From: Deltaproteobacteria bacterium
GTDB lineage: Bacteria; Myxococcota_A; UBA796; SXON01
Direction of reading: 5' to 3'
Assembly (NCBI GenBank): GCA_947484175.1
Contig: CANKOI010000048.1
Coordinates: 1 to 32,734 of the forward strand
DNA length: 32,734 nt
Made by a program: the position numbers and the translations under genes. The notes below the pieces were generated by a model that had not been told where the DNA came from, ran no database searches, and worked only from the letters and a program-made list of their open reading frames with translations. This document shows, one piece after another, positions 1-32,734 of this stretch. How positions within the stretch are numbered: the stretch's first letter is position 1; every line of letters starts with the position of its first letter.

Positions 1-1
1 T

Positions 2-880
2 CCCACGCCAGCGGAGTTCGGGCGCGCCCTCCAGATCGAGGCCAACCACCAGCGTTCGAACGCCGCCACCGCCCATGTGGGTATGACCGACGTGGGGCTC
101 CAGCGCGCGCTCAACGAAGACAACTGGGGCTGGGCCCGCCTCACCGAGGGCGTGGAGCTGTTCGTGGTGGCCGATGGCATGGGTGGCCACGACTGCGGTG
201 AGGTGGCCAGCCGCCTCGCGGTCGAAACCCTGATCCAGTCGGCCCGCGAGCGGGTGGACGTGTCGCCCCGCCCCTCCATCGACCAGCTCGAGAGCGCACT
301 CGACGAGGCGTTCCAGACGGCCAACAACACCATCAAGGGCAACGCCGAGGAGCGGGGCAACGATATGGGAACCACGATGGTCTGTGCCATGGTGGTCGAC
401 GATCAGGTGGCCCTGTGCGCGAACGTGGGCGACTCTCGCGGCTACCTCTACCGCAACGGTACGCTTCACCAGATCACCAAAGACCACTCGCTCGTGTGGC
501 GAATGGTCGATCAGGGGCGGCTCACCCAAGCGGAGGCGCGGAACCACCCCCACAGCAACATCCTGCTGCGCACGGTAGGCACCGAGAGGAACGTGGAGAT
601 CGACCTCTTCCGTGTGGAGCTGGAGTTGGGGGACAAGGTCGTCCTTTGTTCCGACGGTCTCTGGGGCGAAGTGGAAGACGGGGAGATGGAGTCGGTGATG
701 AACCAGCAGCCCGACGGAAGGATCGCCGCCCGCGAGCTGGTGCGCGCCGCCCACCTCGGCGGCGGGAAGGACAACATCACGGTGATCCTTGCGCAGGTGC
801 CAGCGCTCGCCGCCGCGGCGGTCGCCGACTCGCCGAGCGTCGCCCGGCTTCCGGCCGGCGCGCTGTCCACGTCGGGCTGA
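2..880 (+). CDS. PP2C-family serine/threonine protein phosphatase, 5' end cut by window edge
   Basis: This is a metal-dependent PPM/PP2C phosphatase that removes phosphate from Ser/Thr in the cytoplasm, usually opposing Hanks-type kinases. All family motifs are visible in order: an Asp-bearing NED near the start, the metal-binding DGMGGH, GTTM, GDSR, SDGLWGE and the C-terminal KDNIT. The frame is open to the window edge. The first in-frame ATG (position 77) falls inside the conserved first strand (VGMTDVG), so the true start lies outside the window. A short Ala/Pro-rich tail follows the catalytic domain. It ends 6 bases before the end of a convergent dual-specificity phosphatase gene, so two unrelated phosphatases face each other. 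No regulatory or membrane segment is visible in the part present. Confidence 0.95.
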   Translation, partial: PTPAEFGRALQIEANHQRSNAATAHVGMTDVGLQRALNEDNWGWARLTEGVELFVVADGMGGHDCGEVASRLAVETLIQSARERVDVSPRPSIDQLESALDEAFQTANNTIKGNAEERGNDMGTTMVCAMVVDDQVALCANVGDSRGYLYRNGTLHQITKDHSLVWRMVDQGRLTQAEARNHPHSNILLRTVGTERNVEIDLFRVELELGDKVVLCSDGLWGEVEDGEMESVMNQQPDGRIAARELVRAAHLGGGKDNITVILAQVPALAAAAVADSPSVARLPAGALSTSG

Positions 881-886
881 GGCCGC

Positions 887-1426
887 TCAACCGAAGCGCC
901 GAATCGCCTCGCGCTGCCCCTCCGTTTCGGGGCAACGAGACCCGCGCGCCGCGACGAGGGCGCGCAGCGCCGCATCGGCCTCCCAGCCCATCGAGCGGAG
1001 CGCGCAGCCGGCGATGAGGCCGCTGCGGCCGAGCCCCCCGGCGCAGTGAACCACGACCGTCCGCCCCTCGCGCACGGCGGCCACGACGGAGGCGACGATG
1101 GCGGTAAGCTCGGCAGGGGCCGGGATGCGCCCCCCCGACTGCATCGGGTGGGCGCGGAACGCGAGCCCCGCCGCTGCCGCAGCGGCCGGGAGCCCGGCCA
1201 CGCCGATGCCCGCCCTCTCGTGGACCGGCAGCAGGCACACGAGGTCCTCACAGCCAAGCTCTTGGAGCCGGAGGAGATCGGCGGGCATGTCGCGCTCCCA
1301 GCGCTCGCCGCCCCCCTTCCTCGTTTGGCAGCGCCCAGGCGCCATCGTGAGCCCGAGTCGACCAGGGGGCAGAATCGGCAGCCAGCCGACCTCGAGGGGG
1401 TGCGTTTCGGACGTGGCTACGGGCAC
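887..1426 (-). CDS. Dual-specificity (CDKN3-like) protein phosphatase
   Basis: A 179-residue cysteine-based phosphatase of the KAP/CDKN3 type. The signature VHCAGGLGRSG puts the catalytic Cys at about residue 128 and the Arg at 134. The N-terminal LPPGRLGLTMAPGR and the GGERWERDMPADLLRL segment also fit the bacterial CDKN3-like family. The start is taken as GTG because GGAGG lies four bases upstream and because it keeps the conserved N-terminal strand; a later ATG (TMAPG) would remove it. The GTG overlaps the last 10 bases of the upstream CARF gene, which indicates translational coupling. Oddity: where related enzymes have the general-acid Asp (P-I-x-D-G-G), this protein reads PMQSGG, so Ser sits at that place. 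Substrate unknown. Confidence 0.9.
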   Translation of the reverse strand: MPVATSETHPLEVGWLPILPPGRLGLTMAPGRCQTRKGGGERWERDMPADLLRLQELGCEDLVCLLPVHERAGIGVAGLPAAAAAAGLAFRAHPMQSGGRIPAPAELTAIVASVVAAVREGRTVVVHCAGGLGRSGLIAGCALRSMGWEADAALRALVAARGSRCPETEGQREAIRRFG

Positions 1427-2547
1427 AGTTCCTCCAAGAAGGGGGGCAGACTCAGACGGGAAGGGCTGCAGCCGATGCGCTCGCAGGCCTGCCCACGCTG
1501 GCGACGCTTCTGCGGCACCACGTGGTCCCGATGGGGATGCCCGCGGAGGGCGCACGCGAGGCGCAGGCGCAGGCGGGTCCGGATCGGGCCCAGCCGTTTG
1601 GCGCGCTCTTCGAAGTCCTGCGCGAACTCCCACGCATCGCTCAACTGCCCCGCCCGCCAGCCCCACGCCTTGCGGCACGCGTCGTGGACGGCCTGGACGA
1701 GAACGGTGTCGGTGACGTTCAGCCAGCCGTCGTCGTGGTGGCGGCGTCGGGCGACCGCCAGCGCCGAGAACCACAGCAGCTGGTCGTAGGAGAGCGGCAC
1801 GAGCACGGACCCGACTTGAATCGCCGCGGTGTCGCCCGCGAGGGTCACCGTGGGCTCAGGGCCCGACGCGATGGCCTCCTCGCCGGCCGCCAGCGCCGCG
1901 GCGAAGCTGGCGAGCGCCTCGGGGGCGAGCAGCCTCCGCAGCCTCGGCACGGGCACCGGCACGAGCGACACCTCTACGTCTCGCGCCAGCGCGCCTCCGC
2001 CCTCTGGCCCCGAGGGGGCGGCAAGCGTGGCCGGCGAGAGCTGCTCCGGAAAGTAGAAGCGGCTCCGGGGCTCGCGGGCCCACTTGAGCGACACCCGAAC
2101 GTCCACCAACCGATCCTGCGGCCGGGCGAGGAGTTGGAAGGCGACGACGGAGTGCGCCGCCAAGGTGCGCCGACTCCCGCCCACAAGCGCGAGGACGACG
2201 GGAGCCTCACTCTCGGCCTGCGCGCGAGTCACGGCGGCCCACAACGCCTCCACGAACGCGCTCGCGGCCCCCAGATCGGCGTCATCCTCGATCGGGGTCC
2301 CGTCGGGGAGCACGGCGTGGTGCAGTCGAAGGTCGGCGAGCGTGGGGTCGGCCGCCACGGCGCGGAGCTGGTCGAGCGGGCGGTCTCCGGCAAAAAACTC
2401 CTCGGTGAGCCAGTGGTTCGCCCGTTCGTGCAAGACCAGCTCGAGCGTGCGGGTGCGGAGCCGCTCGTGCCGCAGGAGCGCCCACACCAGCGCGACCAGC
2501 GGTGCGGGGTTCCCGCCGGGGGCCGCCACCACAGTGCACTCGTTCAC
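1417..2547 (-). CDS. CARF-domain protein of the CRISPR-associated NE0113 / ring-nuclease (TIGR02584-type) family
   Basis: A 376-residue protein. Residues 1-170 look like the Rossmann-like CARF domain of the NE0113 family: a first strand plus GGNP loop (residues 5-14), an acidic EDDAD segment (87-91), an LVGGSRRTLA loop (121-130) and a very characteristic ARPQDRLVDVRVS with a following FYFP (141-167). Family members bind or degrade cyclic oligoadenylates in type III CRISPR immunity. Residues about 190-300 are helical, and the stretch around VPLSYDQLLWFSALA resembles the winged-helix part seen in the family. The basic tail is unassigned. The start is GTG because it overlaps the upstream stop as GTGA. 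No cas1, cas10 or array is visible nearby. The family loops GxSP and GGRKT read GGNP and GGSRRT here, so activity may be altered. Function in this operon is inference. Confidence 0.8.
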   Translation of the reverse strand: MNECTVVAAPGGNPAPLVALVWALLRHERLRTRTLELVLHERANHWLTEEFFAGDRPLDQLRAVAADPTLADLRLHHAVLPDGTPIEDDADLGAASAFVEALWAAVTRAQAESEAPVVLALVGGSRRTLAAHSVVAFQLLARPQDRLVDVRVSLKWAREPRSRFYFPEQLSPATLAAPSGPEGGGALARDVEVSLVPVPVPRLRRLLAPEALASFAAALAAGEEAIASGPEPTVTLAGDTAAIQVGSVLVPLSYDQLLWFSALAVARRRHHDDGWLNVTDTVLVQAVHDACRKAWGWRAGQLSDAWEFAQDFEERAKRLGPIRTRLRLRLACALRGHPHRDHVVPQKRRQRGQACERIGCSPSRLSLPPFLEELCP

Positions 2548-2885
2548 CGGAGGCTCGCGATGGACTGGAGCTTGTGCAGCGCGCTCCACACTTCGCTGTA
2601 CACATGGGCCCGCTCGTACCCCTGCCGCTTGGCCACCTCGGTCTTGAAGTTGGCGTAGTCGATGTCCAACGCCATCCGGGAGAGCGCCGAGGCCCAGTCT
2701 TCGTGCGAGCAGCGGGCTCGGTAGGGGTAGTCGCTGCCGCCCCCCGCCTGCGTGGCCGAGAGACGGGGAAGGTACTGCGTGCGCAGTGCGTCAAGGTCGC
2801 CGGCCACCCGTGCGCGCACGGTGAGGCCGGCGTCGCCTTGTTTGCGGACAGCGGAGAAGAAGCCGATCGGAGTGAGCAACCACAT
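2544..2885 (-). CDS. Small conserved protein of unknown function, first gene of the CARF-phosphatase unit
   Basis: A 113-residue soluble protein starting at ATG, with GAGGGA just upstream as a ribosome-binding site. It opens with WLLTPIGFFSAVRKQGD, then a RARVAGDLDALR helix, YPYRAR, SHEDWASALSRMALDIDY and NFKTEVAKRQGYERAHVYSE. From memory, this pattern matches a compact hypothetical family found widely in bacteria, but I cannot name a Pfam entry. There is no signal peptide, membrane segment or obvious catalytic motif; conserved-looking His, Tyr and Asp residues cluster in the second half. Its stop overlaps the GTG of the CARF gene by four bases, so the two are almost certainly made together. 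That linkage suggests it acts as a partner, sensor or toxin-like component, which is speculation. Confidence 0.85.
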   Translation of the reverse strand: MWLLTPIGFFSAVRKQGDAGLTVRARVAGDLDALRTQYLPRLSATQAGGGSDYPYRARCSHEDWASALSRMALDIDYANFKTEVAKRQGYERAHVYSEVWSALHKLQSIASLR

Positions 2886-2973
2886 GATTCCCTCGGGGTG
2901 ACAACCGAAGGGTATCCACCGACGACGGCGGCGGCAGTTGGCGCAAAATTACGCAAAGGCGCGGGGTAGCGCG
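2886..2973. other. 88-base gap with an AT-rich patch, possible boundary between two minus-strand units
   Basis: This gap separates the sulfatase-like gene from the CARF-containing unit, all on the minus strand. It holds an AT-rich patch near 2945-2957 (aaaattacgcaaa), unusual in this GC-rich region. On the minus strand this patch comes just after a weak GCGC-loop-GCGC pairing and could serve as a terminator or part of a promoter. I see no convincing -35/-10 pair. It is the only gap longer than 10 bases among the six minus-strand genes, which favours separate transcription of the CARF unit. Confidence 0.3.
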
Positions 2974-5388
2974 TCAGGGCGCCTCGTCGTCGCCCTCCGC
3001 GCCCGCCACTACACCCACCGCATACCCAAGCGCCTCCAGCGCGCCGGAGAGCTCGACGTCAGTGCCCACGAGGGCTTCGCCGAGCGGCAGGGGCACTACG
3101 GCCCAGGTGACGTCCAGCGCGGTAGAACCGGAGCGGGCGCGAGAGAGCGCGGCGCCGCTGCCGTCGTGCGGGAGGGCGCGCAGGCGATCAAATTGGGCTG
3201 ACTTGCCCTTGATCTTCACGCCCACCTCGCCCACCACCTCGTCGGCTGGTCGGTTCGGCACCACGAAGACCTCCCGGTTCTCCCGCATGCGGCTCTCGAA
3301 GCGCATGTGAACAAACTCCCCCTGTACGCCCGTGATCTCGGCGAGGGTGGTGCTGGTGGGGTCGTCGCCCACCCACGCATGCGCAACGCCGCCGGGCACA
3401 TGCAGCTCCACCTCGATGAGGCGGTTTGCGCGCCCGAGGGGGCTCACACGAATGGCCTGCATCACCTCCTGCCCCGTGCCCGTGGCGAGGCCGACTCTCC
3501 CGGAAACCACGCTCGCGCCTTGCTCCGCGAGGTCTTTGAGCTCGCCGGGATCGCGGCTCAGGTCGAAGAGCTGCTCGCGGCCGCGGGAAGTGAGGTACTT
3601 CTCGGTGCCGTGCAGGCTGCCCCACTGCACAGGACCGTACAACACGCGGCCCAGCGCGAGGTCGCGCTCGGTGACGGTGGGGTCGGGGGTGCCTCTGGCG
3701 AGGGCCGCCAGCGAACGGCCTTCCGGCGCCGCGCCCAACAGGTCGGTCGAGAGGCCCATCAGCTCCAGCAAGGTGGGGGCGACGTCCATGAGCGCCACCG
3801 AGCCGGGAACCCGCCGGGCCGCGAGCCCGGGAGACTTCACGATCAAGGGCACGCGGAGCAGCTCGTCGTAGAGCGTATGACCGTGCTCGAGGTCGCCGTG
3901 GTCGAAGAACTCCTCGCCGTGGTCGGCGAACAGCACGACCGTGGCCTCCTCGCCCAGCTCGCCGAGAAAATCGCCCAGCTGGTCGTCGATGTACCTCAGG
4001 TTCTGGTCGTAGCGGTCGAGCAGATAGGGCCGAATCAGCTCGCGCTGATGCATCGCCACGCGCATCAGGATCGTGCGGTTGAACAGCCCGGAGAGGCCCC
4101 CAGGGTCGGCCTTCGCCCACAAGTGCCGGTACCGCCGCGGCTCCTTGTAGGGGAGGTGCAGGTCCATGTAGTGCACGAGCAGCACGGTGTCCTGAGTGGC
4201 GTTTCGACGCAGATAGTCGCGTGCCCGCCACGTCTGGTACCCGGCGTTCGGCCAGTTCACGCACCCGTGTTCGCCCCAGCCCACGTCCATCCCGAAGTTC
4301 GACGAGAGGTACACGTTCCCGACAAACGCGCCCGTCGCCCAGCCGCGCTCCCGGAAGAGCTCCTGCAGCGTGACGGCGCCGGACCAGCCTTCGGGCTGCC
4401 GGCCGGTCCACAGCGAGCGGGTGGAGGGGAGCGTCCAGGGCGCGGTGGTGCGGGCCTCTTCGAAGACGACGGCATCCTTCGACCACGCATCGAGTTTGGG
4501 GGCGGTGGCGCGGGGGTAGCCGTAGGTGGGGAGGTGGTCGCGGCGCAGCGTGTCCACGAAGGCCATGACGATGCGGCGGGGGGTGGGCGAAGGGGTGTAG
4601 ACGGAGGGCGAGGCGACGAAAACGTAGTCGCTATCGGGGTGCTCATCCTCTACGGTGAAGGCGATGCGGGTGCCTTCGGCCACGGGGGGGAGCGGCACGT
4701 CCACCACGCGGAACGCATCACCGGGGGGCACGAACTGGCTCACGACCACGGTTTCGCCCACGCGGACCGTGAGCGTGGCCCCGTCGGAGCTTCGGCCCTC
4801 GTCGATCTCCGAAGGGAGGATGCCCACCTCGAATCGGAGGTGCACGCCCTCGGCGGCGGCGAGCCCCCACTCCACGCGTGACCCGGTGGGAAGCAGGACA
4901 CCGTGGCGGGAGACGTCGTCCACCTGAGCGGTGCGGAAGGCCCAGGCCGCCGCGTCGCCCCCGCGAAAGCGGAGCCCTTCCTCGCGCTCCGTGGCGGGCG
5001 GGTACACCAACGTGTATTCCCCCTCGGCCGGGCGGCCGCCATCGGCCCGCACGCGTACCTGGATGGAGCTGGCGTTGGCCTCCCACGTGTTGGGCGTGCC
5101 GCGTTCGAGTGGCTCAGCGCTGTAGATCACCGGGTGACCGCTACGCTCAAGCTCCATGCCGAGCGGCTGTCGCTCGTAGTACAGCGCCCGCGGCCGAACG
5201 GGGCTCTGCGCTTCGTAGCTGCGCACGCCCCCCACGACGCCCACCAGCCCGAAGGGGCCCGCAACCGCGATCTCCGTGGGCGCGGGCCCCAACGTGGAGA
5301 CAGGAACGCTCAGCGCAGCGGGCGCGACGAAGTCGAGCCCGACATCGCCGGGGGCCGCGAAGGCCGCCGCCGCGAGGAGGGCGAACAC
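2974..5388 (-). CDS. Secreted sulfatase-like hydrolase (alkaline-phosphatase superfamily) with N-terminal beta-rich region
   Basis: An 804-residue protein. A short hydrophobic leader (FALLAAAAFAAPG) suggests export. Residues about 100-265 are beta-rich and unassigned, and the hydrolase core starts near 272. Visible core features are FVDTLRRDHLPTYGYPRATAP (metal-binding Asp279), the nucleophile region APWTLPSTRS, DLHLPY (His411), LFADHGEEFFDHG (Asp489-His490) and VPLIVKSPG. The typical sulfatase formylglycine site C/S-x-P-x-R reads T-L-P-S-T here (Thr319), so maturation to formylglycine is not expected. Thr nucleophiles occur in related phosphotransferases such as LtaS. The end, ALEALGYAVG, resembles common sulfatase tails. 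The start is GTG, 9 bases after the metalloprotease stop, which indicates co-transcription. Substrate unknown; a sulfated or phosphorylated glycan is a guess. Confidence 0.88.
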   Translation of the reverse strand: MFALLAAAAFAAPGDVGLDFVAPAALSVPVSTLGPAPTEIAVAGPFGLVGVVGGVRSYEAQSPVRPRALYYERQPLGMELERSGHPVIYSAEPLERGTPNTWEANASSIQVRVRADGGRPAEGEYTLVYPPATEREEGLRFRGGDAAAWAFRTAQVDDVSRHGVLLPTGSRVEWGLAAAEGVHLRFEVGILPSEIDEGRSSDGATLTVRVGETVVVSQFVPPGDAFRVVDVPLPPVAEGTRIAFTVEDEHPDSDYVFVASPSVYTPSPTPRRIVMAFVDTLRRDHLPTYGYPRATAPKLDAWSKDAVVFEEARTTAPWTLPSTRSLWTGRQPEGWSGAVTLQELFRERGWATGAFVGNVYLSSNFGMDVGWGEHGCVNWPNAGYQTWRARDYLRRNATQDTVLLVHYMDLHLPYKEPRRYRHLWAKADPGGLSGLFNRTILMRVAMHQRELIRPYLLDRYDQNLRYIDDQLGDFLGELGEEATVVLFADHGEEFFDHGDLEHGHTLYDELLRVPLIVKSPGLAARRVPGSVALMDVAPTLLELMGLSTDLLGAAPEGRSLAALARGTPDPTVTERDLALGRVLYGPVQWGSLHGTEKYLTSRGREQLFDLSRDPGELKDLAEQGASVVSGRVGLATGTGQEVMQAIRVSPLGRANRLIEVELHVPGGVAHAWVGDDPTSTTLAEITGVQGEFVHMRFESRMRENREVFVVPNRPADEVVGEVGVKIKGKSAQFDRLRALPHDGSGAALSRARSGSTALDVTWAVVPLPLGEALVGTDVELSGALEALGYAVGVVAGAEGDDEAP

Positions 5389-5397
5389 GCCCGACGC

Positions 5398-6744
5398 TTA
5401 GCTGCGGCGGCGGCGGACGGCGAGCAGGCCGGCGAGCGACGCAGCGGCGGCGGTGATCGGCGTAGACGTACCGCAGCCTGCTACGGTGGAGCCGTCGCCC
5501 AACTCCACCACGTCGATGGTGAGGGAGCCGGCGCTCAGGCCGCCGGGGCCGCCTACGTTCATCAGCACGGTGTAGGTGCCCGCGGCCGGGAAGTCGATGA
5601 TCGGCGCGAAGGCGCCGATGGGATCGCCCTCGCCATCGCCGTCGAAGTCCACGAGCTTCGCGGGGTCAACCTTGGAGCCCTCGTACACTTCCCACTGAAT
5701 CGTGTCGACGCAGCCGTAGGTGCCCATGTCCGTGCGGTTGATCACCTGCCAACGCAACCCATCCGAAGCCTGAAGCTGGAAGAAGCCGTCGGCTCCCGCC
5801 TCGGGCACCGGCTCCGTACACGCAAGCACGTACCCGATCTCGGTTTGGGGGTAGGTGGTCGTGCCGCAGATCGGGTCGTTCAGCACGATGTCGGCCGACA
5901 CGCTGTAGGAGCCGCTCTTCTCGTAGGTGTGCGTGATGATGTCGGCCGTGGGGGCCACACTCTCGCCCGTGGTGAGGTCGCCAAACTGCCAAGAGGCGCT
6001 CACGACGTCGGCTTCCGAAGTGATCGCGAACGTGACGTCCAAGGGCGCCGGACCGGAGCGGGGCGTCGTGGCCTCGAAGGAGCCGAACACGCCGTACACC
6101 GCGTTGATGCTGGTGATGTCGTCGCTGTTGGGAGTGTTGCCCGAGAGGTCGCAGCCCGAGGCCGCCCAGTACATGGTGGCCTCCTGCAAGTCGAGATCGG
6201 TGCAGGCCGCGCCGTCCTCGCAGGAGTGCGCGAGGCCGAGGAGGTGCCCAATCTCGTGGGTGGCCACGCTCTCCACCGGGCTCTCGCCGTTGCAGATGCC
6301 CGCCCCGATGTCTTCGGTCGTGCCGAAGTCGACATCGTTGTTGAAGACGATGTCGGAGTCGCGAACCTCGAAGTATACCTTCCCGTTCGCAGTCTTCGTG
6401 CCGCGACCGTTGGTGGTGGTGTAGGTCACTGCGAGCGTGCCGGTCTCCTGCTCGTCGAGCTCGTCTTCCCAGTGGAAGGTGGAGCGCAGGTCGTCGCCAT
6501 CGCGGCTTTCGATGTTCACATCGCCCTGGTACTCGTCGGAGAGGCCGGCGCAGGGTGCCGCTTCCGGCCAGTTCTCCCACGAGGTCTGGATGATCGCGCG
6601 CTGCACGTCGGCGTCAAGCGGCAGGGAGTCTTCGAGGGGGTCGGGGTCGAAGTACCAAGCGAGCGGGAAGCTCTCCGACGGCCAGTACCAGCCGGTGTGT
6701 TCCCAAGCGAAGGCCGGCGAGAGGAGAAGGAGAACGCCCAACAT
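5398..6744 (-). CDS. Secreted matrixin-like zinc metalloprotease with PKD domain and C-terminal sorting tail
   Basis: A 448-residue exported protease. A leader of about 14 residues ends at AFA. The zinc site is HEIGHLLGLAH (residues 163-173), followed by a Met-turn-like TMYWA near 190, as in metzincins. Residues about 222-290 form a PKD-like domain (WQFGD core, HTYEKSGSYSVSADIVL ending). A second beta-rich domain follows, including an acidic FDGDGEGDP loop that may bind calcium. The end reads GCGTS, a hydrophobic helix and RRRRS, which is the layout of a MYXO-CTERM-type anchoring signal. The ATG overlaps the upstream stop as TGATG; an adjacent GTG one codon earlier is the alternative. Coupling to the upstream secreted protein and the downstream sulfatase suggests a shared extracellular role. 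Confidence 0.9.
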   Translation of the reverse strand: MLGVLLLLSPAFAWEHTGWYWPSESFPLAWYFDPDPLEDSLPLDADVQRAIIQTSWENWPEAAPCAGLSDEYQGDVNIESRDGDDLRSTFHWEDELDEQETGTLAVTYTTTNGRGTKTANGKVYFEVRDSDIVFNNDVDFGTTEDIGAGICNGESPVESVATHEIGHLLGLAHSCEDGAACTDLDLQEATMYWAASGCDLSGNTPNSDDITSINAVYGVFGSFEATTPRSGPAPLDVTFAITSEADVVSASWQFGDLTTGESVAPTADIITHTYEKSGSYSVSADIVLNDPICGTTTYPQTEIGYVLACTEPVPEAGADGFFQLQASDGLRWQVINRTDMGTYGCVDTIQWEVYEGSKVDPAKLVDFDGDGEGDPIGAFAPIIDFPAAGTYTVLMNVGGPGGLSAGSLTIDVVELGDGSTVAGCGTSTPITAAAASLAGLLAVRRRRS

Positions 6745-7376
6745 CACTTCACCCCCGACTGCACGTTGTTGATGAGCAACAGGCGTTCTCGCGAAATGCC
6801 CGGGATCGGCTCACCATCCCACCCTTCGGCCACCCGCGCGGCCACCTTCGATTCCATGCTGGCCAACGACACGCGGTCGGCCACCGGCGGGTTCGGGATG
6901 AAGCGGGCGTCGTAGGCCTCGTCGGCCGGAACGGTGAACCGGACCACCATGTCCGAGCCGTCGGCCGGATTCTGCTTGATGGTGTACTTGCCCATCATCA
7001 TGCCCACGGTGCCGTAGACCGTGCCCTGCCGCTTCTCGCAGAGGTACAGCAACACCCGCTCACCCTTCGAGTACCGGGAGGTGAGACCGACGTAGGTGAC
7101 CGCGCCCGTCGGAGAGGTGCCGCCCGCGGCCTCGACCGTGACGACGTCGCCCGCCGAATGATCGCCCTTGAGCGACCTGTCGACCTCGACAACCGCGCGC
7201 GTCCACACCCGGCCCCGCTCATCCACGGTGGACCAGACCAAGGAGACAGTGCCTTCGACGATCGCATCGGAGGCATCGACCACCTGATCATGCGAGAGGC
7301 GCGCGAGGCTGGTGGCGCCCGCCGGCGCGGACGCCCCGAGGGCGATCACGGCGATGATGGCTGCGAAACGGTTCAT
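6744..7376 (-). CDS. Secreted protein of unknown function, first gene of the protease-sulfatase operon
   Basis: A 210-residue protein with a clear signal peptide (NRFAAIIAVIALGASAPAGA, cleavage after ATS or AGA). The mature part begins LARLSHDQVVDASDAIVEG and contains a beta-barrel-like run: strands around VWTRAVVEVDRSLKGDHSAG and VTVEAAGG, then SKGERVLLYLC. This resembles small exported proteins that accompany secreted hydrolases in myxobacteria, but no function can be named. The ATG at 7376 was chosen because it begins the signal peptide; the longer open frame upstream runs into the promoter region. Its stop overlaps the protease start. A good -35/-10 pair lies about 32-60 bases upstream. 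Confidence 0.85.
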   Translation of the reverse strand: MNRFAAIIAVIALGASAPAGATSLARLSHDQVVDASDAIVEGTVSLVWSTVDERGRVWTRAVVEVDRSLKGDHSAGDVVTVEAAGGTSPTGAVTYVGLTSRYSKGERVLLYLCEKRQGTVYGTVGMMMGKYTIKQNPADGSDMVVRFTVPADEAYDARFIPNPPVADRVSLASMESKVAARVAEGWDGEPIPGISRERLLLINNVQSGVK

Positions 7377-7407
7377 GTGTGCCCCGATCGAGGTTGTCGA
7401 ACGGTGG

Positions 7408-7436
7408 AGTCTATGCGGAGGAACGCCGCCCGTCAA
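7408..7436 (-). promoter_or_regulatory. Sigma70-type promoter for the secreted-protein/protease/sulfatase operon
   Basis: On the minus strand TTGACG (7436-7431) is followed after exactly 17 bases by TAGACT (7413-7408). A transcript start near 7401 would leave a leader of about 25 bases before the ATG at 7376. The -35 box is embedded in a repeated GGTTGACGG element. The call comes from consensus matching only. Confidence 0.55.
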
Positions 7437-7471
7437 CCGATCGGAATGCCCATCCGGCCGGGCCAACAAGG

Positions 7472-7500
7472 TTGACGGGGGGCCAGCCATCCGGTATGTG
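7472..7500 (+). promoter_or_regulatory. Sigma70-type promoter for the Oar-like receptor operon
   Basis: TTGACG (7472-7477), a 17-base spacer, then TATGTG (7495-7500). Predicted transcription begins near 7507, giving a leader of about 55 bases before the ATG at 7561. The -35 box lies within a repeated GGTTGACGG element. The match to consensus is good at -35 and moderate at -10. Confidence 0.6.
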
Positions 7501-7560
7501 CTGCCGTTCCGTCAACCCTTCCGCCGCGACTCCCGCGGCCGGACGAACCGGGCAGGTCGA

Positions 7561-10323
7561 ATGCTCCAGAACTTCACCCGCATCCGCGTGCTCCTCGCCG
7601 GCTTTGCGGCCGTCATTCTCGCGGTCGTGGCCGTCAGCGGCCCCGCCCTCGCGTCCGCCTCCGGCACCATCAAGGGCGTCGTGATCGACGAGAGCGAGCT
7701 CCCGATCCCGGGCGCCCTCCTCACGTTGAGCTCCGACAAGCTCATCGGCGGCGGCGCCCAGTACACGGCGGACTCCGACGGAAACTTCATCTTCGCCGAG
7801 CTGCCCCCCGGCGCCTACAAGCTTGAGGCCGACAAGCAGGGCTTCGGCAAAGTTACCAAGACCGGCGTGGTGGTCGCGGTCGGCCGCACTACCAACGTGC
7901 AGATCACGATGAAATACGGCGGCGAAGTCGTGGTCATCGAAGAAAAGCGGAAGGTGGTCGACACGGAGTCCACCGGCAACAAGACGACGTTTAGCAAGGA
8001 CTACTTGGCCAAGGTGCCCAGCGGGCGCAGCTACCAGGATGTCATCGGCCAGGCCGCCCAGGTGGTCGACAACGGCTCGGGCAACCCCAACGCGGCAGGC
8101 GGCGCCTACAACGAAAACACCTGGACGCTCGACGGTGTCGACGTCTCCGACCCCGTCACGGGCACCTTCTCCACGAACTTCAACTTCGACGCCATCGAGG
8201 AAATCACCGTCACCACCGGCGGGTACGATCCCGAGTTCGGCTCCTCCCTCGGCGGCCTGTTCTCCATCGTCACCAAGTCGGGCGGCAACTCCCTCGAGAT
8301 CCTCGCCAACGCCGACTACACCAACGGCAACTGGTCTCCGAAGATCGACGCCCGCTACGCCGCCGACGGCACCCAGCTCAACTTCACCGGCTTCGACTCG
8401 AACTCCCAGTCGGGCACGGTCGGCCTCACGGTGTCCGGTCCGGTCGTTCGCGACCGTGTGTGGTTCCTGGGCAGCTACCAGTACTCACGCAGCCTGTTCA
8501 CGAACGTGGGCATCCGCACCCCGCTTGATTTTGACGCCCACTACTTCTTCGGCAAGCTCACGCTCCAGCCGGTCTCCGCACACCGCCTCACCCTCTCCCT
8601 CACGATGGACCCGACGACGATCGACAACATCGATCAGGGCGACCGGTACACGCTTCCGGAGGCCCAGGGCCGCCAGATGCAGGGCGGCTACGTTGTCACC
8701 ACCAAGTGGAACTGGTTCCTCAACGAAGACTCCAACCTCGAAACCACGGCGTCGTTGCAGAAGTCGTTCATCGAGCTGAGCGGCGTTCCCTGCTCGCACG
8801 ACAAGGAGTTGGCCTACAACCCCTGCGAGGCCGACGAAGCTGAAAACTCGATGGATTACGACACGCCCGGCCGCTTGGGCTCGTACGGCGCGTTCAACCG
8901 CGACAACTTCTACCAGTTCCAGTTCGATGACCGCTGGCGCGCCTCGATCGGGTCGAAGTTCAGCGTGCTCAACGTGAACTTCCTCGGCAAGCACGACTTC
9001 AAGGCGGGTGTGGATGCCGACTACCAGTCTTGGGACTGGGTCACGGGCTTCACCGGCAACATGCTGTTCGTCGACCTCTACGAGAACTCGTACGACCCGC
9101 AAACCCTGAAGAACTGGTACTGGTACGAGTTCGCCGGCTACTCGCGCTACGCGGCCGACGGCTTCTCGGCCGCCGCCTTCCTGCAGGACGTGTACAAGCC
9201 GGTCGACAACCTCACCTTCCGCTACGGCCTTCGGTACGATCGCGGCGTGGTGCGAAACGACCAGGCCGAGAACATCGTGGATGTGGGCGTGTTCGGCCCC
9301 CGCATCTACTCCATCTGGGATCCGTGGGGTGACGAGAAGACCGCCATCTCGGCAGGCTACGGTCGGTTCAACGACGTCGGCCGCCTCGACATCGGCGAGT
9401 CGCTGAAGCGTTCCGGCACCGGCCAGAAGATCGTGTACGACGGCACGTTGGACGGCGCGCACAACAGCGCCGGCAGCACCTACGCCACCTACCCGACCAC
9501 GAACAGCGTCACGTTCAGCGACGATCTCTCCGCGCCCCACAGTGACGAGTTCACGGCCGGCGTGCAGCGCGAGATCGTGGCCGATGTGCGGGCGAAGGTC
9601 GCCTTCACTGGCAAGTTCACCCGCAACGTCTACACCTTCGACGAAACCAACCTCGTCTACGACAGCGATGGGTACGGATTTATCGGCGTGAGCAACGGCT
9701 ACACCGACTTCCAAGACTACTACCGCCTCCGCACCCCTGGCATCGCCCGCCGTGACTACTTCGCGGTGGACGTAGAGATGCTCAAGCTCACCAGCAAGCG
9801 GTGGTTCGCGCAGGGCACGTACTCCTACGTGTCCAGCCGAGGCACCACGCAGAACGCGCTGAGCGGCACGCTCTCGAACCCCTCGCAGGTGGAGCTGGCG
9901 TACGGCGACCTCGGCACCGACGTGAACCATCAGGTGAAGCTCGCGGCGTACTGGGAAATCCCCGACGATCCGTGGACCACCACGGTGGGTCTGGCCAGCC
10001 AGGGGTTCAGCGGCTACCCGCTGAGCCGCTATTACTGGCAGTCGGCCGACCTGAACCAGGCGGGCGGCGCCTACGGACTCTTGAAGGAGCCCCGCGGCGA
10101 GTACGGCGACACCGAGCCGTTCTGGACGCTCGACCTCCAGGTCATGCAAGAGATCGTGGTGCCCAAGGGCAAGCTGAACGTTCGGTTCGAGCTGTCGAAC
10201 ATCACTGACAACCACTACGCAGTCGCCGTTTCGAGCGGCTACATCTCCGCCCAGAACCGCTACGTGATCACCAGCCACCAGGGCGGGATCTCGGGCTCTC
10301 TGGCGCTCGGCTACGAGTACTAG
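7561..10323 (+). CDS. Oar-like TonB-dependent outer-membrane receptor with N-terminal carboxypeptidase-regulatory domain
   Basis: A 920-residue outer-membrane protein. A signal peptide (residues 1-31, ending ALASA) is followed by a CarboxypepD_reg-like beta domain (about 34-118: GTIKGVVIDESELPIPGA, then SDGNFIFAELPPGAYKLEAD). A plug domain comes next: VPSGRSYQDVIG, TWTLDGVDVSDP and IEEITVTTGGYDPEFGSSLG leading into GGLFSIVTKSGGN. The rest is a large beta-barrel with many alternating aromatic strands, ending in LALGYEY. This architecture matches Oar-like proteins of myxobacteria and TonB-dependent receptors of Bacteroidetes. The ATG at 7561 starts the signal peptide; the open frame continues upstream through the promoter but carries no plausible leader. 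It likely imports or exports a large substrate; the two lipoproteins downstream may be surface partners. Confidence 0.93.
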   Translation: MLQNFTRIRVLLAGFAAVILAVVAVSGPALASASGTIKGVVIDESELPIPGALLTLSSDKLIGGGAQYTADSDGNFIFAELPPGAYKLEADKQGFGKVTKTGVVVAVGRTTNVQITMKYGGEVVVIEEKRKVVDTESTGNKTTFSKDYLAKVPSGRSYQDVIGQAAQVVDNGSGNPNAAGGAYNENTWTLDGVDVSDPVTGTFSTNFNFDAIEEITVTTGGYDPEFGSSLGGLFSIVTKSGGNSLEILANADYTNGNWSPKIDARYAADGTQLNFTGFDSNSQSGTVGLTVSGPVVRDRVWFLGSYQYSRSLFTNVGIRTPLDFDAHYFFGKLTLQPVSAHRLTLSLTMDPTTIDNIDQGDRYTLPEAQGRQMQGGYVVTTKWNWFLNEDSNLETTASLQKSFIELSGVPCSHDKELAYNPCEADEAENSMDYDTPGRLGSYGAFNRDNFYQFQFDDRWRASIGSKFSVLNVNFLGKHDFKAGVDADYQSWDWVTGFTGNMLFVDLYENSYDPQTLKNWYWYEFAGYSRYAADGFSAAAFLQDVYKPVDNLTFRYGLRYDRGVVRNDQAENIVDVGVFGPRIYSIWDPWGDEKTAISAGYGRFNDVGRLDIGESLKRSGTGQKIVYDGTLDGAHNSAGSTYATYPTTNSVTFSDDLSAPHSDEFTAGVQREIVADVRAKVAFTGKFTRNVYTFDETNLVYDSDGYGFIGVSNGYTDFQDYYRLRTPGIARRDYFAVDVEMLKLTSKRWFAQGTYSYVSSRGTTQNALSGTLSNPSQVELAYGDLGTDVNHQVKLAAYWEIPDDPWTTTVGLASQGFSGYPLSRYYWQSADLNQAGGAYGLLKEPRGEYGDTEPFWTLDLQVMQEIVVPKGKLNVRFELSNITDNHYAVAVSSGYISAQNRYVITSHQGGISGSLALGYEY

Positions 10324-10334
10324 GAGGCATGCAG

Positions 10335-11222
10335 ATGCTCACACTCACCCTCTTGGCCGGTTGTTCCAATCCCGAGTTCGTCGTCGAGGGCGACGTGCTC
10401 GCTCGGGTGGTGATTCCCAAGGCTGCCGCCACCCGCACCGTGGTGTCGCTACAGACGGCGGACGATGGCACCTCCGCGTACGTCACGTCGGAAAAGACCG
10501 ACGTGCGGCTCCTCGGCCCGGTGTACGTCGGCGCCTTCGGGAACCTCGATACCGTGTCGTTCGACTTCGTGCATCCCGCCATGGGTCCCACGTTGAGTGG
10601 GGCGTACGGTGACACCTTCCCGTACGGCGGCGCCACGGTCGGCCGCCTCGACTTCGCCTGCTATGAAGCCGTGGCGTGCCACGTCACCACGGGGCGCTTT
10701 ACGGACTACGACGCGCTGCTGGCCCACTTCCGCGACCACCTCGGGCGCCCTGTGCTCGATGACTACGGCGTAGAGGTGACCAGCGGCGATGTGATGGAAC
10801 AGTGGTGTTACCGCTACTTCGAGGCCACCTCCGAGGCGGAGATGTCCTTCATCGGGGAGGACAAACTCTCCTTCACCGAAGAGGGAGACAACTTCGTGGC
10901 TGATGTGGTGCTGGCGCACACCACACGGGTCGACGGGATGAAGCTCTGGGCGTTCATGGATGCGCCGGAGCTCGTGTCTGACCAGATCGAAATCAACGGT
11001 TCCTTCACGACATGCGACGCCGGGAGCGGCCGTGAGGCCTACGGATACGGGGCGAACTTCCGTGAGGGTGGCTCCTTCTTCGACGTGTTGAACGCCCCCT
11101 CGACGTACGTGCAGTACGGCGATTGGGTGTCGGACGACTCCGCGGTGGTCAACTTCGACGAGTCGCTGGTGCAAACCAACGACGTCACGGTCAACATCAA
11201 CTTCTCGTACGAGGCGGAGTGA
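10335..11222 (+). CDS. Lipoprotein of unknown function in the Oar-like receptor operon
   Basis: A 295-residue lipoprotein. The N-terminus LTLTLLAGCSN is a very short signal peptide with a lipobox (LAGC), so Cys would be lipidated. The mature part is beta-rich with four further cysteines and acidic segments, and has no recognisable domain. Two ATGs are possible, at 10329 and 10335; the second is chosen because GGAGG (10323-10327) lies 7 bases ahead of it but only 1 base ahead of the first. The gene starts 11 bases after the receptor stop and ends 2 bases before the next lipoprotein, so all three are surely one operon. By analogy with receptor-lipoprotein pairs it may sit at the cell surface with the receptor; this is inference. 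Confidence 0.88.
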   Translation: MLTLTLLAGCSNPEFVVEGDVLARVVIPKAAATRTVVSLQTADDGTSAYVTSEKTDVRLLGPVYVGAFGNLDTVSFDFVHPAMGPTLSGAYGDTFPYGGATVGRLDFACYEAVACHVTTGRFTDYDALLAHFRDHLGRPVLDDYGVEVTSGDVMEQWCYRYFEATSEAEMSFIGEDKLSFTEEGDNFVADVVLAHTTRVDGMKLWAFMDAPELVSDQIEINGSFTTCDAGSGREAYGYGANFREGGSFFDVLNAPSTYVQYGDWVSDDSAVVNFDESLVQTNDVTVNINFSYEAE

Positions 11223-11224
11223 CC

Positions 11225-12217
11225 ATGCTCTCCGGACTTTTCCTGCTGCTCGCGGCCGGGTGTGATCGTGAAGGTGGCTACTACGTGGCCGCCCCCAACC
11301 CCGACTACCCCTTCTTACAAGACCTCGGCGAGTTCCGCGTGGTCAGCACCGAGGAGCAGGCGGCCGCGTTCGAAGGCGACGACTTCGTGGCGTACGATCC
11401 TGCTCTCCTCGCGGAGGACGACCTCGGGCGCCCCGGCGTGTGGTACGGCGGGCTCGGCGCTCCGGACGACCCTTCGTACTACGGCGGCGCCACCTTCACG
11501 TTCAAGGGAACCGGCGGGTCGGTGTGTGTGGTGACCGACCCGGAGCTGGTGTTCTGGAATCAAGCCCAGTCGCCGGCCGCCACGACCTCGGACTACCTCT
11601 ACGTCGACAACACCACCGACGACGGCGATATCGACCTCGACGTGGGGCTGAGCGCCTACTACACCGGTTCGCCGGGCGTGGAGATGGGGAACTTCGAGCT
11701 GGTCTACACCGACCCAGGCGGCGTAGACCACTCCCTTTCGTACAGCCAGTGCGCCCAGGCCGGCTCCCAGACCTTCTCCGGGTCGCACTCCGGCCGCTCT
11801 ACTGTGGAGTACTGCACCATCGACACCGAAGGGCTCGACGGCGTGTCGCTCACCGGCGTGTTGAACACCTTCCTCCTGCCGCTCACTGACGGGGTGGTTC
11901 ATTACGCCGCAGCGGTGTTCGAGGGCAACTGCTCCGCTCTGGTGGCCTCCGCAGGCGACGGCATCGACGAGTGCTTCTTCGCACGGGAGTCCGATGGCGC
12001 GCGCGATCTCACCGAAGACGAGACGTCGGAGGATTACTGCGGCGACCCTGACAACCCGTGGAACGCCGGTTGTCTCGAAGACAAGTTCTGCCTCACGCCC
12101 AAGAAGCTGAACGCCTACTGCGAAGATCATTTCGACGACGAAGACGCTCCGTGCATCGACAACGGCGTTCACCCGCCGGTGGACGACGCCGAAGCCGAAG
12201 CCGGCGCCGGCCCCTGA
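11225..12217 (+). CDS. Cysteine-rich lipoprotein of unknown function in the Oar-like receptor operon
   Basis: A 330-residue lipoprotein. The leader LSGLFLLLAAGCD ends in a lipobox (LAAGC). The mature protein is acidic with a beta-rich centre (GGATFTFKGTGGSVCVV, LDVGLSAYYTGSPGVEMGNFELVY) and a C-terminal cysteine cluster (CFFARE, YCGDP, GCLEDKFCLTPKKLNAYCEDHF). This spacing suggests disulfide-stabilised or metal-binding structure. It ends in a low-complexity acidic tail (DDAEAEAGAGP). It starts 2 bases after the stop of the preceding lipoprotein, so translation is likely coupled. I see no clear similarity to its neighbour beyond size and beta content. No domain recognised; a surface partner of the receptor is the likeliest role. 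Confidence 0.88.
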   Translation: MLSGLFLLLAAGCDREGGYYVAAPNPDYPFLQDLGEFRVVSTEEQAAAFEGDDFVAYDPALLAEDDLGRPGVWYGGLGAPDDPSYYGGATFTFKGTGGSVCVVTDPELVFWNQAQSPAATTSDYLYVDNTTDDGDIDLDVGLSAYYTGSPGVEMGNFELVYTDPGGVDHSLSYSQCAQAGSQTFSGSHSGRSTVEYCTIDTEGLDGVSLTGVLNTFLLPLTDGVVHYAAAVFEGNCSALVASAGDGIDECFFARESDGARDLTEDETSEDYCGDPDNPWNAGCLEDKFCLTPKKLNAYCEDHFDDEDAPCIDNGVHPPVDDAEAEAGAGP

Positions 12218-12223
12218 GCGCAG

Positions 12224-12241
12224 GCGGGCTCAGCGGCCCGC
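12224..12241. terminator. Weak hairpin between convergent genes
   Basis: GCGGGC (12224-12229) and GCCCGC (12236-12241) can pair around a six-base loop between the converging lipoprotein gene and the secreted-protein gene. There is no T-run, and the right arm lies inside the last codons of the minus-strand gene. It could act as a bidirectional pause or termination site but is weakly supported. Confidence 0.25.
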
Positions 12242-13768
12242 AGCCGGAACGGCGCGCTCCTCGATCAGGCGCTCCTTGCCCATCCAGCGGAACCGCCAGC
12301 CTTCGCCCTGCGGCCACGGACTCGCATCGCGGAGCTTTCCGACCCCCACGGGCGCAGTGCCCGCGAGTCCGAACAGCGTGGCGCCTTGGGCGTCGGTGGC
12401 CACGTAGCGGAACGGGCCGTAGCCAGCGGGGAGCAGGCTAGTGAGGGTGGTTGGGCCGACCCAGGGCGCAGCGGCGCTGGTGTACAGCAGCTTGCCCGCG
12501 AGGTCGACGTAAAGGGTGCGAAAGCGGGCGGGAAGCTCCCCGGCGGCAGGAAGGAGCTGAGCGACCACGACGCTCAAGCCGCCGGGGCGGCCGTCGGCGC
12601 CGGGGAGCGCATCGAAGGCCACGCCGGTCGTGCTCCACCCTTCGGCAGCCTTCCACGCCCGATTGCCGGCCACGGGCAGGCGGGCCTCGCGGGTAGGGTC
12701 GGCTCGGTACACGTCCACGCCCTTGTCGTGGCCCAACACCAGCACCGCTCGGCCCACCGCATCGAGGCCGGTCTCCGCGATTGGCGGTCGGCTGGCGAAG
12801 TCTGAGACCAACCGGTACTCAACCTGGCCACGCTCCGACATCGTCAACAGGCGCACGGAGCCCGCCGGCCCTTTGGGGGCGGGCACCCAGAGCGGCAACG
12901 TAAACCCGCCGGCCTCATCGCTCACGCCTCGCGCGAGCGGAACCGCAGTAGACCAAGGCATGCCCAGCGTGCGCACCGTGCCCGTTACCCGGCTGCCCTC
13001 GAGCCGAACGGCACGCAGCTCGCCTGCCGTGCCAGGCCAGTACAACCACCGGGACCGCGACGTGCTCGCCTGAGTGCGAGAGAGCATCGGCGCTATCGCT
13101 GTGCCGCTGCGGAACAACCGGTAGTGCGCCATGAGCCGATCAGCATTTCCGGCGGCGTACTGGTTGAGGTATACATCCCAACCGCCCGCCGCCTGATGAA
13201 CCCAGGGCACCAATGCGCCACTGTTCCTCTCGATCGTGGGCTCCCAAAAGAGGTCACCCGCCACCGGGCGCGGCGGGCTGACGGTGAACTTCTGCTGCGG
13301 AAGCACCACCGCCTTCTCGCCGTCTCCCACCAGCACTTCGAGGCGCCAGCTCCCCACTTCAAGGGCTGCCGACGAGGGCACTTCGAGCACCGCGGCGCGC
13401 TCCGTCTTGGGAGCAATCGTCCAGTCGCCACCCGTGTCGAATGCGGGGGGCGTGCTGTAGCGCTCGCTCTTCTTGCCCGCGGGCGATGTGAGGAGGAAGT
13501 GGACGAGGTGGGGGCGCTTGTTCAGGTCGGGGGTAGTGACCGCTGCCGCGCCCGTGTTCCCGGCGCGAAGCTCCACCAGGATGGGGAGCCCCGCGAGGTA
13601 CTCGTCGCGGAGGTTTGCGCTGAGGCTGAGACCCGACGGCGCACTCGCGCTGACCGGCACGTCGAAGGTCTCGCGCGGCGGGGAGGCCGCGATCGCGGCG
13701 GGAGGGGGGGGGGAGCCGGCGAGGGCGAACGGCGCGGCGGCCAGAAGCAACGAACACAGGATGCGCAT
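12230..13768 (-). CDS. Secreted protein of unknown function downstream of the CCA-adding enzyme
   Basis: A 512-residue exported protein. The signal peptide RILCSLLLAAAPFALAG decides the ATG at 13768; an in-frame ATG at 13807 would add residues ahead of it and run into the upstream gene. After a Pro/Ala-rich linker, residues about 35-150 form a beta-sandwich-like region (LRDEYLAGLPILVELRAGN, then WRLEVLVGDGEKAVVL). The larger C-terminal part has repeated short strands (GRAVLVLGHDKGVDVYR, GGLSVVVAQLLP, RFRTLYVDLAGKLLYTS) suggestive of a beta-propeller. There are no catalytic motifs. It follows the CCA enzyme gene by 14 bases, so the two are co-transcribed, though a functional link between them is not apparent. 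Confidence 0.85.
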   Translation of the reverse strand: MRILCSLLLAAAPFALAGSPPPPAAIAASPPRETFDVPVSASAPSGLSLSANLRDEYLAGLPILVELRAGNTGAAAVTTPDLNKRPHLVHFLLTSPAGKKSERYSTPPAFDTGGDWTIAPKTERAAVLEVPSSAALEVGSWRLEVLVGDGEKAVVLPQQKFTVSPPRPVAGDLFWEPTIERNSGALVPWVHQAAGGWDVYLNQYAAGNADRLMAHYRLFRSGTAIAPMLSRTQASTSRSRWLYWPGTAGELRAVRLEGSRVTGTVRTLGMPWSTAVPLARGVSDEAGGFTLPLWVPAPKGPAGSVRLLTMSERGQVEYRLVSDFASRPPIAETGLDAVGRAVLVLGHDKGVDVYRADPTREARLPVAGNRAWKAAEGWSTTGVAFDALPGADGRPGGLSVVVAQLLPAAGELPARFRTLYVDLAGKLLYTSAAAPWVGPTTLTSLLPAGYGPFRYVATDAQGATLFGLAGTAPVGVGKLRDASPWPQGEGWRFRWMGKERLIEERAVPAAGR

Positions 13769-13782
13769 CGGCGCCCAGTATG

Positions 13783-14991
13783 TCACCGGAGTTGCCGGCG
13801 TGCCCACGCGAGGGCCTCCTCCGGGGACGAAACATGACCGTCGAGCTGCGCCGTACGCAGCTTGCCGAGGATGCCCCCCATGAGGGCGCCGGGCCGCACG
13901 CCGAGGGCGAGAATGTCATGCCCGCCCAGCAACGGCATCAGAGGGGCCTGCTCCACGCCCAGCGCGATGGCGGCCTCGAGCAGGGGGCGGTCGTCGACCA
14001 GTTCGGCGAACAGCCCCACTTCGAGCCGCTCCGCAAGCCAGCGGGCCCGCGTAGGCGCCGGTCGCGGGTCGTGGCCGCGCGAGGCGGCGGCGCTGAGCGC
14101 ACGCGCCTGATCGGCCACGTGGTAGCCGTGCCAACGGTGCACCTTGAGCTGGTCGAGGACCCGGGACAGCGGGTCGGGGGGCGCCGTGCAGGCGAGCAGC
14201 AGGGCTAGGCGGCGGGGGGCGTGCTCAATCGGTGCTGCAGCGAGACGATCGAGCGCGAGGGGCGAGGGCTGATCCCACTCGGGCACAAGCCGTGCCCAGA
14301 GGCCCGTGGTGTGCGCGAAGTTCCACCCGGCGGAGGGCTGCTTCCCCCTCAAGAGCAGCTTCTCCACCTCGCCGCGCACCCGCTCTGCGGGCAGTCCCGA
14401 CACCTCCATGGAACGACACTGCTCGAGGAGCTCCGGCACGGGAGTGAACCCGAAGCGAGCCACGAACTGCGCGACGCGGAGCGCACGAAGAGGGTCCTCG
14501 TCGAAGCTGCGGGCATCCACGGCCGCCAGACGGCGGGCGAGGATATCCGCGCGACCGCCGAAGGGGTCGATCAGCTCGCCATTCAGCGGATCCCAGGCGA
14601 TGGCGTTGACCGTGAGGTCCCGCCTGCGCGCGGCCTCTACAAGGCCGAGGTGCGGGTCGGCGTCGGCGCGGATTCCACGGTGCCCTGAGCCCACCTTGCT
14701 GTCCCGACGCGGCACGCTCAGGTCGAGTTGCTGCCCTCCCAACCTCAGCTTGAACACCCCGAACGCTCTCCCCACCTCGTCCACCCGCCCAAGGCCTGCG
14801 GCCACCTCCCGCAGCACATCGGGGGCAAGCCCGTGAACTTCGACGTCGAGGTCTGCCCCGGGGAGCCCGAGGAGTGCGTCTCGCACACAGCCACCGACCA
14901 GCACGGCGCGCCCGCCGGCCCCCGCGCAAGCCTGCAGCAACTGGCGCACCTTCGGATGCAGCGGGAGGAGGTCGGGCAGGGTGTCGTACAC
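13783..14991 (-). CDS. cca: CCA tRNA nucleotidyltransferase / poly(A) polymerase family protein
   Basis: A 402-residue class II nucleotidyltransferase that adds or repairs the 3'-CCA of tRNA. Motifs seen are VGGCVRDALLG (residues about 32-42), the metal-binding DLDVEV (D47, D49), RRDLTVNAIAWD with DPFGGRADI, then DPLRALRVAQFVARFGF and the ERVRGEVEKLLL helix. The C-terminal part is helical, without an obvious HD phosphohydrolase motif. A poly(A) polymerase of the same fold cannot be excluded, but the size and motifs fit a CCA enzyme. The start is GTG at 14991, 53 bases from the divergent thioredoxin-fold gene. It forms a likely two-gene unit with the secreted protein downstream. Confidence 0.92.
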   Translation of the reverse strand: MYDTLPDLLPLHPKVRQLLQACAGAGGRAVLVGGCVRDALLGLPGADLDVEVHGLAPDVLREVAAGLGRVDEVGRAFGVFKLRLGGQQLDLSVPRRDSKVGSGHRGIRADADPHLGLVEAARRRDLTVNAIAWDPLNGELIDPFGGRADILARRLAAVDARSFDEDPLRALRVAQFVARFGFTPVPELLEQCRSMEVSGLPAERVRGEVEKLLLRGKQPSAGWNFAHTTGLWARLVPEWDQPSPLALDRLAAAPIEHAPRRLALLLACTAPPDPLSRVLDQLKVHRWHGYHVADQARALSAAASRGHDPRPAPTRARWLAERLEVGLFAELVDDRPLLEAAIALGVEQAPLMPLLGGHDILALGVRPGALMGGILGKLRTAQLDGHVSSPEEALAWARRQLR

Positions 14992-15044
14992 CCGTGCTTC
15001 GTAGCGCCGCCGAGCGGAAGGCGCCCGGGTGTTATCTGGCAGGA

Positions 15045-15563
15045 ATGCTGCTCGCCCTCTTCCAACTCGCGCTCGCCGTTCCCGGCCCCGCGCTCCATGT
15101 GGGCGACTCCGCCCTGCTCTTCAACCTCCCGGCGATCAACGAAGACGCCGCGCTGCAGGCCGTGGCCCGCACCTCCGTGGCGCTGAGCGACTTCACGGGG
15201 GTGATGCCGGGCTTCCCGTCGAAGGCGGTGGTGGTGCACTTTCTTCGGCGCGAGGGTGGCGAACCCCAGTTGGCCACTCTGCAGCGGCTGCACAAGAAAC
15301 ACTCGGGCAAGGGGGTGCGCCTGATCGCCGTCCTCGCCGGCACGGGCGAAACCTCCGACGTGAGCGCCTGGATCGAAGGGCAGCACCTCGACTTTCCGGT
15401 CGTGCGTGATGCCCACGACATCGTCGTGTCGCGCTACGGCATTCGCCAGTTCCCGACCAGCTTCGTGGTGGATCAGGACGGCTACGTGGCGGCCATCGGC
15501 GTGGCTCGGGCCGATCTGGAGGCCGGCCTCGAAGCGGTGTTGCAGGGTTTCTATTCGCGCTGA
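15045..15563 (+). CDS. Exported thioredoxin-fold (redoxin/TlpA-like) protein lacking all cysteines
   Basis: A 172-residue protein with a short leader (LLALFQLALAVPG). The thioredoxin-like fold shows as FPSKAVVVHFLRREGG (strand then helix start), GKGVRLIAVLAG, the pre-cis-Pro strand IRQFPTSFVVDQDGYVAAIG, and a C-terminal helix. Where TlpA proteins have WCxxC, this one reads RREGGE, and the whole protein contains no Cys at all. It therefore cannot do thiol-disulfide chemistry and may be a binding or scaffold version. The ATG has AGGA just upstream. It is divergent from the CCA enzyme (53-base gap) and overlaps the end of the convergent 71-residue gene by 13 bases. A canonical TlpA-type gene occurs near 25 kb in the same window. 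Confidence 0.85.
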   Translation: MLLALFQLALAVPGPALHVGDSALLFNLPAINEDAALQAVARTSVALSDFTGVMPGFPSKAVVVHFLRREGGEPQLATLQRLHKKHSGKGVRLIAVLAGTGETSDVSAWIEGQHLDFPVVRDAHDIVVSRYGIRQFPTSFVVDQDGYVAAIGVARADLEAGLEAVLQGFYSR

Positions 15564-15766
15564 ACGCGACGAACCAGCGCCGAAAGCCCCCGCGCTTCCA
15601 ACGCCGCCAGCAGCTCCTTGAGCATGTGCGGGTCGAGCACCGCTTCGGTCTCGCTCACCCACCCGAGCACGTGATCGTCGAGATTCACGGCAGCTCGCAG
15701 CTCATCCACCACGCGCGCCTCGCCCACGCGCAGCAGGGCCAAGTTCTTGTGCAGTACGGGAGTCAT
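15551..15766 (-). CDS. Small 71-residue protein coupled to the XPB helicase gene
   Basis: An acidic, helix-rich protein (HKNLALLRVGEARVVDELRA, then DPHMLKELLAALEARGLS). Its ATG overlaps the helicase stop as ATGA, a strong sign of coupled translation and of a real gene. It has no signal peptide, cysteines or known motif. In archaea XPB works with the nuclease Bax1, but this protein is far too short to be Bax1. A small regulatory or binding partner of the helicase is a fair guess, without direct evidence. The last 13 bases overlap the convergent thioredoxin-fold gene. Confidence 0.75.
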   Translation of the reverse strand: MTPVLHKNLALLRVGEARVVDELRAAVNLDDHVLGWVSETEAVLDPHMLKELLAALEARGLSALVRRVQRE

Positions 15767-17430
15767 CGGGTTTCGATCCGGTAGGCGTAGCCCTGCTCGG
15801 TGAGAAAGAGTTGGCGTTTTTCACCGAACGTCTGCTCCACGGTATCGCGGGTGACGATGCTGTAGAAGCTGGCCCGGTTCTCGCCGCCTTTGGGACGCAA
15901 AATCCGCCCGAGGCGTTGGGCCTCCTCCTGGCGGCTGCCCCAGGTGCCGGAAACCTGGATCGCCACGTTGGCGTCGGGGAGGTCGACACTGAAGTTGCCC
16001 ACCTTCGACACCACGAGCACCCGGTCCTCCCCGGTGCGGAATCGTTGGTACAGCTCGTCCCGACGGCGCTGCGGCGTCTTTCCCTCGATGAGGGGGAAGT
16101 TGAGGCGCTTGCTCAGCCAGTCGAGCTGGTCGACGTACATGCCCAAGATCAGCACGCGGTCGGTGCTGTGGCGCGCCAGAAGCTCCTCGATCACCGGGAG
16201 TTTGCGGGCGTTGGTGCTCGCGATGCGGAACTTCTCGCGGTCGTCGGCCACGGCATAGCGGAGGCGCTCCTCGTCGCCGAAGCTCACGCGGATCTCGGTG
16301 CAGAGGGCCGCGGCGATCCAGCCTTGGTGCTCGAGGTCCTTCCACGGCACGTCGTACCGTTTGGGGCCGATCAGCGCGAAGACGTCGGTCTCCTTTCCGT
16401 CTTCGCGCACCAGCGTGGCCGTGAGGCCGAGCCGCCTGCGCGCCTGAAGGTGGGCCACCGCGCGGAAGACCGGCGCCGGGAGCAGATGAACCTCGTCGTA
16501 GATGACCAGTCCCCAGTTCTCCCGGTCGAACAGACCGAAGTGGATGAACTCGCCGTTCTTCGACTTCCGGAAGGTGAGCATCTGGTAGGTGCTGAAGGTG
16601 ACGGACCGGATGTCTTTGAGCTCGCCGGAATACTCGCTCACATCGTCGGGAGTGAGGGAGGTGCGCTCGAGCACTTCGGCCTTCCACTGCCTCAGGGCGG
16701 TCACGTTCGTACACAGCACGAGCGTCTTCATGCCGAGGCGAGCCATGGCGGCGATGCCGATCATCGTCTTGCCCGCTCCGCACGGAAGCACGACCACGCC
16801 GTTGCCCCCCGCGGCCACGCTGTCGCCAAAGAACGCGTCGACCGCATCGCGCTGGTACTCCCGCAGGCCCCACGCAGTCCCGCTCTTCGTCTCCGGCAGG
16901 ATCGTCATCTCCAGCGCCGCGCCGTCGCGGTAGCCCGCGAGGTCCTCAACCGGGTGTCCCGCGTGGGCGAGGGTCTGCTTGAGCTCGCCTCGGTTCGCAG
17001 GGTCGACCAGCACCGACGTGTCGCCTACCCGCTTGCCGAGCAAAGGCTGAACCGGCTTGAGCGAGCACACCTCGAGCATCAACACGGCCTCGTCGGCTTC
17101 GAGCCGCAGGCCCCGCGGATCGGCGTGCAGTTTGAGTCGGCCCCACCGCCCCATCGTTTGCCGGATCGAAACCGGCACGTTCGGCGGCACGTCGTACTTC
17201 GCCCACTTCTCAAGCAGGTCGAGCACCTCCTCGACCGTCATCCCGGCGCTGGCCGCGTTCCACAACGACAGCGGCGTGACTCGGTAGGTGTGCACGTAAT
17301 CGGGTGACTTCACCAGCTCGGCGAAACGCACCAGCGAGTCGCGGGCCGCGCGGAAATTTGGCCCCATCGTCTCAAGCATGAGCGTGTGGTCGGACTGCAC
17401 GATCAGCGGATTTTCAGGGACGTAGCGCAT
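15763..17430 (-). CDS. XPB-type superfamily 2 DNA helicase
   Basis: A 555-residue DNA-repair helicase of the bacterial XPB type. The N-terminal region (1-180) matches the XPB accessory domain (NPLIVQSDHTLMLE; PDYVHTYRVTPLSLWNAA). Core motifs are the Q-region WGLREYQRDAVDAF, Walker A LPCGAGKT (Lys221), the DEVH box (312-315), LGLTATLVREDG with the XPB-specific RED motif (342-344), and motif VI EEAQRLGRILRPKG. The length is usual for bacterial XPB. It probably unwinds DNA in repair; unlike eukaryotic XPB there is no TFIIH. It starts at ATG 17430, 27 bases after the upstream BtaA-like gene, and its stop overlaps the start of a 71-residue gene. The three likely form one operon. Confidence 0.95.
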   Translation of the reverse strand: MRYVPENPLIVQSDHTLMLETMGPNFRAARDSLVRFAELVKSPDYVHTYRVTPLSLWNAASAGMTVEEVLDLLEKWAKYDVPPNVPVSIRQTMGRWGRLKLHADPRGLRLEADEAVLMLEVCSLKPVQPLLGKRVGDTSVLVDPANRGELKQTLAHAGHPVEDLAGYRDGAALEMTILPETKSGTAWGLREYQRDAVDAFFGDSVAAGGNGVVVLPCGAGKTMIGIAAMARLGMKTLVLCTNVTALRQWKAEVLERTSLTPDDVSEYSGELKDIRSVTFSTYQMLTFRKSKNGEFIHFGLFDRENWGLVIYDEVHLLPAPVFRAVAHLQARRRLGLTATLVREDGKETDVFALIGPKRYDVPWKDLEHQGWIAAALCTEIRVSFGDEERLRYAVADDREKFRIASTNARKLPVIEELLARHSTDRVLILGMYVDQLDWLSKRLNFPLIEGKTPQRRRDELYQRFRTGEDRVLVVSKVGNFSVDLPDANVAIQVSGTWGSRQEEAQRLGRILRPKGGENRASFYSIVTRDTVEQTFGEKRQLFLTEQGYAYRIETR

Positions 17431-17457
17431 GCCGCCGGGCTTCTATCTCCCCCGGCG

Positions 17458-18582
17458 TCAACGAGCGTCGCGAATTCTCTCCACGTCCACCCCCGACCAC
17501 GCCGGCACCGCCTCACGATCCCACGCAATCGTGCTGGCTTCCTCATCGCGCTCGATGCGACGGGCGAACACCGGGTCGCGTGAGTAGGGGCGAACAAGAC
17601 GCCAACTCACCATGCGGGCGTCGGGGGCGGCGGCGGCCACCACCCGGTGCAGCAGCTCTGTCTGTGCCGGCGGATCGAGCGCGTCGAGCGCGTCGCCAAG
17701 GTGGAAGCGGGTCCAGCCGCCCGACGGCGGGTCGGCAAGGGCCTCCCACAAGCGTGCGTGGCGCACAGCCACTCGGGGCACCGCCGCCTTCAGAGCCGCG
17801 TGCCCGGGCGTGGAGAGCCACCCGTGGGCGGCCACCTCCAAGGCCTCGTCGCCGCCATGCCGACCGGTCAGGGCCCAGCGCAGCGCAGGTTCGTGGGCCA
17901 AGCGGAGGGTGTCGAAGGTGTGGCGGATGCGCTCGGCCACGCGGAGGGGGTAGCCGGTGTCGGCGCCGACGAGCCGTGGGGTGGTGAGGTTGGCACCCGC
18001 AAGCGCCAATGGAGAGAGGGCCAATCGCAGCGCGGTGCGCCACCTCCATCCGTCCCAGCGAGCGCGGAACGCCGCTGACTGCGTGGGCAGGTCGGGCGAG
18101 GCGAGCACCGCCTCCACCACGTCGCGGTCCACGGCGAGCCGCAGCGCGCGGCCCCTCAACGAGGCGATTCTCCGCTCCACCTGCCCCTGCTCCACCAGAC
18201 CGAGCCGGATGGCGCCCTCGTTCCCATCCCAGAAGCCGCGGGTCGCGGGGTCGAGGTGCGGACGCAGGTAGTGGTAGAACCACACCCGGCGCCCGTGGTG
18301 GGCGTAGCCGAGGAGGGACCGCACGCTTTGCACGGGTAGCTCGGCGGCGGCCCGCAGGCACAGCCGAGTCCACGCCACCTGAGCCTCGCGCACATCCACC
18401 ATGTCGACACTCGCGGCGCCCACGCAAGCGAAGCCGACATCGCCGCTGCCCGCGACGGCGAACACACGATCCGCTTCGCCGGGCGCGAGCGCCCCGAGGG
18501 CCACGGCGGGGGTAAACCATGGGCGCGTGGCCAAGAGGCCGGGCACGGGCGGCGCGAGGCCAAGTTTGACGGAGGGAGCCAT
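17458..18582 (-). CDS. BtaA/DUF3419-like protein (SAM-dependent aminocarboxypropyl transferase family)
   Basis: A 374-residue protein that resembles the DUF3419/BtaA family, whose best-known member moves the aminocarboxypropyl group of S-adenosylmethionine to diacylglycerol in betaine-lipid synthesis. Seen here: a SAM-binding-like stretch DRVFAVAGSGDVGFACVGA followed by VDMVDVREAQVAWTRLCLRAA, then the family-typical FYHYLRPHLDPATRGFWDG and IRLGLVEQGQVERRI. The C-terminal part, with AWDREAVPAWSGVDV, is less clear. Betaine-lipid synthesis would also need a methyltransferase (BtaB), which is not visible here, so the actual substrate is open. The start ATG lies in a CCATGG shared with the opposite strand, next to the RNase D start. 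The upstream TATAGT could be its -10. Confidence 0.72.
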   Translation of the reverse strand: MAPSVKLGLAPPVPGLLATRPWFTPAVALGALAPGEADRVFAVAGSGDVGFACVGAASVDMVDVREAQVAWTRLCLRAAAELPVQSVRSLLGYAHHGRRVWFYHYLRPHLDPATRGFWDGNEGAIRLGLVEQGQVERRIASLRGRALRLAVDRDVVEAVLASPDLPTQSAAFRARWDGWRWRTALRLALSPLALAGANLTTPRLVGADTGYPLRVAERIRHTFDTLRLAHEPALRWALTGRHGGDEALEVAAHGWLSTPGHAALKAAVPRVAVRHARLWEALADPPSGGWTRFHLGDALDALDPPAQTELLHRVVAAAAPDARMVSWRLVRPYSRDPVFARRIERDEEASTIAWDREAVPAWSGVDVERIRDAR

Positions 18583-18596
18583 GGCAGGGTGCGCCG

Positions 18597-18604
18597 ACTA
18601 TAAG
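18597..18604. promoter_or_regulatory. Possible shared -10 element between divergent genes
   Basis: The octamer ACTATAAG reads as TATAGT on the minus strand and TATAAG on the plus strand, each close to the TATAAT consensus. It lies between the BtaA-like start (18582) and the RNase D start (18611). Both transcripts would have almost no leader (about 8 and 0 bases). No good -35 is visible in either direction, so the call is weak. Confidence 0.25.
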
Positions 18605-18610
18605 CGGCCC

Positions 18611-19696
18611 ATGTACCGAGTCGTAGCGACCGACGTCGAGCTCGATGCGGCGATGCCCGCGCTGGAGCTCGCCTCCACCGTAGCACTCGACACCGAGTTC
18701 CACCCCGAACGCACCTACCGCCCGCGCCTCCTGCTCGTTCAGCTCTGCGTGAGCGGGTTGCCTCCCTTGATCCTCGACCCACTGGGGGGGCTCACGCTCC
18801 GCCGCCTTGGTCCGGTTTTGGCGCAGGCCCGCCTCGTGGTGCACGGAGGCGTTTGGGACCTCCGGCTGCTCGCGGACCACGCCGGCCTCGTGCCGCGGGT
18901 GGTCAGCGACACCCAGCTCGTCGCCGCTTTCGCCGGGCTGGGCTGGCCGCGTCGACTCCAGGATCTGCTCTCTATCGTCCTCGGAGCGGAGCTCGACAAG
19001 GGCTGCACCCTCTCCGACTGGTCCCGGCGGCCCCTGTCCCGCGCGCAGTTGGAGTACGCCGCCGCTGACGTGAGCCTGCTCGCGGAGCTCGACACCGCCT
19101 TGCGGAAGCGGGTGCACGCCTTGGGCAACGACGCTTGGCTCGCAGCGGCGGAGGCGGAGCACGTCGCCGAGGCGCTGGCGCCGGTACAGCCGCAGCGGGC
19201 CTGGGAGCGCGTTCCCGGCGCCCACCTTCTCGACGATGCCGCCCGCGGCACGCTGCGCGCGCTGGCCGCCTGGCGCGAAGACCACGCCTGCCAACACGAT
19301 GTCCCCCTCCATCAGCTCGTCTCCGATAGCGCGCTCCTCGACCTCGCCCGCCGACGCCCTCGGTCGGCCGACGAGATGCGGGAAAACCGCCGACTGCCGG
19401 CCTCGGTTTGGAAGACGCACGCCACCCCCCTGCTCCGCATGCTGGCCGAATCCGCCGCGCCCACACCGGCACTGCCGCGGGGGGCAAGGGCCGACGTGTT
19501 GAGGGCGGCGGCCCGCGCCGCGGCCGCTTCGAGGGGGATGAGCGGCGACCTCCTCCTCCGAGACTGTGAAATAGATTACATTTTGACGGGATCCGCGGGG
19601 CCCTCCTGGCGGCTCGCGGCTTTGGGTCCAGAGTTTCTTGGATTCTTGGACGGAAACCGAGTTCTCGACTGTCACGGGGCTCTGGTCAACCGTTGA
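18611..19696 (+). CDS. rnd: Ribonuclease D (DEDDy 3'-5' exoribonuclease)
   Basis: A 361-residue exoribonuclease that trims tRNA and other small RNA 3' ends. The catalytic residues are visible: ALDTEF (D27, E29), VVHGGVWDLRLL (D83) and LEYAAADVSLL (Tyr149, Asp153). An HRDC domain follows at about 200-285 (LRALAAWREDHACQHDVPLH, then ENRRLPASVWKTHATPLL), and then a C-terminal region that may be a degenerate second HRDC. The ATG at 18611 fits the usual N-terminus (MYRVVATD). An ATG at 18581 has a better ribosome-binding site (GGAGG, 5 bases ahead) and would add ten residues, but would overlap the divergent gene's start codon. The 43-residue Flp-like gene follows 29 bases downstream. Confidence 0.93.
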   Translation: MYRVVATDVELDAAMPALELASTVALDTEFHPERTYRPRLLLVQLCVSGLPPLILDPLGGLTLRRLGPVLAQARLVVHGGVWDLRLLADHAGLVPRVVSDTQLVAAFAGLGWPRRLQDLLSIVLGAELDKGCTLSDWSRRPLSRAQLEYAAADVSLLAELDTALRKRVHALGNDAWLAAAEAEHVAEALAPVQPQRAWERVPGAHLLDDAARGTLRALAAWREDHACQHDVPLHQLVSDSALLDLARRRPRSADEMRENRRLPASVWKTHATPLLRMLAESAAPTPALPRGARADVLRAAARAAAASRGMSGDLLLRDCEIDYILTGSAGPSWRLAALGPEFLGFLDGNRVLDCHGALVNR

Positions 19697-19725
19697 GCCC
19701 CTCCCCCCACCGCGAGGATCACCCC

Positions 19726-19857
19726 ATGCTCCAGCCCCGCTTCATCGAGTACGGCCTCATCGCCGGGCTGGTGTGTGTGGCCATCATCGTGGCGCTGACC
19801 GCCCTCGGCGGCGACGGCTCAGCCGTGGGCGTTGCGCTCGGCACGCACGCCCCATAG
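19726..19857 (+). CDS. 43-residue Flp-pilin-like membrane peptide
   Basis: A very short gene starting at ATG with GAGG eight bases upstream. It encodes MLQPRFIEYGLIAGLVCVA, followed by IIVALTALGG and a short tail. The FIEYGLIAxLxxxAIIxALTALG pattern is the core of Flp/Tad pilins (normally AIEYGLIAALIAVAI). The usual leader ending in Gly before the mature N-terminus is missing: only three residues precede the point where cleavage would be expected, and the -1 residue is Gln. It is either a degenerate pilin or a minor membrane component. The neighbour 20 bases downstream is cpaB, a Flp/Tad pilus assembly gene, which supports the assignment. Confidence 0.7.
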   Translation: MLQPRFIEYGLIAGLVCVAIIVALTALGGDGSAVGVALGTHAP

Positions 19858-19877
19858 ACGTTGCGGGGCGCAAGCGG

Positions 19878-20624
19878 ATGAGATGGTTCTTGGCGGGGGC
19901 ATTGCTGCTTGTGGCGGCCGGTGTCGCATGGAGCCTCGTCCAAAAGACAGAGCCACCGGCGACGGAGGCCAAGCGGGTGAAAAACACCCTCGACGTGGTG
20001 ATCGCCGTTCGCGATCTGCGAGTCGGCGACCCCATCAGCGAAAAAGACGTGGTCGTCCGCGCGATGACCCCCGGGATGGCACCGGCGGAGGGAACGTTCT
20101 CCACCCTCGGAGATGTGGTGGGGCGCACGCCGCGGGAGCGGGTGCTCGCGAACGAACCGGTGCGCGAGGAGCGCATCGCGCGCCCCGACCAGGGCATCGG
20201 CCTCAACGCGATCGTCACGCCTGGCAAGCGCGCAATGACCGTGGCCACCAGCCCAGAGGACGCAGTGGCGGGACTCCTGCAACCCGGGAACTACGTCGAC
20301 ATCATCGTCACCATCAAACCGGAGTCCCCGGCTGCCGCCGAATCGAAGTGGGCCACGGACACCATCCTTGAGGCCCTGAAGGTGCTCGCCGTGGGCGGCG
20401 CTCCAGCCGGGCCGCAGCCCGGTGAGGCCAAAGGCGGTAGCGCCGCGCCGAAGGACACGCCGGCCCGGAAATTGAAGCCGAGCATCACGCTCGAAGTCAC
20501 CCCCGAAGAAGCCGAAAAGCTGGCGCTGGCGTTGTCCCAGGGCGAGATCTACGTGGTGCTCCGCAGCGACATCGACACCCGGCCGAAAGCGGCCGAACCG
20601 GCCGCGGCGCCGCCACCCTCATGA
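19878..20624 (+). CDS. cpaB: Flp pilus assembly protein CpaB (RcpC) with SAF domain
   Basis: A 248-residue inner-membrane-anchored periplasmic protein of Tad/Flp pilus systems. One N-terminal membrane segment (RWFLAGALLLVAAGVAWSLV) is followed by a SAF domain (VVIAVRDLRVGDPISEKDVV, near residues 37-100). The RcpC-type domain has GLNAIVTPGKRAMTVATSPE and GLLQPGNYVDIIVTI, and the late TLEVTPEEAEKLALALSQGE motif is typical of CpaB. The tail is Pro/Ala-rich. The start ATG is chosen to begin the membrane anchor. Only the Flp-like peptide and CpaB are present here: no secretin CpaC, ATPase CpaF or TadBC. The pair is therefore an orphan island, or the rest lies elsewhere. Two ATGs overlap its stop (positions 20621 and 20624). 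Confidence 0.9.
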   Translation: MRWFLAGALLLVAAGVAWSLVQKTEPPATEAKRVKNTLDVVIAVRDLRVGDPISEKDVVVRAMTPGMAPAEGTFSTLGDVVGRTPRERVLANEPVREERIARPDQGIGLNAIVTPGKRAMTVATSPEDAVAGLLQPGNYVDIIVTIKPESPAAAESKWATDTILEALKVLAVGGAPAGPQPGEAKGGSAAPKDTPARKLKPSITLEVTPEEAEKLALALSQGEIYVVLRSDIDTRPKAAEPAAAPPPS

Positions 20625-20658
20625 TGGCGACCGGCTGAGCACGCCGAACCTACGCCGC

Positions 20659-20680
20659 GGCCTCCTCATCGCAGGAGGCC
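20659..20680 (+). promoter_or_regulatory. Perfect 8-bp hairpin enclosing the ribosome-binding site of the next gene
   Basis: GGCCTCCT (20659-20666), loop CATCGC, AGGAGGCC (20673-20680). The right arm contains AGGAGG, the best ribosome-binding site in the area, four bases ahead of the GTG at 20683. In RNA the stem would hide this site. If the gene really starts at the GTG, translation may need opening of the hairpin; if it starts further upstream, the hairpin lies inside coding sequence and may be chance. Confidence 0.45.
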
Positions 20681-20682
20681 TC

Positions 20683-21636
20683 GTGCTGCTCGTGTTCGCG
20701 GCCGCGGGCGTCGTGTCGGCGGCCGGTGGCTACTGGGCCGACCTCCAGCGCCTCGCGAGCGGGCTGAGGTTCGGCTGGCTCGCGGTGGGCTGGCTGTTGA
20801 TGACCTCGGGAATGGTGGCGCTGGCCGCGCGCTGGCGCGCGTTCTTCCCGGCCGACGTGCGCGCCCCCCTCGCTCAGCTCACCGCGATCCTCCTCGTCGG
20901 CGGCCTCCTGAACTACGCGCTGCCCGGCCCGGCGGGGGAGCTGGTCGGGGCCACGATGGCTGGGCGTCGTTTCGGCTTTCCGGCTGAGCGGGCACTCGCG
21001 GCCGGGCTGGCAGCGAGGTTCACGGGCCTGGGGCTCGCGGGGCTCATGGCCCTCGGACTCGTCGAGAGTGGAGGACTCAGCCTCCCCGAGAGCGGCGCGT
21101 CCTGGCTCCGGCTGGCCACGTTCGTCGTCGCGGGCGGAGCCGTACTGCTCTTGGTGCTGGCAATGTTCCCGGACCTGTGGAAACGGCTCGCGCGGGCGAC
21201 CACCGGTCGCGTGAGCTGGCTCTCCCGCCTTCACGCCTCGGTGGAGCGCCTCGCCGACGCCATGGGGGACCTTCGCCACGTCGGTGCCCGGGCCTGGCTT
21301 CAGGCCGGAGCGTGGGCGCTCGTCGGGCACGGCCTCGTGATCGCCGGGATTTCGTGCGCAGCGCGGAGTCTGGCGGCAGAACCTACGGCCGCGGGGCTGG
21401 TGTTCACGTACGCCGCGAGCACCGCGGGGGCGATCGTGCTGTTCGCATTCCCGGGCGGACAGGTCGGCTGGGACGGCATGTTCGCCGCGCTGCTCGTGAG
21501 CGCCGCGAGGCTCGATCTCCCTGCTGCGATGGCGCTCACCCTGCTGGTACGCCTGCAGCAGCTTCTGCTGGTTGTCGTCGGCGCGATGCTCTTCTTCCGA
21601 ACGCTGAGGGATGGAACACGCGCTGGCGGTGGTTAG
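20683..21636 (+). CDS. Multi-pass membrane protein, lysylphosphatidylglycerol synthase TM-region / UPF0104-like
   Basis: A 317-residue integral membrane protein with about 7-8 hydrophobic helices. The typical UPF0104/YbhN-like features are an early helix pair around WLAVGWLLMTSGMVALAARW, then LLNYALPGPAGELVGATMAGRR (family pattern N-x-x-x-P-G-x-x-G-E), and a late FPGGQVGWDGMFAALLV. Members flank or fuse to lipid-modifying or glycosyltransferase enzymes; the substrate here is unknown. The GTG at 20683 has AGGAGG four bases ahead. However, the same frame upstream encodes RRGLLIAGGL, which would complete the first helix, so the true N-terminus may be earlier through a CTG at 20635 or a frameshift near 20631-20637 relative to ATGs at 20621/20624. 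It follows cpaB by 58 bases. Confidence 0.8.
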   Translation: MLLVFAAAGVVSAAGGYWADLQRLASGLRFGWLAVGWLLMTSGMVALAARWRAFFPADVRAPLAQLTAILLVGGLLNYALPGPAGELVGATMAGRRFGFPAERALAAGLAARFTGLGLAGLMALGLVESGGLSLPESGASWLRLATFVVAGGAVLLLVLAMFPDLWKRLARATTGRVSWLSRLHASVERLADAMGDLRHVGARAWLQAGAWALVGHGLVIAGISCAARSLAAEPTAAGLVFTYAASTAGAIVLFAFPGGQVGWDGMFAALLVSAARLDLPAAMALTLLVRLQQLLLVVVGAMLFFRTLRDGTRAGGG

Positions 21637-21645
21637 GGGTGCACC

Positions 21646-22338
21646 ATGCGCATCCCCCTGGTCCTCCTTCTCGCCCTCCCGCTGCCCGCCTTCGCCAAAC
21701 CGAAGGCCAAGTCGGAGCCGACCCCGCCTCCCCCGGTGGCCGCGCCGGCACCGGAGCCCGCGCCACCCGAGCCCGCGCCGCCTGAGCCCGTCGAGCCCGC
21801 TCCCGCCCCCAGACTGAAGAACGTCACCCTAAACGTGACGGTCACCACGGTTGGCGGCAGCAGCCGATCGATCGCTGTCACCGGACTGGAGCGCGCGGAA
21901 GACTTCCACGCCGACCGAGGGTGGACGTCGGCTTCCGGCGACCTCAAGATCACCCTCGAAGTTGGAAAGTCGGAGAAGGAGGTCGCGTGGACCGAGGTGA
22001 AGTCGATCACCATCGTTCCCGGCAAGATGCCCGACGACGTGGACTGCAGCTACAACAGCGACTTCAACCCGTTCATGTACGAATGCTCGATCCGCACCAC
22101 GACCACTGCCGTGCTCAAGGACGGCACGAAGGGCGCGGTCATCACGCGGAACAAGTGGCGGCTCTCCCCGGAAGAGGGCGCCGCAGCCGAGTTCTACCTC
22201 TACAAGCACACCGAGCGGATGCAGGGCGAGGCCACGGAGGAGGACCAATTCGAGGACCCCGGCATGTACACCAAGCTGCAGCAGGCCATGCGCGAGTCGC
22301 TGAAGACGACCGTGGTGAAGTCGATCACCATCCAGTAG
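21646..22338 (+). CDS. Secreted protein with Pro/Ala/Glu-rich linker, unknown function
   Basis: A 230-residue exported protein. The signal peptide RIPLVLLLALPLPAFA is followed by a low-complexity linker (residues about 18-55) with repeated PEPAPP units. The C-terminal domain is beta-rich (VTLNVTVTTVGGSSRSIAVT, LKITLEVGKSEKEVAWTEV) and contains two cysteines (DCSYNSDF and YECSIR), possibly one disulfide. AGGGG six bases ahead of the ATG is the ribosome-binding site, and the start lies 9 bases after the membrane protein, implying co-transcription. The linker suggests that the domain is held away from the membrane or peptidoglycan. No known family recognised. Confidence 0.85.
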   Translation: MRIPLVLLLALPLPAFAKPKAKSEPTPPPPVAAPAPEPAPPEPAPPEPVEPAPAPRLKNVTLNVTVTTVGGSSRSIAVTGLERAEDFHADRGWTSASGDLKITLEVGKSEKEVAWTEVKSITIVPGKMPDDVDCSYNSDFNPFMYECSIRTTTTAVLKDGTKGAVITRNKWRLSPEEGAAAEFYLYKHTERMQGEATEEDQFEDPGMYTKLQQAMRESLKTTVVKSITIQ

Positions 22339-22344
22339 GCCTGC

Positions 22345-23133
22345 TCAGGGCGAGGATAGCTGGGCTAGCCGCTCCGCGATGGCCTCGCCGAGCAGCTCCA
22401 TTTCGCCCAGGGAGTCGTCGCTAAAGCCGATCGCGGAGTCCACCAGCTCCAAGCAGCCCCAGGCCTTGCCCGCGGAGGCGATCGGCACGCAGAGCAGGTT
22501 GCGGGTGCGGTGGCCGGTGTGGCGGTCCACGCTGCGGTCGAACCGGGAGTCTGCGTAGGCGTTGAGCACCACGAGCGAGGTCAGGGTGTCGATGGAAAAG
22601 CCGGCCAAGCCGGCGCCGCTGGGAATCCGCATCCCGCGCAGGCGATGCGCATGTTCGCCCACGACGTACCGAAACCGCAGGCCCTCGGGCTCCAGCAGCA
22701 GAGCGGACCCGCCGCGGGACTGGGTGAGCCGTACGCCCGCGCTCACCGCGAGCGCGAGTGCGGCATCGAGGTCTGCCGCCTTCGGGATGGCCGCGAGCGT
22801 GTCGCGAACCAGCTCGATGGGGACGACATGCTCGCTGTCGAGCTCTTCGAGCTCCTCTTCTTCGTTTAACGAGTCGCCATCGGCCTCCAGCGCCTCGCCT
22901 TCTGGCTCCGCCTCGGTCTCCTCGACCGGGTCGAGGGGCTGTACGCTGTACCCCCGGCCGGTTCTGACGTCACGAACGAGCACCGTACCGTTCATGAGGC
23001 GCTCGCAGGCCAAACGGTCGGGCGATTCGGTGTCGCCCACCGTCATGAGGCCCTCGCCCAAGGCCACCATCCAATTCGGGGCGTCGACGTCAACGTGACC
23101 CCCCACGCGGGAGCTGACTCGGAACATGGGCAT
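22345..23133 (-). CDS. GAF-domain signalling protein with acidic linker
   Basis: A 262-residue soluble protein. The N-terminal module (1-70: HVDVDAPNWMVALGEGLMTV, then LVRDVRTGRGYSVQ) is a small beta-rich unit that I do not recognise. A strongly acidic linker (residues about 71-105) follows. A GAF domain occupies about 110-262, with IPSGAGLAGFSIDT, VVLNAYADSRFDR and NLLCVPI before WGCLELVD. GAF domains bind small ligands or sense redox state; no output domain is present, so it may act by protein contact. Start ATG 23133 (an ATG two codons later is possible). The divergent glycosyltransferase gene begins only 22 bases away, leaving little room for two promoters. Confidence 0.88.
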   Translation of the reverse strand: MPMFRVSSRVGGHVDVDAPNWMVALGEGLMTVGDTESPDRLACERLMNGTVLVRDVRTGRGYSVQPLDPVEETEAEPEGEALEADGDSLNEEEELEELDSEHVVPIELVRDTLAAIPKAADLDAALALAVSAGVRLTQSRGGSALLLEPEGLRFRYVVGEHAHRLRGMRIPSGAGLAGFSIDTLTSLVVLNAYADSRFDRSVDRHTGHRTRNLLCVPIASAGKAWGCLELVDSAIGFSDDSLGEMELLGEAIAERLAQLSSP

Positions 23134-23155
23134 GCCGTCCGGTTATCACGCGCCG

Positions 23156-24796
23156 GTGTCGCCCCGCTCCCGCAAGGTCCTCGCCGCGGTCGTCGCGCTC
23201 GCGCTCCTAGCCCGGGTTGCCGGGCTCGAGTTCGGGCTTCCCCTCGCGGAGGCCCGCCCCGACGAACAGACCCTCGCCTATCAGGCGATGAAGTTCGGCC
23301 GTGGCGACCTGAACCCCCACAGCTTCAACTACCCCAGCCTGTTCAAATACGTCGTGTTTGTCCTGTTCGGCGCCGACTTCGCGCTGGGGCGACTGTTGGG
23401 ACGCTTCGAAGGGCAAGAAGACTTTCTGCGCGCATTCTTCGCCGCAGATCCGGAGTTTCGGCTCCTGATGCGGAGCTTCAGCGTCGCAGCGGGCACGGCG
23501 GGGGTCCTGCTGCTCGGGTGGATGCCCGGGAGGGTGTGGAGCGCGCTGGTGCTGGCGGGGTGTTTTCTGCATGTGCGCGACAGTCACTTCGGCGTGACCG
23601 ACATCACGATGGTGACCCTCACCACGGGCGCGGTGCTCGCGGCGAGCCGGTTGCAAGCGCGGGGGACCTTGCGCGCGGCTGCGGTGGCCGGCCTCGTGGC
23701 GGGGCTCGCCACCAGTACGAAGTACAACGCGGCCCTGCTCATCGTACCGCTCGTCCTCGCTGCGGCCACCTCGCCCGCAGCGAGTCAACTCCGGATCGGC
23801 GCCGCGGCGGTCGCCGCCATGGGGCTGGGGTTCGTGGCTGGCAGCCCCTATGCAGTGCTGGATGCCTCCACTTTTCTGACCGACTTCCGCTACGAAGCCG
23901 GACACCTCGCGGAAGGACACCATGTGGACGTCGGCGGAGGCTGGTTTCACCACGCCACCGTCACGCTGCCGCTCGCGTTCGGCTGGCCGGGGTTCGTGGC
24001 GGGCGCAGTGGGCATGCTGACGGCGTTCGGAGCCAATCGCCGCCTCGCGCTGGTGGTGTTCTCGTTCCCTTTGGTCTACTTCCTCCTCATCGGGCGCGGC
24101 GAGACAGCGTTTTTCCGCTACATGCTGCCAGTGGTGCCCTTCGTGGCGATGGGCGCGGGGCTGGTACTCGATGCGGTGCACCGGCGATTCGGAGTGCTGG
24201 CCGCCGCCGGACTCGCCGCCGTGCTGCTCATCTCGCCCCTGTGGCGTTCGGTGCAGGCGGTGGGCCTGATGCGTGCGGGCGACACTCGCTCGGCGATGGG
24301 GGCGTGGATCGAGGGAAACGTACCGACCGACGCGGTGATCGTGCATGCAGGCGCGTACACGGGGGCGCCGATGCTCCAGCGCAACGTGCCGAACCAAACG
24401 CGGGAATATGCGGCCCGGAGCGGGCGGGCCGACGCGGGCGGGTTCCGGAAGCCCGACGAGCAGAAGTGGTACCGCGCCGCTCGGCCGATGTACGACGTGC
24501 AGTTCCTGGCCAAAGCAGGCATCGACTACGCCTCGCAAGTGACGGTAGCCGAACTCCTGGCCTCCCCCCCACCGTGGCTCGAGGTGGAGAGCTCCGGACT
24601 ACGCTTCTACAGTGCCGTGCCCGCCGAACTGGAGCCGTTGTTGGCCTCGCGGTACGAGCTGGCCCACGAGGAAGTCGGCGCGGCCGACCCGGAGGGACCG
24701 GTGTACGACCAGCAGGACGCCCTCTACCTTCCGGCAGCCCGCTTTTCAGGGGTGACGCGGATGGGGCCGAACCTGCGGCTGTACCGCCTGCGGTAG
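23156..24796 (+). CDS. GT39-like (dolichyl-phosphate-mannose mannosyltransferase type) membrane glycosyltransferase
   Basis: A 546-residue integral membrane protein with about ten hydrophobic helices. Near the N-terminus ARPDEQTLAYQAMKF (Asp36-Glu37) matches the catalytic acidic motif of the first periplasmic loop in GT-C enzymes of the GT39/GT83 group. KFGRGDLNPHSFNYPSLFKY also fits bacterial PMT-like proteins. The C-terminal 150 residues are a soluble periplasmic domain. It probably moves a sugar from a polyprenyl-phosphate carrier to a protein or glycan; the acceptor is unknown. The GTG at 23156 is chosen because the ATG at 23126 would overlap the divergent GAF gene's start; no strong ribosome-binding site decides between them. 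Confidence 0.82.
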   Translation: MSPRSRKVLAAVVALALLARVAGLEFGLPLAEARPDEQTLAYQAMKFGRGDLNPHSFNYPSLFKYVVFVLFGADFALGRLLGRFEGQEDFLRAFFAADPEFRLLMRSFSVAAGTAGVLLLGWMPGRVWSALVLAGCFLHVRDSHFGVTDITMVTLTTGAVLAASRLQARGTLRAAAVAGLVAGLATSTKYNAALLIVPLVLAAATSPAASQLRIGAAAVAAMGLGFVAGSPYAVLDASTFLTDFRYEAGHLAEGHHVDVGGGWFHHATVTLPLAFGWPGFVAGAVGMLTAFGANRRLALVVFSFPLVYFLLIGRGETAFFRYMLPVVPFVAMGAGLVLDAVHRRFGVLAAAGLAAVLLISPLWRSVQAVGLMRAGDTRSAMGAWIEGNVPTDAVIVHAGAYTGAPMLQRNVPNQTREYAARSGRADAGGFRKPDEQKWYRAARPMYDVQFLAKAGIDYASQVTVAELLASPPPWLEVESSGLRFYSAVPAELEPLLASRYELAHEEVGAADPEGPVYDQQDALYLPAARFSGVTRMGPNLRLYRLR

Positions 24797-24825
24797 CTGC
24801 TGCCGCCCGCCGGCCGGCGCCCCGA

Positions 24826-25320
24826 TCACTCCGCCTTCGCCACCAGTCTTCCGAGCTCCGCGGCCGACAACGACCCCGTTCGCGCCGCCTTGATGTGGCC
24901 GTCCCGCCCGATCACGAAGGTGGTGGGGAAGACGCTGACTTTCCAGTCGCGCACGACGGCGGTCGTGGACTGCAAAACGTCGTACGTGACGCCCAGCCGC
25001 TCCGCTTGTGCGGCAAGTGCATCGCCGGAGCCGCTCCTCACGGCGACGCCGAGCACCCGCACATCAGGATGGTCATCGGCCCACGCGCTGAGCTCGGGGA
25101 TCTCTTCGCGACACGGCGGGCACCACGTTCCCCAGAAGTTCACCACCACCACCTGACCGCGCAGCTCGAGAAGGTCCGTCTCGCCGCCCGCGACGTTCAC
25201 CAGCGAGAGGGGCGGCGCTTCGCCTCCCACCTTGCTTTCGCCGCCGAAGATCGACATGCCCACGATCAGGGCCAGCGCCACGCCGAGCGCGAGGGCCCAG
25301 TCCTGCAGAAGTCGTTTCAC
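24826..25320 (-). CDS. TlpA-family membrane-anchored thiol-disulfide oxidoreductase
   Basis: A 164-residue protein with an N-terminal membrane anchor (residues about 8-25) and a periplasmic thioredoxin domain. The active site is NFWGTWCPPCREEIPEL (Cys67, Cys70), and the cis-Pro strand VFPTTFVIGRDGHI follows at the expected distance. It should reduce disulfides or apo-cytochrome/copper-site thiols in the periplasm. Start GTG. It ends 29 bases from the convergent glycosyltransferase and is divergent from the SpmA-SpmB fusion gene (99-base gap). It contrasts with the cysteine-free relative at 15 kb. Confidence 0.93.
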   Translation of the reverse strand: MKRLLQDWALALGVALALIVGMSIFGGESKVGGEAPPLSLVNVAGGETDLLELRGQVVVVNFWGTWCPPCREEIPELSAWADDHPDVRVLGVAVRSGSGDALAAQAERLGVTYDVLQSTTAVVRDWKVSVFPTTFVIGRDGHIKAARTGSLSAAELGRLVAKAE

Positions 25321-25419
25321 CGCGCAAAGCTATGCGCTGTCGGGCGGAACGCTACTCCATGGAAGAGTTTCGGAGGCCGCGCGCTCGCTCTTGACGCGTC
25401 CACACCATAGCTAGACGGC

Positions 25420-26856
25420 ATGAACGTGCTCTTCACCCTGCTTGTGGCCCTGAGCGTTCTGGTGGCTGGCTACTCGGGCTCGCCGGCTCACTCAGGCTCA
25501 CTCACCGGGCTGGAGATGACGGTGCAGCTCGACCCCGCGAGCGCCGTGAAGGTGGGGGGGGCCGCGCGGGTGGAGGCTCAGGGGGTGGAGTACCCGGGTA
25601 CCGTGCTTGAAGTCATTGCTGGAGCAACGCCCGCTGATCCGCCGAGCGCGCGGCTGCGAACGTTCGCGCCCAACGGGGAGGTCGAGGTGCGCTTCGACGC
25701 CGAGCACCGGATGAAGCTGGTCTCCGATGCCGGGCTCGAGCAAGCCAAGAAGGCGGTGGAACTGGCCATCGGTCTGGTCGGCGCCATGACGCTCTTCCTC
25801 GGGCTGATGAAGGTCGTCGAAGCGGGCGGCGGGCTCGACCTCATCGCGCGCACGTTGCGCCCGCTGCTCGTCTTTCTGTTTCCGGACGTGCCCGCGCAAC
25901 ACCCGGCGATGGGCGCGATGGTGATGAACCTTTCGGCGAACATGCTGGGCCTCGGCAACGCGGCCACCCCCTTCGGCATCAAGGCCATGCAGGAGCTCGA
26001 CACGCTCAACCGCGAGAAGGGCACCGCCACCAACGCGATGGTCCTGTTCCTCGCGCTCAACACCAGCGGAATAACCATCCTCCCCACCGGCGTGATGGCC
26101 GTCCGCGCGGTGTGGGGCAGCCAGAACCCGGCCAGCATCTTGCCCACCACCATCCTCGCCTCGGCCGCGGGCATGGTGGTTGCCATCCTGATCGGCAAGG
26201 GTCTCGGGCGAATCTGGCGGGGCGGGTCCTCGGAGCCCTGCACGCCAGAGCCGGTGGCCGCGCGCGAGTTCGTGCCGCTGTTCGGCTTTGTGGGGGCGGT
26301 AGCTGCGCTGTGCATCTGGGTGTCGCTCGACGACCGGGCCACCTTCTTCATCCTACCGGGACTCATCGCCGGGATGCTCGGGTTCGGGGTGGTGCGCGGG
26401 GTGAAGGTCTACGAAACGCTGGTGGAGGGCGGGCGCGAGGGGTTCGACTCCGCCAAGCGCATCATCCCCTACGTTGCGGCCATCCTCGTTGCGGTGGGGA
26501 TGTTCCGCGCTAGCGGGGCCATGGACGTCGTCGTCGGCGCGCTGGCCGTGCCCGCCGGCTGGGTCCACATCCCCCCCGAAGTGCTCCCGCTGGCCTTCTT
26601 GCGGCCGCTCTCCGGGTCGGGCGCGTTCGCCCTGTTCAGCGAGATGACGCGCACCTTCGGCCCCGACAGCTACCTCGGCAACCTCGTGGGCACGATGCAA
26701 GGCAGCACCGAAACGACCTTCTATGTGCTGGCCGTCTACTTCGGCAGCGTCGGTATCACGCGCTTCCGCCACGCCGTGCCCGTGGGCGTACTCTCCGACG
26801 TGGCCGGATTCCTCGCGTCGGTGGTCGCTGTTCGCTGGCTGATCGGGGGGCCCTGA
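25420..26856 (+). CDS. Fused SpmA-SpmB (nucleoside-recognition/Gate domain) membrane protein
   Basis: A 478-residue membrane protein. After a leader/helix (NVLFTLLVALSVLVAGYSG) and a short beta-rich segment, residues about 90-270 match SpmA (FPDVPAQHPAMGAMVMNLSA, NMLGLGNAATPFGIKAMQEL, FLALNTSGITILPTGVMAVR). Residues about 275-478 match SpmB (FILPGLIAGMLGFGVVRGVK, FLRPLSGSGAFALFSEM, and later GSTETTFYVLAVYFGSVG). In Bacillus these are separate proteins affecting spore-core dehydration; one-piece forms occur in Gram-negatives and are thought to be transporters of the Gate family. No typical ribosome-binding site precedes the ATG. A TTGACG lies 24 bases ahead of the start codon but lacks a usable -10. 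Confidence 0.9.
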   Translation: MNVLFTLLVALSVLVAGYSGSPAHSGSLTGLEMTVQLDPASAVKVGGAARVEAQGVEYPGTVLEVIAGATPADPPSARLRTFAPNGEVEVRFDAEHRMKLVSDAGLEQAKKAVELAIGLVGAMTLFLGLMKVVEAGGGLDLIARTLRPLLVFLFPDVPAQHPAMGAMVMNLSANMLGLGNAATPFGIKAMQELDTLNREKGTATNAMVLFLALNTSGITILPTGVMAVRAVWGSQNPASILPTTILASAAGMVVAILIGKGLGRIWRGGSSEPCTPEPVAAREFVPLFGFVGAVAALCIWVSLDDRATFFILPGLIAGMLGFGVVRGVKVYETLVEGGREGFDSAKRIIPYVAAILVAVGMFRASGAMDVVVGALAVPAGWVHIPPEVLPLAFLRPLSGSGAFALFSEMTRTFGPDSYLGNLVGTMQGSTETTFYVLAVYFGSVGITRFRHAVPVGVLSDVAGFLASVVAVRWLIGGP

Positions 26857-26872
26857 GCACCGCCGCCGCCGG

Positions 26873-27238
26873 CTAAAATCCCTGCCTGCTGGCTGCCGCC
26901 CCCATGACCAGCACCATGAAGGCCAGGTAAACAGCGAAAAAGAGCATGTACATTAGGATAAAGACTGCAAACATCGTGCTGACCAGCCCTCCAGCCAAGC
27001 CGGCGGCGAGGGCCGCGGAGGCCACCGATCGGTCGCGCTCGTCCTTCGCCGCAGCGAGAGCCTTGTTGGCGTGCCATGCGCCGTAGAGGCCCAGCGGCGA
27101 CCCGATGAAGAAGGGGATGTAGCAAGCGCACATGCCCAGCGCCGCACAGATGCAGGCCCCGACGGAATACCAGAGCACGTTCACCACAGGAACGGAAACG
27201 GGCCCCGCGTCGGTGTACCCGTAGGGGTCTTTTGTCAT
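26873..27238 (-). CDS. Small membrane protein of unknown function
   Basis: A 121-residue membrane protein. A soluble N-terminus (TKDPYGYTDAGP) precedes two or three hydrophobic segments: VLWYSVGACICAALGMCACY, IPFFIGSPLGLYGAWHA, and a long C-terminal stretch around FAVFILMYMLFFAVYLAFMV. This resembles small DUF4190-like membrane proteins but lacks a decisive motif. It starts 9 bases after the stop of the bPH2 protein gene on the same strand, so it is the third gene of that operon. It converges with the SpmA-SpmB gene with 16 bases between stops. Confidence 0.8.
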   Translation of the reverse strand: MTKDPYGYTDAGPVSVPVVNVLWYSVGACICAALGMCACYIPFFIGSPLGLYGAWHANKALAAAKDERDRSVASAALAAGLAGGLVSTMFAVFILMYMLFFAVYLAFMVLVMGAAASRQGF

Positions 27239-27247
27239 GCGGCTAGC

Positions 27248-28660
27248 CTACCGCGGCGGCGACAGCGAGGCGAAGAGTCGGCGGCCCTCGGCCTCGGCGA
27301 CGAGCGGGAGCGGCAGGCGCCCGCCCGGAAACCACACGACCACCGAGCCGATTCCCAGAGCGCGCTCCAGCGGCCCCTGCACCCAGCGCACCGACTGCAA
27401 CTTGGCGCGGGGCAGCACCCAGGTGTCGCGCGAAAGGAAGCCGCGCCGCGTGACCATGAAGCCCGGCGTGACGGCCCAGCCCTGCCAGCGCACGTCGAGC
27501 CACGCCACGGCGAGGGCGACAGGGAGGATCAACAGGAACCACCCCTGCCCCGTGAAGGCGACGAGCGCCACGAGCGGCAGCGCCCACCCGAGCACGGAGG
27601 CCACCATCGCCGAGGTCAGCGCACCTGCGGCCGCCGGCCGCAGCGTGTCGCCGAGGTTGGGCTCCAGACCGGGAAACGCGACACGGACGCGGTCGTCTAC
27701 GTCTTCCCGGGCCACCATCGGCACCACGCCTTCGGTTGTCGACCCACCGGGCTCCGGAGGACCGCCCCCCGCTGCGGTGTCGAACAGCAGGGTTGCAAAA
27801 CCCATCGCCCGCCGCACGATCGGCTCGCTCACCTGTACCATTTGCAGTTTTCGCTGCGGGATGTCCACCCGCCGCCGGGTGAGCAGGCCGCCTTCAAAGT
27901 GCAGGTGTTCCCCTTCGATCCACCATCGCGAGCCGTACCAACGGAAGACCGACGCCAGCACGCTCAGCACGTAGCCGGCGGCTAGCGCCACCAGCACCAG
28001 ACCTACCCAGCCGGGCCCGCTCGCCGGCGCCAACGGCAGGCTACCCGGGGCCACCCGCTGCGACACCTCCACCATCACCGCCACGCCCGCCCCGGCCATG
28101 CCGGCTCGACCGGAGCTGGCGCCGTAGGCCACCACTTCGAGGAGGCCTGGCGCGTCGAGGGCTTGGTGGGGAGCTCCGCTCGACGCCACCGACGTTCCGG
28201 GGCGCCCGATGGCGGCCCGAAGCGCCTCCGCGTCTTCGAGGGAAAGCGCGGAGAGGAGGCCGTCGGTGGCCAGCAGCCCGGAAGCGCCGGCCATCTCCAC
28301 CCGGAGCTCCACCAGCCCGCTCAGCCGATGAAAGAGGTTCTGCTGGATCGCCACGTTTTGGATGCGGGAGGGGTCGAACGCTTGTTCCACGCGCGAGAGG
28401 AGCCCGGACTGGATTTCGAGGCGCCCGTCGAAGAGTCGGTAGCGCAGGGTGAGGAAGTGCAGGAGGGTACGGCCGACCGCCGCCATCGAGAAGAACAGGA
28501 TCACGACCACGTCGAAGGCGGAGCCCTGCTGCCGGCCCCAGATCGCCCCCACCACGAGCGGCCACAGGCTCCACACTGTGCGCCACGCGGTGGGCACGAG
28601 GTTCACCAGAAAGGAAGCCGGGTGCAGCCGCCGCCACCGCGACGGGTCAGACACCGTCAT
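27248..28660 (-). CDS. Membrane protein with three bPH2 domains (YdbT-like)
   Basis: A 470-residue membrane protein with three bacterial PH (bPH2/DUF304) domains, each next to membrane helix pairs. Unit 1 is LRYRLFDGRLEIQSGLLSR to RIQNVAIQQNLFHRLSG. Unit 2 is YGSRWWIEGEHLHFEGGLL to QRKLQMVQVSEPIVRRAMG. Unit 3 is WAVTPGFMVTRRGFLSRDTW to RAKLQSVRWVQGPLERALG. The repeated R-x-K/I-Q-x-V signature marks the family. YdbS/YdbT-type pairs are linked to envelope or compound-resistance phenotypes in Bacillus, but their exact job is unclear. Its ATG overlaps the upstream gene by 14 bases, so the two are coupled. Confidence 0.92.
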   Translation of the reverse strand: MTVSDPSRWRRLHPASFLVNLVPTAWRTVWSLWPLVVGAIWGRQQGSAFDVVVILFFSMAAVGRTLLHFLTLRYRLFDGRLEIQSGLLSRVEQAFDPSRIQNVAIQQNLFHRLSGLVELRVEMAGASGLLATDGLLSALSLEDAEALRAAIGRPGTSVASSGAPHQALDAPGLLEVVAYGASSGRAGMAGAGVAVMVEVSQRVAPGSLPLAPASGPGWVGLVLVALAAGYVLSVLASVFRWYGSRWWIEGEHLHFEGGLLTRRRVDIPQRKLQMVQVSEPIVRRAMGFATLLFDTAAGGGPPEPGGSTTEGVVPMVAREDVDDRVRVAFPGLEPNLGDTLRPAAAGALTSAMVASVLGWALPLVALVAFTGQGWFLLILPVALAVAWLDVRWQGWAVTPGFMVTRRGFLSRDTWVLPRAKLQSVRWVQGPLERALGIGSVVVWFPGGRLPLPLVAEAEGRRLFASLSPPR

Positions 28661-29120
28661 CCTGCCCCCGACGGGCCTGCGCCAGCTCGTCGCGCACTCG
28701 GATCGCCTCGTCCGTGTCGAGGCCTGGCAGCGAAGCGTCGCTGGAGAGCCCGGCGCCGGTGTAGACGATCACTCGGGAGAGGTGCAGAAGTCGCTCCCAA
28801 AACCCCTGCCGCGTATCGACATGCTGGATGCGAGCCCGCGGCACACAGATCGTGCGGCGCCACACCACCCCCTCTTCCACCACGAGGCTCTGCTCGGTGA
28901 TCTCGTAGCGGAAGTACCGATGCTGAAGGCTCGGCCAGAGGAGGGCCCGCAGCACGAAGGCGAACCACGCTGCGATCACCGCGACGGCGGCCGCGCCGTA
29001 GCCGAAGCCCGTCGAAACGGCCCAACCGAGGAGCAGGTACACCGGCAGGGCGGAGGTGAACGACCCCACCACTCCTTCGAGCCGCCAAAGGGTCTTCACG
29101 CGGGGGTCGAGGGTACGCAC
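28647..29120 (-). CDS. Membrane protein with one bPH2 domain (YdbS-like)
   Basis: A 157-residue protein with two N-terminal hydrophobic helices (about residues 18-60) and one bPH2 domain: HRYFRYEITEQSLVVEEGVV, then RARIQHVDTRQGFWERLLHL. It is the short partner usually found just before the three-domain YdbT-like protein, and here overlaps it by 14 bases. The start is GTG at 29120, with GGCGAG just upstream. It is divergent from the secreted protein at 29251, with 130 bases between. That gap contains the palindrome TTGACGTCAA (29186-29195), a possible regulator site or -35 for both directions, but no matching -10 was found. Confidence 0.9.
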   Translation of the reverse strand: MRTLDPRVKTLWRLEGVVGSFTSALPVYLLLGWAVSTGFGYGAAAVAVIAAWFAFVLRALLWPSLQHRYFRYEITEQSLVVEEGVVWRRTICVPRARIQHVDTRQGFWERLLHLSRVIVYTGAGLSSDASLPGLDTDEAIRVRDELAQARRGQDDGV

Positions 29121-29250
29121 CTCGCCGCCTTACCGCGCGGCGGCGCGCCTGTCGTCTACCTGCCCGTCGAGACGAACTTGCAAGATTGACGTCAACCGGG
29201 CGCCACCCCGCACGGCCACGGCCTACCCTGCGACCGCTTCCGGGAAAGCC

Positions 29251-30432
29251 ATGCTCTCACTCATTCTGCTCGCCACCGCCGCCATCCCCGAGGGTGCGAA
29301 CCCCGACGCCCCCGCCGACGGCAACTACCCGCTTCCCGGCTCCGGCTTCACGCTCTCGGCACCCAAGTGGCACATGTCGCGCTGGTCGGACTGGGACTTC
29401 AAGGGTCGCAGCCCCGACCGCAGCGTTTTCGTGACCGCATGGAGTTCCAGCCTCCAGCTCACGATCGACGAAACCGTGGCTCGCGAGCTGGCCAACGAGT
29501 GGAAGCGGGGCCTTGAGGAGTCCGAAGGCGCCACGGACGTGGTGATCAGCGAGGTGAAGGTGGAGGTGGTGGCCGGCCAGCCCCGCGCCCGGGCCACGCT
29601 CGACTTCGCGAGCGGCAGCGGCATCAAAGGGGTCGCCCACGCCGCCGCCTTCTCCACCAACGGCCTCACCTCGCAGTTGTACACGATTACCGCCGCAGCC
29701 ATGCGGGAGCGCGGGGCCCGCCAGCTCGAAACGCTGCTGGCGGGCGTGCAGATCACCCGCCCGCCGGCCCCGATCGGCGGCCAAGAGACCCTCACCACCG
29801 CCGCGGGCACGCTCCTCCTCCCCGTAGGGTGGCGCGCCCCGCTCGCCACGGAAGACGCTGAAGTATCCAGACTCTTGGGAACCACGGGTGCCTCCGATGT
29901 GAAGGCCTGCACCCCCGCGATCTGGCCCCACGTGGGGGGCGAGGCCGACCTCCTCCTCGCCTGCCCGGATGTCGCCATCGCTCCCGTGCTCGACCCCAAC
30001 AGCTTCGCCGACGAGTCCATCCTGTTCGGTCAACGTATTTTCGGGTCGGCCGCCGCCTCCCTGCCCGCGGCGGAGCAACTTCCTCGCGGCAAAGAGTCCG
30101 CGATCCTGGTGCACGCCAACGACGGCCTCTGGGTGGGCGGCCTCACTACCGCCACCGGGTACCAGGTGATGTGGCTCAGCGGCAACGCCTCGCGCGACGC
30201 TGACCTCGGCACCACGGCCCGCGCTGCCCTCACCGACTTCACCCTCGCCCCCACGGCCGCACCCGACCGCAGCTTCGCCGTGATGCTCATCCACCGGCTC
30301 ACGTACGACCGCACGCACCCGCTGGTGCTCTTCCCCGGACTCCTGTTCGCCGCCGTGGGCGCCTTCCTCGTGCGAATGATCTTCCGTTCGTCCGCACGGC
30401 CCGGCGAGCTCGACCCCACCGACGCGACCTGA
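29251..30432 (+). CDS. Exported protein with C-terminal membrane anchor, unknown function
   Basis: A 393-residue protein. A leader (LSLILLATAAIPEG) suggests export. The long body shows two similar halves: APKWHMSRWSDWDF with a FVTAWSSSLQLTI strand in the first, and LPVGWRAPLATEDAEVSRLL with ACPDVAIAPVLDPN in the second. Each half is followed by strands and an alkyl-rich helix, suggesting an internal duplication. A single membrane segment (VLFPGLLFAAVGAFLVRMIF) and a short polar tail end the protein. The ATG at 29251 starts the leader; the longer frame upstream would have no signal. Function unknown; a periplasm-facing, inner-membrane-anchored protein is inferred. Confidence 0.85.
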   Translation: MLSLILLATAAIPEGANPDAPADGNYPLPGSGFTLSAPKWHMSRWSDWDFKGRSPDRSVFVTAWSSSLQLTIDETVARELANEWKRGLEESEGATDVVISEVKVEVVAGQPRARATLDFASGSGIKGVAHAAAFSTNGLTSQLYTITAAAMRERGARQLETLLAGVQITRPPAPIGGQETLTTAAGTLLLPVGWRAPLATEDAEVSRLLGTTGASDVKACTPAIWPHVGGEADLLLACPDVAIAPVLDPNSFADESILFGQRIFGSAAASLPAAEQLPRGKESAILVHANDGLWVGGLTTATGYQVMWLSGNASRDADLGTTARAALTDFTLAPTAAPDRSFAVMLIHRLTYDRTHPLVLFPGLLFAAVGAFLVRMIFRSSARPGELDPTDAT

Positions 30433-30446
30433 GCCAGCGGGGCTGC

Positions 30447-30692
30447 TCAGCGCACCTGCGTGACCGATCCGGCGAGCTCCTCGTTGAACGTCGCGCGCAG
30501 CCGGATCAACGAGGGGTGAGTGGCCATGGGCGGTTCGACCACGATGTCGATGCTCGGCCCCTGAAGGGAGCCGCCAACCGCGAGCGGGTCGAAATCGAGG
30601 ATGTTCACGGCTTGGTACTGCTCGCGCGGCTTGGCGTTCTCGGGCAGCGTGTCCGGGTCCTGGGCAAAGGCGGAAGCGAGAAGCAGCAGCAT
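30447..30692 (-). CDS. Short secreted protein of unknown function
   Basis: An 81-residue exported protein. The leader LLLLASAFA sets the ATG at 30692; longer versions of the frame overlap the aminotransferase gene and lack a signal. The mature part reads QYQAVNILDFDPLAVGGSLQ, then a proline-rich turn and LIRLRATFNEELAGSVTQVR. From memory this layout (a tyrosine-phenylalanine start, IDF, an extended middle, L-I-x-L-R-x-x-F near the end) recalls short secreted proteins in myxobacteria, but I cannot name them. It follows the aminotransferase gene by 49 bases on the same strand. Convergent with the exported-protein gene, 14 bases apart. Confidence 0.75.
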   Translation of the reverse strand: MLLLLASAFAQDPDTLPENAKPREQYQAVNILDFDPLAVGGSLQGPSIDIVVEPPMATHPSLIRLRATFNEELAGSVTQVR

Positions 30693-30741
30693 GGCGAGAC
30701 TCCTCCCCGCTTCGACAGCGGAAGTCGCCCGCGGTTCCGGA

Positions 30742-31887
30742 TCACAGCAACGCGGCCCACGCGGCGCACGCTTCCCGACAGGTCTCCACATCGGGGACCA
30801 GCGCCAGCCGCACGAAGGCGTCTCCGGCATCCGTCACCGCGAAGGCGCTACCCGGGTTGGTCATGATCCCGGCCTCCAGCAAGCGCTCCGCGTAGGACTG
30901 CCCGGTGTGGCCCGACGGAACGCGCACCCACAGGTAGAAGCTGGCCTCACTGGCCACCACCTCCAGCCCGGCGCGCTCCAAGAAGCTCATCAGCACTTCG
31001 CGCTTCTGGCGGAAGAGGCCACGCCGTTCGTCGGCGTGGCCGTCGTCGCTCCAGGCCGCCGCTGCCGCCGCGTTCACGAAGTCTTGGGGGGCGAGACCCG
31101 GGTTCACCCGCAGCTCGCGCAGCCGCTGCATCCACGCCGGGTCGCCCGCGATCATGCCGGTGCGGTAGCCCGTCATCCCGCTGCGCTTGCTGAGCGAGAA
31201 GATGGCGATCACGCCCTCCTGGGCCACCTCAAGGATCGAGGGAGGGGGCTCGTCGAACCAGGTGTCGGCGTAGCATTCGTCGGAGGCGAGGAGGATGTCG
31301 TATTGGCGGCACACCTCCCAGGTGCGGCGCAGCTCGGCGCGGGAGAGCACGGCGCCGGTGGGGTTGTGGGGCGAGTTGATCCACACCAGCCGCGTGCGGC
31401 GGAGCACGTCGGGCGAAAGTTCCCACACCCGCTGCTTGAAGTCGCCGCTGAGGCGCTGCGGGAAGGGGTCTCCTCCCGCGAGCACCGCGCCCCGGTAGTA
31501 CACGCTGTAGCCGGGGTCGGGGAACACCACGGTGCGGTCGTCGGCCTGAGGGTCCACCACCAACAGCGGCAGGTGGAACACCGCCTCCTTGGAGCCCGAG
31601 CTGGGCAACGCCTGCGTGGCCGGGTTGATCGCCACGCCGAAGCGGCGCGCCACCCAGCCCGCGAAGGCTTCGCGCACGGCGCTCCCGCCCAGCACGGTGG
31701 GGTAGCGGCAATTGTCCGGGATCGCGGGGGCGACCTGCGCGCGAATGAACTCGGGGGTGGGCTCCGTGGGGTCGCCGGTGCCGAAGTCGAACACCCGCCG
31801 GCCGGCCTCCAGCAGAGCGGACCGCTTCTGATCGAGCACCACGGTCGGGTAGGAGGGGAGGGCGGCCAGACGGGGGTTCAATCGCAC
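30742..31887 (-). CDS. Class I/II PLP-dependent aminotransferase, DapC-like
   Basis: A 381-residue aminotransferase. The cofactor Lys234 is in IFSLSKRSGMTGYRTGMIAG, with NSPHNPTGAVLS (Asn175) and ASDECYADTWFDEP (Asp203) at the expected places; a substrate-binding Arg follows near the C-terminus in AFVRLALVPD. The opening NPRLAALPSYPTVVLDQKRS and the SLSKRS motif fit the DapC type, which makes N-succinyl-L,L-diaminopimelate for lysine and peptidoglycan. Other aspartate-type aminotransferases are possible, and no dap neighbours are present to settle it. The start is GTG. Divergent from the TPR-like gene with 86 bases between, in which I saw no clear promoter. Confidence 0.92.
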   Translation of the reverse strand: MRLNPRLAALPSYPTVVLDQKRSALLEAGRRVFDFGTGDPTEPTPEFIRAQVAPAIPDNCRYPTVLGGSAVREAFAGWVARRFGVAINPATQALPSSGSKEAVFHLPLLVVDPQADDRTVVFPDPGYSVYYRGAVLAGGDPFPQRLSGDFKQRVWELSPDVLRRTRLVWINSPHNPTGAVLSRAELRRTWEVCRQYDILLASDECYADTWFDEPPPSILEVAQEGVIAIFSLSKRSGMTGYRTGMIAGDPAWMQRLRELRVNPGLAPQDFVNAAAAAAWSDDGHADERRGLFRQKREVLMSFLERAGLEVVASEASFYLWVRVPSGHTGQSYAERLLEAGIMTNPGSAFAVTDAGDAFVRLALVPDVETCREACAAWAALL

Positions 31888-31973
31888 CGCGCGAGCGTAG
31901 CCGGCCGGCCCAACGGCGAAAACGCCAGCCCCCGCGACTGGTAGGCTTCCCCACGGCCGATAAGCTCCGCGCC

Positions 31974-32734
31974 ATGCCCGACCTCAGCCCCGAAGAGCTC
32001 GCCGACGCCGCGCTCGCCAAGCTCCGCGACGAAGATCCCCGTGGCGCCCGCGAGCTCCTGCTGCGCGCGGTGGAGGCCGCGCCCGACCGCGTGGACCTGC
32101 TCAACGCCCTCGGCGTGGTTCATCTGCAGCTCGGCGAGCCGGAGTTGGCCATCCGACTCATCGAAGAGGCTGTCTCACGCGTCGACGCGCTGGTGGTCCA
32201 GCGCCCCGCCGAGCGCGACCACTTCACCACGATGCGCGACGGCTTCCGGCTTTCCCTCGCCGCCGCCCACGAAGACCTCGACCAGCCCGACAGCGCGGCG
32301 CGGGAGTACCGGCGGATCCTCGCGGACAGCCCCGGCCAGCCGCGCGCCCGCCAAGGTCTCGCGCACCTCCTTTTGGCGCGGGGCGAACTCGCGGCCGGCC
32401 TCGAGGAGCTTCGTACCTACGTTCGCGAGAACCTCGACGAAGACAACTTCATCGAGGGGGCCGGCGCCTACGCCGACGAGGTGGACGGTTTTGTGAAGCG
32501 GAACATCCAGCCCCGCGAGTTCCTCGTGGCGCACCGCGAGTCGTACGTGGAGATGTTCGACCACTACGAAGCCGAACAGGGCGCCGAGGGCTGGGTAGCC
32601 GAGGCCGCCCGCATGGTGCGAGCGCCCGACGGGCGTGTGGTGCCCATGATCCCCGAGGGCGCGCGCCCCTACGCCGCCGTGCGCGTAGACCTCGTGAACC
32701 CCCAGACCTCGCAAGTGGGCCAGGTGGGCGACCA
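31974..32734 (+). CDS. TPR-like protein, 3' end cut by window edge
   Basis: At least 253 residues, open to the window end. The first 150 residues are helical pairs typical of tetratricopeptide repeats (AAPDRVDLLNALGVVHLQLG, then LRLSLAAAHEDL-like and REYRRILADSPGQPRARQGL units). The later part contains VREFLVAHRESYVEMFDHYE-like helices and then a less regular stretch (VPMIPEGARPYAAVRVDL), possibly a new domain. The ATG at 31974 was chosen as the first start; there is no clear ribosome-binding site. TPR proteins are scaffolds for protein contacts, so no enzymatic role is claimed. The remainder of the gene is needed to identify it. Confidence 0.85.
   Translation, partial: MPDLSPEELADAALAKLRDEDPRGARELLLRAVEAAPDRVDLLNALGVVHLQLGEPELAIRLIEEAVSRVDALVVQRPAERDHFTTMRDGFRLSLAAAHEDLDQPDSAAREYRRILADSPGQPRARQGLAHLLLARGELAAGLEELRTYVRENLDEDNFIEGAGAYADEVDGFVKRNIQPREFLVAHRESYVEMFDHYEAEQGAEGWVAEAARMVRAPDGRVVPMIPEGARPYAAVRVDLVNPQTSQVGQVGD

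What the first reader, a model, noticed from the sequence alone, without database searches (positions are those of the whole stretch)
887..2885. CRISPR-type CARF protein in a coupled operon with a dual-specificity phosphatase and a small conserved protein
Three minus-strand genes overlap each other (GTGA overlap between the first two, 10-base overlap between the last two), so they are made as a unit. The middle gene looks like an NE0113-family CARF/ring-nuclease protein, normally an accessory of type III CRISPR systems that handles cyclic oligoadenylate. Yet no array, cas10, cas1 or Csm/Cmr gene is within about 30 kb on the side visible here. A phosphatase that acts on phosphoproteins or phosphorylated small molecules, joined to a second-messenger binding domain and a small unknown protein, would be a new signalling or defence arrangement. 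The defence idea is inference.
Basis: partly seen in the sequence, partly recalled or inferred. Interest (0 to 1): 0.72.

Follow-up and report, generated by a model that had tools for sequence, protein, structure and literature searches.

The report
CRISPR-free CARF gene with ADP-ribose enzymes
Three overlapping bacterial genes include a CARF sensor protein whose branch seems to have left CRISPR behind and now sits beside phosphatases and ADP-ribose-handling enzymes, which suggests that this sensor type may read another class of nucleotide signal.

Summary
In detail: three overlapping minus-strand genes at 887-2885 encode a 113-aa protein, a CARF protein of the NE0113/CARF5 kind and a CDKN3-type phosphatase. 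It does not look like a CRISPR accessory. The CARF belongs to a small branch (9 members found) that splits from CRISPR-type NE0113 proteins at 100/100 and has Arg in 9 of 9 where 8 of 8 others have Lys. Cas10 was not found in the window's draft genome. In 7 of 9 loci a phosphatase and/or ADP-ribosylglycohydrolase gene lies directly downstream, of exchangeable kinds; two loci have the small protein fused to a Nudix domain, one a Thoeris-like SIR2 gene. Relatives of the window's phosphatase are often fused to or beside ADP-ribosylglycohydrolase. Best reading: a CARF-sensor variant of the published ADP-ribosylglycohydrolase/phosphatase conflict systems, CARF replacing the WYL or Nudix regulator. 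Against it: the window's genome has no ADP-ribosylglycohydrolase, the winged helix is unproven, the phosphatase lacks a conserved Asp. Ligand and function are untested. The exact trio was found only here.

The parts
2544..2885 (-). Small protein P0003 (113 aa), first gene; family MW..T..GFFS.V ... DY..R ... DY.NFK, alone here, fused to a Nudix domain in some relatives
   Evidence: 11 invariant positions over 67 sequences; AlphaFold2 pLDDT 96.3; no Pfam, NCBIfam, PADLOC or PHROGs match
2544..2547 (-). GTGA overlap: stop of the small protein and GTG start of the CARF gene
   Evidence: Sequence read
1417..2547 (-). CARF protein of the NE0113/CARF5 kind, 376 aa
   Evidence: PF09623 over cut-off, CARF5 2.4e-15, fold matches to Cdn1, Card1, Csm6, Sso2081
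2167..2169 (-). Codon of Arg127 in the motif VGGSRRT, where CRISPR-type NE0113 proteins have Lys (GGRKT)
   Evidence: Arg in 9 of 9 branch members, Lys in 8 of 8 other NE0113 relatives, read from an alignment whose rows were not chosen by the motif
1420..1860 (-). C-terminal domain of the CARF protein (about residues 230-376); secondary structure in the order of an OmpR-type winged helix
   Evidence: DSSP of the model: three strands, helix, helix, helix, beta hairpin; sequence support below significance
1417..1426 (-). 10-base overlap of CARF stop and phosphatase GTG start
   Evidence: Sequence read
887..1426 (-). CDKN3-type dual-specificity phosphatase (rhodanese-phosphatase superfamily), 179 aa
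   Evidence: PF05706 1.4e-8; best solved relative CDKN3 (1fpz) 1e-7
1022..1048 (-). Intact phosphatase P-loop HCAGGLGRS (HCx5RS)
1136..1138 (-). Ser codon (TCG) where all 29 compared homologues have Asp (by recall the general acid of such enzymes)
2886..2973 (-). 88-base gap between the upstream sulfatase gene and the trio; candidate promoter/operator, no sigma-70-type consensus found

Best explanation
The trio is a CRISPR-independent CARF cassette of the ADP-ribose/nucleotide-processing kind. The CARF protein, probably a ligand-sensing transcription regulator with a C-terminal winged helix, detects a small nucleotide made or released during infection or NAD-related stress, most likely an ADP-ribose-type or phosphorylated-nucleotide product, and controls its own operon. 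The partner genes (phosphatase here; metallophosphatase, ADP-ribosylglycohydrolase and Nudix in relatives) break down ADP-ribose adducts or the signal itself. CARF would then do the sensing that WYL or Nudix regulators do in the published ADP-ribosylglycohydrolase/rhodanese-phosphatase systems. Shown: gene identities, overlaps, recurrence with exchanged processing enzymes, separate CARF branch, Lys-to-Arg difference, no Cas10 match in 7 of 9 draft genomes. Inferred: DNA binding, ligand, regulation, role in phage conflict.
For: CARF branch: 9 members (window, G127, G141, G218, G326, G241, G269, L049, L050) split from 5 CRISPR-type NE0113 at 100/100. In the phylum sample 13 of 377 genomes match; 7 branch members score E<1e-90 and the next match is 2.5e-17. 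Arg in 9 of 9 against Lys in 8 of 8. Cas10 palm: no match in 7 of the 9 branch genomes, over cut-off in 7 of the 8 Lys-type genomes. Directly downstream, same strand: DSP (window, -10 bases), metallophosphatase (G141 -4, G241 83, L049 64), ADP-ribosylglycohydrolase-metallophosphatase fusion (G326 42, G269 71), ADP-ribosylglycohydrolase (L050, 29) = 7 of 9. Upstream: small protein-Nudix fusion in G141 and G218, ThsA-like SIR2 overlapping the CARF gene in L049. [quoted passage not shown] plasmids show WYL regulator + DSP-ADP-ribosylglycohydrolase fusion + HEPN + PD-(D/E)XK and ADP-ribosylglycohydrolase overlapping CDKN3. PMC9503650 section 3.8 (read whole) predicts such systems with WYL or Nudix regulators.
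Against: The window's genome as held has no ADP-ribosylglycohydrolase (nor have G218, G127), so the central enzyme of those systems is missing here. G127 has the CARF with no partner beside it, and in G218 the CARF frame ends after 208 residues with no phosphatase match behind. 20 of the 29 phosphatase loci show no ADP-ribosylglycohydrolase in the stretch held. The winged helix is unproven: hhalign to OmpR-type domains of the same genome gives 0.5%, Pfam finds none, and in the PDB profile searches MtrA (E 0.13) and PrrA (0.37, 0.81) are not significant and unrelated proteins rank among them. The window phosphatase lacks the conserved Asp and may not be active. G127 and G241 have cas1; G241 has a Cas10-like palm just under cut-off (26.3 against 27 bits) and G326 one match over it (27.8 bits) that I read as a GGDEF protein, so cyclic oligoadenylate in such cells is not excluded. 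Weak Cas4 matches lie near two branch members (L050 4.4e-4, L049 8.1e-3). Eight of the nine loci are from records titled MAG, the window's from an unnamed draft.
Confidence: 0.5

Rival explanations
1. A stray type III CRISPR accessory: a ring nuclease or cyclic-oligoadenylate-responsive regulator cut off from its Cas10 by assembly breaks or recent loss.
For: PF09623 and CARF5 matches; model resembles Cdn1, Card1, Csm6 and Sso2081; cas1 in G127 and G241, a sub-cut-off Cas10-like palm in G241; weak Cas4-model matches in L050 and L049; genomes are incomplete; one Lys-type relative, G379, also shows no Cas10.
Against: Separate branch at 100/100, Arg for Lys in 9 of 9; no Cas10 match in 7 of 9 branch genomes against matches over cut-off in 7 of 8 Lys-type genomes; the two matches in G326 sit in proteins that read as GGDEF cyclases (my reading). 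No Cas10, Cas1, Csm or Cmr gene was recognised beside the 9 loci, but most neighbours outside the window were read by eye, not by profile.
Confidence: 0.15
2. A dinucleoside-polyphosphate (Ap4A-like) or RNA-cap signalling cassette: metallophosphatase and Nudix degrade NpnN or NpnN caps and CARF senses them.
For: The fused Nudix is nearest to Ndx1 and AP4A hydrolase in PDB (2.8e-13, 1.2e-12); four of the five metallophosphatase proteins match the ApaH model weakly.
Against: ApaH scores are 26-31 bits against a cut-off of 176 and the nearest solved relative of the one tested is another phosphatase, Rhizobiales-like phosphatase 2; it does not explain ADP-ribosylglycohydrolase in 3 of 9 loci or a CDKN3-type phosphatase here.
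Confidence: 0.12
3. An RNA-end repair or sensing cassette: CARF senses RNA with 2',3'-cyclic phosphate ends (as proposed for RtcR-type regulators), and SIR2, phosphatase, Nudix and ADP-ribosylglycohydrolase process 2'-phosphate and ADP-ribose phosphate.
For: PMC9503650 (passages) links CARF and WYL regulators to cyclic-phosphate RNA and sirtuin, calcineurin-like and Nudix genes to clean-up of ADP-ribose phosphate; L049 has SIR2.
Against: No ligase, RtcA/B, KptA or 2H gene was noticed next to the CARF loci by eye; none was searched for by profile.
Confidence: 0.13
4. Unrelated neighbours: a relic CARF in a loose gene cluster with no joint function.
For: The exact trio occurs once; G127 has a lone CARF, G218 a shortened one; distribution is patchy (7 of 63 genomes of the order); the phosphatase lost a conserved Asp.
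Against: Overlapping starts and stops at both junctions, small protein/CARF adjacency in 3 loci (window, G141, G218), processing enzymes directly downstream in 7 of 9, co-occurrence of small protein and CARF in 4 of 7 branch genomes against 9 of 370 others (Fisher p 3e-5, not corrected for kinship).
Confidence: 0.1

Closest known systems
NE0113/CARF5 proteins of type III CRISPR loci (PF09623, TIGR02584)
   Same: CARF fold, length, F[FY].P and ARP..D motifs, similar C-terminal region
   Different: No CRISPR context found here, Arg for Lys in the GGRKT motif, TIGR02584 equivalog cut-off not reached, separate branch in the tree
ADP-ribosylglycohydrolase (ARG)/rhodanese-phosphatase systems predicted in PMC9503650 section 3.8
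   Same: CDKN3-type phosphatase, exchange with calcineurin-like phosphatases, ADP-ribosylglycohydrolase and Nudix in relatives, variable core
   Different: CARF instead of a WYL or Nudix-HTH regulator; no ADP-ribosylglycohydrolase in the window's genome; I did not recognise the small protein in that section
Csa3-type CARF-HTH regulators (PMC9704534, passages)
   Same: CARF domain followed by a (here only predicted) DNA-binding domain
   Different: Csa3 is often found in type I-A CRISPR systems and responds to cA4; the C-terminal domain here rests on fold order alone
Thoeris ThsA (SIR2 part)
   Same: L049 carries a SIR2 gene matching PADLOC ThsA at 1.2e-36 that overlaps the CARF gene
   Different: Only 1 of 9 loci; no TIR gene (ThsB) was noticed there by eye; the window trio has no SIR2

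Membership tests
NE0113/CARF5 CARF protein | Profile match | tested here: met
   PF09623 28.7 bits over cut-off 23; PADLOC CARF5 2.4e-15
NE0113/CARF5 CARF protein | TIGR02584 equivalog cut-off (CRISPR-associated ring nuclease) | tested here: not met
   37.3 against 80.65 bits
NE0113/CARF5 CARF protein | CARF fold | tested here: met
   Foldseek: Cdn1 7.6e-4; Sso2081 probability 1.00, TM 0.49 by target length, E 2.9e-3; Card1 probability 0.95
Type III CRISPR accessory | Cas10 in the same genome | tested here: not met
   0 matches in G000 and in 7 of 9 branch genomes; drafts, so weak singly
Type III CRISPR accessory | Conserved Lys of GGRKT | tested here: not met
   Arg in 9 of 9; Lys in 8 of 8 other NE0113 relatives
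Type III CRISPR accessory | Binding or cleavage of cyclic oligoadenylate | not testable with these tools
   Needs protein
ARG/rhodanese-phosphatase system | ADP-ribosylglycohydrolase gene in the cassette | tested here: not met
   None in the window's genome; present in 3 of 9 related loci
ARG/rhodanese-phosphatase system | Phosphatase of the rhodanese-phosphatase type | tested here: met
   CDKN3 over cut-off, Tc-R-P over cut-off, PTP-SAK and DSPc under cut-off; homologues fused to ARG or ARPP-1
ARG/rhodanese-phosphatase system | WYL or Nudix-HTH regulator | tested here: not met
   CARF in that place; neither in the trio
ARG/rhodanese-phosphatase system | Peptide-binding chaperone (TY-Chap, vWA, SseB) | tested here: inconclusive
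   The small protein has no Pfam or significant PDB fold match
CDKN3-type dual-specificity phosphatase | HCx5R P-loop | tested here: met
   HCAGGLGRS
CDKN3-type dual-specificity phosphatase | Conserved Asp of PI.D | tested here: not met
   Ser in the window, Asp in 29 of 29 homologues
CARF-winged-helix regulator | C-terminal DNA-binding domain | tested here: inconclusive
   Fold order fits; sequence support not significant
Thoeris | ThsA SIR2 plus TIR ThsB | tested here: not met
   Neither in the trio; SIR2 only in L049

The most novel reading that the evidence does not exclude
A branch of CARF proteins has switched ligand: instead of cyclic oligoadenylate from Cas10 it senses an NAD-derived signal (ADP-ribose, cyclic ADP-ribose or an ADP-ribose phosphate), and the operon encodes both that sensor and the enzymes that erase the signal. 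The window's phosphatase, lacking its conserved Asp, may act as a ligand trap rather than an enzyme.
Probability: 0.3. Interest if true: 0.82.

Novelty: new variant of a known kind. Interest (0 to 1): 0.6.

Why it matters
CARF domains are the usual sensors of cyclic oligoadenylate in type III CRISPR. A CARF branch that seems to live without Cas10 beside ADP-ribose-processing enzymes makes the old question of what CARF domains outside CRISPR bind directly testable with a short list of ligands, and would link two large fields of phage defence (CRISPR second messengers and NAD/ADP-ribose signalling).

Tried and rejected
Led nowhere: viral-contig scan for CARF relatives (18 pattern matches, none confirmed); PDB sequence search with the CARF alignment (0 hits) and with a CRISPR-type relative (0); PDB fold search with the small protein (0 at E<=0.001) and BFVD (two proteins without a name in the table); OmpR-domain comparison by hhalign (0.5%); Pfam on the C-terminal domain (one odd match, Fpg-like_C 0.0057, in 1 of 10); promoter and terminator scan (no promoter, 2 terminator-like sites against 1.3 expected); Rfam (0); paper searches for a CARF phosphatase or CARF + ADP-ribosylglycohydrolase system: PMC9503650 is the only held paper with both 'CARF' and 'ADP-ribosylglycohydrolase'. 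Two papers I wanted (DOIs 10.1093/nargab/lqad029 and 10.1093/nar/gkaa635) are not held, so prior mention there cannot be excluded.

Considered and rejected: that the small protein marks a phage-borne system. It is common in phage contigs (77 of 211 pattern-matching viral stretches confirmed) but its neighbours there vary (73 of 77 called) and only 6 of 77 viral loci have a similar Nudix in the stretch held and 1 an ADP-ribosylglycohydrolase. Rejected too: that the Cas10-model matches in G326 mean CRISPR; both proteins read as GGDEF cyclases, and the same model rings in E. coli among the controls. Dropped before counting: the low-scoring G341 match, whose best frame is a 149-aa stretch at E 0.0039 without the motif.

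Cas10 in G307 and G037 was then tested. The window's 28 other genes were run against PADLOC.
Full report
WHAT IS THERE. On the minus strand three genes overlap: a 113-aa protein (2885-2544), a CARF protein (2547-1417) and a dual-specificity phosphatase (1426-887); the junctions are GTGA and a 10-base overlap. An 88-base gap separates the first gene from an upstream sulfatase gene; a PP2C gene converges from the other side. Of the 28 other called genes, ten were read by Pfam and are of ordinary kinds: PP2C, sulfatase, matrixin-PKD, outer-membrane receptor, polyA polymerase head, XPB-like helicase, 3'-5' exonuclease-HRDC, GAF, bPH and aminotransferase. Against PADLOC all 28 give matches at 1e-5 to five models: PDC-M21C (the PP2C gene, 4.7e-14), three PbeA models and type IV DinG (which gene is not told; probably the helicase). 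No whole defence system is recognised. The window is all of contig C48 of a 4.37-Mb, 94.7%-complete draft genome.

THE CARF PROTEIN. It matches PF09623 (NE0113) over the curated cut-off and TIGR02584 well under its cut-off; PADLOC calls it CARF5. The AlphaFold2 model (pLDDT 87.5, 11 sequences) has CARF structures as best PDB matches: Cdn1 (7.6e-4), Card1, Csm6 and ring nuclease Sso2081 (2.9e-3, probability 1.00). The C-terminal 150 residues show strands, helix, helix, helix and a beta hairpin, the order of an OmpR-type winged helix. This rests on fold order alone: PDB profile hits to MtrA (0.13) and PrrA (0.37, 0.81) are not significant and unrelated proteins rank among them, hhalign against five OmpR-type domains of the same genome gives 0.5%, and Pfam finds none. 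PMC4012209 (passages) had predicted that NE0113 proteins regulate transcription.

A BRANCH OUTSIDE CRISPR. Searching 377 genomes of the phylum with the 9-member alignment gave 13 with a match: 7 at E<1e-90, then a gap to 2.5e-17. Two more members came from the single scan of genome contigs, which returned 10 loci: 6 repeat genomes already found, 2 are new branch members (L049, L050) and 2 are of the CRISPR type (L054, L055). The record titles of these scans name Myxococcota, Myxococcaceae, Myxococcales, delta proteobacterium or uncultured proteobacterium, and once Klebsiella, which looks mislabelled; kinship of L049 and L050 to the window is not told by the tools. A tree of the 9 with 5 Lys-type relatives splits them at 100/100; the placing of G241 and G269 inside is unsure, their end branches being long. 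In an alignment whose rows were chosen by profile score, the column of Arg127 is Arg in 9 of 9 branch members and Lys in 8 of 8 others (G046, G023, G018, G379, G380, G299, G307, G037). By recall, this Lys belongs to the ligand pocket of cyclic-oligoadenylate CARFs; no call tested that.

CAS GENES. Cas10 palm (18 genomes): of the 9 branch genomes 7 have no match; G326 has two (one over cut-off, 27.8 bits) in proteins that read as GGDEF; G241 has one Cas10-like protein of 705 aa just under cut-off. Of the 8 Lys-type genomes 7 have matches over cut-off; G379 has none. G341 has none. Cas1 (14 genomes): absent in the window's genome, present in G127 and G241 of the branch and in 4 of the 5 Lys-type genomes tested (G046, G018, G379, G380; not G023). 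Weak Cas4-model matches occur near the CARF of L050 (4.4e-4) and in a large protein of L049 (8.1e-3). Absence in draft genomes is weak evidence singly; the pattern over nine is better.

PARTNERS OF THE CARF. Directly downstream on the same strand: window, DSP (-10 bases); G141, metallophosphatase (-4); G326, ADP-ribosylglycohydrolase-metallophosphatase fusion (42); G241, metallophosphatase (83); G269, the same kind of fusion (71); L049, metallophosphatase (64); L050, ADP-ribosylglycohydrolase, cut by the contig end (29). G127 has none; in G218 the CARF frame stops after 208 residues and no partner was found behind it. So 7 of 9. Upstream: the small protein alone (window), small protein-Nudix fusions (G141, G218), and in L049 a SIR2 protein that matches ThsA of Thoeris at 1.2e-36 and overlaps the CARF gene; L049 also carries genes matching DpdJ/MkoA and PDC-M26A defence models. 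ADP-ribosylglycohydrolase occurs in 6 of the 9 branch genomes, in 3 of them at the CARF locus; not in the window's genome, G218 or G127.

THE PHOSPHATASE. CDKN3 and Tc-R-P models match over cut-off, DSPc and PTP-SAK under. It is common in the phylum (95 of 282 genomes). Of the 29 best-scoring non-window loci which that call delivered, 9 have an ADP-ribosylglycohydrolase fused or within about 1.5 kb and 20 show none in the stretch held. Four were read by Pfam: fusions to ADP-ribosylglycohydrolase (L160, L170), to ARPP-1 (L157) and to TCAD9 (L163). The three plasmid matches are: WYL regulator, DSP-ADP-ribosylglycohydrolase fusion, HEPN, PD-(D/E)XK; ADP-ribosylglycohydrolase overlapping a CDKN3 gene; metallophosphoesterase, ATP-binding protein, phosphatase. 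This fits the rhodanese-phosphatase partner described in PMC9503650 section 3.8 (read whole). The window's copy keeps the HCx5R loop but has Ser where all 29 homologues have Asp; by recall that Asp is the general acid of such enzymes, so activity may be low or lost.

THE SMALL PROTEIN. Found in 13 of 377 phylum genomes; in 8 of those 13 a Nudix domain of one kind is fused to it (5) or is the overlapping next gene (3). It is widespread in phage contigs: 77 of 211 pattern-matching viral stretches were confirmed. Eleven positions are invariant over 67 sequences, several basic (R24, R26, R56, K81), which suggests a phosphate-bearing ligand (inference). The model is very confident (96.3) and no solved structure matches significantly. 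PHROGs had no match for the four unfused members tried; the one fusion tried matched Nudix families over its Nudix part. Co-occurrence with the CARF branch is 4 of 7 genomes against 9 of 370 (Fisher p 3e-5, uncorrected for kinship).

MECHANISM. Most likely the CARF protein is a sensor-regulator of its own operon and the partners process ADP-ribose adducts or an ADP-ribose-type signal. Two lines point that way: where a downstream enzyme is present (7 of 9) it is exchanged freely but belongs to the phosphatase/ADP-ribosylglycohydrolase set of the published systems, and no WYL or Nudix-HTH regulator was recognised beside these CARF genes, so CARF may stand in its place. The ligand, DNA binding and any phage link are inference. 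Rivals (stray CRISPR accessory, Ap4A or cap signalling, RNA-end sensing, chance) are weighed above.

NOVELTY. PMC9503650 is the only held paper with both 'CARF' and 'ADP-ribosylglycohydrolase'; its section 3.8 does not name CARF as a regulator, and its CARF passage concerns RNA ends. PMC9704534, PMC11229360 and PMC12669027 were seen in passages only and gave nothing on this arrangement. The 2020 CARF classification and the 2023 rhodanese-phosphatase paper are not held, so a mention there remains possible. Filed as a new variant of a known kind.

Noticed in passing
77 IMG/VR loci L064-L140; window 2544-2885: The small protein family (MW..T..GFFS.V, DY.NFK) is widespread in phage contigs, has a very confident model without a significant PDB match, and no family name in the libraries tried.
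   Followed up: partly
L049 8457-9992: SIR2 protein like ThsA of Thoeris overlapping a CARF gene, followed by a metallophosphatase, near DpdJ/MkoA-like and PDC-M26A-like genes: a possible CARF-SIR2 defence unit.
   Followed up: partly
L147 262-2376 (genome G241): A 705-aa Cas10-like palm protein (26.3 bits, cut-off 27) with a zinc-finger-like stretch and GGDD, on another contig than the CARF gene; possible CRISPR-like polymerase.
   Followed up: no
L161, L163, L165, L175-L181: The same phosphatase type sits at the end of long proteins; L163 was read as TCAD9 (ternary complex associated domain 9) plus phosphatase, the others look alike by eye.
   Followed up: partly
L048 (CAMBIK010000185.1): A 7.7-kb metagenome contig labelled Klebsiella pneumoniae has the length of the G218 contig (same genus as the window) and the same CARF match; the organism label looks wrong.
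   Followed up: no
window 1136-1138: The window's phosphatase has Ser at a position that is Asp in all 29 homologues compared.
   Followed up: yes
L028 3579-4205: The CARF frame of G218 ends after 208 residues, leaving the CARF domain without the C-terminal domain; real or an assembly error.
   Followed up: no
window 1-880: The convergent PP2C gene matches the PADLOC candidate model PDC-M21C (4.7e-14); PP2C is a common enzyme type, so this may mean nothing.
   Followed up: no
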